From Aeromicrobium massiliense JC14 (lineage in GTDB: Bacteria > Actinomycetota > Actinomycetes > Propionibacteriales > Nocardioidaceae): 64,000 bases of DNA. This document shows positions 1 through 64,000 of the stretch, in pieces. The stretch is taken from contig NZ_HE978636.1 in the NCBI RefSeq assembly GCF_000312105.1, positions 878,841 to 942,840 on the forward strand, in the 5' to 3' direction. The position numbers and the translations under genes are program-made. Under the pieces are notes generated by a model that worked only from the letters and a program-made list of their open reading frames with translations, made no database searches and was not told where the DNA came from. Positions within the stretch are counted from its first letter, which is position 1. The number at the start of each line of letters is the position of its first letter.

Positions 1-1079
1 CGGCGCTCGTCGAGGACGTCCGCGACGCCGTCGAGGACACCGTCGACGCGGCCGGCGGCACCTGGGACACGCGCGACACCGGCTCCTTCGTGGCCGTCAC
101 CGGCGCCGCCGTCCTGCTGCTCGCCGCCCTCGTGCAGTGGCTCGTGGGCTGGCCGCTCGGCGACGGCACCGACGCGGTCGTCGGCGCGTCCGCGTCCGTG
201 GTGGCCCTGCTGGCCACGACCGCCTGGACCGCGCGGCTCGGCCGCGACCGGGACGCCCGCCTCGTCGCCGTCGTCGCCCTGGTGTGGGCCGTCATGCTCG
301 GCGACGCCGTCAGCCGCTCGCTCGAGCTCGGCCCCTGGACCTCCCTCGTCGCCGTCGCCGTCACGGTCGCCCTGGTGGCTGCCGTCGCCCGGACCCTGAG
401 CGACGCCGTCACCGCGCACCTGTCGGCCACCGTCGTGCTCGCCGTCGCGCTGCTCGTCCTCGCGCTCACCGGGGTGAGCGACGTCGACACGCAGCAGGCC
501 GTGCGCGTCCTGCCGGTGCTCGCGCTGCTCGGTGTCGGTGTACTGCCCCGCGTGTCCCTCTCCGTGGGTGGCCTCGCGGGGGCCGACTACCGGGTGCGGC
601 ACGCCGGACGTGTCAGCGACGCCGACCTGCGCCGCCGGTTCCGGGTCAGCAACGACCTGCTCGTCGGCGGCCTCGTGGGCTGCGGCCTGGTCGTGGTCGT
701 CGCCAGCCTCGTGCTCGACACGGACGGTGACGACTGGGACCGCACGCTCGCGCTGCTCCTGGCGCTCACCGCCGCCCTGCGCTCACGGGTCTTCTCCCGG
801 GTCCAGCACATGCTGCCGCTGCGCCTGGCCGGGGTCGTCGTCCTGACCGTCGTGCTCGCCCAGGCGCTGGACGGCTCGGACCTGACGGTCTGGCTGGTGC
901 CGGCGATCAGCGCGGTGACGCTGGCCGGCATGGGCCTGGCCACCATCCGGCTGTCCGAGATCCAGCGCGCCCGGGTGAAGCGGACGCTGAACCTGGTCGA
1001 GCTCGTGACCGTGGTGGTCCTCATCGTGGTGCTGGCCGGTGCCATGGGTGTCTACGACGCGCTCGGGGGGTTGTTCTGA
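1..1079 (+). CDS. eccD: Type VII secretion integral membrane protein, EccD-like (5'-truncated by window edge)
   Basis: The reading frame is open at the left edge (first full codon at 3) and gives 358 residues. About eleven hydrophobic segments can be counted after a short acidic stretch, which is the membrane topology known for EccD, the channel-forming subunit of the ESX/type VII secretion membrane complex. The segment after the sixth helix (GVLPRVSLSVGGLAG) and the later LPLRLAG segment resemble conserved EccD stretches. The ubiquitin-like N-terminal domain expected in EccD would lie to the left of the window. It overlaps the next gene by one base (TGATG), and that gene encodes an EspI-type ATPase, which supports a secretion-locus context. 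The alternative is an unrelated polytopic membrane protein. The assignment rests on topology, short motifs and context. Confidence 0.68.
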   Translation, partial: ALVEDVRDAVEDTVDAAGGTWDTRDTGSFVAVTGAAVLLLAALVQWLVGWPLGDGTDAVVGASASVVALLATTAWTARLGRDRDARLVAVVALVWAVMLGDAVSRSLELGPWTSLVAVAVTVALVAAVARTLSDAVTAHLSATVVLAVALLVLALTGVSDVDTQQAVRVLPVLALLGVGVLPRVSLSVGGLAGADYRVRHAGRVSDADLRRRFRVSNDLLVGGLVGCGLVVVVASLVLDTDGDDWDRTLALLLALTAALRSRVFSRVQHMLPLRLAGVVVLTVVLAQALDGSDLTVWLVPAISAVTLAGMGLATIRLSEIQRARVKRTLNLVELVTVVVLIVVLAGAMGVYDALGGLF

Positions 1080-2272
1080 TGGCCGACGACGACCAGCAGT
1101 CCGAGGAGGCCCAGCGCGCCGCCGGCCGGCGGCGACGGGCCGAGGGCTCGGCGAGCGACCTGGCCCGCATGGGCATCGACCCGCGCAGCCTCGGGCTGGG
1201 TCCGTCCGTCCCGTCCGCCCCGCCGGCACCCGCGGCCGACCCGGTCGACGACGAGGACGACGGCTCGGTCGTCCCGCTGCGTCCGGAGTTCGCCCGGCGG
1301 CCGGCGCCGACCGGGGCTCCGGCCGAGATGCCTCGCCCCACGTTCGCCCGCGGGGCCGCGCCCAGCGCCACCGAGGCGCCGGCACCCGCCCCGGCCCGCG
1401 TCGACGGCGAGGTCGAGCGGCTGCTCGCCGGCGCCACGTCCCGGCTGCCCGCCCCGCGCTCGTCCGCCCGCCTGCTGAAGGGCGTCGCCCGCGGCCTCGC
1501 GACCCCGGACGCCGCCGCGGCGGTGCAGCAGGACCGCGAGCTGGTCGAGGCCGCCCGCCGCCGCCAGACCGACCGCCGCGTCGTCGCCTTCGTGGCCGGC
1601 AAGGGCGGGGTCGGCTGCACCACGGTGGCGCTCGGCGTCGGCGCGACGCTGGCCGCGCTGCGCGAGGACCGCAGCGTCGTCGTCGACGTCCAGCGCGGCT
1701 CGGCCTCGCTCGGGCGCCTGGCCGGCGTGGCCGATCCCCGCTCGGTGCAGACCCTGCTCGCCACGGCCGAGGCGGTCGAGCCGCCGCGCACGGCGGCCGG
1801 CCTGGGCGTCGTCGACGGGGCCGGGTGGGACGCCGAGCTGCGCCGCACGCACGTCGCCGGCGTCCTCGACCGGCTCGGGGCCGAGCACGCCTTCCACCTG
1901 CTGGACGTGGGCGACGAGGCCGCCGAGGGCGGTCACGCGGGCCTCGCCCGGGCCGACCAGGTCGTCGCCGTCACCGGCACCGGACGCGTCGGGCTGGCCG
2001 CGCTCGAGGTCGTGGTCGACCGGGCGCGCGCCGTGAACCCGGGTGCCGCGGACGCCCTCGTGCACGTCGTGGTCTGCCCCACCGACGAGTCCTACGACCG
2101 GGTCCACCGCGAGCTGGCCGAGCACGGCAGCCCGGCCGGCCGCGTGGTCGTCGTGGCGCCCGACCCGTACCTGGCCTCAGGGGAGCCGTTCGACCCGTCG
2201 GCCGTCACGTCGGCCACGCGGGAGTCGATGCTCGCGATCGCCGCCGCGGTGGCGCTGGGCGGCCGGCGATGA
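1079..2272 (+). CDS. MinD/ParA-like ATPase, EspI-like (type VII secretion-associated)
   Basis: 397 residues. Residues 1-150 are a low-complexity, Arg/Ala/Pro-rich region; residues about 165-397 form a MinD/ParA-type fold. The deviant Walker A reads KGGVGCTT at residues 175-182. The signature lysine is present, but the P-loop lysine that normally precedes TT is a cysteine. A Walker B-like stretch (HLLDVGDE) and a TGTGRVG stretch follow. EspI-type proteins of ESX loci have the same layout of a disordered N-terminus plus a MinD-like ATPase, so a regulatory or accessory role in type VII secretion is inferred. The start ATG overlaps the eccD stop by one base, and the gene ends in an ATGA overlap with the next gene, so the three form one operon. 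ATP hydrolysis is uncertain because of the Lys-to-Cys change. Confidence 0.65.
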   Translation: MADDDQQSEEAQRAAGRRRRAEGSASDLARMGIDPRSLGLGPSVPSAPPAPAADPVDDEDDGSVVPLRPEFARRPAPTGAPAEMPRPTFARGAAPSATEAPAPAPARVDGEVERLLAGATSRLPAPRSSARLLKGVARGLATPDAAAAVQQDRELVEAARRRQTDRRVVAFVAGKGGVGCTTVALGVGATLAALREDRSVVVDVQRGSASLGRLAGVADPRSVQTLLATAEAVEPPRTAAGLGVVDGAGWDAELRRTHVAGVLDRLGAEHAFHLLDVGDEAAEGGHAGLARADQVVAVTGTGRVGLAALEVVVDRARAVNPGAADALVHVVVCPTDESYDRVHRELAEHGSPAGRVVVVAPDPYLASGEPFDPSAVTSATRESMLAIAAAVALGGRR

Positions 2273-2583
2273 GCGACGAGCAGCCCACGCGTCCCGTCCC
2301 GCCGCCGACGCCCCCGGCGCTGGCCGGCACGCCGAACGCCGAGCGGTACGTCCTCGAGGCGGACGCGATGCGCCGCCGCCAGCTGCGATCGGCCCTGCTG
2401 CACGGGTCGCGGCGCACCTGGCGCGAGCACCCGCGCACCTGGCCGGCGGTCGTGATCGGCCTCGTCGTCGCCGCCGTGATCGTCGCCGGGCTCGCCGTCG
2501 CCCAGGCGCTGGACAAGACGGTCGAGAACCAGGAGAAGCAGAAGCGCGCCCAGGCCGCGGTCGCCCTCGTCCGGGCCCCCTGA
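2269..2583 (+). CDS. Small single-pass membrane protein of unknown function
   Basis: 104 residues starting at an ATGA overlap with the preceding ATPase gene. A proline-rich N-terminus (about residues 1-22) is followed by a basic region, one transmembrane helix (AVVIGLVVAAVIVAGLAVA, about residues 62-80) and a short charged tail that may be coiled coil. No enzymatic motif is visible. Translational coupling suggests it works with the EccD/EspI-like pair, for example as an accessory membrane subunit, but the sequence does not show a function. It is the last gene of this operon: about 118 bp without a gene follow before the Tad locus. Confidence 0.6.
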   Translation: MSDEQPTRPVPPPTPPALAGTPNAERYVLEADAMRRRQLRSALLHGSRRTWREHPRTWPAVVIGLVVAAVIVAGLAVAQALDKTVENQEKQKRAQAAVALVRAP

Positions 2584-2701
2584 GACTCGTCGCGCGGCCC
2601 CACGGCGGCTTGTGTACGTTGTGCCCCGTGATCTCGCGGGGGCGGGTCGTCCCACCCTCCGCTCGGTCCGCCGCACCCCGACGCGTCGAGAGGTCCCCTG
2701 C

Positions 2702-3361
2702 ATGGCTCCGTCGAGCACGACCCAGTCAGCTCCGTCCCGCCTCCCCTCCACCCGGGAGCGGCGTCCTGCCCTGATCGCCCTGGCGATCGTGCTGATCGTC
2801 GGTGGCGCGCTCGCGTCCGGATGGCTGGCGCTGCAGTCCGGTGACCGGGCCTACTTCCTGCAGGTTTCCGCCGACGTCGCGCAGGGCGAGGACATCACGC
2901 CCGACAAGCTCGAGCGCGTCAGCCTGCCCAAGGGCTTCGACGGCGGCGTGGCTGCCGACGACGAGGGCGAGGTCGTGGGCCGCCCGGCCGCCACGCGCCT
3001 CCTCGCCGGCACCGTGCTCAACCCCGCCATGGTCTCGGACGACGCCGGCCTCGCCCAGGACACGACGCAGCTCGCGGTGCCGGTCACGTCGGGCGCCCTC
3101 GAGCTCGGCACCGGCGACCAGGTCGTGCTCGACATCGGTGCGACGGACGGCAACCGCGCGTCCGTGCTCGCCGAGGTCGTCTCCGAGCCGACCGAGACGG
3201 GCGACGGCGGCTTCGGCGCGTCCAGCGCGAGCCAGATGGTCGTCTCGGTGCACCTGTCGTGCCTGTCGGCGGTCTCCCAGGGTGTCGAGGACTCCAGCAT
3301 CGTCATCGCCCGTGTCGGCGCGGTCGACGAGTCCCTCGTCCGTCGCACCTGCGGGGCCTGA
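2702..3361 (+). CDS. cpaB: SAF-domain pilus assembly protein (CpaB/RcpC-like)
   Basis: 219 residues if started at the ATG after GAGAGG (2689-2694). The open frame extends upstream, but the first hydrophobic segment (ALIALAIVLIVGGALASGWLA, about residues 24-44) fits a signal anchor near this start. Residues about 55-125 carry an SAF-like domain, with the pattern ADVAQGEDITPDKLE followed by GRPAATRLLAGTVLN. In Tad/Flp pilus systems CpaB/RcpC proteins carry this domain and act outside the membrane. The gene is the first of the Tad run and is 2 bp from the ATPase gene that follows. It is short compared with proteobacterial CpaB, as expected in a monoderm without an outer-membrane secretin. Confidence 0.75.
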   Translation: MAPSSTTQSAPSRLPSTRERRPALIALAIVLIVGGALASGWLALQSGDRAYFLQVSADVAQGEDITPDKLERVSLPKGFDGGVAADDEGEVVGRPAATRLLAGTVLNPAMVSDDAGLAQDTTQLAVPVTSGALELGTGDQVVLDIGATDGNRASVLAEVVSEPTETGDGGFGASSASQMVVSVHLSCLSAVSQGVEDSSIVIARVGAVDESLVRRTCGA

Positions 3362-3363
3362 CC

Positions 3364-4179
3364 GTGGCGCTCATCGCGGTCGCCTCGGCGAAGGGCTCGC
3401 CGGGGGCCACCACCGCGTCGCTCCTGATCGGTGCCCTGTGGCCGCGCCAGGTCGTCGTCGCCGAGTGCGACCCGGCCGGCGGCGACGTCGCCCACCGCAT
3501 GCCCGGGCCGGACGGACGTCCGCTCGACCCGCAGCAGGGGATGCTCAGCCTGGTCGCGGCCGGCCGCAAGTCGCTGCACGCCGGCCTGCTGGCGGCCCAC
3601 ACCCAGCCCATCGTCGGCGGCCTGGACGTCCTCTGCGGCGTCATGGTCCCCGAGCAGGCCGGTGCCCTCGCCCAGCAGTGGGAGCGGCTCGCCGATCTGT
3701 TCGCCCGGCTGCCCGGCACCGACGTCGTCGCCGACCTCGGCCGCATCGGCGCGGTCACGCCGCAGAACGTCCTGCTCGCCTCGGCCTCGGCGATCGTGCT
3801 GGTCGTCGGCACCGTCCCCAGCGAGGTCGTGCACCTGCGCGAGCGGCTGCGGGCCGTCCACGAGGCCCACGGCGGCCCGGTGGGCGCGCCGATCCACGTC
3901 GTGGTCGTCGCCGCCCCGAAGCGCTCGCGCACGGTCAAGGAGGTGCGCGAGGCGATCGAGCGCTCCGAGGTGCCCGTCGCCGGCGTGCACCACCTCGCCC
4001 ACGACCCCAGCGGCGCCGCGTTCTTCCTCGGCCAGGTGAGCGGCAGCCCCGCGCGCACCGCGCTCGTCCGCTCGGCGCGCCCGATCGTCGACGAGCTGGC
4101 CGCCGCCACCGCCGTCTTCCACGTCGGCGCCGAGGAGCCCGCCGGCGACGAGCCGGCCTCCGGAGAGGTGCCCGCATGA
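3364..4179 (+). CDS. TadZ/CpaE-like MinD-family ATPase
   Basis: 271 residues from a GTG start 2 bp after the SAF gene stop. The N-terminus carries a deviant Walker A, KGSPGATT (residues 10-17), with the signature lysine kept but the P-loop lysine replaced by alanine. A DPAGGD stretch follows, as in MinD-like proteins. TadZ/CpaE proteins position the Tad machinery at the cell pole, and many have atypical P-loops, so a localisation role is inferred from the family and position. The receiver-like N-terminal domain found in some TadZ proteins is absent. The gene overlaps cpaF by ATGA, so translation is coupled. The upstream open frame (from 3259) overlaps the SAF gene and was not used. Confidence 0.72.
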   Translation: MALIAVASAKGSPGATTASLLIGALWPRQVVVAECDPAGGDVAHRMPGPDGRPLDPQQGMLSLVAAGRKSLHAGLLAAHTQPIVGGLDVLCGVMVPEQAGALAQQWERLADLFARLPGTDVVADLGRIGAVTPQNVLLASASAIVLVVGTVPSEVVHLRERLRAVHEAHGGPVGAPIHVVVVAAPKRSRTVKEVREAIERSEVPVAGVHHLAHDPSGAAFFLGQVSGSPARTALVRSARPIVDELAAATAVFHVGAEEPAGDEPASGEVPA

Positions 4180-5483
4180 TCGACCACGACCTCGTCCGGC
4201 AGCTGCGCACGCAGGTCGCCGACCGGCTCAACGAGCAGCGCCGCCGCGACCAGCTCGCCGGGGTGACGCCGATGAGCGCTGACGACGAGCGCGAGTACGC
4301 TCGCTCGCTCATCGTCCAGGTGCTCGAGGACCACGCCCGCTACGAGATCGCCGAGGGACGCACCCCGATCGCGCCCGACGACGAGGCCGAGGTCGCCACG
4401 GCGATCCACTCGGCGCTGTTCGGCGTCGGACGCCTGCAGCCGCTGCTGGAGGACCCCGAGGTCGAGAACGTCGACATCAACGGCTGCGACCACGTGTTCG
4501 TCCAGTACGGCGACGGCCGCGAGGAGCGTCATCCGCCCGTGGCCGAGAGCGACGAGGAGCTGGTCGAGCTCATCCAGGTGCTGGCCGCCCACACCGGCCT
4601 GTCGAGCCGGCCGTTCGACTCGGCCAACCCGCAGCTCGACCTGCGCCTGCCCGACGGCTCGCGCCTCTCGGCCGTCATGAACGTCTGCGCCCGGCCCTCG
4701 ATCTCGATCCGCAAGGCCCGCCTGGGCCGGGTGTTCCTCGACGAGCTGATCGCCAACGGCACGGTGTCGCCGGACGTCGGCTCGTTCCTCAAGGCCGCCG
4801 TGGCCGCGCGCAAGAACATCATGATCGCCGGTGCGACGAACGCCGGAAAGACGACGATGCTGCGCGCGCTGGCCAACGAGATCCCGGCGAACGAGCGCCT
4901 CATCACGGTCGAGCGCGCGCTCGAGCTGGGGCTCGGCGAGCACGCCGACCTGCACCCGAACGTCGTCTCGTTCGAGGAGCGGCTGCCCAACTCCGAGGGC
5001 CTGGGCGGCGTCTCGATGGCCGAGCTCGTCCGCCGCTCGCTGCGCATGAACCCGTCGCGGGTGATCGTCGGCGAGGTGCTCGGCGACGAGATCGTCACGA
5101 TGCTCAACGCGATGAGCCAGGGCAACGACGGCTCGCTGTCGACCATCCACGCGAACTCCTCGCTCGAGGTGTTCAACCGCATCGGCACCTATGCCATCCA
5201 GAGCCGCGAGCGGCTGCCGCTCGAGGCCACGACGATGCTGATCTCGGGCGCGCTCGACTTCGTCGTCTTCCTGCGCAAGCACAACGACCACGCCACCGGT
5301 GGCGGCCAGGCCCGTGTGGTCGAGAGCATCCGCGAGGTGGTCGGCCACGACCAGCAGGTGCTGTCGAGCGAGGTGTTCGCCCCGGACGCGTCCGGCCGCG
5401 CGCAGCCGCACGCCCCGATCGCCTGCATCGCCGAGCTCCAGGAGCACGGCTACGAGCCGCTCGTGCACGGTCGGTGGGCCTGA
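4176..5483 (+). CDS. cpaF: Tad pilus assembly ATPase CpaF/TadA
   Basis: 435 residues. A helical N-terminal domain (1-110) precedes the secretion ATPase core. The Walker A is GATNAGKTT (219-227, catalytic lysine 225), followed by an Asp-box region (ANERLITVERALELGL), a Walker B-like RVIVGEVLGDE and a His-box GNDGSLSTIHANS. These are the hallmarks of VirB11/CpaF ATPases that power Flp pilus assembly from the cytoplasm. The Walker A differs slightly from the common GGTGSGKTT form but keeps Lys-Thr. The Walker-B-like motif ends GEV-LG rather than the common GEVRG. The start overlaps the preceding ATPase gene (ATGA) and the stop overlaps tadB (TGATG). Confidence 0.93.
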   Translation: MIDHDLVRQLRTQVADRLNEQRRRDQLAGVTPMSADDEREYARSLIVQVLEDHARYEIAEGRTPIAPDDEAEVATAIHSALFGVGRLQPLLEDPEVENVDINGCDHVFVQYGDGREERHPPVAESDEELVELIQVLAAHTGLSSRPFDSANPQLDLRLPDGSRLSAVMNVCARPSISIRKARLGRVFLDELIANGTVSPDVGSFLKAAVAARKNIMIAGATNAGKTTMLRALANEIPANERLITVERALELGLGEHADLHPNVVSFEERLPNSEGLGGVSMAELVRRSLRMNPSRVIVGEVLGDEIVTMLNAMSQGNDGSLSTIHANSSLEVFNRIGTYAIQSRERLPLEATTMLISGALDFVVFLRKHNDHATGGGQARVVESIREVVGHDQQVLSSEVFAPDASGRAQPHAPIACIAELQEHGYEPLVHGRWA

Positions 5484-6364
5484 TGTTCGAGGAGCTGCGC
5501 ATCCCGCTGTTCGTGACGGCCGGTGCCGTCACGGGCCTGGGCCTCGCGCTGCTCGTGCTCGCGCTCAGCGGGCTGCCGGTCCGTGAGCGGGCGTCCGCCA
5601 CCCCCGGACGCCGCCGCTCGGTCGCCGGGTCGCAGCGCCGGCTCAAGCAGCTCGCGGCCGGCGTCGGCGTCTTCGTGGTGGTGCTCGTCGTGACGCGCTG
5701 GTTCGTGCTGGCCGCGGCGCTGGGTGTCGTGGTCGCGTTCTGGGACCGGGCCTTCGGCGGCGCGCGCCAGGAGCGTGACGCGATCAACCGGGTCGAGGGC
5801 CTGGCCACCTGGATCGAGGCGCTGCGCGACACCATCGCCGGCGCCGTCGGCCTGGAGCAGGCGATCCCGGCCACCGCGGTCAACGCGGCCCCGTCGATCC
5901 GGCCCTCGCTCAACCTGCTCGTCGACCGGCTGCGCGTGCGCGAGCCGCTGCCCGACGCGCTCATGAAGTTCGCCCGCGACCTGGACGACCCGTCGGCCGA
6001 CCTCGTCGTCGCGGCCCTCATCCTCAACTCGCGGCTGCGCGGCCCCGGCCTGCGCGACGTGCTGAGCGCGCTGGCCAACTCCGCCCGCGACGAGCTCGAC
6101 GTGCGCCGCCGGGTCGAGAGCAGCCGCCGGTCCACCCGGCGCAGCGTCCAGGTCGTCGTCGGCGTCATCGTCACGGTCGCCGCGGGCCTGGTGCTGTTCA
6201 ACCCGGCGTACGTCTCGCCCTACGGCACGTTCGAGGGCCAGCTCGTGCTGGCCGGCGTGCTCGCCCTGTTCGCCGGCAGCGTGTTCTGGATGCGCAAGCT
6301 GTCCGGCGTGGAGGAGCCCGAGCGCTTCCTCATCGGCTCGCTCGACACGAGGGGGACGGCATGA
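5483..6364 (+). CDS. tadB: Tad pilus inner-membrane platform protein TadB
   Basis: 293 residues with a T2SSF-type layout: two N-terminal transmembrane segments (about 10-32 and 57-85), a cytoplasmic helical domain (about 95-215, including GLATWIEALRDTIAGAVGLEQA and a DPSADLVVAALIL stretch) and two C-terminal helices. The GLEQAI and conserved AAP patterns are typical of TadB. With TadC it forms the membrane platform that the CpaF ATPase drives. The ATG at 5483 shares a base with the cpaF stop, and the stop overlaps the tadC start, so the platform genes are translationally coupled. Confidence 0.85.
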   Translation: MFEELRIPLFVTAGAVTGLGLALLVLALSGLPVRERASATPGRRRSVAGSQRRLKQLAAGVGVFVVVLVVTRWFVLAAALGVVVAFWDRAFGGARQERDAINRVEGLATWIEALRDTIAGAVGLEQAIPATAVNAAPSIRPSLNLLVDRLRVREPLPDALMKFARDLDDPSADLVVAALILNSRLRGPGLRDVLSALANSARDELDVRRRVESSRRSTRRSVQVVVGVIVTVAAGLVLFNPAYVSPYGTFEGQLVLAGVLALFAGSVFWMRKLSGVEEPERFLIGSLDTRGTA

Positions 6365-7254
6365 CCTGGTCGCTGCTCGCCGGGGCCGCCGTCGGTCTCG
6401 GCATCGTCCTGCTCGTGCACGCGCTGTCGGCTCCCGTGCCGGGCGTCTCGGCCACGCTGAGCCGCCTGGACGCCGGGCGCCGCGGACGCGCGCTCACGAC
6501 GACCGCCGCCGACGAGGGACAGGGACGCGTCGAGCGCTTGCGCGGCTCGATCGGCGAGCGGCTCGAGCAGGAGGCCACGTCCCGCGGCTGGCAGCTGCGC
6601 TCGACCCGCGCCGACCTCGCGGTCATGAACCGCTCGATGGCCGTGCACCTGGGCACCAAGGCGCTGCTCGCCCTCGGCGCGCTCGTGTGGTTCCCGGTCG
6701 TCTGGCTGCTGTTCGGCTTCGGCGTCGGCCCGGTGCCGCTCGTCGTGACCCTCGCGGCCACGGCGCTCGCGTTCATGCTCCCGGACCTGCAGCTCAAGCG
6801 TGAGGCCGAGGTGCGTCGCCGCGACTTCCGCCACGTCGTCGGCTCGTTCCTGGACCTGGTCGCGATGAACCTGGCCGGTGGCCGCGGCCTGCCCGAGGCG
6901 CTCATGGCCGCGTCCTCCATCGGCGACCACTGGGCCATGGTGCGGCTGCGCCAGGCGCTGTCCAACGCCCGCATCATGGGCTGGACGCCGTGGGAGGGCA
7001 TTGCGCGGCTCGGTCGCGAGCTCGGCGTCGACGAGCTGCGCGACCTCGCCTCGGCGCTGGCCCTGGCCGGCGACGAGGGCGCCAAGATCCGCATGTCCCT
7101 CATGTCGCGCAGCGAGAGCATGCGCCGCAAGGAGCTCGTCGACGTCGAGGGCTCGGCCGGCGAGAGCTCGCAGTCGATGCTCATGGCCCAGCTGCTCATG
7201 TGCGTCACGTTCCTGGTCTTCCTCGCCTACCCGGCCATCAGCCAGCTCAGCTAG
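6361..7254 (+). CDS. tadC: Tad pilus inner-membrane platform protein TadC
   Basis: 297 residues, a T2SSF-domain protein and the partner of TadB. A first transmembrane segment lies at 3-22, a helical pair at about 100-140, the cytoplasmic T2SSF domain follows (VGSFLDLVAMNLAGGRGLPEAL is typical of the family), and a C-terminal membrane helix (LLMCVTFLVFLAYPAISQLS) ends the protein. The ATGA overlap with tadB shows coupling. It is followed after 37 bp by the pilin gene, which has its own strong ribosome binding site, consistent with higher expression of the pilin. Confidence 0.85.
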   Translation: MTWSLLAGAAVGLGIVLLVHALSAPVPGVSATLSRLDAGRRGRALTTTAADEGQGRVERLRGSIGERLEQEATSRGWQLRSTRADLAVMNRSMAVHLGTKALLALGALVWFPVVWLLFGFGVGPVPLVVTLAATALAFMLPDLQLKREAEVRRRDFRHVVGSFLDLVAMNLAGGRGLPEALMAASSIGDHWAMVRLRQALSNARIMGWTPWEGIARLGRELGVDELRDLASALALAGDEGAKIRMSLMSRSESMRRKELVDVEGSAGESSQSMLMAQLLMCVTFLVFLAYPAISQLS

Positions 7255-7291
7255 CGTCAACCACGTCGTCCTAACCCCCGGAGGAACCGTC

Positions 7292-7510
7292 ATGAACAAC
7301 CCCGTCGTCCTGTACGCGACCGCGCTCATCACCCTGGTGCGCGGCCGCGCCGAGCAGGCCCGCCGCGAGGGCCGCAACGAGCTGGGCGCCTCGGCCATCG
7401 AGTGGGCGATCATCTCGGCCGTCGTCGTGGTGCTCGCGCTGGCCATCGCCGCCGCGATCCGCGGGGTCGTCGACAACAACATCGGCGACATCGAGCAGGG
7501 CGCGAACTAG
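7292..7510 (+). CDS. flp: Flp-type pilin (class III prepilin)
   Basis: 72 residues, the probable major pilus subunit. A charged leader of 32 residues ends in Gly32, and the mature start would be ASAIEW, with Glu37 at position +5, the classic type IV prepilin peptidase signature. A hydrophobic helix (AIISAVVVVLALAIAAAI) follows, as in Flp pilins. The leader is longer than in most Flp pilins. A strong ribosome binding site, GGAGGAA (about 7280-7286), lies 5-6 bp before the ATG and sets this start; the longer open frame upstream overlaps tadC and is a shadow. No prepilin peptidase gene is in this window, so it must be encoded elsewhere. Confidence 0.85.
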   Translation: MNNPVVLYATALITLVRGRAEQARREGRNELGASAIEWAIISAVVVVLALAIAAAIRGVVDNNIGDIEQGAN

Positions 7511-7526
7511 CGCTCACCGACGACCG

Positions 7527-7952
7527 ATGACCGTGGGGACGAGCCGGGGACGGCGCGACGATCGAGGCACCAGCGCGCTGGAGTTCTCGATCATCGCGCC
7601 GATCTTCCTGCTGCTCGTCTTCACGATCATCGAGGGCGGGCTGTACCTGCACGCCCGCAACACGGCGCAGTCCGCCGCCCGCGAGGGCGTCTCGTACCTG
7701 CGCCTGGCCGGCTCGAACTCGGACCCGGCGTCGTTCACCGCCGCCGCCGAGCAGGTCACCGAGGGGTACGCGGCCAAGCTCGGCCGGCTCAAGAACGTGA
7801 CGGCCGCCGGCACGATCGACACCGACACCGGACGCGTCACGATGCTCGTGGTCGGCGACGTCGTGCTGCCGGTGGGGGGCACGGTGCAGGTCGAGCAGAC
7901 GTCCACGGCCACCCTCGAGCAGTTCCGCGGCGACCTGCGGGAGGGCCCGTGA
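7527..7952 (+). CDS. tadE: TadE-like pseudopilin 1
   Basis: 141 residues. A short Arg-rich leader ends in Gly14, followed by TSALEF with Glu19 at +5, and a hydrophobic helix (SIIAPIFLLLVFTIIEGGLY). This is the TadE pattern of a prepilin-like leader plus an ALEF/AP motif. The rest is a small extracytoplasmic domain with an ARNTAQSAAREG stretch that is common in TadE proteins. TadE minor pilins are needed for Tad pilus assembly. The gene is 16 bp after flp and overlaps the next gene by GTGA. Confidence 0.85.
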   Translation: MTVGTSRGRRDDRGTSALEFSIIAPIFLLLVFTIIEGGLYLHARNTAQSAAREGVSYLRLAGSNSDPASFTAAAEQVTEGYAAKLGRLKNVTAAGTIDTDTGRVTMLVVGDVVLPVGGTVQVEQTSTATLEQFRGDLREGP

Positions 7953-8392
7953 GGCGCGACGAGCGGGCGACCGCGAGCCTCGAGCTCGTCATCGTGGCGC
8001 CGTTCCTGCTGCTGCTGCTCATGCTGATCATCGCGTTCGGCCGTTTCGCGCAGACCGAGAACCTGGTCGACCAGGCCTCGCGCGACGCGGCCCGCGCCGC
8101 CACGGCCCAGAACGTCCGGGCCCAGGTGAAGCCCGTGGCCGACGACGTCGTCGCCCAGGTCATGGACGACGCGCCCGCGTCGTGCCGCGACTCGGCCCAG
8201 GCCGACCCGCCGTCGCTCACCGCGGGGGCCTTCGAGCTGCCCGACCCGAACGCGCCCGCGCAGGTCGAGTCGGTCACCGTCACCGTCCGCTGCACGCTCG
8301 ACCTCAGCGACCTGGCCGGCCTGCCACTGCGCTCGGTGCAGCTCGAGCGCACCTTCACCAGCCCGCTCGACCGCTACCGGGGCTACCAGTGA
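7949..8392 (+). CDS. TadE-like pseudopilin 2
   Basis: 147 residues starting with GTG in a GTGA overlap with the first tadE. The leader MRRDERATASLELVIVAPF has the Glu-Leu and AP positions of TadE, but an alanine takes the place of the usual glycine before the predicted cleavage site. After the hydrophobic helix, a QASRDAARAAT stretch matches the conserved region after the TadE helix. Two cysteines (in PASCRDS and TVRCTLD) could form a disulfide in the exported domain. It is probably a second minor pilin; the unusual cleavage site means processing may differ. Confidence 0.8.
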   Translation: MRRDERATASLELVIVAPFLLLLLMLIIAFGRFAQTENLVDQASRDAARAATAQNVRAQVKPVADDVVAQVMDDAPASCRDSAQADPPSLTAGAFELPDPNAPAQVESVTVTVRCTLDLSDLAGLPLRSVQLERTFTSPLDRYRGYQ

Positions 8393-9117
8393 GGCGCCGG
8401 GACGAGCGCGGGTCGATCACCCCGTTCGTCGTCATCGTCGCGCTCGGCATCATCCTGCTGGCGGGCCTGGTGATCGACGGCGGCCGCCAGCTCAACGCCA
8501 AGGGGCGCGCCGTCGCCTACGCCCAGGAAGCCGCCCGTGCCGGGGCCCAGGCGGTGGACGTGAGCGACCCGCGACTGGACCTCAACCGGGCGCAGGCGCT
8601 CGACACCGCGCAGGAGTACTGCCGCCAGGCGATGGCTGCCGACGGACAGCTCGTGCGCTGCGAGCCCAGCCTGCGCACCGTCAACGACGGCGATCTCGGC
8701 TCCTTCCTCGCCGTCCAGGTCGACGCCCAGGTCGAGATCGACGCGATCCTGCTCGACATGGTGCGCAGCCCGACCATGATGGCGTCCGGCGCGGCGATGG
8801 CGCGTCCGGTCAGCGGCATCAGCGAGGCCGACAGCGGCAAGGTCTCGACCCTCGGGCCCCCGTCCGTCGCGCCGCCGGAGGAGGGCACGGTGGGCACCGC
8901 CCCGTTGCCGACGAACGTCGAGGTGACCCCGTGCGAGCCGTCGCCGAGCCCCACGCCGACGCCGACCGAGACCCCGACCGACGACGAGGACGACCCCAAG
9001 GACGACGACGACCCGAAGGACGAGGACGAGCCGACGAAGACCCCCTCGCCCTCGCCGACGCCGTCCCCGACGCCCACCGTCGACTACTGCAAGACGCCGG
9101 GACCGGGCGGTGAGTGA
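8389..9117 (+). CDS. TadG-like pilus/secreted protein with acidic Pro-Thr-rich tail
   Basis: 242 residues from a GTG in a GTGA overlap with the second tadE. The N-terminus (RDERGSITPFVVIVALGIILLAGLVIDGGRQL) is typical of TadG-like/Flp assembly proteins: GS near the start, one hydrophobic helix, then a VIDGGR motif. After a small domain with two cysteines, residues about 190-236 are low-complexity repeats of Pro-Ser-Pro-Thr and Asp-Asp-Glu-Asp, which look like an extended cell-surface linker. A last cysteine pair flanks this tail. The usual TadG von Willebrand-like domain is absent, so it is a short version of the family. Confidence 0.75.
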   Translation: MRRRDERGSITPFVVIVALGIILLAGLVIDGGRQLNAKGRAVAYAQEAARAGAQAVDVSDPRLDLNRAQALDTAQEYCRQAMAADGQLVRCEPSLRTVNDGDLGSFLAVQVDAQVEIDAILLDMVRSPTMMASGAAMARPVSGISEADSGKVSTLGPPSVAPPEEGTVGTAPLPTNVEVTPCEPSPSPTPTPTETPTDDEDDPKDDDDPKDEDEPTKTPSPSPTPSPTPTVDYCKTPGPGGE

Positions 9118-9164
9118 CGGAGGGCGGCCGTTCCGTGGACTGGGCGTTCCCGCGGACCCGCCGG

Positions 9165-9170
9165 TAGGCT
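9165..9170 (+). promoter_or_regulatory. Candidate -10 box for the lipoprotein/secreted gene pair
   Basis: TAGGCT lies about 41 bp before the start of the lipoprotein gene, in the 93 bp gap after the TadG-like gene, and fits the actinobacterial -10 pattern TANNNT. No clear -35 was found. It suggests that the genes from 9211 onward can be transcribed separately from the Tad operon. Confidence 0.4.
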
Positions 9171-9210
9171 GGGCCGCGCTCGTGAGCCAGGGACGTCCGG
9201 GGGGACACGC

Positions 9211-9789
9211 ATGAGACATCGCGCACCGCGGGTCGCCGCCGTCGCCGTGCTCGCCCTTCTCGCCGCCGGCTGCGGCGGTGACGACGAGCCGGCCGCCGAG
9301 GCCGGCACCCCGTCGCCGAGTGCCTCGGCCACCACGTCGGCCGCGCGGGTCGAGCAGCCCGACACCCTGGGCGTCGACGTCCGCGTGACCAACCTCGACG
9401 CGCACGCGGGCGACCCGGCCGTCGCCCGCTGGCGGCTGCTCAACGCCGCGATCGTGCGCACCACGAACGACCGCACCGTGGCGCCCGCCCTGCGCCAGGT
9501 CGCGAACGACGCCGTCGTGCGCGACTTCGCTCAGCGCCTCGCCCCCGGATGGAAGGACGGTTGGACCGTGCCGAACAGCGTCGTCCTGCGTATCGAGGAC
9601 TCCCAGCCCGGCCGCGTGATCGGCTGCCTGTGGTCGCCCTCGCAGGCCTACCGCGGCAAGGACGGCAAGTCGGTCGGCACCGCCGACCAGTCCTGGCTGC
9701 GCATCGTCTCGACCTACTCCGGCACCGGCGACGCACTGAGGTTCGGCTCGTTCGAGGTCGACGGCACCTGCGCGGGGGAGGCCCCGTGA
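9211..9789 (+). CDS. Lipoprotein of unknown function next to the Tad locus
   Basis: 192 residues. A basic N-terminus and hydrophobic core end in the lipobox LLAAGC (Cys21), followed by GGDDE and a Thr/Ser/Ala/Pro linker to about residue 48, so it should be anchored on the outer face of the membrane. The remaining domain has no motif I recognise. It contains a run DAHAGDPAVARWRLLNAAIV, and two further cysteines (GCLWSPSQ and GTCAGE) that may pair. Its stop overlaps the next gene by GTGA, so the two are coupled. Position between TadG and the LysM/SARP gene suggests a role with the pilus or cell wall. That is inference only. Confidence 0.65.
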   Translation: MRHRAPRVAAVAVLALLAAGCGGDDEPAAEAGTPSPSASATTSAARVEQPDTLGVDVRVTNLDAHAGDPAVARWRLLNAAIVRTTNDRTVAPALRQVANDAVVRDFAQRLAPGWKDGWTVPNSVVLRIEDSQPGRVIGCLWSPSQAYRGKDGKSVGTADQSWLRIVSTYSGTGDALRFGSFEVDGTCAGEAP

Positions 9790-10865
9790 GGCGCGCCCTG
9801 GCCGCCGCCCTGGCGGGTGTGCTCGGCGCGTCGGTCCTGAGCCTGCTCGGCGCCTCGCCGGCGGCCGCGTGCACACCGGCCCAGATGCCCTGCAGCCCGT
9901 CGGGCTCGGGCGGCGGCGGGCCGTCCACGCCGGTCGAGGGCAGCAGCGGCACCCGGTACGACAACTACACGTCGACCACCCAGACCTGCTCGGTCTACGC
10001 CAGCGGCAACGGCATGGGCTCGTACTGCGTCTCGCTGGGCGGGGGCAGCGCCTTGAAGACGCTGCGTGAGATGTACGGCGGCCAGGAGTTCCAGCAGTGC
10101 CGCTACAGCGACCTGCCGCCGGGCATCCAGGCCCCGTTCAACACGCGGCCGTCCGAGGGCCGCTACATGCTCGTGCGCTGCCTGCGCGGCGTCGACTTCG
10201 ACACCTACAGCGGCGGTCGCAACCGCAGCCTCTCGCTGGAGATCCGCTTCGTGGAGTTCGGCGAGGATGTCCGCGACCAAGGTGGCGCCCTGAACGACTT
10301 CCTGTGGGGCCGCATCAGCCAGGACACCTTCCTGCCGGTGCCCTTCCTGCAGCCCAAGCCGAACCCGACCCCGATCGTTGGCGTGCCGACCTACCTGACG
10401 TTCCAGTGGCGCAACCCGGTGAACGAGCAGGTCGTCGCGCAGGGACCGTTCGCGGGACGCGCCGGCGTCGGTGGCCCGTACATCGAGATCGAGACGCCCA
10501 CTGGACTGACCATGGTCGCGCAGGCCACCGAGGTGCGGCTCGACCCGAACCAGGAGGGCATCGACCCGGTGACGTGCCGGCCCACCACGCCGTACGTCGT
10601 CGGTGTCGCGCCGAAGGACCAGCCCGCCGACGCCTGCAGCATCACGTTCCCTCGCTCGTCGGCCTCCGCCCGCAAGTTCGCCACCCGCGACATCCCCTCG
10701 AACCTGCCGGACTCGTTCTACGCGGACGTGCAGGTCGACTGGCGCGTCCAGTACGGCGAGGGCGACCAGCTGCAGGATCTCGGCGACTTCACCATGCGGC
10801 TCAAGCAGCCCATCCCGGTGCAGGAGGTCCAGGCGCCGAACCAGCCGCCCGCCGTCATCTACTGA
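9786..10865 (+). CDS. Secreted Cys-containing protein of unknown function
   Basis: 359 residues from a GTG in a GTGA overlap with the lipoprotein gene. A signal peptide is clear (RRALAAALAGVLGASVLSLLGASPAAA), with cleavage near ASPAAA-CT. The mature protein begins with cysteines, a glycine-serine linker, then a domain with several cysteines (TCSVYASGN, YCVSLGG, QCRYSD, VRCLRG) and a later TYLTFQWRNP stretch that looks beta-rich. I do not recognise the family. It is coupled to the lipoprotein and is followed by the LysM/SARP membrane protein, a neighbourhood that suggests a cell-surface role. Confidence 0.65.
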   Translation: MRRALAAALAGVLGASVLSLLGASPAAACTPAQMPCSPSGSGGGGPSTPVEGSSGTRYDNYTSTTQTCSVYASGNGMGSYCVSLGGGSALKTLREMYGGQEFQQCRYSDLPPGIQAPFNTRPSEGRYMLVRCLRGVDFDTYSGGRNRSLSLEIRFVEFGEDVRDQGGALNDFLWGRISQDTFLPVPFLQPKPNPTPIVGVPTYLTFQWRNPVNEQVVAQGPFAGRAGVGGPYIEIETPTGLTMVAQATEVRLDPNQEGIDPVTCRPTTPYVVGVAPKDQPADACSITFPRSSASARKFATRDIPSNLPDSFYADVQVDWRVQYGEGDQLQDLGDFTMRLKQPIPVQEVQAPNQPPAVIY

Positions 10866-10921
10866 CGTCCGGCAGGCGGGCGCCAGACCCGCTCCACTAG
10901 GCGCGGGCCGTGCCCACCGAC

Positions 10922-10927
10922 TACCTT
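10922..10927 (+). promoter_or_regulatory. Candidate -10 box for the LysM/SARP gene
   Basis: TACCTT in the 109 bp gap before the ATG at 10975 matches TANNNT. A purine-rich AGGGGGAA at 10964-10971 serves as ribosome binding site for the downstream gene. No -35 element was identified. Confidence 0.35.
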
Positions 10928-10974
10928 GGGACGGTCCGCCAGGGCGGGCATGTCGTGACATTCCAGGGGGAACG

Positions 10975-13755
10975 ATGACGTCGACGCTCCAGCGTCCCAA
11001 TGGCGACCGACTGCCGACGATCACCAAGGTGCCCAGCCGCGGCGCCCAGGTCGCGAAGGGCCTCGCCGCCCTCGTCGGCACCGCGCTCATCGTCGTGGGC
11101 GTCCCGCTCGCGCTGCTGGCCGCCTTCGGCACCCCGTGGCCGGACGAGGCCCCGTCGCTGCAGTGGCTCACCGAGCCGACCACCACCGAGGCGCTCATGG
11201 GTGTCCTCGCCGCGGTCGTCTGGCTGGCCTGGGCCCACTTCGTGGTCTGCCTGGTCGTGGAGGCCGTGGCCGAGCGCAAGCGCCGCGGGCTCGCGCCCCA
11301 GGTCCCCGGCGGCGGCATCGGCACGCAGACCCTCGCCCGCCGGCTCGTCGCGACCATCGTCCTCATCGCCGGCACCTCGGCGGCGGGCATGTCGACCGCC
11401 ACCGCCGCCACGTCCGGTGGCGCCGAGCAGGACGTCCAGATCCGGCCCGCGACCACCCTGGTGCAGACGGCGACGCCGGACGCCGGCGACGAGGCGCGGC
11501 CCGACGGCGACACGCTCGAGCGCGCGACCAAGGCGGACGTCCAGCAGGGCGTCACGACCTACTACGAGGTCAAGCCGCCGAACAACCGCAACTACGACAC
11601 GCTCTGGGACATGGCCGAGCGATACCTCGGCGACGGCTTCCGCTACAAGGAGATCTGGGAGCTCAACAAGAACGTCGAGCAGGCCGACGGGCGCGTGCTC
11701 AAGAGCGCCGACCTCATCCACCCCGGCTGGGTCATGAAGATGCCCAACGACGCCAAGGGGCCCGGCCTCAAGGTCGTCGACCACGCGGCCGAGTCCACCC
11801 CGGCCCCCGCGCCGGCACCGGCACCCGCCGACGTCCAGACCGGAGCGGAGGCGTCCAGCGACGCCACCGCCGACGCCGGTGCCATCGGCGGGACGGCCGC
11901 CGACCAGCAGGAGGGCCGCTGGGGCCCGGTCTACGGCGTCGCCGGCGGCCTCGCCCTGGCCGGTGCCGTCATCGGCCTGCGCCGCCGCCGCGCGTCCGCG
12001 CCCACCGGCGAGCGCTGGGCCCGCCGTCAGGCCTCTCCCACGCCCGACCCGCAGGGTCCGGCGCCGGTGCCGCCCGGCCCGGGTGGCCGGCTCCGCCAGG
12101 AGGGCGACGTCGAGACCGCCGGCTGGCTGGACTCGGTGCTCCGCTCCTGGAGCGACGGCCACGGCGCTCTCGTCCCCGCCCGCGTCTCGGTCAGCGAGTC
12201 CGGTGCCGCGGTGGCGTTCGACCAGCCGCCCGCGCGTCCGGTGCCCGCCGGCTGGACGGCTCGCAGCGAGACGGTGTGGGCCGTCGACCGTGACGGCGCA
12301 CCCGCCGGCACCGGTGCGGCGCCCGCGCCCGGCCTGGTCGTCGTCGGCCGCCGTGACGACGGCAGCCTGCTGCTCGCCGACCCCGAGGGCGTCGCCGGCG
12401 TGCTCGCCCTCGACGGCACCGACCACGTCGCCCGCGGCCTGGCGGTGAGCATGGCCGTCGACACCGCCACCCACCCGTGGGCGGACGACCGCGCCGTGAC
12501 CCTCGTCGGGTTCGCCGACGACCTCTCGGCCGTGTCGCCGGCCCTGCGCCACAGCGACGACCTCGGCCGCGTGCTGGAGTCGCTGCAGAACGTCGCGCGC
12601 TACCAGCGCGACGCGTGCCGCTCCGCCGGTGCCGCGACTGCTCGCGAGGCCCGCGCCGCCGGTGGCGCCGCGCGCTGGACCTACCACCTCGTCGTCTGCT
12701 CCGGCGTCCCGTCGTCCGACGAGCTCGCCACCCTGACCACGCTGGCCGCCGACCCGCAGGTCGCGCTGGGCGTCGTCGTCGTCGGTGCCGTGCCCGACGC
12801 CGCGATGCGGCTCAGCGCCCGCCACGACGGACGCATCGTCTCGCCCGTGCACGGCGTCGACGTGGCCGCGCAGGTGCTCGAGCCCGCGGCCGCCCGCGAC
12901 CTCGCCGCCCTCTACCGTCCGGTGGCCACCGGTGGCTCGGTCAATCTCGACGACCTCGTCGACGTGCTGGTCGATGAGCAGGCGGCGAGCGCGGCCGAGG
13001 ACGCGACCGTGCGGCTCGACGTGCTCGGCCCGGTGCAGGTCTCCGCGCCCGGCCCGGTCGACGAGGACCGTCGCCCGCTGCTCACCGAGCTGCTCGCGCT
13101 GCTGGCGCTCAATCCGGCCGGCGTCCACGTCAACCTCGTCTCGGCCGCCCTGTGGCCGCGCGGCGTGGACGACGCGGTCCGCGACGACACGCTCGTCCGC
13201 CTCGGCACCTGGCTCGGGGCCACGGCCGACGGCACGCCCGTGCTGCGGCAGGAGGCGGGCATCTGCTCGCTGACGCCGGGCGCGGTCCGGCTCGACTGGG
13301 ACGCGTTCCGCGACGCGCTCAACCGGGCGGCCAACGACGGCGCCCAGCGCGAGGCGCACCTGCGCTCGGCGCTGTCGCTCGTCCGCGGCCAGGCGTTCGA
13401 GGACGTCCCGGCCTCGCGCTACACCTGGCTGGACTCGATGACCGTCGAGGACGACATCGCCCTGGCGGTGACGCTGAGCGTCCACGCCCACGCCGAGGCG
13501 GCTGCCGCCCGCGGCGACGAGTCGACCGCCGTGGAGGCGCTGGCGCACGGACTGGAGCTCATGCCCGGCAGCGAGGAGCTGTGGCGGGCGCGGCTGCGCC
13601 TGGCGCACCACTTCGGCGACCGCGACGCGCTCGAGCGCGTGGCCCGCGAGATGTACGCCGCGCTGGCCGAGCACGGCTCGCTCGCCGGACCGTCGGGCCA
13701 GACCGACAGCCTGGTCGACGAGCTGCTGCCCGGGTTCCGCTCGCGCGTCGCCTGA
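10975..13755 (+). CDS. Membrane protein with extracytoplasmic LysM-like domain and C-terminal SARP/BTAD regulatory domain
   Basis: 926 residues, start set by AGGGGGAA just before the ATG. Three hydrophobic segments lie at about 28-52, 74-97 and 122-142. A LysM-like stretch follows at about 192-260 (TLWDMAERYLGDGFRYKEIWELN ending HPGWVMKMP), then an Ala/Pro linker and a fourth helix at about 318-336 followed by RRRR. The positive-inside rule puts the LysM region outside and the C-terminal 590 residues inside. Residues about 681-780 have the pattern of the SARP/AfsR winged helix (LDVLGPVQV, LLTELLALLALNP, ALWP), but it is degenerate. Residues about 780-926 are a BTAD-like helical domain. LysM binds peptidoglycan and BTAD/SARP proteins regulate transcription, so it could couple wall sensing to gene control. 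This is inferred. Confidence 0.72.
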   Translation: MTSTLQRPNGDRLPTITKVPSRGAQVAKGLAALVGTALIVVGVPLALLAAFGTPWPDEAPSLQWLTEPTTTEALMGVLAAVVWLAWAHFVVCLVVEAVAERKRRGLAPQVPGGGIGTQTLARRLVATIVLIAGTSAAGMSTATAATSGGAEQDVQIRPATTLVQTATPDAGDEARPDGDTLERATKADVQQGVTTYYEVKPPNNRNYDTLWDMAERYLGDGFRYKEIWELNKNVEQADGRVLKSADLIHPGWVMKMPNDAKGPGLKVVDHAAESTPAPAPAPAPADVQTGAEASSDATADAGAIGGTAADQQEGRWGPVYGVAGGLALAGAVIGLRRRRASAPTGERWARRQASPTPDPQGPAPVPPGPGGRLRQEGDVETAGWLDSVLRSWSDGHGALVPARVSVSESGAAVAFDQPPARPVPAGWTARSETVWAVDRDGAPAGTGAAPAPGLVVVGRRDDGSLLLADPEGVAGVLALDGTDHVARGLAVSMAVDTATHPWADDRAVTLVGFADDLSAVSPALRHSDDLGRVLESLQNVARYQRDACRSAGAATAREARAAGGAARWTYHLVVCSGVPSSDELATLTTLAADPQVALGVVVVGAVPDAAMRLSARHDGRIVSPVHGVDVAAQVLEPAAARDLAALYRPVATGGSVNLDDLVDVLVDEQAASAAEDATVRLDVLGPVQVSAPGPVDEDRRPLLTELLALLALNPAGVHVNLVSAALWPRGVDDAVRDDTLVRLGTWLGATADGTPVLRQEAGICSLTPGAVRLDWDAFRDALNRAANDGAQREAHLRSALSLVRGQAFEDVPASRYTWLDSMTVEDDIALAVTLSVHAHAEAAAARGDESTAVEALAHGLELMPGSEELWRARLRLAHHFGDRDALERVAREMYAALAEHGSLAGPSGQTDSLVDELLPGFRSRVA

Positions 13756-13766
13756 GCCAGCGGCCG

Positions 13767-13799
13767 AGCGCCCCGCGTCCCACCGGGACGCGGGGCGCT
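13767..13799 (+). terminator. Perfect 15-bp hairpin after the LysM/SARP gene
   Basis: AGCGCCCCGCGTCCC (13767-13781) pairs perfectly with GGGACGCGGGGCGCT (13785-13799) around the 3-nt loop ACC. It starts 11 bp after the stop codon. There is no T-tract, as is common for GC-rich actinobacterial terminators. Confidence 0.75.
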
Positions 13800-13842
13800 G
13801 TCGTGCGTGAACCCCGACACCCCGGCCCCGCTCCCCACCGCA

Positions 13843-13897
13843 GGGCGGTGAGTGGTCCACCACGGTGACGGCTCGGGTGGTGGATGACTCACCGCCC
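13843..13897. repeat. Dispersed palindromic repeat, copy A (sub-type TCCACCAC)
   Basis: Two 21-nt arms (13843-13863 and 13877-13897) match as inverted repeats with two mismatches around a 13-nt loop. The outer part GGGCGGTGAGT is shared with the repeats at 36799-36880 and 53400-53513, while the inner part of the stem (TCCACCAC) differs. It sits in the 218 bp gap between convergent genes, between two perfect hairpins. It is likely a mobile or REP-like intergenic element. Confidence 0.55.
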
Positions 13898-13927
13898 AGC
13901 CACGCCGTCGGGGCGCCGCAGGGACGA

Positions 13928-13962
13928 CGAAGGGGCGGGACCGTGATGGTCCCGCCCCTTCG
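13928..13962 (-). terminator. Perfect 15-bp hairpin after the iron-sulfur oxidoreductase gene
   Basis: CGAAGGGGCGGGACC (13928-13942) and GGTCCCGCCCCTTCG (13948-13962) form a perfect stem with a 5-nt loop. It lies 11 bp beyond the stop codon of the minus-strand gene and so most likely ends that transcript; as a palindrome it could also act on plus-strand read-through. Confidence 0.75.
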
Positions 13963-13973
13963 TGCGTCGTGCG

Positions 13974-16979
<3,006 letters not shown>

Positions 16980-17133
16980 GGAGGTCCCCTTCCGGTGGGC
17001 CCGACGAGTTGAGCCGAGACTAGTGCGCCGTGACGGGGCTCACCGGGTTAGGCAAGCCACAGTCGGGCACCGAGTTATTACTCAGCGGTAACCATACGTC
17101 GCGGGTCCGCGTGACGCCAGAAGGGGGCCGGGG

Positions 17134-17679
17134 TCAGGCCGGGAGGGTGCCCAGGTGGGTCAGCACCTGGCGCAGGAGGTGGCCGCGGCCGCCCTCCATG
17201 TCGTCCAGCACCTCGGGCATGGCGGCCTCCTCCGGCGTGAGCCAGGTGAGCTCCAAGGCGTCCTGGCGCGGGGCGCACTCGCCGGTGACCGGGACGACGT
17301 AGACGAGGGCCACCGCGTGCTGGCGCTGGTCGTGCAGCGGGGCGATGCCCGGGAGCGGGAAGTACTCGGCGACCGTGATCGGCGTCGTGCTCAGCGGCAG
17401 GAGCGGGAAGGCGGTGGGGCCGAGGTCCTTCTCGAGGTTGCGCAGCAGGGCGCCGCGCAGCGACTCGCCGTGCATGACCCGGCCCGACACCAGCGTGCGG
17501 GTCATCGAGCCGGTGGACGAGGCGCGCAGCAGCACGCCGACGTGCTCGACGCGGCCGAAGGAGTCCACGCGCACCGGCACGGCCTCGACGTAGAGGATCG
17601 GCACCCGGCCGCGGGTCTCCTCCAGGGCGAACTCGGAGAGCCAACCGGGGTTCGGGTCGGGCGTGCGCACGGACGACAT
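17134..17679 (-). CDS. Nudix-like hydrolase family protein (DUF4916-type)
   Basis: 181 residues, starting at MSSVRT; the open frame runs further upstream but without similarity. The core has a Nudix-type layout: a beta strand (GRVEHVGVLLRAS), then a degenerate Nudix box GRVMHGESLRGALLRNLEKDLG, in which the catalytic REXXEE becomes RNLEKD. A PLLPLSTTPITVAEYFPLPG stretch and a C-terminal ELTWLTPEEA stretch are common in these actinobacterial proteins. Metal-dependent hydrolysis of a nucleoside diphosphate derivative is the family activity, but loss of box glutamates makes catalysis doubtful. The divergent neighbour is the FAD oxidoreductase, 100 bp away. Confidence 0.7.
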   Translation of the reverse strand: MSSVRTPDPNPGWLSEFALEETRGRVPILYVEAVPVRVDSFGRVEHVGVLLRASSTGSMTRTLVSGRVMHGESLRGALLRNLEKDLGPTAFPLLPLSTTPITVAEYFPLPGIAPLHDQRQHAVALVYVVPVTGECAPRQDALELTWLTPEEAAMPEVLDDMEGGRGHLLRQVLTHLGTLPA

Positions 17680-17767
17680 GGCCACATTCTGTCCGAGCGG
17701 GGCAACCCCGGCCCGCCGGGCTCCGGCGCGGCGCGTCGCGATCGCGCGCCGAGACCCTCTGAACCGG

Positions 17768-17773
17768 CACGAT
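17768..17773 (+). promoter_or_regulatory. Weak -10-like box 6 nt before a GTG start (possible leaderless transcript)
   Basis: CACGAT fits NANNNT and is followed by exactly 6 nt (GGTCCC) before the GTG at 17780. This is the spacing seen in front of four other genes in the window with better boxes. No ribosome binding site is visible before this GTG. Confidence 0.3.
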
Positions 17774-17779
17774 GGTCCC

Positions 17780-19189
17780 GTGAGCAGCACGTACGCGCGG
17801 GACGCGAGCGCAGGGCCGGTCAACGGCGGGGTCTCCTTCTGGTGGGAGCAGGTCGGCCTGCCGCCGCAGCGCCCCGGGCTCGACGGCGACCTCGCCTGCG
17901 ACGTCGCGGTCATCGGCGGCGGACTCACCGGGCTGTGGGCTGCCTACGAGCTCAGCCGGCTCGATCCGGCGCTGGACGTCGTGGTGCTCGAGGCCGAGTT
18001 CTGCGGCTACGGCGCGTCCGGGCGCAACGGCGGCTGGTTGTCGGCCGAGCTCGCCGGCAGTCGCGAGACGTACGCCAAGGCGGGCGGTCGCGACGGCGTG
18101 CTCGCGCTCGTCCACGCCATGGAGCGCGCGGTCGACGACGTCCTGGCTGTGTGCGCCGACGAGGGCATCGAGGCCGACCAGGTGAAGGACGGCGTGCTCT
18201 ACGTCGCCCGCAGCGCGGCGCAGGAGGAGCGGCTGCGGGCGTCCCTGGACGCCGAGCGCGCGTGGGGCCTCGGCGACGACCACCGCCGCCTGCTGGACGC
18301 CGATGAGCTGGCTGCGCGCGTGCGCGTGGCGGGAGCGCGGGCCGCGGCGTTCAGCCCGCACTGCGCCCGGGTGCAGCCCGCCCGGCTGGTGCAGGGGCTC
18401 GCGGCCGCGGTCGAGCGGCGCGGCGTGCGCATCCTCGAGGGCACGCGGGTCACCGACGTGCGGCCGGGGGAGGCGGTCACCGAGCGCGGCACCGTCCGGG
18501 CGCGGCACGTGCTGCGCTGCCTGGAGGGGTTCTCCGCCTCGCTGCGCGGCCAGCGCCGCACGTGGCTGCCGATGAACTCGGCGATGATCGCCACCGAGCC
18601 GCTGCCCGACGCCGTCTGGGACGAGATCGGGTGGCGCGGGGCCGAGCTGCTCGGCGACGAGGCGCACGCCTACTGCTACGCCCAGCGCACCGCCGACGGC
18701 CGCATCGCGCTCGGCGGCCGGGGCGTCCCGTACCGCTTCGGCTCGCGCACGGACGTCGACGGCCAGACCCAGGCCTGGACGATCGAGTCGCTGCGCGGCA
18801 TCCTGCACGACCTGTTCCCGGCCACCCGCGACGTCCCGCTCGCGCACGCCTGGTGCGGCGTGCTCGGCGTGCCGCGCGACTGGAGCGCGTCCGTGGGCAT
18901 GGACCCGGCCACGGGCGTGGGCTGGGCCGGCGGCTACGTCGGCAGCGGACTGACCACGACGCACCTGGCCGGCCGGACGCTCGCCGACCTCGTGCTGGGC
19001 CGCGACACCGAGCTGACCCGGCTGCCGTGGACGAACCACCGCGTCCGGCGCTGGGAGCCCGAGCCGTTGCGGTGGCTGGGCGTCAAGGCGATGTACGGCC
19101 TGTACCGCGAGGCCGACCGGCGCGAGGCGAACGGGCTCGGCCGCACCAGCGCGCTGGCGCGGCTCGGCGACCGCATCACCGGCCGCTGA
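17780..19189 (+). CDS. FAD-dependent oxidoreductase (D-amino-acid oxidase family)
   Basis: 469 residues from GTG. The Rossmann motif VIGGGLTGLWAAYEL lies near residue 38-52 and is followed by a YGASGRNGGW stretch that is typical of DadA/PuuB-like amine and amino acid oxidases. The C-terminal part has GYVGSGLTTTHLAGRTLADL, the second FAD contact of this family. Members remove a hydride from the C-N bond of amino acids or amines, giving an imine; the substrate here is unknown. The window contains PutA, another amino acid degrading enzyme, but far away. The convergent TSUP gene starts 3 bp after the stop. The absence of a ribosome binding site suggests leaderless translation. Confidence 0.8.
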   Translation: MSSTYARDASAGPVNGGVSFWWEQVGLPPQRPGLDGDLACDVAVIGGGLTGLWAAYELSRLDPALDVVVLEAEFCGYGASGRNGGWLSAELAGSRETYAKAGGRDGVLALVHAMERAVDDVLAVCADEGIEADQVKDGVLYVARSAAQEERLRASLDAERAWGLGDDHRRLLDADELAARVRVAGARAAAFSPHCARVQPARLVQGLAAAVERRGVRILEGTRVTDVRPGEAVTERGTVRARHVLRCLEGFSASLRGQRRTWLPMNSAMIATEPLPDAVWDEIGWRGAELLGDEAHAYCYAQRTADGRIALGGRGVPYRFGSRTDVDGQTQAWTIESLRGILHDLFPATRDVPLAHAWCGVLGVPRDWSASVGMDPATGVGWAGGYVGSGLTTTHLAGRTLADLVLGRDTELTRLPWTNHRVRRWEPEPLRWLGVKAMYGLYREADRREANGLGRTSALARLGDRITGR

Positions 19190-19192
19190 GGC

Positions 19193-19918
19193 TCAGGCGA
19201 GCGAGCGGACGACCAGGACGACGGCCGACACGGCGCTCACCGCGAGCACCAGCGCACGGAACCGGGCCGCCGGCAGGTGCGGGCGCAGGCGCTCGCCGAC
19301 GGCCGCGCCGAGGAAGAGCAGTGGCACCATGACCGCGCCCACGGCCAGCTGCTCGGTCGGCAGCTCACCGGCGACCGCGAGCGTGACCAGGCTCAGCGCG
19401 CTGCCCACGACGAAGTAGACGGCCAGCGTCGAGCGCACCTGCCGCGCCGGACGGTGCTGGTAGAGCAGCGCCATCGGCGGCCCGCCGATCGCGGACGTCG
19501 TCGCGGCGACGCCGCTCACGAACCCGGCCACGCCCAGCGACGTCCGGGTGATCGGCACGGTGATGGCGCGGGCGGTCAGTGCGACGGCGAGCAGCACCAC
19601 CAGCCCCACGGCGACGCCCAGGTCGCGGGCGCTGACGGTGGCGACGACCCACGCACCGGCGACCGTGCCCAGCACGCGTCCGGGCATCGCCCAGCCGAAG
19701 CCGCCCCAGTCGACGTCCCGGCGCTCGCGCGCGAGGGTCAGGAGGGGCAGGGTCATGCCGAGCAGGAGCAGCGAGCCGGGCATCAGCTCGGGCGCGAGCA
19801 GCGTGACCACGGGGGCGGCGACCAGGCCGAGGCCCAGCCCGACGACCGACTGCACCAGCGCGCCCAGGGCGACGGATCCGGCGATGACGACCAGGATCCA
19901 CACGGCGACGTCGGGCAC
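19193..19918 (-). CDS. TSUP-family (TauE/SafE) membrane permease
   Basis: 241 residues with about eight hydrophobic helices. The N-terminal AGSVALGALVQSVVGLGLGLVAAPVV and the middle GVAGFVSGVAATTSAIGGPPMALL match the two repeated family signatures of TauE/SafE proteins (the GGxxPP-like stretch is GGPPMAL). Family members export sulfite or organosulfonates or move other small anions. There is no sulfur gene next to it, so the substrate is open. It is a single gene, converging with the FAD oxidoreductase and divergent from the ankyrin gene. Confidence 0.82.
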   Translation of the reverse strand: MPDVAVWILVVIAGSVALGALVQSVVGLGLGLVAAPVVTLLAPELMPGSLLLLGMTLPLLTLARERRDVDWGGFGWAMPGRVLGTVAGAWVVATVSARDLGVAVGLVVLLAVALTARAITVPITRTSLGVAGFVSGVAATTSAIGGPPMALLYQHRPARQVRSTLAVYFVVGSALSLVTLAVAGELPTEQLAVGAVMVPLLFLGAAVGERLRPHLPAARFRALVLAVSAVSAVVLVVRSLA

Positions 19919-19962
19919 CGAGCCAGCGTCCCACGCGAGCGGCGGACGTCCGGCGCCGACCG

Positions 19963-19968
19963 TAGGCT
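19963..19968 (+). promoter_or_regulatory. -10 box 6 nt before the ankyrin ATG (leaderless)
   Basis: TAGGCT is followed by CCAGGC and then the ATG at 19975. A transcript starting 6-7 nt after the box would begin at the start codon itself. The bases before the ATG contain no convincing ribosome binding site. Confidence 0.6.
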
Positions 19969-19974
19969 CCAGGC

Positions 19975-20352
19975 ATGACCGAGCCCGCTGATCCCCGCGC
20001 CGTCGAGCTGGCCTACCAGCTCATCGACCACGCCCGTGCCGGCGAGACCGACGCCGTCGCCGCCTTCCTGGACGCCGGCGCGCCGGTCGACCTCACCGAC
20101 CCGCAGGGCAACACCCTGCTCATGCTCGCTGCCTACCACGGCCACGGCGAGACGGTCCGGCTGCTCGCCGACCGCGGCGCCGACGTGAACCGGCTCAACG
20201 ACCGGGGCCAGAGCCCCGTCGCCGGCGCCGTGTTCAAGGGCGAGGACGAGGTCGTCGCCGTGCTGCGCGAGGCGGGTGCCGACCTCGACGCCGGCACGCC
20301 CTCGGCGCGCGCCACCGCCGAGATGTTCGGCAAGGGCGACCTGCTGGCCTGA
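19975..20352 (+). CDS. Small ankyrin-repeat protein
   Basis: 125 residues. Two to three ankyrin repeats are visible: GNTLLMLAAYHGHGETVRLLADRGADVN with a preceding partial repeat (AFLDAGAPVDLTDPQ) and a following degenerate one (GQSPVAGAVFKGEDEVVAVLREAGADLD). The protein is probably soluble (no signal, no membrane segment) and binds a partner through the repeats, but the partner is unknown. The reading frame starts at an ATG 6 nt after TAGGCT, which indicates a leaderless message. The gene is followed by the TPP riboswitch region but is not obviously in that operon. Confidence 0.85.
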   Translation: MTEPADPRAVELAYQLIDHARAGETDAVAAFLDAGAPVDLTDPQGNTLLMLAAYHGHGETVRLLADRGADVNRLNDRGQSPVAGAVFKGEDEVVAVLREAGADLDAGTPSARATAEMFGKGDLLA

Positions 20353-20368
20353 CCCGCGGGCCGGGGGC

Positions 20369-20374
20369 TAGGGT
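20369..20374 (+). promoter_or_regulatory. Candidate -10 box for the TPP-riboswitch operon
   Basis: TAGGGT within GGCTAGGGTCGAG, 10 nt before the riboswitch begins. It fits the actinobacterial -10 pattern and would start a transcript near the 5' end of the riboswitch. Confidence 0.5.
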
Positions 20375-20383
20375 CGAGCCACA

Positions 20384-20477
20384 CGACAGGGGAGCGCCTA
20401 CGCAGAGGGCGCTGAGAGTGCGGAGAAGCCGCAGACCCTTGAACCTGCTCCGGTTAGTACCGGCGAAGGGAGTCACG
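20384..20477 (+). ncRNA. TPP riboswitch (THI element)
   Basis: The conserved blocks are present: GGGGAGC, then GCTGAGAGTGCGG with CCGCAGACCC, then CTTGAACCTG, CCGGTTAGTACCGGCG and AAGGGA. These are the sequence landmarks of THI-box aptamers, and the downstream genes encode a YkoE-type transporter. The final AAGGGAG (about 20466-20472) is also the ribosome binding site of ykoE, 6-10 nt before its ATG, so closure of the aptamer would hide the site. Translation control by thiamine pyrophosphate is therefore expected. Confidence 0.93.
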
Positions 20478-21098
20478 ATGACGAGCTCTGCAGACACGTC
20501 CATCACGGGGTTCTTCGTGCGCTACCGCACGATCGACCTGGTCACCATCGCCACGCTGGGCGTCGCCTTCGGCGTCGTCTACTGGGCCTGGGGGAAGCTC
20601 TACGAGCCGATCAGCGCCCTGGCCGTCTTCTCCTACCCGCCGTCGTCGGGCCTGCTCGGCGGCGTGTGGCTGATCGCCGGCGTCGTCGGCGGCCTGGTCG
20701 TGCGCAAGCCCGGCGCCGCCCTGGCCACCGAGCTGATCGCCGCGGCGGTCTCGCTGCTCGTGGTCGGCGGCACGCAGTGGGGCTTCAGCACGCTGGCGTC
20801 CGGCTTCTTCCAGGGACTCGGCGCCGAGCTCGTGCTCGCGCTGCTGCTCTACCGCCGCTTCGGTCTCGTGGTCGCCGCCTGTGCAGGTGCGCTGGCCGGT
20901 GCGTTCGAGTCGCTCTACGAGTGGACGTCCTACTACGCAGACTGGGACCTGCCCTACAAGCTCGCCCACCTCGCCTTCTTCTCGCTCTCGGGCGCCGTGG
21001 TCGCGGGTCTCGGCGGCTGGCTGCTGGTGCAGGCGCTCGCCCGCGCCGGGGTGCTGGACGCCTTCGGCCCGGGTCGCGAGCACGCGCGGGAGGTCTGA
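20478..21098 (+). CDS. ykoE: ECF transporter S component YkoE (thiamine-related)
   Basis: 206 residues with five or six membrane helices. Stretches such as VTIATLGVAFGVVYWAWG, YPPSSGLLGGVWLIAGVVGGLVVRKPGAAL and FFQGLGAELVLALL are characteristic of YkoE. The S component binds the substrate; in this family the ligand is thiamine or its HMP precursor, which agrees with the TPP riboswitch directly upstream. The start is 5-6 nt after the riboswitch-embedded AGGGAG. The next gene encodes the energising ATPase and begins right after the stop. The exact ligand (thiamine or hydroxymethylpyrimidine) cannot be told from sequence. Confidence 0.9.
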   Translation: MTSSADTSITGFFVRYRTIDLVTIATLGVAFGVVYWAWGKLYEPISALAVFSYPPSSGLLGGVWLIAGVVGGLVVRKPGAALATELIAAAVSLLVVGGTQWGFSTLASGFFQGLGAELVLALLLYRRFGLVVAACAGALAGAFESLYEWTSYYADWDLPYKLAHLAFFSLSGAVVAGLGGWLLVQALARAGVLDAFGPGREHAREV

Positions 21099-21099
21099 C

Positions 21100-22488
21100 C
21101 TGCGCGGGCGGGTCCGGCTGCACGGCCTGACCTGGCGCCCGCTCGGCCGGCGCGAGCCGACCGTCCGCGGCCTGGACCTGGAGGTCGAGCCCGGGCAGCG
21201 CGTCCTGCTGGTCGGCGCGAGCGGGGCGGGCAAGTCCACCGTCCTGCATGCGCTGGTCGGCGCGCTCGGCTCCACCTACGCCGGCGACCTCAACGGACGC
21301 GTCGAGGTCGACGGACGCGTCGGGCTGCTGGTGCAGAACCCCGAGGACGCGGTCGTGGCCGCCCAGGTCGGGCGCGACGTCGCGTTCGGGCCGGAGAACC
21401 TCGGCCTCGGCCGCGACGAGACCTGGTCGCGGGTCGACGCGGCCCTGGACGCCGTCGGCCTGGACGTGGCGCGCGAGCACCTCACCGTCGCGCTGTCCGG
21501 CGGCGAGAAGCAGCGGCTGGCGCTGGCCGGGCAGGTGGCGCTGCGTCCCGACGTCCTGCTCCTCGACGAGCCGACCTCGATGCTGGACGCCGCGAGCGCC
21601 GCCCGGGTGCGCGACGCGGTGCTGTCGGTCGCGGCCGGTCGCACCCTCGTGGTCGTCGAGCACCGGCTGGAGCCGTGGCTGCCGCACGTCGACCGCGTCG
21701 TGGTGCTCGGCCCCGGGGCGGTGGTCGTCCAGGACACCGACGTCGCCGGGTTCCTGGCCGGGCCGGCGCCGGGGGGCGTCTGGTTCCCCGGCCTGCCCGA
21801 CCCCGAGCCGGTGGACGTCCCCGAGGCGCTGGTGCGGCCGGAGTCGTCCGTCGAGCACGCGCTCGCGGAGGTCTCGGTCGTGCTGCGCACCCGCTCGCTG
21901 CGGGGGACGCAGGAGTCGCGTGCGCTCGACGCCGTGACCCTGGCCGCGCGGCCGGGCGAGGTCACCGCCCTCGTCGGCCCGAGCGGGTCGGGCAAGTCGA
22001 CCGCCCTCGGGGTGCTCGGCGGCCTGGTGCGCCCGACGTCCGGCACGGTGACTCCTGACCTGGGCCGCGCGAGGTCGCGCGACCTGGCCCGCGTGGTCGG
22101 GTGGGTGCCGCAGAACCCCGAGCACGGCTTCGTCACCACGCGGGTGGCCGACGAGGTGGCGCGGACGTCCGAGCGCGTCGGCCGGACGGTCGACGTCGAC
22201 GCGGTGCTCGACGTGCTCGGCCTGGCGCACCTGCGCGAGGCGAACCCCTACCGGCTCTCCGGCGGCGAGCAGCGCCGGCTCGCACTGGCCGCCGCGCTCG
22301 CGCACCGGCCCGGCACCGTCCTGCTCGACGAGCCGACCGTGGGGCAGGACCGCGCCACCTGGGCGGCCGTGGCCGGCTGGGTGCGCGCGGCCGCCGCGAC
22401 CGGAGCGACCACGGTGCTGTCGACCCACGACGACCTCGCGCCGCGCGACGTCGAGGTGCGGCTCGAGCGCGGGCGGGTGGTCGCGTGA
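21100..22488 (+). CDS. ykoD: ECF transporter ATPase, two fused ABC domains (YkoD-like)
   Basis: 462 residues if started at CTG 21100, the first plausible start after GGGAGGT (21088-21094); no ATG or GTG lies close in frame, so the start codon is uncommon and uncertain. Two complete ABC domains are fused: first Walker A GASGAGKST, signature LSGGEKQR and Walker B VLLLDEP; second Walker A GPSGSGKST, signature LSGGEQRR and Walker B VLLDEP. Each signature precedes LAL. The fused A1-A2 ATPase is typical of YkoD/CbiO-like ECF modules. It energises YkoE together with the T component downstream, with which it overlaps by GTGA. Confidence 0.88.
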   Translation: MRGRVRLHGLTWRPLGRREPTVRGLDLEVEPGQRVLLVGASGAGKSTVLHALVGALGSTYAGDLNGRVEVDGRVGLLVQNPEDAVVAAQVGRDVAFGPENLGLGRDETWSRVDAALDAVGLDVAREHLTVALSGGEKQRLALAGQVALRPDVLLLDEPTSMLDAASAARVRDAVLSVAAGRTLVVVEHRLEPWLPHVDRVVVLGPGAVVVQDTDVAGFLAGPAPGGVWFPGLPDPEPVDVPEALVRPESSVEHALAEVSVVLRTRSLRGTQESRALDAVTLAARPGEVTALVGPSGSGKSTALGVLGGLVRPTSGTVTPDLGRARSRDLARVVGWVPQNPEHGFVTTRVADEVARTSERVGRTVDVDAVLDVLGLAHLREANPYRLSGGEQRRLALAAALAHRPGTVLLDEPTVGQDRATWAAVAGWVRAAAATGATTVLSTHDDLAPRDVEVRLERGRVVA

Positions 22489-23183
22489 CCGGCGCGATCC
22501 TGCGGGTCAACCCGCTCGTCCTGCTCGCCGTCGGGCTCGGCTCGCTCCTCGGCTCGTTCGCCGTGCGCGACCTGACCGTGGCCGTCGTCGCGCTCGGCGC
22601 GTACGCCCTCGCAGTCGTGGTGACCGTGCCGTCGTGGCGCTACCCGCTGGCCTGCCTCGCCCTGTGCTCGATCGCGGCGCTGTCCCTGGTCTGGTCGACG
22701 TGGCGGCTCGGCGGCCATGACGAGGCCGAGGCGCTGACCGCGGGCCTGCGCATCGTGGTGCTGGCCTGGCCCGGCTCGGTCGCCGCGGGCTACATCGATC
22801 CGGCCCGGCTCGGCGACCACCTGGCCCAGTCGCTGCGGCTGCCCGGCCGGTTCGTCGCGGCGTTCTCGGCCTCGCTGCAGCGGTTCTGGACGTTCGTCCG
22901 CGAATGGCACGAGCTCGAGCGCAGCCGCCGGGCCCGCGGCGTGGGGCCGTCACGCAACCCGCTGGCCAACGGTCGGTACGCGGCCGGTGCGGCGTTCGCG
23001 CTGCTCGTCCAGGCGCTGCGCGGGGCGTCCCGCACGTCGGTGGCGATGGACGCGCGGGGCTTCGCCGACGCCCAGCACCGCACCTGGGCCGAGCCGGCCA
23101 CCTGGACCCGGGCGGACGTCCTCGGCCTGGTCGTCGCCACCGCGCTGGCCCTCGTCGCCCCCGTCACCCTGCTCCTCACGTAG
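22485..23183 (+). CDS. ykoC: ECF transporter T component (YkoC/EcfT-like)
   Basis: 232 residues from GTG in a GTGA overlap with the ATPase gene. Four to six membrane helices surround a cytoplasmic coupling region with RARG (ERSRRARGV) and a later DARGF (AMDARGFAD), the two Ala-Arg-Gly coupling motifs of EcfT proteins. Those motifs dock into the grooves of the two ATPase domains. The three genes make a group-I ECF transporter, controlled by the upstream TPP riboswitch. It is the last gene of the operon. Confidence 0.88.
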   Translation: MTGAILRVNPLVLLAVGLGSLLGSFAVRDLTVAVVALGAYALAVVVTVPSWRYPLACLALCSIAALSLVWSTWRLGGHDEAEALTAGLRIVVLAWPGSVAAGYIDPARLGDHLAQSLRLPGRFVAAFSASLQRFWTFVREWHELERSRRARGVGPSRNPLANGRYAAGAAFALLVQALRGASRTSVAMDARGFADAQHRTWAEPATWTRADVLGLVVATALALVAPVTLLLT

Positions 23184-23224
23184 CCGCTTACGGGCTGGCC
23201 TGGTCAGTGGCCCGGGTCACGGAG

Positions 23225-23247
23225 TAGGGTCGCTAAGCAAGCGCTTA
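23225..23247 (+). promoter_or_regulatory. -10 box overlapping an inverted-repeat operator before the MaoC operon
   Basis: TAGGGT (23225-23230) is followed after 3 bp by TAAGCAAGCGCTTA (23234-23247), with perfect 5-bp arms TAAGC/GCTTA around 4 bp. A TetR- or FadR-type repressor site at the transcription start would control the fatty-acid type genes below. The regulator is not in the neighbourhood. Confidence 0.5.
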
Positions 23248-23268
23248 CCTCCGTCGGGAAGGACCCCC

Positions 23269-23727
23269 ATGACGCGCACGTTCGCGAGCCTCGACGAGTT
23301 CCGCACCCACGTGGGCGAGGAGCTCGGCACCAGCGACTGGATCACCGTCACCCAGGAGCAGATCAACACCTTCGCCGACGCCACCGGCGACCACCAGTGG
23401 ATCCACGTCGACCCGGAGAAGGCGGCGAACGGCCCATTCGGCACGACCATCGCGCACGGCTACCTGACGCTGTCGCTGCTGCCGGTCATGGTCGGCGGCA
23501 TCTACGAGGTGCAGAACCTCGCGATGGGCGTGAACTACGGCGCCAACAAGATCCGCTTCCCCGAGCCCGTCCCGGTCGACTCGCGCATCCGCGCGACCGC
23601 CACCCTCACCGACGTCACCGACATCGCCATCGGCAGCCAGATCACGATGAAGGTCGTGGTCGAGCGCGAGGGCGCGGCCAAGCCGGCGTGCGTCGCCGAG
23701 GTCGTCTACGTCTACGCAGGAGCCTGA
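23269..23727 (+). CDS. MaoC-family (R)-specific enoyl-CoA hydratase
   Basis: 152 residues, single hot-dog domain. The catalytic stretch ADATGDHQWIHVDPEKA (Asp and His of the hydratase-2 motif) and the following GPFGTTIAHGYLTLSLLPVM are typical of bacterial MaoC-like hydratases such as mycobacterial HtdZ/Rv0130. The enzyme adds water to trans-2-enoyl-CoA to give 3-hydroxyacyl-CoA. It is 1 bp from the acyl-CoA dehydrogenase gene, which makes the preceding oxidation step, and an SDR follows that could oxidise the hydroxyl group; the three give a short beta-oxidation-like set. Transcription should be controlled by the operator at 23234. Confidence 0.88.
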   Translation: MTRTFASLDEFRTHVGEELGTSDWITVTQEQINTFADATGDHQWIHVDPEKAANGPFGTTIAHGYLTLSLLPVMVGGIYEVQNLAMGVNYGANKIRFPEPVPVDSRIRATATLTDVTDIAIGSQITMKVVVEREGAAKPACVAEVVYVYAGA

Positions 23728-23728
23728 C

Positions 23729-24949
23729 ATGCACTTCGCCCACGACGAGAAGACCACCGAGCTGCTCGAGCGCGTCACCGCGTTCATCGACACCGAGGTC
23801 GTCCCGCGCGAGAAGGTCCTGCACGAGCAGGTCGCCGAGAACGTCCGGACCGACTCCTGGGCGCGCCCGGCCGTCGTCGGCGAGCTGCAGGCGCTGGCCA
23901 AGCAGCAGGGGCTGTGGAACTTCTTCCTGCCCGGCGAGGAGGGCGCCGGCCTGACGAACCTGCAGTACGCGCCGCTCGCCGAGGCCACCGGACGCTCGAT
24001 CCAGCTGGCGCCGGCCGCGTTCAACTGCGCCGCGCCCGACACCGGCAACATGGAGGTGCTCGCCCAGTTCGGCACCGACGAGCAGAAGAAGCAGTGGCTC
24101 GAGCCGCTGCTCAGCGGTGAGATCCGCTCGGCCTTCGCCATGACCGAGCCGGACGTCGCGTCGTCGGACGCCACCAACATCGCCCTGCGCATCGAGCGCG
24201 ACGGCGACGAGTACGTCATCAACGGCCGCAAGTGGTGGATCACCGGGGCGATGAACCCGGACTGCCGGATCCTCATCGTGATGGGCAAGACCGACCCGGA
24301 CGCCGAGCGGCACCGCCAGCAGTCGATGGTGCTCGTCCCGCGCGACACCCCGGGCCTGGAGTTCGTGCGCGGCATGCACGTGTTCGGCTACCAGGACCGC
24401 GACCACGGCGGCCACGCCGAGCTGCGGTTCACCGACGTCCGTGTGCCGGTCAGCAACGTCATCGGCGCCGAGGGCGAGGGCTTCGCCATCGCCCAGGCCC
24501 GGCTGGGGCCGGGCCGCATCCACCACTGCATGCGCTCGATCGGCCTGGCCGAGCGGGCCGTGGAGCTCATGTGCGAGCGGGCGTCGTCGCGCGTCGCGTT
24601 CGGCAAGCCGATCGCCGACCAGGGCGTCGTCCGCGACTGGATCGCCGAGTCGCGGGTCAGGCTGGAGCAGCTGCGCCTGCTCGTGCTCAAGACCGCGTGG
24701 CTCATGGACACGGTCGGCAACAAGGGCGCGCACACCGAGATCCAGGCGATCAAGATCGCCACCCCGCAGACCGTGGAGTGGATCCTCGACAAGGCCATCC
24801 AGGTGCACGGCGCCGGTGGCCTGGGCCAGGACTTCTGGCTCGCCGAGGCGTTCGCCGGCATCCGCACGCTGCGGTTCGCCGACGGCCCGGACGAGGTGCA
24901 CAAGAACTCGCTGGCCAAGGCCGAGCTGCGCCGTCATGCGCGTCGCTGA
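23729..24949 (+). CDS. Acyl-CoA dehydrogenase (ACAD10/11-like)
   Basis: 406 residues. An N-terminal helical domain is followed by the FAD-binding stretch FAMTEPDVASSDATNIA and KWWITGA, then the C-terminal helical domain ending RTLRFADGPDEVHKNSLAK. The RTLR-ADGPDEVH ending, with Asp in place of the usual catalytic Glu of the EGT motif, is typical of ACAD10/11 and related actinobacterial FadE enzymes, so activity is likely. The substrate may be branched or 4-hydroxy acyl-CoA, unknown here. AGGAG precedes the ATG, which is 1 bp after the MaoC stop. The 3' end overlaps the SDR start by 14 bp. Confidence 0.9.
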   Translation: MHFAHDEKTTELLERVTAFIDTEVVPREKVLHEQVAENVRTDSWARPAVVGELQALAKQQGLWNFFLPGEEGAGLTNLQYAPLAEATGRSIQLAPAAFNCAAPDTGNMEVLAQFGTDEQKKQWLEPLLSGEIRSAFAMTEPDVASSDATNIALRIERDGDEYVINGRKWWITGAMNPDCRILIVMGKTDPDAERHRQQSMVLVPRDTPGLEFVRGMHVFGYQDRDHGGHAELRFTDVRVPVSNVIGAEGEGFAIAQARLGPGRIHHCMRSIGLAERAVELMCERASSRVAFGKPIADQGVVRDWIAESRVRLEQLRLLVLKTAWLMDTVGNKGAHTEIQAIKIATPQTVEWILDKAIQVHGAGGLGQDFWLAEAFAGIRTLRFADGPDEVHKNSLAKAELRRHARR

Positions 24950-25748
24950 CGGCACGAGCGCCGTCGTCACCGGTGCCGCGGGCGGCATCGGGGCGGCCCT
25001 CGCGCAGCGGCTGCTGGAGCGGGGCGCGTCGGTCACGCTGAGCGACCTGGACGCCGACCGGCTCACCGCCACGGCGTCCGCGCTCGAGGCCGAGCACCCC
25101 GGACGCGTCGCGCACCTGGCCGGCGACGCGGCCGACGAGGCTTGCCTGCGCGAGCTCGTCGCGACGGCCGAGGGCCTGGCCGGGCCGGTCGCGCTGTTCG
25201 TGGCCAACGCCGGCATCTTCCGCGGCTTCGGGCTCGAGGCGGACGACGCCGCGTGGCAGTCGTCCTGGGACGTCAACGTCATGGCCCACGTGCGGGCGGC
25301 GCGGCTGCTCGTGCCGCAGTGGCTCGAGCGCGGCGAGGGCTGCTTCGCCGTCACGGCGTCCGCCGCCGGTCTGCTCACCCAGCTCGGGCTGCCGACGTAC
25401 GCGGTCACGAAGCACGCCGCCGTGGGGTTCGCCGAGTGGCTGGCGGCGACCTACGGCGACCGCGGTGTGCAGGTCGCGGCGCTGTGCCCGATGGGCGTGC
25501 GTACCCCGCTGGTCGAGCAGGCCGAGGCGACGCTCGACGAGCAGGCCCGGCTGGGCATGCGGTCGGTCACCGAGGCCGGCGCCGTGCTGGAGCCGCTCGA
25601 GGTGGCCGACTCGCTGCTCGCGGCGATCGACGAGGGACGCTTCCTGGCCCTGCCGCACGCCGAGGTCGGCACGATGCACGCCCGCAAGGCCGCCGACCCG
25701 GACCGCTGGATCGCCGGCATGCAGCGCCTGCGCCGCTCGCTCGACTGA
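24936..25748 (+). CDS. Short-chain dehydrogenase/reductase
   Basis: 270 residues starting inside the 3' end of the acyl-CoA dehydrogenase gene. The cofactor motif TGAAGGIG (residues 12-19) and the acidic pair LSDLDADR suggest NAD(H) preference. NAGIF, the catalytic Ser in VTASAAG, and YAVTK (Tyr and Lys) complete the classical SDR triad. The reaction would be oxidation of a 3-hydroxyacyl-CoA or related alcohol, given its operon partners. The end region (MHARKAADPDRWI) resembles actinobacterial SDRs of fatty acid and sterol pathways. It converges on the F420-type reductase gene 21 bp away. Confidence 0.87.
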   Translation: MRVADGTSAVVTGAAGGIGAALAQRLLERGASVTLSDLDADRLTATASALEAEHPGRVAHLAGDAADEACLRELVATAEGLAGPVALFVANAGIFRGFGLEADDAAWQSSWDVNVMAHVRAARLLVPQWLERGEGCFAVTASAAGLLTQLGLPTYAVTKHAAVGFAEWLAATYGDRGVQVAALCPMGVRTPLVEQAEATLDEQARLGMRSVTEAGAVLEPLEVADSLLAAIDEGRFLALPHAEVGTMHARKAADPDRWIAGMQRLRRSLD

Positions 25749-25769
25749 GCGGGGCGCAGGCGCCGGACG

Positions 25770-26459
25770 TCAGCGCGTGGCCTGCTGCAGGGCCGCGCTG
25801 AGCTCGTCGGCCGAGACCGGCTTGGCCGGGGCGGTGCCGCCGGGCTGCACGGTCGACGGGTCGGCGAAGTACGGCACGCCGTACGCCGGGGTGCCCGGCT
25901 CGTAGCGCCAGCCCTCCGCGAGCGGCCCGGCGTCCAGGGCGTCGAAGCCGAGCTCGTCGAGCAGCTGGACGACCTCGCCCTTGGCCCGCTCGTCGTCGCC
26001 CGCGATCGCCAGCGCCGAGCGCTCGGCGTCGCCCGAGGGGCGCGCCAGCTCGGGGATGTGCGCGAAGGCGATGTTGTTGAACGCCTTCACCACGTGCGAG
26101 TCGGGCAGGTGGCGCTGCAGCAGCTCGGCCGAGGTGGCCTCGCCGGAGTCGAGCGCGGCGATCTGCCCGTCGCGCTGCGGGTAGTAGTTGTTGGTGTCGA
26201 TGACGGTCTTGCCGCGCAGCGGCTCGACCGGGACCGACTCGTAGGCGGCGAGCGGGATGGTCACGACGACGACGTCGCCGGCCTCCGCCGCCTCCTGGGG
26301 CGTCGCGGCCCGCGCGCGGTCGCCGAGCTCGGCGACCAGGTCGCCCAGGCTCTCGGGCCCGCGCCGGTTGCTCAGGACGACGTCGTGCCCCGCCTTCACT
26401 GCGAGTCGCGCGATCGCGCTGCCGATGTTTCCGCTGCCGATGAGTCCGATGGTGGTCAT
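25770..26459 (-). CDS. NADPH-dependent F420 reductase-like (Fno/NADP oxidoreductase) family protein
   Basis: 229 residues. The N-terminal Rossmann motif GLIGSGNIGSAIARLAVKAGH followed by VVLSNRRGPESL places it in the F420:NADP+ oxidoreductase-like family; SNRR is the NADP phosphate-binding stretch. VVVTIPLAAY and GKTVIDTNNYYPQRDG are also conserved there. Some members use F420, others act on different substrates, so the cofactor partner is uncertain. The gene precedes nothing on its strand within the same operon; MFS gene 26489-27793 lies upstream on the same strand 29 bp away and may be co-transcribed. The start is the ATG at 26459, since no closer start fits. Confidence 0.75.
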   Translation of the reverse strand: MTTIGLIGSGNIGSAIARLAVKAGHDVVLSNRRGPESLGDLVAELGDRARAATPQEAAEAGDVVVVTIPLAAYESVPVEPLRGKTVIDTNNYYPQRDGQIAALDSGEATSAELLQRHLPDSHVVKAFNNIAFAHIPELARPSGDAERSALAIAGDDERAKGEVVQLLDELGFDALDAGPLAEGWRYEPGTPAYGVPYFADPSTVQPGGTAPAKPVSADELSAALQQATR

Positions 26460-26488
26460 ACCTAGGGGCAAGGAGGTCGGGCCGCCGG

Positions 26489-27793
26489 CTATTCCGTGAC
26501 GGCGCCCACGGTGGCCGGCGTCCGCGCCCGGTGCCGGGTCGAGATCGACGCCGTGATGACGGTGAACGCGAGCACCGCGACGAGGCACACGACCAGCCAC
26601 GCACGCCAGCCGCCGGTCGCGTCCACGACCCGCGGCGCGAAGAGCACCGCCGCCAGGATGCACAGCCGGCTCACCATGTGCTGCAGGCCGAACGCGGTGC
26701 CCTGGGCGTCGGGGTGGATCTCCTCGACGTGCTCGGAGAAGCTCGCCTGCCAGGTGCCGAAGGTGGCGGCCACCGAGCCGCCCAGCGCGACGAACAGCAC
26801 CACGACGACCCAGACCGGCAGGTCGGCGCCGGACGACGTGACGGCGATCAGGACGGCGAGGCACGCGCAGGCCGCGACGCCGCCGGAGAGCAGGTACGGC
26901 TTGCGGGCCTGGGTCGTGTCGGACTTGCGCGCCCACACCAGGCTGCCGAGCAGGGCGGCCGCCCAGAAGGACATCGTCACGACGGACGCCTCGCGGACCC
27001 CGACGTCGAGCTGGTCGACCAGCATCTTCTGCGCGTAGGTGTTCATGGTGGCGAGCAGGACGAACATGAGCGACATCGCGGCCACGTGCGCGGCGACGAC
27101 CCGGTGCTGCAGCAGCGCCCACGCGCCCGGCCGGGGACCGTCGGTGGCCCGGTGCTCGACGTGCTCGTCGGAGTGCCGGGTGTGCTGACGCACCTCGGGG
27201 GCGAGGTCCTGCAGGAAGACCATGACGAGCACCGAGCCGACGAAGGCGAAGCCGGCCATGATGTACAGCTGCGAGTGCCAGGTGCCGAAGAAGTCGAGCG
27301 TCGCGGCGGCGATGCCGGCGGCGACGAAGTTGGCGCCGAGCGAGCCCCACGACCAGAACGCGAACGCCTGGGCCCGGCCGACGCGCGGCGTGAAGTCGCG
27401 GATCAGCGGCTGGGTGCCGGACATCGCGACGCCCTCGACGAACGCGAGCAGGATGCGTGCCGCGGTGAACTGGCCGGGCGTGTGCGACCAGGCCATGAAC
27501 AGGCAGGATGCCGCCGACAGGAACATCCACGGGACGATGACCCGCACGCGGCCGACGCGGTCGACCAGGCGTCCGCCGACGAAGCCGGCGAGCGCGCCGC
27601 ACAGCAGGGACGCGGCGGTGATCAGGCCGTAGGTCTTGAGCGACATGCCGATGTCGTCGAGCAGCAGCGGCAGCACCGGTGCCAGCTGGCCCTCGTACGC
27701 GGAGATGAAGCACGCGATGACGACGACGGCCACGAGGACCCGGCGCCTGGACCCGGTCGGGTACTCGGTGAGCTCGCGGCGGTAACGCATCAT
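26489..27793 (-). CDS. MFS transporter of the TetR-box regulon (possible alkyl sulfate importer)
   Basis: 434 residues starting at MMRYRREL, 4-5 bp after GGGAAG. About twelve helices are visible, with the MFS motif GGRLVDRVGRVRV between helices 2 and 3. Residues about 180-215 form the central loop. An operator-like palindrome TGGACACTCTGTCTAG (27810-27825) lies 17 bp upstream of the start and matches those before the alkyl sulfatase and acyl-CoA ligase genes. The transporter is therefore probably controlled together with them. The sulfatase has no signal peptide, so import of its substrate is needed; import by this protein is inferred. Export of a toxic surfactant is the alternative. Confidence 0.82.
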   Translation of the reverse strand: MMRYRRELTEYPTGSRRRVLVAVVVIACFISAYEGQLAPVLPLLLDDIGMSLKTYGLITAASLLCGALAGFVGGRLVDRVGRVRVIVPWMFLSAASCLFMAWSHTPGQFTAARILLAFVEGVAMSGTQPLIRDFTPRVGRAQAFAFWSWGSLGANFVAAGIAAATLDFFGTWHSQLYIMAGFAFVGSVLVMVFLQDLAPEVRQHTRHSDEHVEHRATDGPRPGAWALLQHRVVAAHVAAMSLMFVLLATMNTYAQKMLVDQLDVGVREASVVTMSFWAAALLGSLVWARKSDTTQARKPYLLSGGVAACACLAVLIAVTSSGADLPVWVVVVLFVALGGSVAATFGTWQASFSEHVEEIHPDAQGTAFGLQHMVSRLCILAAVLFAPRVVDATGGWRAWLVVCLVAVLAFTVITASISTRHRARTPATVGAVTE

Positions 27794-27809
27794 GTCGCTT
27801 CCCTTCTTC

Positions 27810-27825
27810 TGGACACTCTGTCTAG
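27810..27825. promoter_or_regulatory. TetR-type operator 1 (MFS gene)
   Basis: TGGACACTCTGTCTAG. It aligns position by position with operators 2 (28523-28538) and 3 (35208-35223): TGGAC, then six variable bases, then TGTCYA with one shift-free alignment. It lies 17-32 bp before the MFS start. Confidence 0.7.
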
Positions 27826-27886
27826 AAAGTGTCGGCGAGGGGACTGTACGTGATGTGATGCGGCGCACACAAGCCGTCGGCTCGAG

Positions 27887-28483
27887 CTACTCGGGGTCGA
27901 AGCCGCTGGCCCAGTACCGGCCGCGGCGCGAGAGCTCCACGAGCGTCTCGATGACGTCGTCCAGGGCGGGGCGCGGGGCGGCGGACTCCAGCCACCACAG
28001 CAGCACGGACGTCTGCTCGCCGGCCCAGGCCCGCGCGACCACCCGCAGGTCGACCCGCGGCGTGACGCCGAGCGCGTCGGCCCGGGCCCGGAAGACCTCG
28101 AGCGCCCGGTCGCCCCACGCGTCCGCGAGCAGGCGCAGGCCGCGGCCGTCGCCCTCTCCGCGCAGGATCATCCGGTACAGGTCGGCGTGCTCGGCCGCGT
28201 GCCGGAAGAGGGTGTCGACCGGCTTGCCGGTGAACCCCTTGTCGTTGACGTCGGTGACCGGCGCGAGGCGGGTGTCGAGGTCGTCGATGACGCTGTGCAC
28301 GACGTGGTCGTACAGCTTCTCCTTGTCGGGGAAGTGCGTGTAGAAGGTCGCGCGGCCGACCCCGGCCTCGGCGACGATGTCCTCGACGGTCAGGGCCGAG
28401 TAGCCCCGGGCCAGCGACAGGGACACCAGGGCGTCCCGCAGCAGGGCGCGCGTCCGGGTGCGGCGCTTGTCCTCGCGTTCCAT
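27887..28483 (-). CDS. TetR-family regulator of the alkyl sulfate regulon
   Basis: 198 residues from MEREDKRRT. The helix-turn-helix spans about residues 30-55 (LTVEDIVAEAGVGRATFYTHFPDKEKLY), the typical TetR recognition region. The C-terminal ligand domain is not recognisable. The gene is divergent from the sulfatase gene, with operator 2 (28523-28538) in the 115 bp between them, 40 bp from its own start, so self-regulation is expected. The same operator type precedes the MFS gene and the acyl-CoA ligase operon. A likely inducer is an alkyl sulfate, or the fatty acyl-CoA derived from it. The link is inference based on operator sharing. Confidence 0.85.
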   Translation of the reverse strand: MEREDKRRTRTRALLRDALVSLSLARGYSALTVEDIVAEAGVGRATFYTHFPDKEKLYDHVVHSVIDDLDTRLAPVTDVNDKGFTGKPVDTLFRHAAEHADLYRMILRGEGDGRGLRLLADAWGDRALEVFRARADALGVTPRVDLRVVARAWAGEQTSVLLWWLESAAPRPALDDVIETLVELSRRGRYWASGFDPE

Positions 28484-28522
28484 GCCGCAGTTGTAGCAGA
28501 GTGCGGCCGGGCCGCTGCCTGT

Positions 28523-28544
28523 TGGACGAAGTGTCCAGTAATGT
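28523..28544. promoter_or_regulatory. TetR-type operator 2 plus -10 box of the alkyl sulfatase gene
   Basis: TGGACGAAGTGTCCAG (28523-28538; arms TGGAC/GTCCA) followed directly by TAATGT (28539-28544), a good -10 box for the plus-strand sulfatase gene. A repressor on the palindrome would block RNA polymerase. The site is between divergent TetR and sulfatase genes. Confidence 0.72.
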
Positions 28545-28598
28545 CGGTACGGACGACTGCCGGTGCCCGGCGCGCCGGTCGAGCGGGGGAGCGACCCG

Positions 28599-30374
28599 AT
28601 GGACGAGCAGACCCACGACGCGGACCGCGGCTTCCTGGCCGCCCCGCTGACCGACCAGGTGCTGGACGCGTCCGGTCGGGTCGTGCACGACGGCACCGCC
28701 TACGCGTTCCTCGACGCCGAGGCACCCGGCACCGTGCACCCCGGGCTGTGGGAGCACAGCCGGCGCAGCGCCCGCGCCGGCCTGTACGAGGTCTGCGAGG
28801 GCCTGTACCAGGTGCGCGGCACCGACCTGGCCAACCTCACCGTCGTCGAGGGCGACACCGGCGTGGTCGTCATCGACACCCTCACGTCCGCCGAGACGGC
28901 CGCCGCCGCGCTCGCGCTCTACCGCTCCGTGCGCGGCGAGCGACCGGTGCGCGGCGTCGTCATCACCCACCCGCACGCCGACCACTTCGGTGGCATCGAC
29001 GGGGTGCTCGAGGGCGCGGGCGACGTGCCGGTCGTCGTGCCCGAGGGGTTCGCCGAGCACGCGGTGAGCGAGAACCTGCTCGCCGGGCCGGCGATGTCGC
29101 GTCGGTCGGCGTACATGTACGGCACGGCGCTGGAGCCGTCGCCGACGGGCCACGTGGGATGCGGCCTCGGCCCCCGCCTGGCCCGGGGCCGCACGGGTCT
29201 GCCGCGGCCGACCCGCGAGGTGCGCCGCACCGGCGAGGTCGTCGAGATCGACGGCGTCGTCATGGAGATGCAGCTGACGCCGGGCACGGAGGCGCCGGCG
29301 GAGATGAACGTCCTGCTGCCCGGGCTCCGGGCGCTGTGCGTGGCCGAGAACGCCGTCCACTCGATGCACAACATCATCACGCTGCGCGGCGCCCAGGTCC
29401 GTGACGCCCGGGCGTGGGCGCGCTACCTGGACAAGACGATCGAGCTGTACGCCGACCGGGCCGACGTCGTCCTGGCCACGCACCACTGGCCGACGTGGGG
29501 CACCGACCGGGCCCGGCACTTCCTGGAGGACCAGCGCGACGTCTACGCCTACCTGCACGACCAGACCGTGCGGCTGATGAACCGGGGGCTCACGCCGCGC
29601 GAGATCGCCGAGCAGCTCGAGCTGCCGCCGGCGCTGGCCGAGTCGCCCGCCGGTCACGGCTACTACGGCTCGCTCAGCCACAACGTCAAGGGCATCTACC
29701 AGCGCTACCTGGGCTGGTACGACGCCAACCCCGCCCGCCTGTGGCCGCTGCCGCCCGAGCAGGAGGCGCGACAGTGGATGCGCGTCGTCGGCGGCACCGG
29801 ACGCGCGCTGGCCGCGGCCCGCGAGCTGGTGCTCGAGGGCGAGCTGCGGTTCGCCGCGACGCTGCTCGACCACGTCGTGTTCGCCGACCCGCAGGAGCGG
29901 GAGGCCCGCGAGCTGCTCGCCGAGGTCTACCGGCGGCTGGCGGCGCAGACCGAGAACGCCACCTGGCGCAACTGCTTCCTGACCGGCGCGCTGGAGCTCG
30001 TCGAGGGCACGCCCCCGGCGGCCGGCCCGGGGGGTGGGTTGCTCGGCGGCGTCGGGGTCGAGGAGCTGCTGGACGTCCTGGCGGTGCGGGTCGACGGACC
30101 GCGGGCCTGGGACGCTGACGCCTCGTTCGACTGGGAGGTGCCGGGCGAGGGCACCTGGCGGCTGTGGCTGCGCCGCGGGGTGCTGCGCCACCGCCGGCTC
30201 GTCGAGGGAGCCGAGCCCGGTGCCGCGGTCGTGCGGGCGGACGTCCGCGGGCTCGTCGGGCTGCTGCGCGGCGACGCGGCCGGGGCGCAGGTCAGCGGCG
30301 ACGGCACGCGCGTGGGCGCGGTGCTGGGAGCGCTGGAGCCCGCGTCCGCGCCGTTCGCGATCGTCGAGCCGTAG
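28599..30374 (+). CDS. Alkyl/aryl sulfatase, metallo-beta-lactamase fold (SdsA1/BDS1-like)
   Basis: 591 residues. The N-terminal MBL domain carries THPHADHFGG (first zinc ligands), AENLLAG-type AMSRRSAYMYG, ENAVHSMHNI and ATHHWPTWG, all matching alkyl sulfatases such as SdsA1. The middle region is the alkyl-sulfatase dimerisation domain (HDQTVRLMNRGLTPREIAEQLELP, YYGSLSHNVKGIYQRYLGWYD). The C-terminal 130 residues look like an SCP2-type lipid-binding domain. The enzyme splits alkyl sulfates such as dodecyl sulfate into alcohol and sulfate. No signal peptide is present, unlike secreted SdsA1, so it should act in the cytoplasm. Start ATG follows GGGGA; operator 2 lies 61 bp upstream. Convergent with the next gene. 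Confidence 0.88.
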   Translation: MDEQTHDADRGFLAAPLTDQVLDASGRVVHDGTAYAFLDAEAPGTVHPGLWEHSRRSARAGLYEVCEGLYQVRGTDLANLTVVEGDTGVVVIDTLTSAETAAAALALYRSVRGERPVRGVVITHPHADHFGGIDGVLEGAGDVPVVVPEGFAEHAVSENLLAGPAMSRRSAYMYGTALEPSPTGHVGCGLGPRLARGRTGLPRPTREVRRTGEVVEIDGVVMEMQLTPGTEAPAEMNVLLPGLRALCVAENAVHSMHNIITLRGAQVRDARAWARYLDKTIELYADRADVVLATHHWPTWGTDRARHFLEDQRDVYAYLHDQTVRLMNRGLTPREIAEQLELPPALAESPAGHGYYGSLSHNVKGIYQRYLGWYDANPARLWPLPPEQEARQWMRVVGGTGRALAAARELVLEGELRFAATLLDHVVFADPQEREARELLAEVYRRLAAQTENATWRNCFLTGALELVEGTPPAAGPGGGLLGGVGVEELLDVLAVRVDGPRAWDADASFDWEVPGEGTWRLWLRRGVLRHRRLVEGAEPGAAVVRADVRGLVGLLRGDAAGAQVSGDGTRVGAVLGALEPASAPFAIVEP

Positions 30375-30377
30375 GTC

Positions 30378-30971
30378 TCAGCCCGCGGCGAGCAGGCGGG
30401 ACTTCTGGGCCGTGCGGATCTTCTTGGCCGACAGGGCGTCGCCGTAGATCAGCACGGACTCGTCCTTCTCGACCACGCGGAAGGCTTCGGCGGTGATGCG
30501 GACCTTCGGCAGGTCGCCCAGGCACGAGCGCTTCACGGTGGCGGTCATCCAGCCGTTCCTGCCCTCGCGGCCCTTCAGGCTCGCCGAGCACGCGTGGTCG
30601 TAGTCGGCGTCCATGACGTCGGCGTCCGAGGAGTCGAGGTCCCCGTAGAGCTCGAAGTCGGGCTCGTCGCTGCCGGGCGCGTAGAACGCGACGCTCAAGC
30701 CCGCAGCCGACTTCAGCCGCGAGAACTTCACCGTGACGCTGACCGTCCTGCGCCGGTGGTCGAACCGCACGAGCTTGGCGTCGATGCCGGACTTCTTGCT
30801 CTCGGTCCGGCCCAGGCCACGCTCCTGGTAGCCCTCGTCCCACATGGTCGTCAGCACGACGTCCGCCCGCTTGTCCTTGATCGAGGCCCGCTCGGCGTGG
30901 GCGGCGGTGCCGGTGCCCAGCACGGTGACGGTCGCGAGACCGGCGGCGATGGCGAGGGAGGTGAGGCGCAC
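30378..30971 (-). CDS. Small secreted protein, tandem copy 1
   Basis: 197 residues from GTG (VRLTSLAIAAGLATVTVLGTGTAAHA), a clear signal peptide with cleavage after AHA. GGAAG precedes the start. The mature protein is rich in Lys/Arg/Asp, with a KKSGIDAKLVRFDHRRRTVSVTVKFSRL stretch, a CSASLKG and a CLGDLPKVR cysteine, and a C-terminal LSAKKIRTAQKSRLLAAG. It looks like a beta-sandwich protein but I do not recognise a family. Copy 2 lies 60 bp away on the same strand. Both ends of the two genes are nearly identical while the middle has diverged. Confidence 0.72.
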   Translation of the reverse strand: MRLTSLAIAAGLATVTVLGTGTAAHAERASIKDKRADVVLTTMWDEGYQERGLGRTESKKSGIDAKLVRFDHRRRTVSVTVKFSRLKSAAGLSVAFYAPGSDEPDFELYGDLDSSDADVMDADYDHACSASLKGREGRNGWMTATVKRSCLGDLPKVRITAEAFRVVEKDESVLIYGDALSAKKIRTAQKSRLLAAG

Positions 30972-31030
30972 GGCGCTTCCTTCGGGGTGGGGTGAAGGAG
31001 GGCGTGCCGCCCGTCCTCCGGGAAGAGGTG

Positions 31031-31636
31031 TCAGCCCGCGGCGAGCAGGCGGGTCTTCTGCGGCGTGCGGATCTTCTTGGCCGACAGGGCGTCGTGGTAG
31101 GTCACGAGCGTGTCGTCGTCGAAGAGCGTCCGGAAGGCGCCGACGGCCAGACGGACCTCCGGCAGGTCGCCGAAGCACGCGCGGTCCACGGTCACGGTCA
31201 CCCAGCCGTTCTTGCCCCGACGGCTCGCGACGTCGCCCGTGCAGATCGGCTCGTAGTCGTCGGGCATGGTGACGTAGGCCTGCGAGTCGCCGACGCGTCC
31301 GGAGACCTCAAAGTCGGCCTTCTTGCTGCCCGGCGCGTACACCTCGACGTAGACGCCGCTGTCGGACTTCAGCCGCGAGAACCGCACCGTGACGCTGACG
31401 GTCTTGCGGCGGTGGTCGTACCGGACGCTCTTGGCGTCGATGCCGGACTTCTTGCTCGAGGCCGTGTTGAGCTGGCGCTCCTCCTGGACCTCGAAGTCGT
31501 CCATGGCGTACGTCGTGCGCACGACGTCCGCGCGCTTGTCCTTGATCGAGGCCCGCTCGGCGTGGGCGGCGGTGCCGGTGCCCAGCACGGTGACGGTCGC
31601 CAGGCCGGCGGCGAGGACGAGGGAGGTGAGGCGCAC
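31031..31636 (-). CDS. Small secreted protein, tandem copy 2
   Basis: 201 residues, paralogue of the preceding gene. The signal peptide (VRLTSLVLAAGLATVTVLGTGTAAHA) and the following ERASIKDKRADVV are nearly the same; the central region KKSGIDAKSVRYDHRRKTVSVTVRFSRLKS is similar; and the end LSAKKIRTPQKTRLLAAG is shared. Cysteines occur in equivalent places (PICTGDV, RACFGDLPEVR). GGAA precedes the GTG start. Function unknown; the two genes probably come from a recent tandem duplication, and copy 2 may be the first gene of the pair's transcript, as it is upstream. Confidence 0.72.
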   Translation of the reverse strand: MRLTSLVLAAGLATVTVLGTGTAAHAERASIKDKRADVVRTTYAMDDFEVQEERQLNTASSKKSGIDAKSVRYDHRRKTVSVTVRFSRLKSDSGVYVEVYAPGSKKADFEVSGRVGDSQAYVTMPDDYEPICTGDVASRRGKNGWVTVTVDRACFGDLPEVRLAVGAFRTLFDDDTLVTYHDALSAKKIRTPQKTRLLAAG

Positions 31637-31799
31637 GGCGTTCCTTCGGTGGTGCGGACGAGGGCGGGCGTCGTGCCCGTCCTCCCGGATCGTAGGTCCG
31701 CGCAGCGCTCCGCGGAGCCGTTCGGCCGGATTGGCGGGACGTCTGGGACCCTGGGTCGCCGTCCACCGGGCGGGACGAGGCACCGACGAGGAGGGGACG

Positions 31800-32381
31800 A
31801 TGGACGGAGAGCGGCTGGTCGCGCGGAGCCGGTTGCGCTCGGCGTGGCCGATCCTGCTGGTGACCTCCACGTCCGGCGTGGTCATCGGAGCGGTCGTGGG
31901 GCTCGGCCTCGCCCTGTTCGACCCGGAGTTCGCGACGACCGAGGCGAAGGTCGACGCCGTGCTGATCTGTGCCGCGATGCTCGGACCGGTGGGCATCCCC
32001 GCGACGTTGGTGCCTCTGCTCATGTGGTGCGTGTCGGCCGCCCGCGTCAGCTACTGGGTGGCGGGCTCCCGCGTCGTCGCCCGACGCGGTCGACGGATCG
32101 TCGTGGAGCTGGACGCCCGCGACGTCGCGTCCGTCCGGGTCATCGGGTTCTCCCGCGTGTGGCCGATGCTCGTCGGCCCCGGGACGATCTGGTCGTTGCA
32201 CACCGACCTTCCCCACATCGGGTACGAGACGACGTCCCCGGTGCGCGGCCAGAGCTTCCACACGCTGCCGAGGATCCTCCTCGTCGGCAGGGGCGTGCCC
32301 GAACGCATCCGTGACGACCTCTTCGCCGCCCTGCGGCTGGCGTCCGTGCCGGAGTCCGTCCTGGACCCGTCGACCCGGTAG
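31800..32381 (+). CDS. Two-helix membrane protein of unknown function
   Basis: 193 residues from ATG 31800, preceded by GAGGGGA. Two membrane helices (about 16-38 and 55-80) are followed by a soluble domain of about 110 residues with RIVVELDARDVASVRVIGFSR and IGYETTSPVRG stretches, reminiscent of PH-like domains but not assigned. It does not share the TetR operator. The terminator hairpin at 32388-32427 separates it from the convergent acyl-CoA dehydrogenase. Confidence 0.6.
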   Translation: MDGERLVARSRLRSAWPILLVTSTSGVVIGAVVGLGLALFDPEFATTEAKVDAVLICAAMLGPVGIPATLVPLLMWCVSAARVSYWVAGSRVVARRGRRIVVELDARDVASVRVIGFSRVWPMLVGPGTIWSLHTDLPHIGYETTSPVRGQSFHTLPRILLVGRGVPERIRDDLFAALRLASVPESVLDPSTR

Positions 32382-32387
32382 TGGACG

Positions 32388-32427
32388 CACGAGGGCCCGG
32401 GACGCGTCGGCGTCCCGGGCCCTCGTG
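32388..32427. terminator. Perfect 17-bp bidirectional hairpin
   Basis: CACGAGGGCCCGGGACG (32388-32404) pairs with CGTCCCGGGCCCTCGTG (32411-32427) around CGTCGG. It lies between convergent genes (stop at 32381 and at 32434) and can end both transcripts. No T-tract. Confidence 0.75.
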
Positions 32428-32433
32428 ATCCTG

Positions 32434-33606
32434 CTACGCCAGCAGCGCCTTGGCGATGCCGTTGCGCTGGATCTCCGACGAGCCGGTCAGCACGCGGAAC
32501 ATGCGCAGCTTCTTGAACGCCGACTCGATCTCCGAGCCCTGCACCATGCCCGCCTTGCCGTGCAGCTGCATCGCGTCGTCGGCGATGCGGAAGGCGTTCT
32601 CGGCGACGAACAGCTTGCACATGAACGCCTCGGTGGCCGGACGCCGGCCGGCGTCGAGCGCGGCCAGCGCGTCGTACGTCATCGACCGGGCCGCGTAGTA
32701 GGCCGTGGCCATGTCGGCGATGCGGTGCTGGACGGACTGCAGGTCGGCCAGTCGCCCGCCGAAGACCTTGCGCTCCTTGGCGAAGTCGATCGTCAGCTCC
32801 AGCACGCGCCGGGCCTGGCCCAGCACCGTCGGGCAGTGCAGCAGCCGGTTCACCACGACGCGTCCGACGCCGATCCGCAGGCCGTCGCCGACCTCGCCGA
32901 GCAGCTGGTCGGGCCCGACGTAGCAGTCCTCCAGCACGATGTCGGCCTCGATGTGCTCACCCGAGAGGGGCACATCGCCGGGCACGACACGACAGCCGGG
33001 GCTGTCCAGGTCGACGAGGAAGGCCGAGTAGCGCTCGTCCTCACCAGCCATGCGGGCGACGAGCACGGAGAAGTCGGCGAACGGCCCGGCCGAGCTGAAC
33101 ACCTTGTGGCCGGTGATGCGCCAGCCGTCGCCGTCGGGGGTGGCCGTGGTGGACATCGCGCGCACGTCCGAGCCGGCGTCGGTCTCGGTGAGCGAGAAGC
33201 AGCAGGCGCGCTCGCCGCGCACGACCGGCAACAGGTAGCGCTCGACCTGCTGCGGGGTCGCCACCTCGAAGATCGAGCCGGCGCGCAGCGGGCCGCCCAT
33301 GTCGCCGAGCACGGAGTGGTTCAGGACGCGGCCGGACGCGCCGACCTCCTCCTTCAGCACGGCCAGCTCGGTGAACGACAGGCCGCGCCCGCCCAGCTCG
33401 GGCGGCAGGTGGACGCCGTAGAAGCCCAGCTCGCGGCTGCGCTTCCAGACCGGCTCGAGCACGGAGCGGTCGTAGACCGAGGCGGGGCCCAGGTCGTGGG
33501 CGCGTTCGTACTCGGCGAGCTCGCCGTCGAGGTAGGCGCGCAGGTCGGCCACCAGCGGGCCGAGCGTGGGGGAGTCGTCGTAGGTCGGACGCAGGTCGAA
33601 GGTCAT
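32434..33606 (-). CDS. Acyl-CoA dehydrogenase in the alkyl sulfate regulon
   Basis: 390 residues. The flavin domain carries CFSLTETDAGSDVRAM and the typical KVFSSAG; the C-terminal domain ends MQLHGKAGMVQGSEIESAFKKLRMFRVLTGSSEIQRN. The catalytic glutamate of the usual EGT motif is replaced by Thr in LTGSSEIQ; some ACADs carry the base at another helix position, so activity is not excluded. Expected reaction: alpha,beta-dehydrogenation of an acyl-CoA. It is the second gene of an operon, 9 bp after the acyl-CoA ligase stop, and should follow operator 3 (35208-35223). The pair would activate and oxidise the chain that the sulfatase releases. Confidence 0.88.
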   Translation of the reverse strand: MTFDLRPTYDDSPTLGPLVADLRAYLDGELAEYERAHDLGPASVYDRSVLEPVWKRSRELGFYGVHLPPELGGRGLSFTELAVLKEEVGASGRVLNHSVLGDMGGPLRAGSIFEVATPQQVERYLLPVVRGERACCFSLTETDAGSDVRAMSTTATPDGDGWRITGHKVFSSAGPFADFSVLVARMAGEDERYSAFLVDLDSPGCRVVPGDVPLSGEHIEADIVLEDCYVGPDQLLGEVGDGLRIGVGRVVVNRLLHCPTVLGQARRVLELTIDFAKERKVFGGRLADLQSVQHRIADMATAYYAARSMTYDALAALDAGRRPATEAFMCKLFVAENAFRIADDAMQLHGKAGMVQGSEIESAFKKLRMFRVLTGSSEIQRNGIAKALLA

Positions 33607-33615
33607 GGGGGCTCC

Positions 33616-35187
33616 TCAGTTCACGGCCCGGTCGGCGCCGGTCCAGTAGCGGGCGCGGACGGCGCGGCGGTCGATCTTGCCGTTGCGGTTGGCCGGCAGG
33701 GCGTCGACGACGTCCACCGACCGGGGCTTCTTCATGCGGTCGAGCCGGTCTGCGCAGAACGCGACGAGCTCGTCGACGTCGATCGTCGCGCCCGGCTTGG
33801 GCACGACCACGGCCTTGACCGCCTCGCCCCAGGTCTCGTCCGGCACGCCCACGACGCAGGCCTCGGCCACGGCGGGGTGCTCGTAGACGGCCGCCTCCAC
33901 CTCGCTGCAGTAGATGTTGAAGCCGCCGGAGATGATCATGTCCTTCAGCCGGTCGACGATGAAGACGTAGCCGTCCTCACGCATCCAGGCCACGTCGCCG
34001 GTCAGCACCCAGCCGTCGCGGAAGGTCTCGGCGCTCAGCTCGGGCTCGTGCCAGTAGGACGTCACGCAGTCGTCGCCGCGCACCACGAGCTGGCCGGTCG
34101 TGCCGGCGGGCACGGGGCGAAGCTCGTCGTCGACCACCATGACCTCGGTGTCGTAGAGCGCGCGCCCGCACGAGAGCAGCACGTCGGGGTCGGACTCGAT
34201 GCCGCGGACGACGTCCTCGGCGGTCAGCACGAGCACGCCGCTGGTCGTCTCCGCCTGGCCGTAGCCCTGGGCGACGATCGGGCCGAAGAAGTCGACGGCG
34301 TCGCGCAGGCGCTGCGGCGACACCGGGGCGCCGCCGATCGTGAGGCTGCGCAGCGACGACAGGTCGTACGTGTCGCGGCCGGGCAGGCCGAGCAGCAGGT
34401 TCAGCATCGTCGGCACCATGAACGTCGTGGTCACCCGCTCGCGCTCGACGAGGGCCAGGAAGTCGGCCGGCGTGAACGCCGGCATGACGACGACCTTCGC
34501 GCCCCGGCTCAGCGCGGCGAGCAGCACCATGCCCGAGGCGTGGGTGATGGGGCCGGCGACGAGGTAGGTGTCGTGCCAGGTCAGCGCCCCGCCGGGCTCC
34601 ATGAGCCGCTTGCGGACGTTCGCCAGCCGGTTGCCGGTGGTCTGCACCGCGGCCTTGAGCCGGCCGGTCGAGCCGGACGTGAAGTTCAGGACGCAGGGGG
34701 CCTCGAGCGGGACGTCGGGGCCCTCGAAGCGCGGGTCGGCGCCGGCGATCAGGCCCTCGTACGACACGGCGTCCGCGGTGTCGGGGCGGCCCTCGGCGTC
34801 CAGGACGACCACCGTGGCGTCGCGGCCGGAGCGCTTGACCGCGTCCACGGCGAGCGAGGCGTGGCTCGGGTCGGCGACGACGACGCGGACGTCGGCGTCC
34901 TCGACGACGTGGGCGGCCTCCTCCAGCCCGAGCCGGAAGTTGATCGGCACGCGCAGGAAGCCGCCCTTGACGAGCGCGACCTCGACCTCGACGAGCTCGG
35001 CGCGGTTCGCGGCGTAGGTGGCGACGGCGGCGCCGGCGGGCAGGCCGAGCGCGGCGAGTGCCGAGGCCAGCCTGCTGGACCGTTCGTCCAGCTGGGCGTA
35101 CGTGAGGCGCTGGTCGCCGCACACGAGGGCCTCCTGCTGCGGCCAGTGCTGCGCGGCGCGGGAGACGAGTCGACCGAGGTTCGGCAT
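33616..35187 (-). CDS. Acyl-CoA ligase (AMP-binding) in the alkyl sulfate regulon
   Basis: 523 residues from MPNLGRLV, preceded by GGAAGG. The adenylating motifs are present: FTSGSTGRLKAAVQ, QGYGQAETTSG, TGDVAWMREDGY and the C-terminal NRNGKIDRR lysine. The enzyme activates a carboxylic acid to its CoA thioester using ATP. The chain-length preference is not evident; a fatty acid derived from an alkyl sulfate is inferred from the shared operator (35208-35223), which lies 21-36 bp before the start. The upstream open frame (from 35241) has no start signal and would overlap the operator, so MPNLGR is preferred. Confidence 0.9.
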   Translation of the reverse strand: MPNLGRLVSRAAQHWPQQEALVCGDQRLTYAQLDERSSRLASALAALGLPAGAAVATYAANRAELVEVEVALVKGGFLRVPINFRLGLEEAAHVVEDADVRVVVADPSHASLAVDAVKRSGRDATVVVLDAEGRPDTADAVSYEGLIAGADPRFEGPDVPLEAPCVLNFTSGSTGRLKAAVQTTGNRLANVRKRLMEPGGALTWHDTYLVAGPITHASGMVLLAALSRGAKVVVMPAFTPADFLALVERERVTTTFMVPTMLNLLLGLPGRDTYDLSSLRSLTIGGAPVSPQRLRDAVDFFGPIVAQGYGQAETTSGVLVLTAEDVVRGIESDPDVLLSCGRALYDTEVMVVDDELRPVPAGTTGQLVVRGDDCVTSYWHEPELSAETFRDGWVLTGDVAWMREDGYVFIVDRLKDMIISGGFNIYCSEVEAAVYEHPAVAEACVVGVPDETWGEAVKAVVVPKPGATIDVDELVAFCADRLDRMKKPRSVDVVDALPANRNGKIDRRAVRARYWTGADRAVN

Positions 35188-35207
35188 GGGTGTCCTTCCG
35201 ACGTTTC

Positions 35208-35223
35208 TGGACACAGTGTCTAT
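35208..35223. promoter_or_regulatory. TetR-type operator 3 (acyl-CoA ligase operon)
   Basis: TGGACACAGTGTCTAT, best of the three copies: inner core GACACAGTGTC is an 11-bp perfect palindrome (GACAC-A-GTGTC). It lies just upstream of the ligase gene and only 10-25 bp before the divergent DUF202 start, so both could be affected. Confidence 0.72.
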
Positions 35224-35232
35224 CATGGTGGT

Positions 35233-35637
35233 GTGGAACACCAGGGGCCCGGCCAGGCCAGGCGGTCGACGACGGCGCGGCGCGAGCGTCGGCCGCGTCG
35301 CGTCTACGGCCAGGGCAGCGAGCCCGACCCGCGCTTCACGCTCGCCAACGAGCGGACGTACCTCGCCTGGGTGCGCACCGCCCTGGCCCTCACGGCGGCC
35401 GGGGTGGCTCTCGACGCCGTCGCGCTCGACCTCGACGCCCGGCTGCAGGTCGTGGTGAGCCTCGTCCTGGTGGTGCTCGGCGCGTCCGTGCCGCTGCAGG
35501 CGTGGCGTGGCTGGGCTCGGACCGAGCGGGCGCTGCGCCGTCAGGAACCGCTGCCAGCGTCCGCGTGGACCCCCGTGCTCGCCGTCGGTGTGACGGCGGC
35601 GGGCGTCGCGCTGACGGTCGGGATCGTCCTGGCATGA
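35233..35637 (+). CDS. DUF202 family membrane protein 1
   Basis: 134 residues from GTG 35233, with a long basic N-terminus (RRSTTARRERRPRR) that is more usual in Actinobacteria. PRFTLANERTYLAWVRTALALTAAGVAL is the DUF202/YidH signature: the NERTYLAW stretch plus the first helix. Three membrane helices in total. YidH-type proteins have no agreed function. The gene lies just downstream of operator 3, and its own start signal is unclear; TetR-box control is possible. The stop overlaps the second DUF202 gene (ATGA). Confidence 0.82.
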   Translation: MEHQGPGQARRSTTARRERRPRRVYGQGSEPDPRFTLANERTYLAWVRTALALTAAGVALDAVALDLDARLQVVVSLVLVVLGASVPLQAWRGWARTERALRRQEPLPASAWTPVLAVGVTAAGVALTVGIVLA

Positions 35638-35972
35638 CCCTGTTCGACCCGGGCCTGCAGCCCGAGCGGACGGCGCTGGCCTGGCGTCGCACGGCGCTCT
35701 CGACGGCGGCGGCCGCGGCCGTGCTGGCGCGAGTCGCGCAGGCGGAGGGCGACCACGTCGCCGTCGCCACCTCCCTCGTCGCCGGGGCGGTCGCGGCGAC
35801 CTGCTGGCTGCTGGCCGGACATCGCTACGAACGGGTCTCGGTGTCGCTGCGCGAGTGCGGCGACCTGCGCCACGCCGCTCTGGGTCCGGCGGCGGCGACC
35901 CTGTGCGCCGCCAGCCTGCTCCTGTCGCTGGGGGCGCTGCACCTGGTGCTCGCCGGCGGCGGTGCGTCCTGA
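35634..35972 (+). CDS. DUF202 family membrane protein 2
   Basis: 112 residues, ATGA-coupled to the preceding DUF202 gene. PGLQPERTALAWRRTALSTAAAA matches the second DUF202 sub-type (QPERTxLAWRRT), followed by two more helices. The two proteins likely form a complex in the membrane, as the paired arrangement is common. Function unknown. Confidence 0.85.
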   Translation: MTLFDPGLQPERTALAWRRTALSTAAAAAVLARVAQAEGDHVAVATSLVAGAVAATCWLLAGHRYERVSVSLRECGDLRHAALGPAAATLCAASLLLSLGALHLVLAGGGAS

Positions 35973-35992
35973 CCGGCCTCCCACGGGCGAAG

Positions 35993-35998
35993 TAGGCT
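35993..35998 (+). promoter_or_regulatory. -10 box 7 nt before the methionine aminopeptidase GTG (leaderless)
   Basis: TAGGCT then CGGCGTC then GTG at 36006. The spacing places the transcription start at the start codon. No ribosome binding site precedes it. Confidence 0.6.
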
Positions 35999-36005
35999 CG
36001 GCGTC

Positions 36006-36773
36006 GTGATCGAGCTCCTCACCCCCGCCCAGGTCGACCAGATGCGTCCGGCCGGCCGCTTCGTCGCCAGCGTCCTCACCCGTCTCGCCGAGGTCGCCGA
36101 CGTCGGGGTCGACCTGCTCGAGCTGGACGCCGAGGCCCACCGCATGATCCGCGAGGCCGGCGCCGAGTCCTGCTACATCGACTACCACCCGTCGTTCGGC
36201 GCGATGCCGTTCGGCAAGGTGCTGTGCACGTCGGTCAACGACGCCGTCCTGCACGGCCTGCCGCACGCCTACAAGCTCCGCGACGGCGACCTGGTCAGCG
36301 TCGACTTCGCCGCGTCCGTCGACGGCTGGGTCGCCGACTCCGCGCTCAGCTTCGTCGTGGGCACGCCGCGCGACGAGGACCTCGCCATCATCGACACCAC
36401 GCAGCGCGCGCTCGCCGCGGCCATCGAGGTGGCTCAGCCGGGCAACAAGCTGGGCGACATCTCCGCCGCCATCGGCGACGTGTGCCGCGCCGACGGCTAC
36501 AAGGTCAACACCCAGTTCGGCGGCCACGGCGTCGGGCGCACCATGCACGGCGACCCGCACGTCCCCAACGACGGACGCGCCGGACGGGGCATGAAGCTGC
36601 GCCCGGGCCTGGTCATCGCGATCGAGCCGTGGCTCATGGCGGGCACCGACGAGATCGTCATGGACCCCGACGGCTGGACGATCCGCAGCGACGACGGCTC
36701 GCGCGGCGCCCACAGCGAGCACACGATCGCGATCACCGAGGACGGCCCGCTGGTCCTCACCGCCCGCGACTGA
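36006..36773 (+). CDS. map: Methionine aminopeptidase, type I
   Basis: 255 residues from GTG, 7 nt after a -10 box. The metal ligands of MetAP are visible: Asp in VSVDFAAS, Asp in GWVADSALS, His in GHGVGRTMHGDP, Glu in AIEPWL and Glu in the final HSEHTIAI. The enzyme removes N-terminal methionine from nascent proteins. The SxH-type SVNDAVLHGLP (usually N-E-V-V-H-G) is also present. A second metAP copy is usual in Actinobacteria, so this need not be the only one. Start alternatives downstream would remove conserved N-terminal residues. Confidence 0.92.
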   Translation: MIELLTPAQVDQMRPAGRFVASVLTRLAEVADVGVDLLELDAEAHRMIREAGAESCYIDYHPSFGAMPFGKVLCTSVNDAVLHGLPHAYKLRDGDLVSVDFAASVDGWVADSALSFVVGTPRDEDLAIIDTTQRALAAAIEVAQPGNKLGDISAAIGDVCRADGYKVNTQFGGHGVGRTMHGDPHVPNDGRAGRGMKLRPGLVIAIEPWLMAGTDEIVMDPDGWTIRSDDGSRGAHSEHTIAITEDGPLVLTARD

Positions 36774-36798
36774 CGTGAGCTGCGTCCCGCCCCAGGGA

Positions 36799-36880
36799 GC
36801 GGTGAGTCAGCAACCGTTCCTTCCCGCGAGCGGTGAGCGGGCAACGGCATGACGCCCTGATTCGGTTGCCAGCTCACCGC
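36799..36880. repeat. Dispersed palindromic repeat, copy B
   Basis: Three related 17-18-mers: GCGGTGAGTCAGCAACCG (36799-36816), GCGGTGAGCGGGCAACG (36830-36846) and, inverted, CGGTTGCCAGCTCACCGC (36863-36880). The last two form a hairpin with about a 16-nt loop. The first is identical to the reverse complement of 53496-53513. The repeat lies in the 197 bp gap between map and dinB. Confidence 0.65.
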
Positions 36881-36958
36881 CGCGCCGAGTGGGAGGGCTC
36901 GTTCGGTCGGCAGGTCACCGCCTCGACCGACGAGTCGTCCGCTGTCACCGGCGGGTGG

Positions 36959-36964
36959 GACGAT
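36959..36964 (+). promoter_or_regulatory. Weak -10-like box 6 nt before the dinB GTG
   Basis: GACGAT then CGAGGG then GTG 36971. The box lacks the first T of TANNNT. The spacing is that of leaderless genes elsewhere in the window. Confidence 0.3.
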
Positions 36965-36970
36965 CGAGGG

Positions 36971-38170
36971 GTGGAGCCCTCGATCCTCCACGCCGACCTC
37001 GACTCGTTCTACGCGTCCGTGGAGCAGCGTGACGACCCGGCCCTGCGCGGACGTCCGGTCCTCGTGGGCGGCGGGGTCGTGCTCGCCGCCAGCTACGAGG
37101 CCAAGGCCCACGGCGTCTCCACGCCGATGAACGTGCGGCACGCGCTGCACCGGTGCCCCGACGCGATCGTCGTGCCGCCGCGCTTCGAGGCGTACGTCGA
37201 GGCCAGCCGCCGCGTGTTCGACGTCTTCCACGACACCACGCCGGTCGTCGAGGGCATCAGCATCGACGAGGCGTTCCTGGACGTCTCGGGGCTGCGCCGG
37301 CTGCGCGGCCCGGCCGTGCACGTGGCCGCCGAGCTGCGCCGCCAGGTGCGCGAGCGGGTTGGCCTGCCGATCACCGTGGGCGTCGCCCGCACCAAGTTCC
37401 TGGCCAAGGTCGCCAGCGGCGCGGGCAAGCCCGACGGCCTGCTCGTGGTCGAGCCCGACGACGAGCGACGCTTCCTGCACGCGCTACCGGTGCAGAAGCT
37501 GTGGGGCGTCGGGCCGGTCACCGCGGAGGCGCTGAACGCCGGCGGGCTGCGCACGGTCGGGCAGGTCGCCGCGATCGACGAGCCCGACCTCGTCGCCATG
37601 ATCGGCAAGGCCGCCGGCCGCCACCTGCACGCCCTGGCCAACCTGCGCGACCCGCGTCCGGTGGTCACCGGGCAGCGGCGCGGGTCGATGGGCGCCCAGC
37701 ACGCGCTCGGTCGCGGTCCGCACGGCTGGGACGTCGTCGACGGCACGATGCTGGCCCTGGTCGACCGGGTCACCGGGCGCATGCGCGCCGCCGGGCGCAC
37801 CGGCGCGACGGTCACCGTCCGCGTGCGGCTCGACGACTTCCGCCGGCTCAGCCGGGCGCGCACGCTGCCGACGCCGACCGACCGCACCGAGACGGTGCTG
37901 AGCACGGCGCGCGACCTGCTGGCCGACCTGCGTCCGCTGCTGGAGCGCGAGGGCGTGACCCTCGTCGGCGTCTCGGTCGGCAACCTCGACGACCACGGCG
38001 CGCAGCTCGAGCTCCCGCTGGGTGACGACGAGAACCCGCGCGCCGCGGCCGGCGCGGCGCTCGACGACGTCCTGGACGCCGTGCGCGGCAAGTTCGGGCG
38101 GGCGGCGGTGGAGCGGGCCGTGCAGCTGGGCCGGCACGCGCCGAGCGAGGCGCCGCACCTCCCCGACTAA
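36971..38170 (+). CDS. dinB: DNA polymerase IV
   Basis: 399 residues from GTG (VEPSILHADLDSFYASVEQ). The Y-family active site motifs are HADLDSFYASVEQ with its catalytic Asp, and the SIDEAFLDVSG stretch with Asp-Glu. A helix-hairpin-helix (VQKLWGVGPVTAEALNAGGLRTVGQVA) follows, then a little-finger domain. The end has QLELPL, a sliding-clamp binding motif of the QL-LPL type. The enzyme copies past damaged bases. The open frame upstream (to 36833) runs through the palindromic repeat and is not part of the gene. No LexA box was seen. Confidence 0.94.
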   Translation: MEPSILHADLDSFYASVEQRDDPALRGRPVLVGGGVVLAASYEAKAHGVSTPMNVRHALHRCPDAIVVPPRFEAYVEASRRVFDVFHDTTPVVEGISIDEAFLDVSGLRRLRGPAVHVAAELRRQVRERVGLPITVGVARTKFLAKVASGAGKPDGLLVVEPDDERRFLHALPVQKLWGVGPVTAEALNAGGLRTVGQVAAIDEPDLVAMIGKAAGRHLHALANLRDPRPVVTGQRRGSMGAQHALGRGPHGWDVVDGTMLALVDRVTGRMRAAGRTGATVTVRVRLDDFRRLSRARTLPTPTDRTETVLSTARDLLADLRPLLEREGVTLVGVSVGNLDDHGAQLELPLGDDENPRAAAGAALDDVLDAVRGKFGRAAVERAVQLGRHAPSEAPHLPD

Positions 38171-38240
38171 GGGCGAGCCCGCCATCGGGTGGGTGGTCGG
38201 CCGGTGCTCTGGAGGGATCGGCTGACCCGCGGGCTCGCCC
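38171..38240. repeat. Inverted repeat with 46-nt loop after dinB
   Basis: GGGCGAGCCCGC (38171-38182) and GCGGGCTCGCCC (38229-38240) are a perfect 12-bp inverted repeat separated by 46 nt. It begins directly after the dinB stop (38170). It may act as a terminator for dinB and for the convergent amidase gene, or form a structured RNA; nothing else was seen in the 173 bp gap (38171-38343). Confidence 0.5.
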
Positions 38241-38343
38241 CCAGCAGGAGGGGAGGTCTCGACCGTAGGCCCGGCGGACGGCGATCCGTCACCCCTCGGG
38301 CGTCGATCGGCGTCGATTTGGGACGTACGTCCGAGATCGGGGC

Positions 38344-39768
38344 TCAGCAGCCCGGCGGCACGCGGTCGTGCCACGGGGCGGCGGCCTCGACCTGGGCGCT
38401 GAGCGCGAGCAGCAGCGCGTCCTGGCCGGGGTGCGCGGCGAGCATGACGCCCACCGGCAGCGAGGGCCGGTCGTCCGTGTCGTCGGTCCATCCCAGCGGC
38501 AGGCTCGCGGCCGGCTGCCCGCTCATGTTCATGAGCGCCGTGTACGGCGTGAAGAGCAGCTCGCGCCGGTGGTCCTCGGCGCCGTCCCCGGACTCGGTGA
38601 ACCACGCGTGCGGCTGCGGGGGCAGCGCGAGGGTCGGCGTCAGGAACGCGTCGAACGCCTGCAGGTCGGTCACCACGCTCCGGGTGGTCGCCTCCAGGTG
38701 CTGCATCGCCCGCACCAGGTCGGTGCCGGACGACCGTGCGCCCCGCTCGCGCCAGTAGCGCGTCGTGCCGCGCAGCAGCGGGTCGGCCTCGACCGGGATC
38801 GGGACGGCGGCCACGCCGGTCGACCACACGACGTTGAACTGCGGCTCGAGGTCCTGCGGCCACGGGTTCGGCAGGTCGACGACCTCGTGGCCGAGGGACT
38901 CGAGCAGCCGCGAGGCGTGCTCCCAGGCCGCGACCGACTCCGTTGACGCGTCGACACCGTCCAGGTAGGGCGCGCTCCAGCGCGCGATGCGGAGCCGGCC
39001 GGGGTCACGGCCGACGGCGGACGCGTACGGCTGCGCCGGGGCGGGGAGCGGGCGCGGGTCACCGGGCATGGGCCGGGCGAGCAGGTCCAGCAGCGCGGCG
39101 GCGTCGGCGACGGTGCGCGCGATCGGGCCGTCGACCGCCAGGCCGTTCCAGTCGCTGCCGACGGGCCCGGCGCTCACCCGGCCGCGGCTGGGCTTGAACC
39201 CGAAGACGCCGCAGCACGAGGACGGGATGCGGATCGAGCCGCCACCGTCGCTGCCCGGCGCGAGCGGCAGCAGGCGCGCCGCCACCGCGGCCGCCGCCCC
39301 GCCGCTGGAGCCGCCGGCGTTGCGGGTGACGTCCCACGGGGTCGCGGCCGGCCCGACGACGTCGTTGTCGGTGTAGGACGAGAGCCCGACCTCGGGGGTG
39401 TTCGTCTTGCCCAGGCTCACGAACCCAGCGCTCTCGACGAGCTCGACGACGTACGCGTCCACGTCCGGCACCTGGTCGGCCATGAGCCGCGAGCCGAGCG
39501 TCGTGCGGACGCCCTTGGTCGACGTGAGGTCCTTGAACGCCGTCGGGACGCCGCAGAACGGGGGTGCGTCGCCGGCGGCGAGCAGGACGTCCGCCGCGGC
39601 CGCCCGCTCCAGAGCGCGCTCCGGGGTGACGGTGACGAACGCGCCCAGCCGGGGCCCGTGCACGGCGACGCGCTCGAGCTGGTGGCTCACGAGCTCGACC
39701 GACGACACCTCGCGGGCGCGCAGGGCGTCGGCCATCTGGATCGCGCTCAGGTCGTGCAGCTCGGTCAT
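38344..39768 (-). CDS. Amidase (amidase signature family)
   Basis: 474 residues from MTELHDLS. The catalytic triad of the amidase signature is visible: Lys in GVPTAFKDL, the cis-Ser region GGSSGGAAAAVAARL, and the Ser of GSDGGGSIRIPS. Family members hydrolyse amides or the glutamine in GatA; the C-terminal region differs from GatA, so a free amidase with unknown substrate (for example short amides or 6-aminohexanoate-type oligomers) is likely. Residues RNAGGSSGG are typical. The start overlaps no other gene; the 2H gene is divergent with 22 bp between. Confidence 0.87.
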   Translation of the reverse strand: MTELHDLSAIQMADALRAREVSSVELVSHQLERVAVHGPRLGAFVTVTPERALERAAAADVLLAAGDAPPFCGVPTAFKDLTSTKGVRTTLGSRLMADQVPDVDAYVVELVESAGFVSLGKTNTPEVGLSSYTDNDVVGPAATPWDVTRNAGGSSGGAAAAVAARLLPLAPGSDGGGSIRIPSSCCGVFGFKPSRGRVSAGPVGSDWNGLAVDGPIARTVADAAALLDLLARPMPGDPRPLPAPAQPYASAVGRDPGRLRIARWSAPYLDGVDASTESVAAWEHASRLLESLGHEVVDLPNPWPQDLEPQFNVVWSTGVAAVPIPVEADPLLRGTTRYWRERGARSSGTDLVRAMQHLEATTRSVVTDLQAFDAFLTPTLALPPQPHAWFTESGDGAEDHRRELLFTPYTALMNMSGQPAASLPLGWTDDTDDRPSLPVGVMLAAHPGQDALLLALSAQVEAAAPWHDRVPPGC

Positions 39769-39778
39769 GCCGCGAGCG

Positions 39779-39784
39779 TACGGT
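39779..39784 (+). promoter_or_regulatory. -10 box 6 nt before the 2H gene GTG (leaderless)
   Basis: TACGGT then GACCTC then GTG 39791. The spacing predicts a leaderless message. Confidence 0.6.
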
Positions 39785-39790
39785 GACCTC

Positions 39791-40318
39791 GTGGTCCAGT
39801 CCGTGGAGCTGCTGCTCGACGCGGCCCTCGAGGACGAGGTGCGCCGCGAGTGGACGCTGCTCGCCGACGCGGGGCTGCCCAGCCAGGCCCGGCACCGCGG
39901 GCCGTCCAACCGTCCGCACGCCACCCTCGCCGTGGCCGACGCGCTCACCGACGACGCCGAGCAGGCACTGCTCGACCTCGCGCCGCCCGACGGCCTGGAG
40001 GTCCGGCTCGGCGGCTGGCTGCTGTTCGGCCGGCGCACGTTCGTGCTCTGCCGCACCGTGGTGCCGAGCGCGGGCCTGCTCGCCCTGCAGCACGAGGTGG
40101 CGGGTCTCGTCGCGTCGGGCGAGCACGTGCGCGACAACGGGCTGCCCGACCGCTGGACCCCGCACGTCACCCTGGCCCGCCACCTCAGCGGCGCCCAGGT
40201 CGACGTGGCCCTCGCCGCGCTGGCCGAGCGGCCGCGCGACCTGGCCGGCAAGGCGTCCGGCGTACGCAGGTGGGACGGCGACGAGCGCCGTGAGTGGCCC
40301 GTGGCGACCGGCTCCTAG
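39791..40318 (+). CDS. 2H phosphoesterase / 2'-5' RNA ligase family protein
   Basis: 175 residues from GTG, 6 nt after TACGGT. Two HxT/S motifs are visible about 80 residues apart: RPHATLAV and TPHVTLARH. These are the catalytic His-Thr pairs of the 2H superfamily (LigT, cyclic phosphodiesterases). The substrate is unknown. The larger frame upstream overlaps the amidase gene on the other strand and is a shadow. The stop codon TAG (40316-40318) is also part of the -10 box of the next gene. Confidence 0.82.
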   Translation: MVQSVELLLDAALEDEVRREWTLLADAGLPSQARHRGPSNRPHATLAVADALTDDAEQALLDLAPPDGLEVRLGGWLLFGRRTFVLCRTVVPSAGLLALQHEVAGLVASGEHVRDNGLPDRWTPHVTLARHLSGAQVDVALAALAERPRDLAGKASGVRRWDGDERREWPVATGS

Positions 40319-40321
40319 ACT
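40316..40321 (+). promoter_or_regulatory. -10 box of the TrhO-like gene, overlapping the previous stop codon
   Basis: TAGACT; its first three bases are the TAG stop codon of the 2H gene. CACCGC follows, then GTG 40328, again a leaderless arrangement. Confidence 0.6.
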
Positions 40322-40327
40322 CACCGC

Positions 40328-41215
40328 GTGGCCACGCCGAAGGTGATCCTGTACTACGCGTTCCGGCCGCTGGCCGACCCCGAGGCGATCCGGCTCTGGC
40401 AGCAGACGCTGTGCGACTCGCTGGGGCTCAAGGGCCGCATCATCATCTCCCCGCACGGCATCAACGGCACGCTCGGCGGCGACGTGGACGTGCTCAAGCG
40501 CTACGTCCACGGCACCCGCGCCTACCTGCCGTTCCGCGACCTGGACGTGAAGTGGAGCGGCGGCAGCCCGCTGCTGCCGGACGGCACGACGTCGGACTTC
40601 CCGCGGCTGCGCGTCCGGGTCCGCGACGAGGTGGTGACGTTCGGCGTCCCGGACGAGCTCGAGGTCGACGAGCACGGCGTCGTGGGCGGAGGGACGCCGC
40701 TCAGCCCGGCCGAGCTGCACGCGCTGGTGGAGCGCGAGGACGTCGTCTTCCTCGACGGTCGCAACGCGGTCGAGTCCGAGCTCGGCCGGTTCAAGGACGC
40801 CGTGCGCCCGCCGGTCTCGACCACCCGCGAGCTCGTCGAGCTGCTCGACAGCGGCGTCTACGACCACCTCAAGGACAAGCCGGTCGTCACCTACTGCACC
40901 GGCGGGATCCGCTGCGAGGTGCTGACGCCGCTCATGCGCCACCGCGGGTTCGAGCAGGTCTACCAGCTCGACGGCGGCATCGTCCGCTACGGCGAGGCGT
41001 TCGGGGACGACGGCCTGTGGGAGGGCTCGCTGTACGTGTTCGACGGTCGTGACCAGACCGACTTCAGCGACCACACGGCCGTCGTGGGGCGGTGCGACCG
41101 CTGCGCCGCTCCGTCGCGCGACGTCCGCGACTGCGACCTAGGCTCGTGCGTGGCCCAGTTCGTCCGCTGCGACGACTGCGCCGCCGCGGCCGGCCGGTGC
41201 GCCACCCATGGGTGA
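40328..41215 (+). CDS. trhO: tRNA uridine(34) hydroxylase-like rhodanese (TrhO/YceA)
   Basis: 295 residues from GTG. An N-terminal acylphosphatase-like domain (IIISPHGINGTLGG) is followed by the rhodanese domain with active site TYCTGGIRCE (Cys is catalytic), and by a C-terminal region with CDRCAAPSRDVRDCDLGSC and CDDCAAAAGRC, a cysteine cluster that is common in TrhO proteins. TrhO makes 5-hydroxyuridine at the wobble position of certain tRNAs. The substrate role is inferred from family similarity. The preceding TAGACT box and spacing indicate independent leaderless transcription even though the gene is only 9 bp after the 2H gene. Confidence 0.9.
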   Translation: MATPKVILYYAFRPLADPEAIRLWQQTLCDSLGLKGRIIISPHGINGTLGGDVDVLKRYVHGTRAYLPFRDLDVKWSGGSPLLPDGTTSDFPRLRVRVRDEVVTFGVPDELEVDEHGVVGGGTPLSPAELHALVEREDVVFLDGRNAVESELGRFKDAVRPPVSTTRELVELLDSGVYDHLKDKPVVTYCTGGIRCEVLTPLMRHRGFEQVYQLDGGIVRYGEAFGDDGLWEGSLYVFDGRDQTDFSDHTAVVGRCDRCAAPSRDVRDCDLGSCVAQFVRCDDCAAAAGRCATHG

Positions 41216-41249
41216 CCACGCTCACGTTGTGCGGCCGCTGACCCCCGCC

Positions 41250-41274
41250 TAACCTCGAAACGAAACTGTTTCGT
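41250..41274. promoter_or_regulatory. -10 box and perfect palindromic operator of the TetR-MMPL operon
   Basis: TAACCT (41250-41255), then ACGAAACTGTTTCGT (41260-41274), a perfect 15-bp palindrome (ACGAAAC-T-GTTTCGT). The palindrome sits at the expected transcription start and 14 bp before the TetR ATG, so autorepression is expected. Confidence 0.75.
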
Positions 41275-41288
41275 ATCGGAGGAGCGTC

Positions 41289-41852
41289 ATGGCCCTGTCG
41301 CAGGAGCGTCGCGAGGAGATCTTCTCCGGCGCGCTCGCGCTCGTGGCCGAGCACGGCTTCGACAAGGTGACGATGGACCAGGTGGCCGAGGCCACCCGGT
41401 CGAGCAAGGCCACGCTGTACCGCCAGTGGGGCAGCAAGACGACCCTCGTGGTCGACGCGCTCAGCTGCTTCGCCCCGCTCGAGGAGGCGCTGCCCGACAC
41501 CGGCACGCTGCGCGGGGACCTGCTGGAGATGTTCGCCCCGCGCGAGCGCAAGGTCACCGACGAGAGCGAGCTCATCGGCGCGCTGCTCACCGCGACGCGC
41601 ACGGACGCCGAGCTGGGCGAGGCCATCCGCGACCGGGTCGTGAAGCCCGCGACCGACCGGGTCGGCGTGCTGGTGCAGCGGGCGGTCGAGCGCGGCGAGG
41701 TCGCGCCCGACGTGCCCGGCCTGCGTCACCTGCCCCTCATGCTCGTCGCCCCGTTCGTCCTGCACGACGCCGTGCTGCCCGGCGAGCTGACCGACGACTA
41801 CGTGACCGACTACGTCGAGTCGGTGCTGCTGCCGGCCCTCGGCGTCCACTGA
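41289..41852 (+). CDS. TetR-family regulator of the MMPL transporter
   Basis: 187 residues, ribosome binding site GGAGGAG (41278-41284). The helix-turn-helix (VTMDQVAEATRSSKATLYRQWGSKTTLV, about 27-54) is typical TetR. The C-terminal domain matches the TetR_C_11-like type with LVAPFVLHDAVLPGEL. It probably binds the palindrome ACGAAACTGTTTCGT directly upstream, and so controls itself and the MMPL transporter 29 bp downstream. The ligand is unknown. Confidence 0.87.
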   Translation: MALSQERREEIFSGALALVAEHGFDKVTMDQVAEATRSSKATLYRQWGSKTTLVVDALSCFAPLEEALPDTGTLRGDLLEMFAPRERKVTDESELIGALLTATRTDAELGEAIRDRVVKPATDRVGVLVQRAVERGEVAPDVPGLRHLPLMLVAPFVLHDAVLPGELTDDYVTDYVESVLLPALGVH

Positions 41853-41881
41853 ACCCCCGCACATCCACAAGGAGACCCTCC

Positions 41882-44191
41882 ATGGCCTGGTACCTGTATC
41901 GACTCGGTCGGTGGTCGTTCCGCCACCGCAAGACCGTGGTGGCGGCCTGGCTCGCGCTGCTGGTGCTCGCCGGGGCGGGCGCCGCGACCCTGTCGGGCAA
42001 GACGTCGGACGAGTTCTCGCTGCCCGGCCTGGAGTCGACCGCGGCCTTCGAGCTGATCGAGCAGCGCACGCCGGAGGCCGCGCCCGACGGCGCCACCGCC
42101 CGCATCGCGTTCCAGGCGCCGGAGGGCCAGACCCTCACCGAGGGCCGGAACAAGCAGCTCGTCACCGACACCCTGGCCGCGGTCAAGTCCGACAGCGTCG
42201 TGGCGACGTCCGACCCGTTCACCACCGGCACGGTGTCCGAGGACGGAACGGTCGCCTACGCCACCGTCACTTACGACAAGCCGTCCATCGAGCTCAAGGC
42301 GGCCGACCGCGACGCGCTGGAGGAGGCGCCGCGGGCGGCCGAGAACGCCGGCCTGACCGTCCACATCGGCGGTGACGCGCTGCAGGAGATCCCGCACACC
42401 GGCGCCACCGAGGCCATGGGCATCGTCATCGCGCTCGTCGTCCTGGTCATCACCTTCGGGTCGCTGCTCGTCGCGGGCATGCCGCTGCTGACCGCGCTCA
42501 TCGGCGTGGGCATCGGCATCGCCGGCATCACCACGCTGACCGGCTTCATCGACCTGGGCTCGACCACGCCGATCCTGGCCACGATGCTCGGCCTGGCCGT
42601 CGGCATCGACTACGCGCTGTTCATCGTGTCGCGCTACCGCCACGAGATCCACGTCGGCCGCGACCCGGAGGAGGCCGCGGCCCGCTCCGTCGGCACCGCC
42701 GGCTCGGCGGTCATCTTCGCCGGCCTCACCGTCGTCATCGCGCTGGCCGGCCTGTCGGTCGTCAACATCTCCTTCCTGACCGAGATGGGCCTGGCCGCCG
42801 CGGCCACGGTCGCCGTCGCCGTGCTCATCGCGCTGACCCTGCTGCCGGCCATCTTCGGCTTCGCCAAGCGCCGCGTCCTGGGCGGGAAGATCCCGTTCCT
42901 CAAGGCGCGCGACCCCGAGGACCCGGCCGCCGGCCGCACCAACGGACGCCGCTGGGCGGACCTGGTCACCAAGCACAAGGTGCCGGTCTTCGTGGTGGGC
43001 GTCGCGCTGGCCGCGATCGCCTCGGTGCCGGTCGCGTCCATGCAGCTCGCCCTGCCCGACGACGGCACCGCCGCCGAGGGCAGCGGCCCGCGCGAGGCGT
43101 ACGACCTCATCGCCGAGAACTTCGGCGCCGGCGTCAACGGCCCGCTCCTGGTCATCGTCGACACGAAGGACGCGGACGACCCGCAGGCCGCGGTCGACGC
43201 GACCGTCGAGGCCGTCTCGGGCGTCGAGAAGGACGTCTCGGCGGTCGTCCCGCCGGTCGCCGACCCGCAGGACCAGCAGGCCGCCGACGCGTTCGCGAAG
43301 CAGCTCGAGGACGCGCAGTACGCGACCGTCACGATCATCCCCGAGAGCGGCCCGTCGGACGCCGAGACCCAGGACCTCGTGCACGAGCTGCGTGACGCGG
43401 TCGAGGGCGTCGAGTCCGACACCGGCGCGACCGTCTACGTCTCGGGCCAGACGGCCATCGGCGTCGACGTCGCCGAGGAGCTGGCCGACGCGTTCCCGAA
43501 GTACCTGCTGGTCGTCGTCGGTCTGGCGTTCGTCCTGCTGGCGCTGGTGTTCCGCTCGATCCTGGTGCCGCTCAAGGCGGTCGTCGGCTTCCTGCTGACC
43601 GTCGGCATCTCGCTCGGTGCCACCGTCGCGGTCTTCCAGTGGGGCTGGTTCGCCGAGCTGGTGGGCGTCGACAAGGCCGGGCCCATCCTGTTCATGCTGC
43701 CGCTGCTGCTGACCGGCATCCTGTTCGGCCTGGCGATGGACTACGAGGTCTTCCTCGTCTCGCGGATGCGCGAGGAGTACACCCACGGCCGGGACGCGCT
43801 CGGCTCGGTCGTCCACGGCTTCCAGCACGGCGCCCGCGTCGTGACGGCCGCCGCGGCGATCATGATCGGCGTCTTCGGGTCGTTCGCGCTCGGCGACGAC
43901 GTGATCATCAAGACGATCGGCTTCGCGCTGGCGATCGGCATCCTGGCCGACGCGTTCCTGGTGCGCATGACCATCGTCCCGGCGTTCATGGCGCTGCTCG
44001 GCGACCGCATGTGGTGGCTGCCGCGCTGGCTGGACAAGGCCATGCCGAACCTGGACGTCGAGGGGGAGTCGCTGGAGAAGCACACCGGTGTCCGCACCGG
44101 CGACCACGGCGACGAGCCGAAGCACGCCGGCGAGGTCGAGAGCACCCCGATCGGGGCCGGCGGCAAGCACGCCGACCCCGACGCCGGCTGA
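41882..44191 (+). CDS. MMPL-family RND transporter
   Basis: 769 residues, ribosome binding site AAGGAGA. Two MMPL halves are present, each an extracellular domain followed by a helix bundle. The first half has TMLGLAVGIDYALFIVSRYRHE, the second GILFGLAMDYEVFLVSRMREEY; both hold the Asp residue that carries protons in this family. Twelve membrane helices are expected. MMPL proteins export lipids, siderophores or drugs. It is 29 bp downstream of its TetR repressor. The C-terminal tail is hydrophilic and histidine/acidic-rich (about 60 residues). A hairpin follows at 44206-44246. Confidence 0.9.
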   Translation: MAWYLYRLGRWSFRHRKTVVAAWLALLVLAGAGAATLSGKTSDEFSLPGLESTAAFELIEQRTPEAAPDGATARIAFQAPEGQTLTEGRNKQLVTDTLAAVKSDSVVATSDPFTTGTVSEDGTVAYATVTYDKPSIELKAADRDALEEAPRAAENAGLTVHIGGDALQEIPHTGATEAMGIVIALVVLVITFGSLLVAGMPLLTALIGVGIGIAGITTLTGFIDLGSTTPILATMLGLAVGIDYALFIVSRYRHEIHVGRDPEEAAARSVGTAGSAVIFAGLTVVIALAGLSVVNISFLTEMGLAAAATVAVAVLIALTLLPAIFGFAKRRVLGGKIPFLKARDPEDPAAGRTNGRRWADLVTKHKVPVFVVGVALAAIASVPVASMQLALPDDGTAAEGSGPREAYDLIAENFGAGVNGPLLVIVDTKDADDPQAAVDATVEAVSGVEKDVSAVVPPVADPQDQQAADAFAKQLEDAQYATVTIIPESGPSDAETQDLVHELRDAVEGVESDTGATVYVSGQTAIGVDVAEELADAFPKYLLVVVGLAFVLLALVFRSILVPLKAVVGFLLTVGISLGATVAVFQWGWFAELVGVDKAGPILFMLPLLLTGILFGLAMDYEVFLVSRMREEYTHGRDALGSVVHGFQHGARVVTAAAAIMIGVFGSFALGDDVIIKTIGFALAIGILADAFLVRMTIVPAFMALLGDRMWWLPRWLDKAMPNLDVEGESLEKHTGVRTGDHGDEPKHAGEVESTPIGAGGKHADPDAG

Positions 44192-44205
44192 CCCTCTCCG
44201 TCCGC

Positions 44206-44246
44206 CACGACGCCCGCACCTCGCCCGCCGAGGTGCGGGCGTCGTG
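44206..44246 (+). terminator. Perfect 18-bp hairpin after the MMPL gene
   Basis: CACGACGCCCGCACCTCG (44206-44223) pairs with CGAGGTGCGGGCGTCGTG (44229-44246) around CCCGC. No T-tract. It ends the TetR-MMPL transcript 15 bp after the stop. Confidence 0.78.
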
Positions 44247-44267
44247 CTGGGGGCATAGAACCGACGC

Positions 44268-45734
44268 ATGACCTCGCAGGCCGACGACAAGAAGAAGGGC
44301 GCCGAGCTCGGGCGCATCACCACCGACGTGCCGGCCCGCATGGACCGGCTGCCCTGGGCCCGCTGGCACTGGCTGATCATCATCGGCCTGGGGACGGTGT
44401 GGATCCTCGACGGGCTCGAGGTCACCATCGTCGGCAACCTGTCGAACGTCCTGAAGTCCGACGACGGCCTGGGTCTCTCGAGCTCCGACATCGGCCTGGC
44501 CGGTGCGGTCTACGTGACGGGCTCCTGCCTGGGCGCCTTGTTCTTCGGCCAGCTGACCGACCGGTTCGGCCGCAAGAAGCTGTTCATCGTCACGCTGGTG
44601 GTCTACCTGGTCGGCACCGTCCTGACCGCGTTCTCGATGAACTTCGCCTGGTACCTGGCCTGCCGCTTCCTCACCGGCGCCGGCATCGGCGGCGAGTACG
44701 CCGCGATCAACTCGGCCATCGACGAGCTCATCCCGGCGCGCTACCGCGGCCGCATCGACATCGCGATCAACGGCTCGTACTGGCTCGGTGCCGCCGGCGG
44801 CGCGCTGCTGACCATCCCGCTGACCGACCCCAACATCATCGACGCCGGCCTCGGCTGGCGGCTCGCCTTCGCGCTGGGCGCGTTCCTCGGCCTGGCGGTG
44901 CTGTGGGTGCGGCGCAACGTGCCGGAGAGCCCGCGCTGGCTGTTCATCCACGGCCGTGAGGACGAGGCCGAGCGCATCGTCCGCGACATCGAGCACACCA
45001 TCGAGCACGAGGATCACCTGACGCTCGACCCGGTCGACGAGACGATCACCATCCGTCAGCGCCGCACCATCAGCGTCGCCGAGATCGCCCGCACGGTCTT
45101 CACGCTTTACCCCAAGCGCACGGTGCTGTGCCTCTCGCTGTTCGCCGGGCAGGCGTTCCTCTACAACGCGTTCTTCTTCACCTACGCCGACACGCTCTCG
45201 ACCTTCCTGGACGTGAAGCAGACCGGCTACTACGTGGCCGCGTTCGCGCTGAGCAACTTCGTCGGCGCCCTGGCGCTCGGCCCGCTGTTCGACAAGGTCG
45301 GCCGGATCCCGATGATCTCGGGCACCTACATCGCGTCCGGCCTGCTGCTGGGAGTCGCCGGGCTGCTGCTGGGTGACCTCACCGCGGTCACGCTCACGAT
45401 CTTCGGCATGGTCATCTTCTTCATCGCCTCGGCGGGTGCCAGCTCGGCGTACCTGACCGCCAGCGAGGTCTTCCCCATGGAGACGCGGGCGCTGTGCATC
45501 GCGTTCTTCTACGCGGTCGGCACGGCGCTCGGCGGCATCGCCGGCCCGCTGCTGTTCGGCCGCCTGATCGACGCGGCGAGCGAGAGCGGCGACATCACCG
45601 GCATCGCGCCGGGCTACTTCATCGGCGCCGCGCTCATGGTCGCGGCCGGGATCGTGGCGATCTTCCTGGGCGTCCGCGCCGAGGGCCAGTCGCTGGAGAA
45701 CATCGCCAAGCCGCTGACCGCCGAGGACGCCTGA
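44268..45734 (+). CDS. MFS transporter, sugar-porter-like
   Basis: 488 residues with about twelve helices. The motif between helices 2 and 3, GQLTDRFGRKKLF, and after helix 4/5, RFLTGAGIGGEYAAINSAIDELIPARYRG, match the sugar/organic acid:H+ symporter branch of the MFS. PESPRWLFIHGREDEAERI after helix 6 is also characteristic, and a second half repeats GRI (DKVGRIPMISG). Substrate likely a sugar, aromatic acid or organic acid; not determinable. No regulator next to it. The start ATG lies 21 bp after the hairpin. Confidence 0.87.
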   Translation: MTSQADDKKKGAELGRITTDVPARMDRLPWARWHWLIIIGLGTVWILDGLEVTIVGNLSNVLKSDDGLGLSSSDIGLAGAVYVTGSCLGALFFGQLTDRFGRKKLFIVTLVVYLVGTVLTAFSMNFAWYLACRFLTGAGIGGEYAAINSAIDELIPARYRGRIDIAINGSYWLGAAGGALLTIPLTDPNIIDAGLGWRLAFALGAFLGLAVLWVRRNVPESPRWLFIHGREDEAERIVRDIEHTIEHEDHLTLDPVDETITIRQRRTISVAEIARTVFTLYPKRTVLCLSLFAGQAFLYNAFFFTYADTLSTFLDVKQTGYYVAAFALSNFVGALALGPLFDKVGRIPMISGTYIASGLLLGVAGLLLGDLTAVTLTIFGMVIFFIASAGASSAYLTASEVFPMETRALCIAFFYAVGTALGGIAGPLLFGRLIDAASESGDITGIAPGYFIGAALMVAAGIVAIFLGVRAEGQSLENIAKPLTAEDA

Positions 45735-45765
45735 CCCTGACCCGAGCCCCGCGCTGCCGCGATTC

Positions 45766-45812
45766 GGACGCAAAGGCACCACGTTCCCCGTGAGCGTGGT
45801 GCCTTTGCGTCC
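45766..45812. terminator. Perfect 17-bp palindrome between convergent genes
   Basis: GGACGCAAAGGCACCAC (45766-45782) and GTGGTGCCTTTGCGTCC (45796-45812) with a 13-nt loop. Lower GC than the other hairpins in this window. It lies between MFS and the convergent unknown gene, so a two-way terminator; it could also be one copy of a dispersed palindrome. Confidence 0.65.
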
Positions 45813-45841
45813 ACATCTCGGGGGAGCGGCGCGGACGAGGC

Positions 45842-46345
45842 CTAGGAGTCGTGGCCGCCCTGCAACCAGGCGCGCTGCATGGCGACGTTGAGCGCGGCGA
45901 CGACCGAGGCGACCTGCTCGGCCACGAAGCCGTTGAGCCGGTCGCGCAGCGAGTCGACCGGCTGCGGGTGGACGTCGCGCACGTCGATCGGCAGCGAGCG
46001 GTCGGTGCCCTCGCGCAGGAGCAGCAGGTCGCTGACGTCGGCGCCGCCGAGCGCCGGCCACACGGTCACCCACACCTCGGCGTGCGCCGGACGGGACGAG
46101 CGGGAGCGGGCCAGCACGTGCGTGGTGATCGCGCCCGCGGCCGGACGCCGGTAGCCCGGCGGGGGCGAGAGCCGCGGCGCGCGGTCGGTGCCGACCTCGA
46201 TGTCGAACTCGTGCGCCAGTCGGCGACCGATCTGGGCGACGGCGGTGTCGGTCACGAGGGCCTGCAGGCGCTCGGCCGCGGCGTCGAGCTGCTCGTAGGT
46301 CAGCCCACCGCGTCCGGCCAGCAGTGCGTCGAAGCCGTCGGTCAC
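45842..46345 (-). CDS. Conserved-looking protein of unknown function, divergent from arsR
   Basis: 167 residues from GTG 46345; starts at 46369 (GTG) or 46378 (TTG) are possible. No membrane helix or signal peptide. A helix-rich N-terminus (about 20-45) precedes a beta-rich centre (GAITTHVLARSRSS, AEVWVTVWPALGG) and a helical end (DSLRDRLNGFVAEQVASVVAALNVAMQRAW). I do not recognise the family. Its upstream region holds the first of the two arsR operators, so it may share regulation with the ArsR operon. Confidence 0.6.
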   Translation of the reverse strand: MTDGFDALLAGRGGLTYEQLDAAAERLQALVTDTAVAQIGRRLAHEFDIEVGTDRAPRLSPPPGYRRPAAGAITTHVLARSRSSRPAHAEVWVTVWPALGGADVSDLLLLREGTDRSLPIDVRDVHPQPVDSLRDRLNGFVAEQVASVVAALNVAMQRAWLQGGHDS

Positions 46346-46374
46346 GAGGTCAGTATCGTCACGCCGCACCTTTC

Positions 46375-46390
46375 TCAACCAACTGGTTGA
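46375..46390. promoter_or_regulatory. ArsR-type operator 1
   Basis: TCAACCAACTGGTTGA, perfect 6-bp arms TCAACC/GGTTGA around 4 bp. It lies upstream of the minus-strand gene start and 70 bp before the arsR ATG. Confidence 0.7.
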
Positions 46391-46410
46391 CGACCGGCGC
46401 GGACGCGCGT

Positions 46411-46436
46411 AGGTTCGTTGTCAACCAATCAGTTGA
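46411..46436. promoter_or_regulatory. -10 box and ArsR-type operator 2
   Basis: TAGGTT (46411-46416) followed by TCAACCAATCAGTTGA (46421-46436; arms TCAACC/AGTTGA, one mismatch). The second operator covers the transcription start of arsR, the classical place for autorepression. Confidence 0.7.
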
Positions 46437-46444
46437 GGAATGAC

Positions 46445-46810
46445 ATGACGGACCAGCTCTCCCAGGTGTTCGCGGCTCTCGCGGACCCCACCCGCCGCGA
46501 CATGGTCGCCCGGCTCGCCGACGGCGACGCCACGGTCGGCCGGCTGGCGGAGCCGTACGACGTCAGCGTCCAGGCGGTCTCCAAGCACCTCAAGGTGCTG
46601 GAGGACGCCGGCCTGGTGTCGCGCGGCCGGAAGGCGCAGACCCGTCCGGTCCACCTCGAGGCGGACGTGCTCGACCTCATGACCGCATGGATCGAGCGCT
46701 ACCGCCGCCGGGCCGAGGAGCGCTACGCGCGCCTCGACGCGGTGCTCGCCGAGATGGACGCCACCGATCAGCAGGAGAACCCACCCCAGAAGCAGAAGGA
46801 CGCATCATGA
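46445..46810 (+). CDS. ArsR-family regulator
   Basis: 121 residues from MTDQLSQV; a GTG-less extension upstream exists but lacks a signal and would cross operator 2. The winged helix-turn-helix includes FAALADPTRRDMVARLADGDATVGRLAEPYDVSVQAVSKHLKVLEDAGLV, the standard SmtB/ArsR layout; no metal-binding cysteine pair is present, so it is not an arsenic sensor. ArsR proteins next to SRPBCC genes are a common pair. Two TCAACC-type palindromes flank its promoter, so it should repress itself and perhaps the divergent gene. The stop overlaps the next start (ATGA). Confidence 0.88.
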   Translation: MTDQLSQVFAALADPTRRDMVARLADGDATVGRLAEPYDVSVQAVSKHLKVLEDAGLVSRGRKAQTRPVHLEADVLDLMTAWIERYRRRAEERYARLDAVLAEMDATDQQENPPQKQKDAS

Positions 46811-47295
46811 CCACCACCCGCACCGAGGCGACGATCGAGGCCGACCCGACGCTGCCGCTCATCCGCATCACCCGTGACTTCGACGCCACGCCCGCGCAGC
46901 TGCTGCGCGCGCACACCGACCCCGAGCTGTACGCGCGCTGGGTCGGGCCGAACGGCATCGAGACCCGCATCGACCACTGGGACGCCCGCCCGGGCGGCAG
47001 CTGGCGCTTCGTGAACGTCCACGACGGCCAGGAGTACGGCTTCCGCGGCTGCTTCCACGACGTGCGCGAGGACCGGATCGTCCAGACCTTCACCTGGGAG
47101 GGCATGCCCGACGACGTCTCGCTGGAGACGCTGCGCTTCGAGGACCTCGGCGACGGACGCACCCGGCTGCACGCGCAGTCGCTGGTCGAAAGCATCGAGG
47201 GACGCGACGCGTGGCTGCGCAGCGGCATGGAGGTCGGTGTCAACGACGGCTACGCCAAGCTCGACGCCCTGCTGGCCGACGGGCAGGTGGCGTGA
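46807..47295 (+). CDS. SRPBCC/AHSA1 domain protein
   Basis: 162 residues, ATGA-coupled to arsR. The SRPBCC/AHSA1 signature is ITRDFDATPAQLLRAHTDPELYARWVGPNG, then a beta strand with WDARPGGSWRFVN, and a C-terminal helix GMEVGVNDGYAKLDALLA. The domain forms a hydrophobic pocket; ligands are unknown. ArsR + SRPBCC is a common operon whose purpose is not settled. The stop overlaps the third gene (GTGA). Confidence 0.88.
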   Translation: MTTTRTEATIEADPTLPLIRITRDFDATPAQLLRAHTDPELYARWVGPNGIETRIDHWDARPGGSWRFVNVHDGQEYGFRGCFHDVREDRIVQTFTWEGMPDDVSLETLRFEDLGDGRTRLHAQSLVESIEGRDAWLRSGMEVGVNDGYAKLDALLADGQVA

Positions 47296-47852
47296 CCACC
47301 CCGAGCGAGTGGCACCGCGTGGTCGCCGAGTCGTTCGGCGACCGGGTCCGGGGCGTCCGTGACTGGGACGCCCCGGCCCCGGTCGACGGCTGGGTGGCGT
47401 GCGACGTCGTCGACCACCTGGTGACCTGGCTGCCGGGGTTCCTGTCGGCCGGCGGGGTCGAGCTCGGCCCCGTGCCGCCGGTCGCGGACGACCCGGTGGC
47501 CGCGTGGCAGGCGCACGCGGACCACGTCCAGGTGCTGCTCGAGTCGCTGCGGGCGGAGCAGGACTTCACCCATCCGCACGCCGGCACCCGGCCGCTCGGG
47601 AAGGTCGTCGAGGACTTCTACGTCGCCGACGTCTTCATGCACACCTGGGACCTGGCTCGGGCCAGCGGCCAGGCCGACCTGCTGGACCCGGAGTACTGCG
47701 CCGCGCTGCTGCGCGGCATGCAGCCGATCGAGGACGTGATGCGGTCCTCGGGCCAGTACGGCCCCGCCGTCGCGGTGCCCGAGGACGCGCCCGTGCAGCA
47801 CCGGCTGCTCGGCTTCATCGGCCGCGACCCCGCCTGGCGCCGGCCCCGCTGA
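47292..47852 (+). CDS. TIGR03086-type (DinB-like/maleylpyruvate isomerase-like) protein
   Basis: 186 residues from GTG. GWVACDVVDHLVTWLPGFL and VADVFMHTWDLARASGQ (His-Thr-Trp-Asp) match the metal-binding helical family TIGR03086 that is common in Actinobacteria. The DinB-like fold uses three histidines for a metal; candidates are in DHLV and MHTWD. Substrate is unknown; some members open thiol adducts with mycothiol. It is the third gene of the ArsR operon and converges with the thioesterase gene. Confidence 0.8.
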   Translation: MTTPSEWHRVVAESFGDRVRGVRDWDAPAPVDGWVACDVVDHLVTWLPGFLSAGGVELGPVPPVADDPVAAWQAHADHVQVLLESLRAEQDFTHPHAGTRPLGKVVEDFYVADVFMHTWDLARASGQADLLDPEYCAALLRGMQPIEDVMRSSGQYGPAVAVPEDAPVQHRLLGFIGRDPAWRRPR

Positions 47853-47861
47853 GCCGGCGGC

Positions 47862-48629
47862 TCAGGGCCGCACGGTCAGCGACTGGGTGGAGGTGCCGAG
47901 CGGGCCAGCCTCGTCGTGCAGCACGCTCGTCGTCACGCCCAGGCCGACGGGACCGAACGAGACGCGCGTGTCCAGCCCCAGCCAGGCGCCTCGGGGCGCG
48001 CGCAGCAGGTGGGCGGTGAGGTCGACGTTGGGGAACGCGACCTCCCGCGGAGCGCGGCGCACCGTCATGCCGTTGGCGATGTCGAGCAGGCCGGCGAGCC
48101 GGGCGGTGTCGCTGACCGGCTCGCCGGCCAGCAGCGGCACGTCGGTGCGCACCCAGACCTGCGCGCGGCCCGGCTCGTGCTGACGGCGGCGCACCTGGGC
48201 CGACGCGATGAACCCGCCTGGCCAGACCGCCGACGCGTCCCACGGCTCGAGCGCCTCGGGCGGGTCGATCGGCTCCAGTGCCGTGCCCTCGACGGCGGCC
48301 GTGTCGCCCGGCTGCAGCAGCCAGGCGCGCAGCCGCACGGCGTCGCGTCCGCCCTGCGACACCGTGGCCTCGACGAGCTCGATCGTCCGGCCGGGCCGGA
48401 CGACCTCGACCCGGGCGTCCATCTCGGCGATCGGCATCGTGCCGAGGATGTCGAAGGACAGTCGCGACACGACCAGCCCGTCGTCGCGGCGGGCGTCGCG
48501 GTGCCGCTCGACCAGGTGCGTGAGCAGTCCCAGGGTGGGGGCCACGTGCTGCTCGTCGACGCGCCAGGCGCCGCCGGTGTGCTCGGTCGCGCGGAACGTC
48601 CGCTCACCGAGGCGCTCGAAGTAGCTCAT
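47862..48629 (-). CDS. Acyl-CoA thioesterase-like protein (TesB/4HBT_3 type)
   Basis: 255 residues with two hot-dog halves. The N-terminal part (GGAWRVDEQHVAPTLGLLTHLVERH and VVSRLSFDILGTMPIAEMDARVEVVRPGRTIELVEATVSQ) matches TesB-like thioesterases. The C-terminal half has FPNVDLTAHLLRAPRGAWLGLDTRV, with the Asp typical of the second half. The reaction would be hydrolysis of acyl-CoA. It is followed on the same strand by no coupled gene; the lipoprotein gene upstream is 16 bp away and may be in the same transcript. Confidence 0.82.
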   Translation of the reverse strand: MSYFERLGERTFRATEHTGGAWRVDEQHVAPTLGLLTHLVERHRDARRDDGLVVSRLSFDILGTMPIAEMDARVEVVRPGRTIELVEATVSQGGRDAVRLRAWLLQPGDTAAVEGTALEPIDPPEALEPWDASAVWPGGFIASAQVRRRQHEPGRAQVWVRTDVPLLAGEPVSDTARLAGLLDIANGMTVRRAPREVAFPNVDLTAHLLRAPRGAWLGLDTRVSFGPVGLGVTTSVLHDEAGPLGTSTQSLTVRP

Positions 48630-48645
48630 CGGATCGGGCGGCCGG

Positions 48646-49260
48646 TCAGCTCCAGGACCAGGTGCTCATGACGCTCTCGGCCAGCTCGGCCTGCGCGTCC
48701 GGCGTGGCGGAGGCCGGGAACGAGAACGTCACGACCCAGCCCTTGTCGTCGTTCGCCAGGAAGTACTGGCGGGTGCGGTAGGTGACCGCGTTCTGCGAGG
48801 CCTCGGCCGAGATGACGCCGGCCTCCTCGCCCTCGACCGTGAACGGCTCGAGCTCCTGGACCTGCTTGAAGCCCATGTTCTCCAGCTGCTTCGCGGTGGC
48901 CGGCACGACCTCGTCCATCGAGCGGCTCTCGAACGCCGGCTCGGGCAGCACGTTGACGTTCGTGGTGAAGCCGTCCTGCGCCTGCGTGGCCGCGTACGCG
49001 ACCTCCGGGTCGTAGCCGGGGATCTGGTCGGTCACGTCGCGCCAGCCCTCGGGCGCGTTGAACGAGAACGCGTCCGTCTCGGCCTTCTCGCCGGTCGCGG
49101 GGTCGACAGCCGGCGCGGACGGGCTGGCCGAGGACGAGGAGGAGCTCTCCGAGCCGGAGCCCGCTCCCTTGTCGTCCCCGTCGTCCCCGCTGCAGGCGGT
49201 GAGGACGGCCAGTGCGGCGACCGAGACGAGGGCGGAACGGGTGCGGGTCAGGGGAGTCAT
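48646..49260 (-). CDS. Lipoprotein of unknown function
   Basis: 204 residues from MTPLTRTRS. Signal [15 protein letters not shown] with lipobox LTAC (Cys near 23), then a Gly/Ser/Asp linker ([12 protein letters not shown]), then a domain with [19 protein letters not shown], resembling PsbP/LpqN-type domains that bind lipids or small molecules in actinobacterial lipoproteins. The last stretch [29 protein letters not shown] also fits that type. The role is unknown. It faces the dnaK promoter region, transcribed divergently. Confidence 0.72.
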
Positions 49261-49336
49261 GCGAGCACCGTATTGGTCGGCGGACGGCCCCGCCCGACGA
49301 GGTGCGCGACCCGGGAATGAACTCGGTGTGGAGCAA

Positions 49337-49357
49337 GTTGATAAAGTCAGACTCAAG
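49337..49357. promoter_or_regulatory. HAIR-like operator upstream of dnaK
   Basis: GTTGATA-AAGTCAG-ACTCAAG. The right half is a perfect ACTCAAG, the left half keeps only TTGA of CTTGAGT; the 7-bp spacer fits the CTTGAGT-N7-ACTCAAG consensus known for HspR. The downstream operon encodes HspR itself. A second TCAAGTCAGTTGA stretch follows (about 49353-49365). Confidence 0.7.
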
Positions 49358-49424
49358 TCAGTTGACGAGCATCTCGGCAACGACACACAGACCTAGCACC
49401 ACCCGATCCGCAGGAGGAAACACC

Positions 49425-51268
<1,844 letters not shown>

Positions 51269-51272
<4 letters not shown>

Positions 51273-51868
51273 CGGACCCGGCCGACCAGGTCCCGATGGG
51301 GGAGGAGCCCGCGGTGGACGCCGCCGCGGACTCCGCCCCCCAGGGGACGGACGAGAACCCGGCTGGTGAGCAGGTCGACGAGACCGCCGACCTGCGCCGC
51401 CAGCTCGACGAGCGCACGGCCGACCTGCAGCGCCTGCAGGCCGAGTACGTGAACTACAAGCGCCGCGTCGACCGCGACCGCGAGCTCGTGCGGGCCCAGG
51501 GTGCCGAGAAGGTGCTCGGCTCGCTGCTCACGGTGCTGGACGACGTGGGCCGCGCCGGCGAGCACGGCGAGCTGACCGGCGGCTTCAAGGCCGTCGCCGA
51601 CTCGCTGCAGCAGGCGCTCAAGGCCCACGGCCTGGAGTCGTTCGGGCAGGAGGGCGACGTGTTCGACCCCAACCTGCACGAGGCCGTGTTCCACGCCGGT
51701 GAGTCGGCCGAGGTCAGCGCCACCACGGTGCACTCGGTGATGCGCACCGGCTACAAGGTCGGCGAGCGCGTGCTGCGCCCGGCGACCGTGGGCGTGGTCG
51801 AGCCCGCCGAGGGTGCCAGCACGAACGAGGAGAGCGCGGCGTCCGCGGACGCCGCCGACGAGAGCTGA
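51269..51868 (+). CDS. grpE: Nucleotide exchange factor GrpE
   Basis: 199 residues from GTG in a GTGA overlap with dnaK. An acidic N-terminus is followed by a long coiled coil (about 35-85, [30 protein letters not shown]) and a beta domain with [15 protein letters not shown] and [21 protein letters not shown], the GrpE signature. It exchanges ADP on DnaK. The end is acidic/serine-rich. It is co-transcribed with dnaJ 14 bp downstream. Confidence 0.96.
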
Positions 51869-51882
51869 GGAGGTGACGCGCG

Positions 51883-53004
51883 ATGAGCTCGTCTGACCAC
51901 GGATCCAAGGACTTCTACAAGATCCTCGGGGTGTCCAAGGACGCGACGCAGGCCGACGTGAAGAAGGCCTACCGCCAGCTCGCGCGCGAGAACCACCCCG
52001 ACTCGCACCCCGGCGACAAGGCCGCCGAGGAGCGCTTCAAGGACGTCTCGGAGGCCTACTCGGTCCTCTCGAACCCCGAGAAGCGCAAGGAGTACGACGA
52101 GCAGCGGACGCTGTTCAGCCAGTTCGGCGGCGGGGGAGCCGGGTTCCCGGGTGGCGCAGGGGTCGACTTCGACCTCGGCGACATCCTGGGTGGCTTCTTC
52201 GGCGGCGGGCGTGGCGCGCGGGGTGCCCGCACCCGGGCACCCCGCGCCCGCCGCGGCGACGACGTCGAGACCGAGGCGACCCTGACGTTCGAGCAGGCCG
52301 TCGAGGGCGCGACGCTGCCGCTGCGCACCGCCAGCGACGAGCCGTGCGGCACGTGCCACGGCACGGGCGCGCGTCCGGGCACCGTCCCGAAGGTGTGCCC
52401 GCGCTGCGAGGGCAGCGGCGTGCAGACCGGCGCGTCCGGCGGCGTCTTCGCCATGACCGAGACCTGCACCCAGTGCCAGGGTCGCGGGCTGGTGGTGGAG
52501 CACGCCTGCGACACCTGCCGCGGCTCCGGCCGGGCGCCGTCGGCTCGCACCATCACGGTGCGCGTGCCGGCCGGCGTCAAGGACGGCCAGCGCATCCGGC
52601 TCAAGGGCAAGGGCGGCAAGGGCGACAACGGCGGCCCGGACGGCGACCTGTTCCTGGTCGTCCACGTGACGCCGCACCCGGTGTTCGGGCGCAAGGGCGA
52701 CCACCTGACGGTGACCGTCCCGGTCGCGTACGACGAGGCCGTCCTCGGGGCGCAGATCAGCGCGCCGACGCTCGACGGCTCGCGGGTGACGCTCAAGGTG
52801 CCGGCCGGCACCCCGTCCGGACGCACGTTCCGCGTCCGCGGCAAGGGCGTCGCCACCAGCAAGGCGACCGGCGACCTGCTGGTCACCGTGCAGGTGCAGG
52901 TGCCGACCGAGATCGGCGACGAGGAGCGCGCGGCCGTCGAGGCGCTGCGCGCGGCGCGGGGAGGACGTAGCCCGCGCGACGACGAGTTCGAGAAGGTGTC
53001 GTGA
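51883..53004 (+). CDS. dnaJ: Chaperone DnaJ (type I)
   Basis: 373 residues. The J domain carries the HPD motif (ENHPDSHPGDKAAEERFKDVSEAYSVL), a Gly/Phe-rich stretch (FGGGGAGFPGGAG), four CxxCxGxG-type zinc-finger repeats (CGTCHGTG, CPRCEGSG, CTQCQGRG, CDTCRGSG) and the C-terminal substrate domain. It hands substrates to DnaK. The actinobacterial type, in which dnaJ sits between grpE and hspR, is the heat-shock form. The stop shares a base with the hspR start ATG. Confidence 0.97.
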   Translation: MSSSDHGSKDFYKILGVSKDATQADVKKAYRQLARENHPDSHPGDKAAEERFKDVSEAYSVLSNPEKRKEYDEQRTLFSQFGGGGAGFPGGAGVDFDLGDILGGFFGGGRGARGARTRAPRARRGDDVETEATLTFEQAVEGATLPLRTASDEPCGTCHGTGARPGTVPKVCPRCEGSGVQTGASGGVFAMTETCTQCQGRGLVVEHACDTCRGSGRAPSARTITVRVPAGVKDGQRIRLKGKGGKGDNGGPDGDLFLVVHVTPHPVFGRKGDHLTVTVPVAYDEAVLGAQISAPTLDGSRVTLKVPAGTPSGRTFRVRGKGVATSKATGDLLVTVQVQVPTEIGDEERAAVEALRAARGGRSPRDDEFEKVS

Positions 53005-53381
53005 TGGACGCATTCGTGCCTCCCGGACCGGAGGCGAAGGTCTTCGTGATCAGCGTGGCCGCCGAGCTGTCGGGGCTGCACCCGCAGACGCTGCGCACGT
53101 ACGACCGGCTCGGCCTGGTCGAGCCGGCGCGCACGGGCGGCGGCGGGCGGCGCTACTCGCTGCTCGACATCGAGCTGCTCCGCGAGGTCGCCCGGCTGAC
53201 GTCCGAGGGCGTCGGGCTCGAGGGCGTCAAGCGGGTCATCGAGCTGCGCAAGCAGGTGCAGTCGCTGGTCGAGCGGGTGGCCGAGCTCGAGGCCCAGGTC
53301 GCGGCGTCCCAGCAGGTGCGCAACCTGCCGGTGCCGTTCGGCGGCAGCCACGTCACCGTCTGGCGCCGCACCGGCCGCTGA
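53004..53381 (+). CDS. hspR: Heat-shock repressor HspR (MerR family)
   Basis: 125 residues from the ATG at 53004 (a GTG at 53001 is also possible). The MerR helix-turn-helix is VFVISVAAELSGLHPQTLRTYDRLGLVEPARTGGGGRRYSLLDIELLREV; a coiled coil follows (KRVIELRKQVQSLVERVAELEAQV). HspR binds HAIR sequences and represses its own operon with DnaK as a co-repressor, known from Streptomyces. The HAIR-like site before dnaK (49337) agrees. The operon dnaK-grpE-dnaJ-hspR is complete here. Confidence 0.95.
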   Translation: MDAFVPPGPEAKVFVISVAAELSGLHPQTLRTYDRLGLVEPARTGGGGRRYSLLDIELLREVARLTSEGVGLEGVKRVIELRKQVQSLVERVAELEAQVAASQQVRNLPVPFGGSHVTVWRRTGR

Positions 53382-53399
53382 GCCCGCCCATTCTGGCGG

Positions 53400-53513
53400 G
53401 CGGTGAGCAGGCAACCTCACCCCCGTCGGCGGCGGTGAGCTGGCAACCTCACCCCGTCGGCGGCGGTGAGCAGGCAACCGAATGAGCCTGCCTTTCGGTT
53501 GCTGACTCACCGC
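53400..53513. repeat. Dispersed palindromic repeat, copy C (two tandem units plus hairpin)
   Basis: GCGGTGAGC starts at 53400, 53432 and 53463 (spacing 32 and 31 bp); each is followed by (A/T)GGCAACC. The first two continue CTCACCC(C)CGTCGGCG, the third leads to an inverted arm CGGTTGCTGACTCACCGC (53496-53513). The latter is the exact reverse complement of the 18-mer at 36799-36816. It fills the 198 bp gap between hspR and the next gene. Confidence 0.7.
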
Positions 53514-53579
53514 TCACGCTCGGCACCCACCTGGCCCGAACCGCGTCCCTCGGGGCGCGGTTCGTGCCATCGTGCGTCC

Positions 53580-53969
53580 ATGACGACGTCCACCCGCCGC
53601 ACGGTCGCGCTCGTCCTGGCCGTCCTGGCCCTGTTCGCGTCGGTCCCGGAGCTCTACCTGCTGTCGGACGTGCCGGGCGAGGCGTGGCACGAGGGACGAC
53701 TCGCGGTGGTCAAGGGACTCAGCGCCGCGCTCGCCGTCGCTGCGCTCGTGATCGGTCGTACCGCTCGGACCATGCTGGCGCTCGGCGCGGCCGGGTCGGC
53801 GTTCTCCGGCTTCTGCTGGCTCGACCCGGAGGGCTGGTTCTTCGCCGGGGCGTTCGCCACCGCGGCCACGATGGTCGTCCTGCTCGTCGCGGTGCTCTGG
53901 ATCGCGACGGTCCGGGCCGTCCCGCCCGAGGACCAGCTGCTCGACCTGCGCGGCCCGTTCCTGCGCTGA
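53580..53969 (+). CDS. Small membrane protein with four helices
   Basis: 129 residues from ATG 53580. Hydrophobic helices at about 8-26, 45-60, 64-82 and 88-110 can be counted. No known motif. The longer frame upstream lies partly in the repeat region, so this start is preferred. The convergent neighbour starts 1 bp after its stop. Function unknown. Confidence 0.6.
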   Translation: MTTSTRRTVALVLAVLALFASVPELYLLSDVPGEAWHEGRLAVVKGLSAALAVAALVIGRTARTMLALGAAGSAFSGFCWLDPEGWFFAGAFATAATMVVLLVAVLWIATVRAVPPEDQLLDLRGPFLR

Positions 53970-53970
53970 G

Positions 53971-54408
53971 TCAGGCGCGGCGGAAGAGGTAGATGCCGAC
54001 CGTCTTGCCGGTGACGGCGATGCGCTGGCCGGTGGTGACGAACTTGTCGGTCGACTCCTGGCCGGTCTGCACGAACACGTAGCCGACGTGCTCCAGGCGC
54101 CAGCCGACCTGCTCGATCGCGCCCAGGACGCCGAGGTGGGCGTCGGTGCGGCGCTCGTCCGCGCGGGCCTCGCCGAACGTGGCGACGCCCTGGGTCTGCC
54201 CCACGTCCAGCTGGATCTCGAAGAACGCCTGGCCAGCCGCGTGCGCGGCCTGCGCACGCCCCAGCGGGCTGGCCGCGTGCTCGCGGGCCGCCTGCTCCTG
54301 CGCGAGCCGCGCCTGCTCGGCGGCCCGCGCCTGCTGCTGGGCGGCGGCGACGCGCTCGCGCTCGGCGCGCTCGGCGGCGCGCTCCTCCTCGGACTTGAAC
54401 AGAGCCAT
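53971..54408 (-). CDS. Coiled-coil plus beta-domain protein of unknown function
   Basis: 145 residues from MALFKSEEE. The first 50 residues are an Ala/Glu/Arg/Gln-rich coiled coil (ERAAERAERERVAAAQQQARAAEQ). Residues 57-145 form a compact domain with AGQAFFEIQLDV, a LGVLGAIEQVGWRLEHVGYVFVQTG stretch and a C-terminal TGKTVGIYLFRR; similar proteins of Actinobacteria are known as hypothetical, and the second part resembles DUF4177-type folds. The start at 54408 is chosen over a slightly longer frame (54417) because of the MALFK start typical for such proteins. Confidence 0.62.
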   Translation of the reverse strand: MALFKSEEERAAERAERERVAAAQQQARAAEQARLAQEQAAREHAASPLGRAQAAHAAGQAFFEIQLDVGQTQGVATFGEARADERRTDAHLGVLGAIEQVGWRLEHVGYVFVQTGQESTDKFVTTGQRIAVTGKTVGIYLFRRA

Positions 54409-54462
54409 GCCGAGCACCCTAGGGGCGGCGGACGAGCGGGCGGGCGGGAACGCTCGACGCGC

Positions 54463-55359
54463 TCAGCGCGACCGGGCCACCGCGTGCTCGAGCGCGGCCC
54501 GGCACGCGCGCAGGCCCGGACTCGCCGCCGAGCCGCGCCGGGCGGCGGTGAAGACCGTGCGCTGCGGGTCGCCGGGGAGTGGGTGCAGCGCGACCGGGGG
54601 CTCGTGCCGCAGCCACAGCAGGTCCGGCAGCAGCGCCACCGCGTTGCCGTTCTCGACCAGGCGCACGTGTGCCTGCAGGTCGGCCGTCTCGTAGCGGACG
54701 TCCGGCTCGAACCCGGCCACCCGACAGGCCTGCTCGGCGTGGTGGCGGGACGCGACGCCGCGCGGCTCCATCACCCAAGGAGCGTCTGCGGCGTCCTCGA
54801 TGCGGCGCAGCCCGGCCCACGGTCCGGTGCGCGGCACCGCGAGCCGGATGGCGTCGCGGGTGAGCTCGACACGGTCCAGCTCGGGATGGTGCGGCGCGGC
54901 GTGCCCCGGGTACTGCTCGGCGATCACCAGGTCGAAGTCGCGCGCCCAGGTCTCGTGCAACGCCGACTCCGGCTCGCGCTGGGTCATCGAGACGCGCAGG
55001 CGGGGATGCTCCTGGGCCAGCTCGTCGAGCGCCTCGGGCATGAACGCGAGCGCCGCGGACTGGAACACCGCGATGCGCACCGACCCGGCCGCCTCCTCCA
55101 GCGAGGCGGCCAGGTCGGACTCGGCGAGCTCGAGCCGCTCGAGCACGGCCGCCGCGTGCTCGACCAGGATCTCGGCCTGCGGCGTGAGTCGGACGCGGCG
55201 GCCGGCCTTGATCAGCAGCGGCACGCCGACCTCGCGCTCGAGCAGGGAGAGCTGCTGCGAGACCGACGACGGGCTCTGGTGCAGGGCGGCGGCGACGTCA
55301 CCGAGCGTGCCGCGCAGGGCGAGCTCGCGCAGCAGGCGCAGACGGCGGACGTCGATCAC
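54463..55359 (-). CDS. LysR-family regulator, divergent from putA
   Basis: 298 residues from GTG (VIDVRRLRLLRELALRG). The helix-turn-helix (TLGDVAAALHQSPSSVSQQLSLLEREVGVPLLIKAGRRVRLT) is typical LysR, and the effector domain follows. It is divergent from putA across 105 bp, the usual layout for a LysR activator of a neighbour gene; control of proline use is inferred. The long open frame upstream on the minus strand runs antisense to putA and is not part of it. An AT-rich stretch with AAAAGATCGCTTT and TTACCTTAACGG in the gap is a candidate for the regulator site. Confidence 0.85.
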   Translation of the reverse strand: MIDVRRLRLLRELALRGTLGDVAAALHQSPSSVSQQLSLLEREVGVPLLIKAGRRVRLTPQAEILVEHAAAVLERLELAESDLAASLEEAAGSVRIAVFQSAALAFMPEALDELAQEHPRLRVSMTQREPESALHETWARDFDLVIAEQYPGHAAPHHPELDRVELTRDAIRLAVPRTGPWAGLRRIEDAADAPWVMEPRGVASRHHAEQACRVAGFEPDVRYETADLQAHVRLVENGNAVALLPDLLWLRHEPPVALHPLPGDPQRTVFTAARRGSAASPGLRACRAALEHAVARSR

Positions 55360-55464
55360 AATGATCCTTCGGGTTCGCTTCACGGTATCGGTCAGAAAAG
55401 ATCGCTTTACCTTAACGGAGAACGCGTCCCAGACTGGTCCGGCCATCCCCATGAAGGAGCAGCC

Positions 55465-58400
55465 ATGACCGCCCTGGACGCCATCACCCCCGCGCGCCCG
55501 CCGCTCGCCGCCGAGACCGTCGCGCTCGTCGAGCGCTGGCTCGCCGAGGCTGCCGACATCGCGCCCGACAAGGCGGCCCTCCGGCTGGCCGGCCTGCTCA
55601 AGGACCCTGCTGGGCTGCCCTTCACCGTGGGCTTCGTCGACGGCGTCGTCCGGCCCGACGACGTCCGCGTCGCCGCGCACCGCCTGCGCGAGCTGGCCCG
55701 CGACGTCCCGGCGTTCCTGCCCTGGCACCTGCGCGCGGCCGTGCGGCTCGGCGCCGTCACGAGCGCCGTCGCGCCGTGGTTCGTGGTGCCGCTGGCCCGG
55801 CGCGCGCTGCGCCGGATGGTCGCCCACCTGGTCGTGGACGCCCGGCCCAAGCCGCTCGGGCGCGCCATCGCCCGCATCCGTGGGGGCGGCGCCCGGCTGA
55901 ACGTCAACCTGCTCGGCGAGGCGGTGCTCGGCCAGCACGAGGCCGACCGCCGGCTCGAGGGCACCCGCCAGCTGCTCGAGCGCGACGACGTCGACTACGT
56001 CTCGATCAAGGTGTCGTCCACCGTCGCCCCGCACCCCGCCTGGGCCTTCGACGAGGCCGTGGCCCACGTCGTCGACCGGCTGCGCCCCCTGTTCGAGCTG
56101 GCCGCAGCGGCGCCCGTGCCGAAGTTCATCAACCTCGACATGGAGGAGTACCACGACCTCGACCTGACGATGGCGGTCTTCATGACGCTGCTGGACGAGC
56201 CGGCGCTGCGCGGGCTCGAGGCCGGCATCGTGCTGCAGACCTACCTGCCGGACGCGCTCGGCGCGATGATCCGCCTGCAGGACTGGGCGGCCGAGCGCCG
56301 CGCGGCCGGCGGCGCCGCCGTCAAGGTGCGCGTCGTCAAGGGCGCGAACCTGCCGATGGAGCAGGTCGGCGCCCAGGTGCACGGCTGGCCGCTGGCCACG
56401 TGGGACACCAAGCTCGACTCCGACGTCAACTACAAGCGCGTCCTGTCGTGGGCGATGCACCCCGAGCGCATCGCGAACGTCCGGCTCGGCGTCGCCGGAC
56501 ACAACCTGTTCGACGTCGCCCACGCGTGGTTGCTGGCCGGCGAGCGCGGCGTCCGGGACGGCGTCGAGATCGAGATGCTGCTCGGCATGGCGCAGGGCCA
56601 GGCGGAGGTCGTCCGCCGCGAGGTCGGCGGGCTGCTGCTCTACACGCCGGTCGTGAAGCCGGCCGAGTTCGACGTGGCCATCGCCTACCTCGTCCGCCGG
56701 CTGGAGGAGGGTGCGAGCGCGGACAACTTCATGTCCGCCGTGTTCGACCTGCACGACGACCCGCGCCTGCTCGCCCGCGAGCGCGACCGCTTCCTGGCGT
56801 CGCTGGAGCGGGTGGACGACGTCGTGCCCGCCCCGCGCCGCACGCAGGACCGTCGTGAGCCCGCGGCCGCGGTGCCGGCCGCGTTCGACAACACCCCCGA
56901 CTCCGACCCGTCGCTGCCCGGCAACCGCGTGTGGGCCCGTGAGCTGCTCGCCCGCGTGCCCGGCTCGACGCTGGGCGTGGACCTGGTCGAGCGGCACACC
57001 GTCCGCGACGCCGCCGCGCTCGAGGACGTCCTCGCGTCGGCCCACGCGGCCGGCGTCGCCTGGGGTGCCCGCTCGGGCGCCGAGCGCGCGGACGTCCTGC
57101 TGGCCGCGGCGCGCGTCCTGGAGGACCGGCGCGGCGAGCTGATCGAGGTCATGGCCTCCGAGGCGGGCAAGACGCTCGAGCAGGCCGACCCCGAGGTCTC
57201 CGAGGCGATCGACTTCGTCCGCTACTACAGCGAGCGGGCGCGCGAGCTCGACGACGTCGACGGCGCCGAGCACGTCCCGGTCGCCCTGACCGTGGTGACG
57301 CCGCCGTGGAACTTCCCGGTCGCGATCCCGTGCGGCTCGATGGTCGCCGCGCTCGCCGCCGGCTCGGCCGTCGTCGCCAAGCCGGCGCCGCAGGCGGCCC
57401 GCTGCGGCTCGGTCGTCGTGCAGGCTCTCTGGGACGCCGGCGTGCCGGCCGACCTGCTGCAGCTGGCCCACGTCGAGGAGGGCGAGCTCGGCCAGGCCCT
57501 GGTCGCCGACCCGCGGGTCGACCGGGTCATCCTGACCGGCGCGTACGCGACCGCCGAGCTGTTCCGCTCGTTCCGTCCCGACCTTCCGCTGCTGGCCGAG
57601 ACGAGCGGCAAGAACGCCATCGTCGTGACCCCCAGCGCCGACCTCGACCTCGCGGTCAAGGACGTCGTCGCGTCCGCCTTCGGGCACGCCGGCCAGAAGT
57701 GCTCGGCCGCCTCGCTGGTGATCCTGGTCGGCGGCGTCGCCCGCTCGCGCCGGTTCCGCGCCCAGCTGGTCGACGCGGTCAGCTCGCTGAAGGTCGGCCT
57801 GCCCAGCGATCCCACCGCCACCGTCGGCCCGCTCATCGAGCCGGCGTCCGGCAAGCTGCTCGAGGCGCTGACGACGCTGCGCGACGGCGAGCGCTGGCTG
57901 GTCGAGCCGCGCCGCCTGGACGAGGAGGGCCGGCTCTGGACGCCGGGCGTCCTGGAGGGCGTGCAGCCCGGCTCGACGACCCACCGCGTCGAGTTCTTCG
58001 GCCCGGTGTTGGGCATCATGACGGCCGAGACGCTCGAGGAGGCGCTGGCCATCCAGAACGGCGTCGACTACGGACTGACCGCGGGCCTGCACTCGCTCGA
58101 CCCGGCCGAGATCGGGCAGTGGCTCGAGGGCGTCCAGGCCGGCAACCTCTACGTCAACCGCGGCATCACCGGCGCCATCGTGCGCCGCCAGCCGTTCGGC
58201 GGCTGGAAGAAGTCCGCCGTCGGCACCGGCACCAAGGCGGGCGGCCCGCACTACCTCGTCGGCCTCTCGGACTGGCGTCCGCGACCGTCCACCTCGACCG
58301 CGGCGCCCAAGGGCGTCGCGTCCCGGCTGGTCGACGCGGCGGTGGCGGACGGCCTTCCCGCGGACGACATCGCCCGCGTGCAGCGCTCGTTCGCCAGCGA

Positions 58401-58896
58401 CGCCGCTGTCTGGGACTCGCTCCTGGGCGTGCCGGTCGACCCGAGCGGGCTCACGGTCGAGCGCAACGTCCTGCGGCACGTGCCCGTCCCGGTGGCGGTC
58501 CGCGCGGGCGCCGGGGCCTCCGTGGCCGACGTCGTGCGGATCGTCGGCGCCGGGCTGGTCGCCGGGTCCGCGGTCGAGGTCTCGGTGGCCGACCCGCTGC
58601 CCGAGCACGTCACGGCCGCCCTGGCCGACGGCGGCGTCGAGGTGGCGGTCGAGCCGCTCGACGCGTGGCGCGAGCACCTCGCCCGGTGGGACGGCCCGTC
58701 GCGCCTGCGGGCGCTCGGCGACGAGCGTGGCGTGGTCGAGGCGGCCACCGGCGGCCGTCCGGACCTGGCGGTCCACGCCGGCCCGGTCACCGAGGCCGGA
58801 CGCGTGGAGCTGCTGCCGTTCGTGCACGAGCAGGCGATCAGCATCACCGCCCACCGCTTCGGCACGCCCGACCACCTCACCGACGCGCTGCTCTGA
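55465..58896 (+). CDS. putA: Bifunctional proline dehydrogenase / P5C dehydrogenase PutA
   Basis: 1143 residues; ribosome binding site AAGGAGC before the ATG. Residues about 130-460 are the FAD proline dehydrogenase barrel (VSIKVSSTV, KFINLDMEEYHDLD, LQTYLPDAL, VRVVKGAN). Residues about 530-1000 are the NAD-dependent aldehyde dehydrogenase with catalytic Glu in LAETSGKNA and Cys in HAGQKCSAASL. The last about 150 residues (KGVASRL onward) are an extra C-terminal domain. There is no N-terminal DNA-binding domain. Converts proline to glutamate in two steps with channelling. A LysR gene is divergent upstream. Confidence 0.95.
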   Translation: MTALDAITPARPPLAAETVALVERWLAEAADIAPDKAALRLAGLLKDPAGLPFTVGFVDGVVRPDDVRVAAHRLRELARDVPAFLPWHLRAAVRLGAVTSAVAPWFVVPLARRALRRMVAHLVVDARPKPLGRAIARIRGGGARLNVNLLGEAVLGQHEADRRLEGTRQLLERDDVDYVSIKVSSTVAPHPAWAFDEAVAHVVDRLRPLFELAAAAPVPKFINLDMEEYHDLDLTMAVFMTLLDEPALRGLEAGIVLQTYLPDALGAMIRLQDWAAERRAAGGAAVKVRVVKGANLPMEQVGAQVHGWPLATWDTKLDSDVNYKRVLSWAMHPERIANVRLGVAGHNLFDVAHAWLLAGERGVRDGVEIEMLLGMAQGQAEVVRREVGGLLLYTPVVKPAEFDVAIAYLVRRLEEGASADNFMSAVFDLHDDPRLLARERDRFLASLERVDDVVPAPRRTQDRREPAAAVPAAFDNTPDSDPSLPGNRVWARELLARVPGSTLGVDLVERHTVRDAAALEDVLASAHAAGVAWGARSGAERADVLLAAARVLEDRRGELIEVMASEAGKTLEQADPEVSEAIDFVRYYSERARELDDVDGAEHVPVALTVVTPPWNFPVAIPCGSMVAALAAGSAVVAKPAPQAARCGSVVVQALWDAGVPADLLQLAHVEEGELGQALVADPRVDRVILTGAYATAELFRSFRPDLPLLAETSGKNAIVVTPSADLDLAVKDVVASAFGHAGQKCSAASLVILVGGVARSRRFRAQLVDAVSSLKVGLPSDPTATVGPLIEPASGKLLEALTTLRDGERWLVEPRRLDEEGRLWTPGVLEGVQPGSTTHRVEFFGPVLGIMTAETLEEALAIQNGVDYGLTAGLHSLDPAEIGQWLEGVQAGNLYVNRGITGAIVRRQPFGGWKKSAVGTGTKAGGPHYLVGLSDWRPRPSTSTAAPKGVASRLVDAAVADGLPADDIARVQRSFASDAAVWDSLLGVPVDPSGLTVERNVLRHVPVPVAVRAGAGASVADVVRIVGAGLVAGSAVEVSVADPLPEHVTAALADGGVEVAVEPLDAWREHLARWDGPSRLRALGDERGVVEAATGGRPDLAVHAGPVTEAGRVELLPFVHEQAISITAHRFGTPDHLTDALL

Positions 58897-58898
58897 CC

Positions 58899-58941
58899 CC
58901 GTCCCACCCGTGGCCGCTTCCGGACGCCACGGGTGAGACGG
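58899..58941 (+). terminator. Hairpin after putA
   Basis: CCGTCCCACCCGTGGC (58899-58914) and GCCACGGGTGAGACGG (58926-58941) form a 16-bp stem with one mismatch and an 11-nt loop, right after the putA stop (58896). No T-tract. Confidence 0.7.
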
Positions 58942-58966
58942 CGGTCCGGCCCGCGGGACACGGCGG

Positions 58967-58972
58967 TAGGTT
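58967..58972 (+). promoter_or_regulatory. Candidate -10 box of the pyruvate carboxylase gene
   Basis: TAGGTT, 40 bp before the GTG at 59012. A GTG at 58973 directly abuts the box and would be upstream of the transcription start, which argues for the later start. Confidence 0.5.
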
Positions 58973-59011
58973 GTGGTCACCGACACGACCCCAGCCGGTG
59001 AGGACGTCCCT

Positions 59012-62000
59012 GTGTTCCAGAAGATCCTGGTGGCCAACCGCGGCGAGATCGCCATCCGTGCGTTCCGCGCCGCCCACGAGCTCGGCGCCCGCACGGTCGC
59101 CGTCTTCCCCTACGAGGACCGCGGGTCCGAGCACCGCGTCCGTGCCGACGAGGCGTACGAGATCGGCGAGCGCGGCCACCCCGTCCGCGCCTACCTCGAC
59201 CCGCAGGCGATCGTCGCGGCCGCCCAGCGCGCCGGGGCCGACGCCGTCTACCCGGGCTACGGCTTCCTGTCGGAGAACCCCGAGCTCGCCGAGGCCTGCG
59301 CCGCGGCCGGCATCACGTTCATCGGCCCGCCCGCGGACGTCCTGCGCCTGACCGGCAACAAGGCCCGGGCCATCGCCGCCGCCAAGGCCGCCGGCGTCCC
59401 GGTGCTCGCCTCGGTCCCGCCGTCCGCGGACGTCGACGAGCTGCTCCGTGCCGCCGACGAGCTCAGCTTCCCGCTGTTCGTCAAGGCCGTCGCCGGCGGT
59501 GGCGGTCGCGGCATGCGCCGCGTCGACGACCCGGCGAAGCTGCGCGAGTCGATCGAGGCCGCGATGCGCGAGGCGGACGGCGCCTTCGGCGACCCGACCT
59601 GCTTCATCGAGGAGGCCGTCGTCGGCGCCCGGCACATCGAGGTGCAGGTGCTCGCCGACACCCAGGGCCACGTCGTGCACCTGCGCGAGCGCGACTGCTC
59701 GGTGCAGCGCCGCCACCAGAAGGTCGTCGAGATCGCTCCCGCGCCGTTCCTGGACGTCGAGACCCGCGAGGCCATGTGCGCCGACGCCGTCCGCTTCGCC
59801 CGGGAGATCGGCTACTCGTGCGCCGGCACCGTCGAGTTCCTGCTCGGCGCGGACGGCCGCTACGTCTTCATCGAGATGAACCCGCGCATCCAGGTCGAGC
59901 ACACGGTGACCGAGGAGGTCACCAACGTCGACCTCGTCCAGGCCCAGATCATGGTCGCGTCGGGCATGGCGCTGTCGGACTTCGGCCTGGACGACCAGAG
60001 CCGCATCCGGGTGCGTGGCTACGCCCTGCAGTGCCGCATCACCACCGAGGACCCGGCCAACGGCTTCCGGCCCGACACCGGCACGATCACGACCTACCGC
60101 TCGCCCGGTGGACCGGGCGTGCGCCTGGACGGCGGCACGGTCTACACCGGCGCCTCGGTCAGCCCGCACTTCGACTCGATGCTCAGCAAGATGACCTGCC
60201 GCAACCGCGACTTCGGGTCCACGGTGCTGCGCGTGCGCCGCGCCCTGCGCGAGTTCACCGTGGGTGGCGTCTCCACCAACATCGGCTTCCTGCAGAGCCT
60301 GTTGGCCCACCCGGACTTCACCGCCGGGGCCATCACGACGTCGTTCATCGAGGACCACCCCGAGCTGCTCGAGACGCGCGGCGACCTCGACCCGGCCGAG
60401 AAGCTGCTCGCCTACCTCGCCGACGTGACGGTCAACCGGCCGCACGGCGAGGCGCCCGTGCAGCTCGACCCGGCCACCAAGCTGCCCGACCTCTCGGTCT
60501 GGGGACGCTCGCTGGACGAGGCGCCGCCGGCCGGCACCCGCCAGCAGCTGAGCGAGCTCGGCCCCGAGCGGTTCGCCGCCGCCTGGCGCGCCAGCGAGAC
60601 CGTCGGCGTCACCGACACCACGTTCCGCGACGCCCACCAGTCGCTGCTCGCCACGCGCGTCCGCACCCGCGACCTGGTGCGGGTCGCGCCGCACGTCGCC
60701 CGCCTGACGCCGCAGCTGTTCAGCGTCGAGGCGTGGGGCGGTGCCACGTACGACGTCGCGCTGCGCTTCCTCAAGGAGGACCCGTGGGAGCGCCTGGCGC
60801 GCCTGCGCGAGGCGATGCCGAACGTCGCGATCCAGATGCTGCTGCGCGGCCGCAACACCGTCGGCTACACGCCGTACCCGACCGAGGTCACGACGGCGTT
60901 CGTCCAGGAGGCGGCCGACACCGGCATCGACGTCTTCCGCATCTTCGACGCGCTCAACGACGTCTCCCAGATGCGCCCGGCGATCGAGGCCGTCCGCGAG
61001 ACCGGGACGACCGTCGCCGAGGTCGCGCTCTGCTACACCGGCGACCTGTCCGACCCGGTCGAGAAGCTCTACACGCTCGACTACTACCTGCGCCTGGCCG
61101 AGCAGATCGTCGACGCCGGCGCGCACGTGCTGGCGATCAAGGACATGGCCGGCCTGCTCCGCGCCCCCGCGGCCCGGACGCTCGTCACCGCGCTGCGCGA
61201 GCGCTTCGACCTGCCGCTGCACCTGCACACGCACGACACCCCCGGCGGCCAGCTGGCCACGATCGTCGCGGCGATCGACGCCGGCGTCGACATGGTGGAC
61301 GCCGCGTCGGCCTCGCTGGCCGGCACCACCAGCCAGCCGCCGCTGTCGGCGCTCGTCGCCGCCACCGACCACTCGGCCCGCTCGACCGGACTCGACATCG
61401 ACGCGGTCAACGCGCTCGAGCCGTACTGGGAGGCCGTGCGCCGGCTGTACGCCCCGTTCGAGTCGGGCCTGCCCGCGCCGACCGGCCGCGTCTACCGGCA
61501 CGAGATCCCCGGCGGCCAGCTGTCGAACCTGCGCCAGCAGGCCATCGCGCTGGGCCTGGGCGAGAAGTTCGAGCAGATCGAGGACATGTACGCCGCGGCG
61601 AACGACATCCTCGGCAACGTCGTCAAGGTGACGCCGTCGAGCAAGGTGGTGGGCGACCTCGCCCTGCACCTGGTCGCCGTCGGGGCCGACCCGCAGGCGT
61701 TCGCCGACGACCCGGCCTCGTTCGACATCCCCGACTCGGTCATCGGCTTCCTGTCCGGCGAGCTCGGCGACCCGCCCGGCGGCTGGCCCGAGCCGTTCCG
61801 CACCAAGGCGCTGCAGGGACGCACCGCGGCCCCGCGGGTCGAGGAGGTCGCCGACGACGACCTGCGCGCGCTCGCCGAGCCCGGCGCCACGCGCCGCCGC
61901 ACGCTCAACCGCCTGCTCTTCCCCGGGCCCACGTCGGACTTCGAGCACGCGCTGGCCGAGCACGGCGACCTGTCGCTGCTGCCGACGGACGCGTTCTGGT

Positions 62001-62416
62001 ACGGCCTGCGGTCGGGCCACGAGGTCGAGGTCGAGATCGACGAGGGCCGCCTGCACCTGTTCGACGTCGAGGCCGTGGGCCCCGCGGACGAGAAGGGCAT
62101 GCGCACCGTCCTGGGCACCGTGAACGGGCAGCTGCGCCCGACGCAGGTGCGCGACCGCTCGGTCGAGTCGCAGGTGGCCGCGTCCGAGAAGGCCGATCCG
62201 CAGGACCCCAGCCACGTCGCCGTCCCCTTCGCCGGCGCCGTCCACGCGCTGGTCGCCGAGGGCGACACCGTCGAGGCCGGACAGACGCTCGCCACGATCG
62301 AGGCGATGAAGATGGAGGCCGGCATCACCGCGCCGCGCGCCGGACGCGTGGCCCGCCTGGCGGTGCGCGAGACGCGGCAGGCCGAGGGCGGCGACCTGCT
62401 GCTCGTCCTGGAGTGA
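59012..62416 (+). CDS. pyc: Pyruvate carboxylase
   Basis: 1134 residues from VFQKILVANRGEIAIRAF, the usual N-terminus of the family; the open frame extends 13 codons to a GTG that touches the -10 box. Biotin carboxylase domain about 1-450 (KAVAGGGGRGMRR, EMNPRIQVEHTVTEE); carboxyltransferase about 530-810 (TDTTFRDAHQSLLATRVRTRDL, with KDMAGLL holding a metal-site Lys); tetramerisation/PYC_OADA region; biotinyl carrier domain at the end with AMKM, biotin on Lys1100. It makes oxaloacetate from pyruvate, feeding the TCA cycle. A hairpin follows. Confidence 0.96.
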   Translation: MFQKILVANRGEIAIRAFRAAHELGARTVAVFPYEDRGSEHRVRADEAYEIGERGHPVRAYLDPQAIVAAAQRAGADAVYPGYGFLSENPELAEACAAAGITFIGPPADVLRLTGNKARAIAAAKAAGVPVLASVPPSADVDELLRAADELSFPLFVKAVAGGGGRGMRRVDDPAKLRESIEAAMREADGAFGDPTCFIEEAVVGARHIEVQVLADTQGHVVHLRERDCSVQRRHQKVVEIAPAPFLDVETREAMCADAVRFAREIGYSCAGTVEFLLGADGRYVFIEMNPRIQVEHTVTEEVTNVDLVQAQIMVASGMALSDFGLDDQSRIRVRGYALQCRITTEDPANGFRPDTGTITTYRSPGGPGVRLDGGTVYTGASVSPHFDSMLSKMTCRNRDFGSTVLRVRRALREFTVGGVSTNIGFLQSLLAHPDFTAGAITTSFIEDHPELLETRGDLDPAEKLLAYLADVTVNRPHGEAPVQLDPATKLPDLSVWGRSLDEAPPAGTRQQLSELGPERFAAAWRASETVGVTDTTFRDAHQSLLATRVRTRDLVRVAPHVARLTPQLFSVEAWGGATYDVALRFLKEDPWERLARLREAMPNVAIQMLLRGRNTVGYTPYPTEVTTAFVQEAADTGIDVFRIFDALNDVSQMRPAIEAVRETGTTVAEVALCYTGDLSDPVEKLYTLDYYLRLAEQIVDAGAHVLAIKDMAGLLRAPAARTLVTALRERFDLPLHLHTHDTPGGQLATIVAAIDAGVDMVDAASASLAGTTSQPPLSALVAATDHSARSTGLDIDAVNALEPYWEAVRRLYAPFESGLPAPTGRVYRHEIPGGQLSNLRQQAIALGLGEKFEQIEDMYAAANDILGNVVKVTPSSKVVGDLALHLVAVGADPQAFADDPASFDIPDSVIGFLSGELGDPPGGWPEPFRTKALQGRTAAPRVEEVADDDLRALAEPGATRRRTLNRLLFPGPTSDFEHALAEHGDLSLLPTDAFWYGLRSGHEVEVEIDEGRLHLFDVEAVGPADEKGMRTVLGTVNGQLRPTQVRDRSVESQVAASEKADPQDPSHVAVPFAGAVHALVAEGDTVEAGQTLATIEAMKMEAGITAPRAGRVARLAVRETRQAEGGDLLLVLE

Positions 62417-62426
62417 GCGCCTCGTC

Positions 62427-62457
62427 CGTCCGGGTCATGCGCGGCATGGCCCGGACG
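62427..62457 (+). terminator. Hairpin after pyc
   Basis: CGTCCGGGTCATGC (62427-62440) and GCATGGCCCGGACG (62444-62457) form a 14-bp stem with one G-T pair and a 3-nt loop, 11 bp after the stop. Confidence 0.7.
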
Positions 62458-62515
62458 GGCCATTTCCGGACTCCGGACTGGATCGGCCGGGCGGGCCGCC
62501 GATCACCGGTACTAC

Positions 62516-62530
62516 CGTGACGTCGTCACG
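62516..62530. promoter_or_regulatory. Perfect 15-bp palindrome before the GGDEF gene
   Basis: CGTGACG-T-CGTCACG (62516-62530), 19 bp before the ATG at 62549. Its position near the expected transcription start suggests a repressor site. No regulator gene is visible in the window. Confidence 0.5.
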
Positions 62531-62548
62531 GATGACGGGGGTCGGGCA

Positions 62549-64000
62549 ATGACGCGGAGCACGGAGGCGGCGATCCAGCGATCGCGCGTCGAGCAGCTGC
62601 TGGAGGTGACCCGCGAGATCGTCGCGGGCTCGGACCTCCCCGTGGTGCTCGCGTCCATCGCCCGCGCCATCCGCACCGTCGTCGGGTTCGACGCCGTCGC
62701 GATCGCCCTCACCGACGCTGCGGACGACCTCGAGGTCGTGGTCGTGGAGGGCCCGGACGAGCTGCGCCGGCACATGCTCGGTCGGGTCGGACCGCGCGCC
62801 GAGTACGACGCGCTCATGGACTCCTGCGAGGCGCGCGGACGCCTGCTGTTCCTCGTCGGCGGCGACGACCCCGAGGTCGGCCTGCCGACCTGGCGCTCCG
62901 ACGACGAGGGCTGGTACGCCCGCCGCGCCGACGACCCGCACGCCTGGGGCGTCGACGACGGCCTCTACGCGCCGCTGCGCGACGGCGACGGCGTCCTGAT
63001 CGGCCTGGTCAGCGTCGACCTGCCGGTCTCCGGCCGTGCCCCGGACGACGAGCAGTGCGCGATGCTCGAGCTGCTGGCCCGTCAGGCCGAGCAGAGCATC
63101 GAGGCGCACCGGCGGCTGGCCAAGACCGAGCACAACGAGCGCATCTTCCGCCGCGCGTTCGACTCCTCGCCGTCGCCCGAGGCGGTCGTCGACCCGGCGC
63201 AGCGGCTCACCTACGTGAACCGGCGCTTCGTCCGCGAGCTCGGCGAGGTCGCCGACGTCGCGAGCCTGGCCGCGCTGCTCACCCCGGCGGAGGGCGAGCG
63301 GTGCGTCTCCGAGGTCGTGGCCGAGCTGCTCGCCGAGGGAGCGGAGCGGACGAGCGGTCGGCTCGTCGCCTTCCGCGAGCGTCCCGACGGGGCCCGGGTC
63401 TGGTACCAGGTGCGCGTCCACGCGGTGCTCGACCAGGCCGGACGCGCCTACCGGGCGATCTGCTCCTTCGCCGACATCACCGCCGAGCGCGAGACCCAGG
63501 CCTGGCACGAGCGCGCGGCGGCCCACGACCCGCTCACCGGACTGCTCAACCGCCGCGGCGGCGCCCACGCCGTGGCCGAGCTGCTCACCCGCGCCGACGA
63601 GGGCGTGCTGGGCGTGCTCGCCTGCGACCTGGACGGCTTCAAGGCGCTCAACGACGAGTACGGCCACGGCTTCGGCGACGACGTGCTGGTCGCCCTGGCC
63701 CCGCGGCTGCGCGCCGTGGCCGGCGACGACGCCGTGGTGATGCGCCAGGGCGGCGACGAGTTCGCGGTGCTGGCCCTGCTGCCCGACGAGGACGGGGTCG
63801 CGGCCCTCGCCGACCGTATGGTGTCGGCGTTCGCCGACCCGGTGCGGGTCGGCTCGGTCGCGGCCGAGCTCGGCGTCAGCGTGGGGGCCACGTCGGCGCC
63901 CGTGCACGCCCGCCCGACCGTGAGCGAGCTGCTCGACACGGCCGACGCGGCCCTGCTGCGCGCCAAGCGGGCGGGCAAGGCCCGCTTCGAGCTCGCCTGA
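62549..64000 (+). CDS. Diguanylate cyclase with GAF and PAS domains
   Basis: 483 residues, complete; the stop TGA is the last codon of the window. N-terminal GAF domain (about 15-185), PAS-like domain (about 205-320, RIFRRAFDSSPSPEAVVDPAQRLTYVNRRF), then a GGDEF domain (about 330-480) with intact GGDEF at residues 401-405 and HDPLTGLLNRRG. The GGDEF motif predicts c-di-GMP synthesis from GTP. An RxxD inhibitory site is not seen at the usual place. No EAL domain follows. The protein is soluble (no membrane helix). The ligand of the GAF/PAS part is unknown. A 15-bp palindrome lies upstream. Confidence 0.92.
   Translation: MTRSTEAAIQRSRVEQLLEVTREIVAGSDLPVVLASIARAIRTVVGFDAVAIALTDAADDLEVVVVEGPDELRRHMLGRVGPRAEYDALMDSCEARGRLLFLVGGDDPEVGLPTWRSDDEGWYARRADDPHAWGVDDGLYAPLRDGDGVLIGLVSVDLPVSGRAPDDEQCAMLELLARQAEQSIEAHRRLAKTEHNERIFRRAFDSSPSPEAVVDPAQRLTYVNRRFVRELGEVADVASLAALLTPAEGERCVSEVVAELLAEGAERTSGRLVAFRERPDGARVWYQVRVHAVLDQAGRAYRAICSFADITAERETQAWHERAAAHDPLTGLLNRRGGAHAVAELLTRADEGVLGVLACDLDGFKALNDEYGHGFGDDVLVALAPRLRAVAGDDAVVMRQGGDEFAVLALLPDEDGVAALADRMVSAFADPVRVGSVAAELGVSVGATSAPVHARPTVSELLDTADAALLRAKRAGKARFELA

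Follow-up and report, generated by a model that had tools for sequence, protein, structure and literature searches.

A predicted wall-anchored LysM, pseudo-FtsK and SARP-BTAD membrane protein in one sub-lineage of actinobacterial Tad pilus loci

Introduction

The window analysed here, a stretch of 64,000 nucleotides from Aeromicrobium massiliense JC14, carries a gene for a 926-aa LysM, pseudo-FtsK and SARP-BTAD membrane protein (10975..13755, + strand), named LB here, at the end of a Tad pilus locus. The locus raises the question of what a protein that combines a LysM domain with regulator-like parts does beside a pilus machine. The initial annotation had proposed that it could couple wall sensing to gene regulation. 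Domain folds, predicted sides, the missing P-loop lysine, the lost SARP contacts, genetic linkage and co-inheritance were computed for LB.

The description "LysM, BTAD" was tabulated in 2013 for PAGK_2369, in the tad locus of the Cutibacterium acnes plasmid pIMPLE-HL096PA1 (PMC3666418, Table 2), where it stands without functional work. By that tabulated description PAGK_2369 is like LB in having LysM and BTAD in one Tad-locus protein; unlike LB it was labelled TadB, and the table gives it no topology, pseudo-ATPase or function. No functional study of a LysM-BTAD Tad-locus protein was found in the open-licence literature, and a term look-up did not find "LysM" in the searchable text of PMC3244431, PMC9531140 or PMC5696575. 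LysM and BTAD are described as separate domains of eCIS shells in PMC8213781.

Gene layout and Tad locus of the window

LB started with an ATG at 10975, preceded by a G-rich Shine-Dalgarno-like stretch, and stopped at 13755. A chance or overlapping reading frame was ruled out, as the frame was kept in relatives from 92% down to 31% identity. The modules followed in the order three helices, LysM (residues 193-260), helix 4, linker, FtsK/EccC-like domain (447-650), winged helix (679-776) and BTAD (777-915). The initial annotation had read three helices, a LysM, a fourth helix and a winged helix with BTAD in one protein, and all of these were recovered by the structural model, hydropathy, Pfam/NCBIfam and structural alignment; the FtsK/EccC-like pseudo-ATPase had been overlooked. 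The C-terminal model was good (pLDDT 80.5) and the N-terminal model poor overall (pLDDT 58.9), although ten-residue blocks of the LysM portion reached about 70-85. Just 3' of the LB stop the sequence shows a perfect 15-bp inverted repeat with loop ACC (13767..13799, +), the likely end of the transcription unit; it was not listed by the terminator scan, which requires a T run, and neither the sigma-70 nor the terminator scan of 9000-14200 was informative.

LB is encoded in one Tad locus with CpaB, TadZ, TadA, TadB, TadC, pilin and TadE genes, all on the + strand. Domain search identified a CpaB/RcpC-like protein with a SAF domain (2612..3361), TadB (T2SSF; 5474..6364), TadC (T2SSF; 6361..7254), a first (7527..7952) and a second (7949..8392) TadE-like protein and a TadG-like protein (Pfam Tad; 8389..9117), and domain and family search identified the TadA/CpaF ATPase (T2SSE; 4176..5483). 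A TadZ/CpaE-like gene (3361..4179; start codon not fixed) was found by family search and named from its sequence character, and a 72-aa candidate Flp pilin (7292..7510) was recognised by sequence. Between TadG and LB, family search found a small putative lipoprotein (9211..9789) and a putative secreted protein (9549..10865, with its true start after 9549), both recurrent near many LB loci. Neither had Pfam matches, and in some Tad loci of the LB type they stood before CpaB, not after TadG.

Further genes lay close by. A ParA-like gene (1079-2272) was kept just 5' of the tad genes in six related loci (L024, L027, L030, L032, L033 and L034). The genome's only EccD-like gene (PF19053; 90-1076) abutted the Tad locus and was also present in L027. 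About 300 bp before the window lay the gene of an EccC-like 1344-aa protein with three FtsK/SpoIIIE stretches (L124 15666-19697, - strand), and the two form a type VII secretion-like pair beside the pilus locus. A second Tad-type cluster of the same genome (L163; C3: 1-14000) contained TadA, TadB and TadE; CpaB, TadZ and a LysM-BTAD gene were not found in the stretch read there. The single prepilin peptidase (Peptidase_A24) of the genome lay far from the Tad locus, at C3:675374-675703.

Membrane topology and the LysM domain

Transmembrane helices 2 (residues 72-95; 11188..11259, +) and 3 (residues 122-141; 11338..11397, +) were given by model and hydropathy, and helix 1 (residues 30-51; 11062..11127, +) by hydropathy, with a model helix at 22-51. 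The 19-residue hydropathy peaks fell at 30-48, 77-95 and 124-142. Helix 4 (residues 319-338; 11929..11988, +) stayed below the 1.6 hydropathy threshold in the window protein, yet appeared in the model as helix 320-340. The membrane helices in both model and hydropathy ruled out a soluble regulator. Lys and Arg numbered 0 in the loop between helices 1 and 2, 4 in the loop between helices 2 and 3 and 4 in the 30 residues past helix 4. Because of the positive-inside rule applied to these residues, LysM is predicted to be external and the remaining domains cytoplasmic, so that LysM and BTAD would lie on opposite sides of the membrane, as the initial annotation had it.

The extracytoplasmic LysM domain (residues 193-260; 11551..11754, +) was identified from matches below the cut-off in Pfam (13.9 vs 20.9 bits) and NCBIfam (E 1.7e-6, 28.5 bits vs 134), from the family profile and from the model. 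Pfam LysM was detected in 7 of 17 LB family members, and the family profile matched a solved LysM protein (E 8.1e-5); two weak flagellin rows from the profile search of solved structures were taken as chance. Modelled residues 195-259 superposed on the LysM structure 7vcm_B (Z 7.2, rmsd 1.3, 53 residues, 40% identity). Fold and sequence both placed the domain in LysM, although the window protein fell short of the Pfam cut-off. LysM was the most conserved module of LB among 51 complete loci (mean pairwise identity 0.432), the remaining parts ranging from 0.18 to 0.31 (membrane part 0.313, winged helix 0.306, BTAD 0.275, pseudo-ATPase 0.251). One full-length LB (L036) was without LysM.

Pseudo-ATPase domain

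Foldseek and structural alignment assigned residues 447-650 (12313..12924, +) to the FtsK/EccC fold. Over 200 aligned residues the domain superposed on 2ius_A, an FtsK motor, at Z 16.7 and rmsd 2.9, and it matched EccCb1 9jv8 at Z 15.6; it has the motor fold of these ATPases and is unlike them in being a single domain and in missing the P-loop lysine. The place of the P-loop (GTDHVARG, residues 481-488; 12415..12438, +) was without Lys-Ser/Thr by alignment and pattern scan; GxxxxGK[ST] was absent from the window LB, and a lysine followed by Ser/Thr at the aligned place occurred in 0 of 65 full-length LB proteins. The single GxxxxGK[ST] pattern, near residue 402 of the open frame in L105, lay away from that place. 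An active ATPase was ruled out by the missing lysine, and the domain is predicted to be a catalytically dead pseudo-ATPase.

A dead motor domain might regulate a live one: the FtsK-like domain would pair with TadA and tune extension, and BTAD would relay a wall signal. The fold match, the missing lysine (65/65) and the occurrence of LB in one TadA lineage agree with such a role; the fold matched is that of FtsK/EccC, not that of the T2SSE family of TadA, and this role is regarded as quite improbable.

Winged helix, BTAD and DNA contacts

The SARP-type winged helix (residues 679-776; 13009..13302, +) was identified by Foldseek, structural alignment and sequence alignment, and the TPR-type helical BTAD domain (residues 777-915; 13303..13719, +) by Pfam (E 9.1e-6, 26.5 bits vs cut-off 22.1) and structural alignment. 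Residues 677-921 superposed on AfsR (8k60_I; Z 15.8, rmsd 4.7, 226 residues), with the SARP layout of winged helix then BTAD. The structure prediction that the initial annotation had proposed as a check thus showed both a LysM and a SARP fold. A phmmer search of PDB sequences with the winged-helix and BTAD portion of the window protein found no SARP, its top rows being TPR repeat proteins; the link to AfsR therefore rests on fold, not on sequence alone. LB is like the SARP regulators AfsR and EmbR in winged helix and BTAD (Z 15.0-15.8), and unlike them in being a membrane protein, in having lost DNA contacts in the window's clade and in being without a NOD or FHA part.

The DNA contacts listed for AfsR in PMC10936776 are S46, Q48, W74, P79, S80, Q81, R87, T88, S91, R92, R94 and K95, with Q48, W74, P79, T88, R94 and K95 given as highly conserved. 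Winged helices of 14 SARPs were aligned with those of LB proteins from a close (12), a middle (16) and a distant (37) group, these groups being hand-set by relatedness and the close one being the window's clade (Aeromicrobium/Mumia). In the recognition-helix region of the window protein (residues 730-748; 13162..13218, +) the alignment with SARPs showed DNA-contact residues to be lost: the positions of Q48, P79, T88, R94 and K95 were occupied by L, D, D, G and T, and W74 was kept, as it was in every close and middle row. Arg stood at the R92 position of the window protein itself, and several of the conserved contacts, such as T88, varied even across the 14 SARPs. Arg at the R94 position was present in SARPs (14/14), middle (15/16) and distant (34/37) LB and absent from close LB (0/12), and the R87 position held Asp in close (12/12) and middle (14/16) LB. 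Mean net charge of the winged helix was +0.86 in SARPs, -4.67 in close, -3.12 in middle and +0.57 in distant LB (Mann-Whitney vs SARPs, p = 3.8e-5, 6.7e-5 and 0.85, respectively; the rows are related and p overstates their independence). The loss of DNA contacts in LB may represent one or two evolutionary events. The remark of the initial annotation that the winged helix lacks the usual basic pattern was borne out, and the lost contact residues support its suggestion that the winged helix of the window protein may bind a partner, not DNA.

Distant LB proteins kept most SARP DNA-contact residues and look capable of DNA binding, and gene regulation by them is possible. LB could accordingly be pictured as a membrane-bound one-component regulator of the kind of ToxR and CadC, with LysM sensing the wall and the winged helix binding a tad or other promoter. 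Its winged helix-BTAD fold is that of activators, and the 37 distant members have SARP-like charge and mostly R94. The window's clade has lost R94 (12/12), has Asp at the R87 position and is strongly negative in charge, and the LB of one Tad locus (L120) is without the entire cytoplasmic part. AfsR binds direct repeats as two side-by-side protomers in the account of PMC10936776, a mode that would be harder from a membrane. A regulator of this kind is considered unlikely, and wall sensing coupled to gene regulation was unsupported for the window protein, given its lost DNA contacts and the wall half that stands alone in L120.

Distribution, linkage to tad genes and co-inheritance

Relatives of LB occurred in Aeromicrobium, Mumia, a Nocardioides MAG, another Nocardioidaceae MAG and Frankia. 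Of 39 near-relative genomes 26 had a match (E ≤ 0.001), as did 71 of 396 genomes across the phylum; many of these 71 were LysM-only, and the best match reached E ≤ 1e-30 in 29 of the 396. TadE was much commoner (299/396), and LB therefore marks a subset of Tad loci. Seventy-one regions were compared (the window, 13 relatives and 57 chosen places), of which 65 had a full-length LB; a contig-end fragment (L035), LysM-only proteins (L119), a 355-aa protein (L120), a region with no match (L123) and two with weak matches and the LysM part unmatched (L121, L122) were dropped. Places in the phylum outside this sample were weak or LysM-only ones and a few stronger, among them G110, G197, G403 and G415.

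TadA, TadB/C and TadE were found on the LB strand in 55 of the 65 full-length loci; reading the neighbouring DNA added the Streptomyces-like L087, L088 and L090, for 58 of 61 assessable loci with tad genes on that strand. Four loci beginning ≤ 1.3 kb upstream of LB were not assessable (L025, L029, L031, L097). Three were counted as misses: L036 had no tad call in 6.8 kb upstream, where the contig ends; L110 had a TadG-like gene only in the 6.7 kb upstream, where the contig ends; and L107 had LB and a TadG-like gene, with about 26 kb of upstream DNA otherwise free of tad genes. No tad gene lay downstream of LB in any of the 65. The co-occurrence of this architecture with tad genes in actinobacteria and the place of LB at the locus end, both raised by the initial annotation, were thus upheld; the recurrence of LB as a Tad component across actinobacteria and Streptomyces plasmids had escaped it. 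Two further BTAD loci of the window's own genome (L125, L126) had no tad gene in 20 kb.

In L120 a Tad locus carried, at the usual LB place, an LB gene that ended after the membrane and LysM half (9100-10164, 355 aa); the remaining LB parts were not found in that 20-kb stretch. The wall part can therefore stand without the regulator-like part.

Among 72,556 plasmid records, 128 also had an LB relative, and Streptomyces accounted for 110 of these records; pipelines had annotated the plasmid relatives as LysM proteins. In the annotated plasmid loci L127 and L128 LB directly followed the tad genes, as it did by family search in the unannotated L129 (Nonomuraea). Many Streptomyces plasmids, linear ones among them, carried LB-bearing Tad loci.

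A TadA tree parted LB-bearing (64 rows) from LB-free (18 rows) loci by one branch (SH-aLRT 78; a quick tree with long branches). The 20 LB-free loci had been chosen from strong TadE matches in genomes without LB, a choice uninformative on the rate of LB absence in the lineage. Across the 51 complete loci, with shared ancestry uncontrolled, pairwise distances of LB correlated with those of TadZ (r = 0.85) and TadA (r = 0.77), TadB correlated with TadA (r = 0.82), and CpaB with TadA the least (r = 0.55). The joint tracking of LB, TadZ and TadA is read as co-inheritance, not contact. Within actinobacterial Tad loci, LB belongs to the regular gene set of one sub-lineage.

Almost every LB locus with complete flanks contained CpaB, and LB might replace the missing outer-membrane secretin as an alignment or gating part, with LysM positioning a wall pore around CpaB/RcpC. 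In the account of PMC12307814, RcpC forms an alignment complex that is dodecameric, and no wall hydrolase dedicated to the Tad system is on record; both would suit such a part. CpaB tracked TadA least and also occurred in 5 of 20 LB-free loci, and this explanation is held to be very improbable.

A proposed wall-anchored scaffold

For the window protein, holding the pilus machine in place is more probably its task than switching genes. LB is given an even chance of being a structural organiser of the actinobacterial Tad pilus machine, a wall-anchored scaffold working like FimV/HubP. LysM would grip peptidoglycan outside the membrane and four helices would secure the protein within it; the dead FtsK/EccC-like domain, the SARP-derived winged helix and the TPR-type BTAD would offer cytoplasmic docking surfaces, most likely to the TadZ/TadA side, and LB would thereby keep the machine at a fixed wall position. 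The scaffold is favoured because LysM, FtsK/EccC and SARP folds were found together with loss of the P-loop lysine throughout and of DNA contacts in the window's clade, and because LB is linked to tad genes, closes the locus, is best conserved in LysM, tracks TadZ and TadA, follows the split of the TadA tree and is reduced in L120 to its membrane and LysM half.

It is favoured also because FimV and HubP, in the accounts of PMC12918733 and PMC5285504, are LysM-transmembrane-cytoplasmic TPR proteins that organise appendages in proteobacteria. LB is like these polar hubs, which are tied to pili or flagella, in its predicted extracytoplasmic LysM, membrane part and C-terminal cytoplasmic TPR-type domain; it is unlike them in its four helices, SARP-type TPR, pseudo-FtsK domain and actinobacterial occurrence. 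No FimV model was among the NCBIfam matches of LB at E ≤ 1, with which remote kinship is still compatible, and the likeness appears to be one without evident homology. FimV is reported as dispensable for pilus motility in P. putida (PMC12918733), so the analogy is no proof of a pilus role for LB. The scaffold reading is weakened because distant LB keep R94, as a regulator would, and because of the LysM match below the cut-off in the window, the poor N-terminal model, the LysM-free L036, and L107 with its TadG-like gene as the sole tad gene found.

Implications

With a little short of an even chance, one Tad lineage would carry its own wall-anchored hub, with a SARP activator and a dead DNA-pump-type ATPase reused as docking modules and the FimV/HubP plan invented independently; an intermediate with SARP contacts would survive in distant members, perhaps doing both jobs. 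Within the literature searched, three points are apparently new: the pseudo-ATPase, the phylum-wide link to a single Tad sub-lineage and, for one clade, the lost DNA contacts. For annotation of activators by BTAD, the family indicates that such genes need not bind DNA. The Tad sub-lineage that LB marks is also carried by Streptomyces plasmids. Being conserved, placed at the locus end and predicted to bind the wall, LB offers a direct genetic handle on how the Tad pilus is set in the cell wall.

Follow-up and report, generated by a model that had tools for sequence, protein, structure and literature searches.

Among the closest described relatives of the system studied here are a sulfatase of Pseudomonas and two regulators of lipid metabolism. 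SdsA1 is exported and its regulator, SdsB1, is LysR-type, and the acyl-CoA-binding regulators FadR (Thermus) and FasR (Mycobacterium tuberculosis) control fatty acid genes. SdsA1 enables the use of alkyl sulfates for growth, and Pisa1, with Ser233/Phe250, prefers secondary sulfates (PMC5426288).

The window analysed in our study, a 64 kb stretch of Aeromicrobium massiliense JC14 DNA taken as a whole, encodes a type III (MBL-fold) alkyl sulfatase of 591 aa (28599..30374, + strand; Pfam Lactamase_B, Alkyl_sulf_dimr and Alkyl_sulf_C), with the MBL, dimerisation and SCP2-like C-terminal domains (PF00753, PF14863 and PF14864) expected of such an enzyme. Its PDB relatives were Pisa1, YjcS, SdsAP and SdsA1. 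Using residue roles for the zinc ligands and the Tyr/Gly positions from PMC5426288, all seven ligands of the binuclear zinc site were found (H124, H126, D128, H129, E231, E250 and H295), among them the glutamate that distinguishes alkyl sulfatases. SdsA1 belongs to the same family and shares both these ligands and the primary-alkyl Tyr/Gly pair. The best-scoring solved structures are those of the sec-alkyl sulfatase Pisa1 (4av7 and 2yhe), but the Aeromicrobium enzyme carries Y174/G191 at the positions of Pisa1 Ser233/Phe250, and this pair is also retained in the regulon-linked full-length sulfatases. It differs from SdsA1 in having no signal peptide, its N-terminus (MDEQTHDADRGF) starting at the catalytic region, and in neighbouring a TetR gene with several operons. 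A cytoplasmic sulfatase, as proposed by the first-pass annotation, is supported by the absent signal peptide, and the active-site residues support a primary-alkyl type; hydrolysis of alkyl sulfates is a putative activity assigned from sequence.

The neighbouring regulator (198 aa; 27887..28483, − strand) has a TetR_N HTH domain (Pfam, 6.8e-14) and a predicted TetR-like all-helical structure (pLDDT 87). FadR and FasR share this fold and were among the matches of the predicted model, but identity is ~20 % and both operator and gene set are different. In full, the locus is best explained as a regulon under TetR repression that serves the use of a sulfate-ester amphiphile, to which we assign a probability of roughly 70 %; within it, binding, repression, the inducer, the substrate, the direction of transport and the role of the DUF202 proteins are what we infer. 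The use of alkyl sulfates has to date been investigated chiefly in Pseudomonas, and such a regulon would supply a predicted repressor, with its operator, for the actinobacterial process. No TetR regulon of the sulfate-ester type is described in the open-access literature searched, and the same switch and DNA sites, recurring in several actinobacterial genera, are apparently undescribed so far.

A shared operator

Sites had been proposed at 27810, 28523 and 35208, and all three are present in the window as one 15 bp palindrome, TRGACRNNNYGTCYA, with the consensus TRGACA-N3-TGTCYA. The 16 bp pattern originally given, TGGAC-N6-TGTCYA, has the wrong spacing, as the true gap between these halves is N4. 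Operator 1 (TGGACACTCTGTCTA, 27810..27824) lies 16 bp upstream of the start codon of an MFS transporter gene, and operator 2 (TGGACGAAGTGTCCA, 28523..28537) lies between the divergent TetR and sulfatase genes, 39 and 61 bp from their respective start codons. Operator 3 (TGGACACAGTGTCTA, 35208..35222) is 20 bp from the start codon of an acyl-CoA ligase. As had been overlooked, it also precedes a divergent pair of DUF202 genes, the first of which has its GTG start 10 bp away.

The window contains four matches to the pattern TRGACN5GTCYA, where 0.09 would be expected (0/100 shuffles reached four), and the 3.32 Mb genome contains eight, where the reversed control gave none. Half of the genomic matches are upstream of start codons, namely the three operators and a fourth, also previously missed, at G000:C1:1339488, which lies ~430 kb away between genes for a NylB-like serine hydrolase and an aldo/keto reductase. 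The other four are within coding sequence, one at 35076 in the ligase gene and three elsewhere in the genome. The consensus is thus not frequent genome-wide; frequent random occurrence would have spoken against the original proposal. Non-coding exact matches occur only at these four promoter regions.

Several further candidates were set aside. The match at 35076..35090 (TGGACCGTTCGTCCA) was judged to be no operator because its core differs, searches allowing up to two mismatches were uninformative (130 genome matches compared to 82 in the control), and a one-mismatch site at C2:82163, which precedes a G5/resuscitation-factor-like gene by 37 bp, is likely a chance match. Sequence comparison with Aeromicrobium IC_218 revealed conservation footprints at sites 2 and 4; at operator 2 both arms are kept, and the core and flanks have diverged. 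Conservation at operators 1 and 3 is uninformative in this strain, since most of the flanking sequence is identical as well as the operators.

Proposed pathway

The TetR-family repressor, whose gene diverges from that of the alkyl sulfatase, would bind the 15 bp palindrome at four promoter regions, those of the MFS transporter, of TetR and the sulfatase, of the ligase operon and DUF202 pair, and of the serine hydrolase, possibly with the divergent aldo/keto reductase. The trigger would be an amphiphilic sulfate ester, probably of the primary alkyl type, and the repressor would be released by a metabolite, most likely an acyl-CoA formed by the ligase. The anion may be brought in by the MFS protein (434 aa; 26489..27793, − strand; Pfam MFS_1, 1e-45), a candidate importer of an anionic substrate whose best NCBIfam matches, below the cut-off, were to anion-symporter subfamilies (PgtP, galactonate). 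The cytoplasmic zinc sulfatase would then liberate the alcohol and sulfate, and dehydrogenases encoded outside the regulon would convert the alcohol to the acid. The first-pass annotation had noted that the alcohol and aldehyde dehydrogenases are absent from the window, and none is clearly in the Aeromicrobium regulon; a zinc alcohol dehydrogenase is, however, present in the corresponding Glutamicibacter operon.

The acid would be activated to acyl-CoA by the FadD-like, AMP-binding ligase (33616..35187, − strand; Pfam AMP-binding, 1e-81), whose nearest solved structure is FadD8, and beta-oxidation would be begun by an acyl-CoA dehydrogenase (ACAD; 32434..33606, − strand; Pfam), the second gene of this operon, 9 bp from the ligase gene. 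Later steps are likely carried out by a nearby cluster of MaoC hydratase, ACAD and short-chain dehydrogenase (SDR) genes (23278..25748, + strand; Pfam), the MaoC of which is 57 % identical to one in the Glutamicibacter operon. No operator was found at this cluster, and its membership of the regulon is presumed.

Conservation across genera and alternative explanations

Relatives of the TetR protein (41–70 % identical), with the same operator upstream, were found in Nocardioides, Nocardiopsis, Glutamicibacter, Rhodococcus, Nocardia and Saccharopolyspora, where they neighbour ligase, dehydrogenase, transporter, sulfatase, DUF202 or serine-hydrolase genes. Outside Aeromicrobium, 25 TetR loci contained 33 exact sites, compared to 0.2 in shuffles. 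In 17 of the 19 other ligase-type loci, the ligase and TetR genes are neighbours separated by the operator, and the remaining two have one-mismatch sites. The ligase-ACAD operon is kept in other genera at 65–78 % identity and, in Nocardioides, Nocardiopsis and Glutamicibacter, forms a contiguous run with the sulfatase gene behind one operator; the Glutamicibacter run also encodes an ACAD, a thiolase, an SDR and a MaoC hydratase alongside its alcohol dehydrogenase. In Nocardioides, Glutamicibacter and Saccharopolyspora the MFS gene adjoins TetR and is preceded by an operator, and the position of operator 1 is the same in the first two. In Rhodococcus and Nocardia the gene for the serine hydrolase, which was identified solely by its operator, comes after the ligase-ACAD genes.

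A palindromic operator is therefore common to the upstream regions of co-functional genes and kept in relatives, upstream of orthologues that often form one contiguous run, as the proposed conservation check had called for. Rare sites and cross-genus conservation together support the core claim of one TetR regulon comprising the transporter, the sulfatase and the ligase/dehydrogenase operon. At least two more transcription units had been missed, namely the DUF202 pair and the serine hydrolase, the latter possibly with the aldo/keto reductase.

A less probable alternative is that the regulon serves a carboxylic acid, including its ester or amide conjugates, with TetR sensing the acyl-CoA, the sulfatase being one of several interchangeable hydrolases that release the acid and something other than alkyl sulfates being the main substrate. 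Ligase, ACAD and TetR form the commonest core, and in the locus stretches examined no MBL sulfatase was found in Rhodococcus, at two Nocardia ligase-type loci or in N. insulae, and the hydrolase that follows there is NylB-like, if one was seen at all; a sulfate ester may therefore not be the common substrate. An additional M20 amidohydrolase with a matching site in Nocardioides, and a Glutamicibacter run headed by an operator, encoding an oligopeptide-type ABC transporter and closed by the serine hydrolase, are hints of amide-containing substrates. This alternative would also account for the absence of an alcohol dehydrogenase from the Aeromicrobium regulon. However, sulfatases from two unrelated superfamilies recur with this regulator, and at six Nocardia loci its family is accompanied by an unrelated formylglycine (FGly) sulfatase with its maturase FGE. 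Together with the zinc alcohol dehydrogenase of Glutamicibacter, these recurrent sulfatases favour sulfate esters and alcohols. The cytoplasmic step would not fit those Nocardia whose sulfatase carries a Tat signal. As the regulator family is common to two sulfatase classes, searching genomes for the regulator and operator could reveal sulfate-ester pathways.

Sulfur scavenging, in which the genes would free sulfate for growth under sulfate starvation and the carbon part would be incidental, is very improbable. Many sulfatases are sulfate-starvation genes (PMC3920027) and another sulfate-ester island, containing a SulP permease, lies elsewhere in the genome (C3:430-452 kb), but the regulated genes include an acyl-CoA ligase, an ACAD and, for Glutamicibacter, a group of beta-oxidation genes, with no sulfate-assimilation genes among them, and the regulator is a TetR rather than a known sulfur regulator. 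That the three sites arose by chance or belong to another regulator is scarcely credible given the eight genome matches against none in the control, the confinement of non-coding exact matches to regulon promoters and the site and synteny kept across many genera, even though a look-alike site beside an unrelated TetR at another Nocardia TetR/ligase locus (L185, L186) means that the motif is not unique to the TetR of this regulon. A conserved site in two Nocardioides genomes, at the start of IspG, was considered unrelated.

DUF202 membrane proteins

The proposed sulfate-ester regulon places an uncharacterized family, DUF202, inside a defined pathway. Both members of the pair carry the PF02656 domain: protein a, YidH-like (35233..35637, + strand; 3.9e-15), and protein b (35634..35972, + strand; 2.3e-14), whose gene overlaps that of a by 4 bp. 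Protein a resembles by profile (2e-5) yeast VTC1, the DUF202-like membrane subunit of the VTC polyphosphate polymerase. VTC chains also ranked top in a fold search, with a Foldseek E value of only 0.1 and a low-confidence model (pLDDT 69), for which the structure-prediction alignment comprised sequences from the window and the relatives' loci. In Escherichia coli, a DUF202 gene of the yidG-yidH-yidI-yidJ-yidK-yidL locus likewise adjoins putative sulfatase, transporter and regulator genes, but yidJ is annotated as encoding a putative sulfatase/phosphatase rather than an MBL alkyl sulfatase, and this locus has no ligase or ACAD.

One speculative and rather doubtful reading is that the pair acts in the membrane as a VTC1-like conduit through which an oxyanion passes, either the sulfate of cytoplasmic desulfation or the ester itself. 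If true, this would give the DUF202 family a bacterial role and account for its repeated association with two unrelated kinds of sulfatase and with yidJ. A phylum-wide association of DUF202 with FGE was dropped, as near pairs (<10 kb) were found in only two of 149 phylum genomes, both from one family, and we therefore make no phylum-wide claim. From the sequence reading, a possible −10 element for a leaderless transcript of DUF202 a, TATCAT, is located at 35221-35226.

Results

Inspection of the window located the three putative operators from which the first-pass annotation had proposed a single TetR regulon for alkyl-sulfate catabolism, at positions 27810 (before the MFS transporter gene), 28523 (at the TetR and alkyl sulfatase genes) and 35208 (at the acyl-CoA ligase operon). 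All three represent a single 15-bp palindrome, TRGACRNNNYGTCYA, and the N6 spacing of the consensus originally put forward was incorrect, the actual gap being N4. The window contained 4 matches to TRGACN5GTCYA compared to 0.09 expected, and the 3.32-Mb genome contained 8, with 0 for a reversed control pattern, so the consensus is not frequent genome-wide; such exact-site counts gauge rarity rather than affinity, because the counting pattern is the one used in the search. Four of these 8 matches were upstream of a start codon, namely the three reported sites and a fourth, TGGACAGAGTGTCCA, at G000:C1:1339488 (position 1339488 of contig C1 of this genome), and the remaining four lay within genes. 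In the sister genome, Aeromicrobium IC_218, whose TetR is 98 % identical, the site equivalent to 28523 retains both arms with an altered core and flanks, and a 21-base stretch across the fourth site is identical between divergent flanks.

These positions add further predicted members to the regulon. Site 35208 sits between the ligase gene and an overlapping pair of DUF202 genes, the first of which has a GTG start codon 10 bp from the site. The fourth site lies between genes for a serine hydrolase and a divergent aldo/keto reductase, and the closest solved structures to this hydrolase are 6-aminohexanoate-dimer hydrolases.

TetR matches (E≤1e-20) were scarce in the host's family, with only 10 of the 295 genomes having any, and relatives of the regulator were identified in Nocardioides, Nocardiopsis, Glutamicibacter, Rhodococcus, Nocardia and Saccharopolyspora. 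Conservation of the operator in these relatives was borne out, as 33 exact sites were present across 25 TetR loci outside Aeromicrobium compared to 0.2 in shuffled sequences, although the 25 include numerous loci from close relatives, in Nocardioides, Rhodococcus and Nocardia, which are not independent. The ligase gene adjoins the TetR gene in 19 of the 25 loci, with a site between the two in every case (17 exact, 2 with one mismatch). In five Nocardioides genomes (L069:6462, L067:4225 and others), an M20 amidohydrolase gene additionally had an operator-like site overlapping its start codon, with a mismatch in one of them.

The gene content of the related loci varied by genus. Genes for an MFS transporter, an acyl-CoA dehydrogenase (ACAD) and a full-length sulfatase were present at the Nocardioides (four strains), Nocardiopsis and Glutamicibacter loci, and the Rhodococcus and Nocardia loci harboured ACAD, DUF202 and NylB-like serine hydrolase genes, with certain Nocardia also carrying a sulfatase with a Tat signal. 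In Saccharopolyspora, the encoded MBL protein is a shorter one that contains the alkyl-sulfatase dimerization domain, and a similar protein was found in Nocardioides ChNu-153. DUF202 could be recognized at 16 of the 25 loci, within runs of MFS, ligase or sulfatase genes.

The alkyl sulfatase of the window has residues H124, H126, D128, H129, E231, E250 and H295, together with Y174 and G191, the equivalents of which have been assigned roles in zinc binding and primary-alkyl preference (PMC5426288). As first described, this enzyme lacks a signal peptide, unlike those Nocardia forms that carry the Tat signal. Between the sulfatase and ACAD genes (30378–31640) are genes for two small proteins that resemble each other and each appear to carry a signal peptide, with no homologue listed in the loci of other genera and no operator nearby. 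The genome also contains a second sulfate-ester island (G000:C3:430000-452000), comprising genes for a SulP-type sulfate permease, a type I arylsulfatase, an MBL alkyl sulfatase with 48–49 % identity to that of the window, LuxR-type regulators and a formylglycine-generating enzyme (FGE); neither an exact nor a one-mismatch operator was listed within it.

Discussion

The alcohol-to-acid dehydrogenases needed by the proposed pathway had been described as absent from the window, an account to which the Glutamicibacter locus adds an alcohol-oxidizing step. Behind its operator, on one strand, are, in order, genes for a ligase, ACAD, sulfatase, second ACAD, thiolase, SDR, MaoC and zinc alcohol dehydrogenase. 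The window itself contains a MaoC-ACAD-SDR cluster (23278–25748), the MaoC of which is 57 % identical to that of Glutamicibacter; as no operator was found at this cluster, we only infer that it belongs to the pathway.

The predicted model of the TetR (pLDDT 87) was similar to many TetR structures, and the inclusion of the acyl-CoA-binding FasR and FadR among these many others hints that the inducer may be an acyl-CoA. For the DUF202 proteins we hypothesize a role in transport. A profile of the regulon-linked DUF202 proteins and Escherichia coli YidH matched yeast VTC1 (E=2e-5), and a fold search with a DUF202 model placed VTC chains on top, yet with an E value of 0.1 and from a model of low confidence. 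In E. coli, the YidH gene is near a putative sulfatase gene, yidJ. The presence of DUF202 at Rhodococcus loci without a sulfatase argues against a role bound to sulfate alone.

Two sulfatase classes occur under this one TetR family, as a formylglycine sulfatase and FGE were found at six Nocardia loci. Exact operator sites were present in four of these, L097 had sites with one mismatch, and L100, whose TetR is the most distant, had none. A single origin of this arrangement in Nocardia is conceivable; the six loci do not form a single branch in the TetR tree, and on this basis a change of sulfatase class may have occurred at least twice within the one regulator family. Two further Nocardia loci (L185 and L186), encoding a flavin monooxygenase and a ligase, display a look-alike site, TAGACA-N3-TGTCTA, adjoining a different TetR gene, and operators of related type may, judging from this likeness, be read by other TetR proteins. 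A serine hydrolase gene related to that of the regulon, yet unlinked, was also seen in Glutamicibacter (L183:71-5131), where it is last in a run led by peptide-type ABC-transporter genes that begins ~330 bp downstream of another exact operator site.
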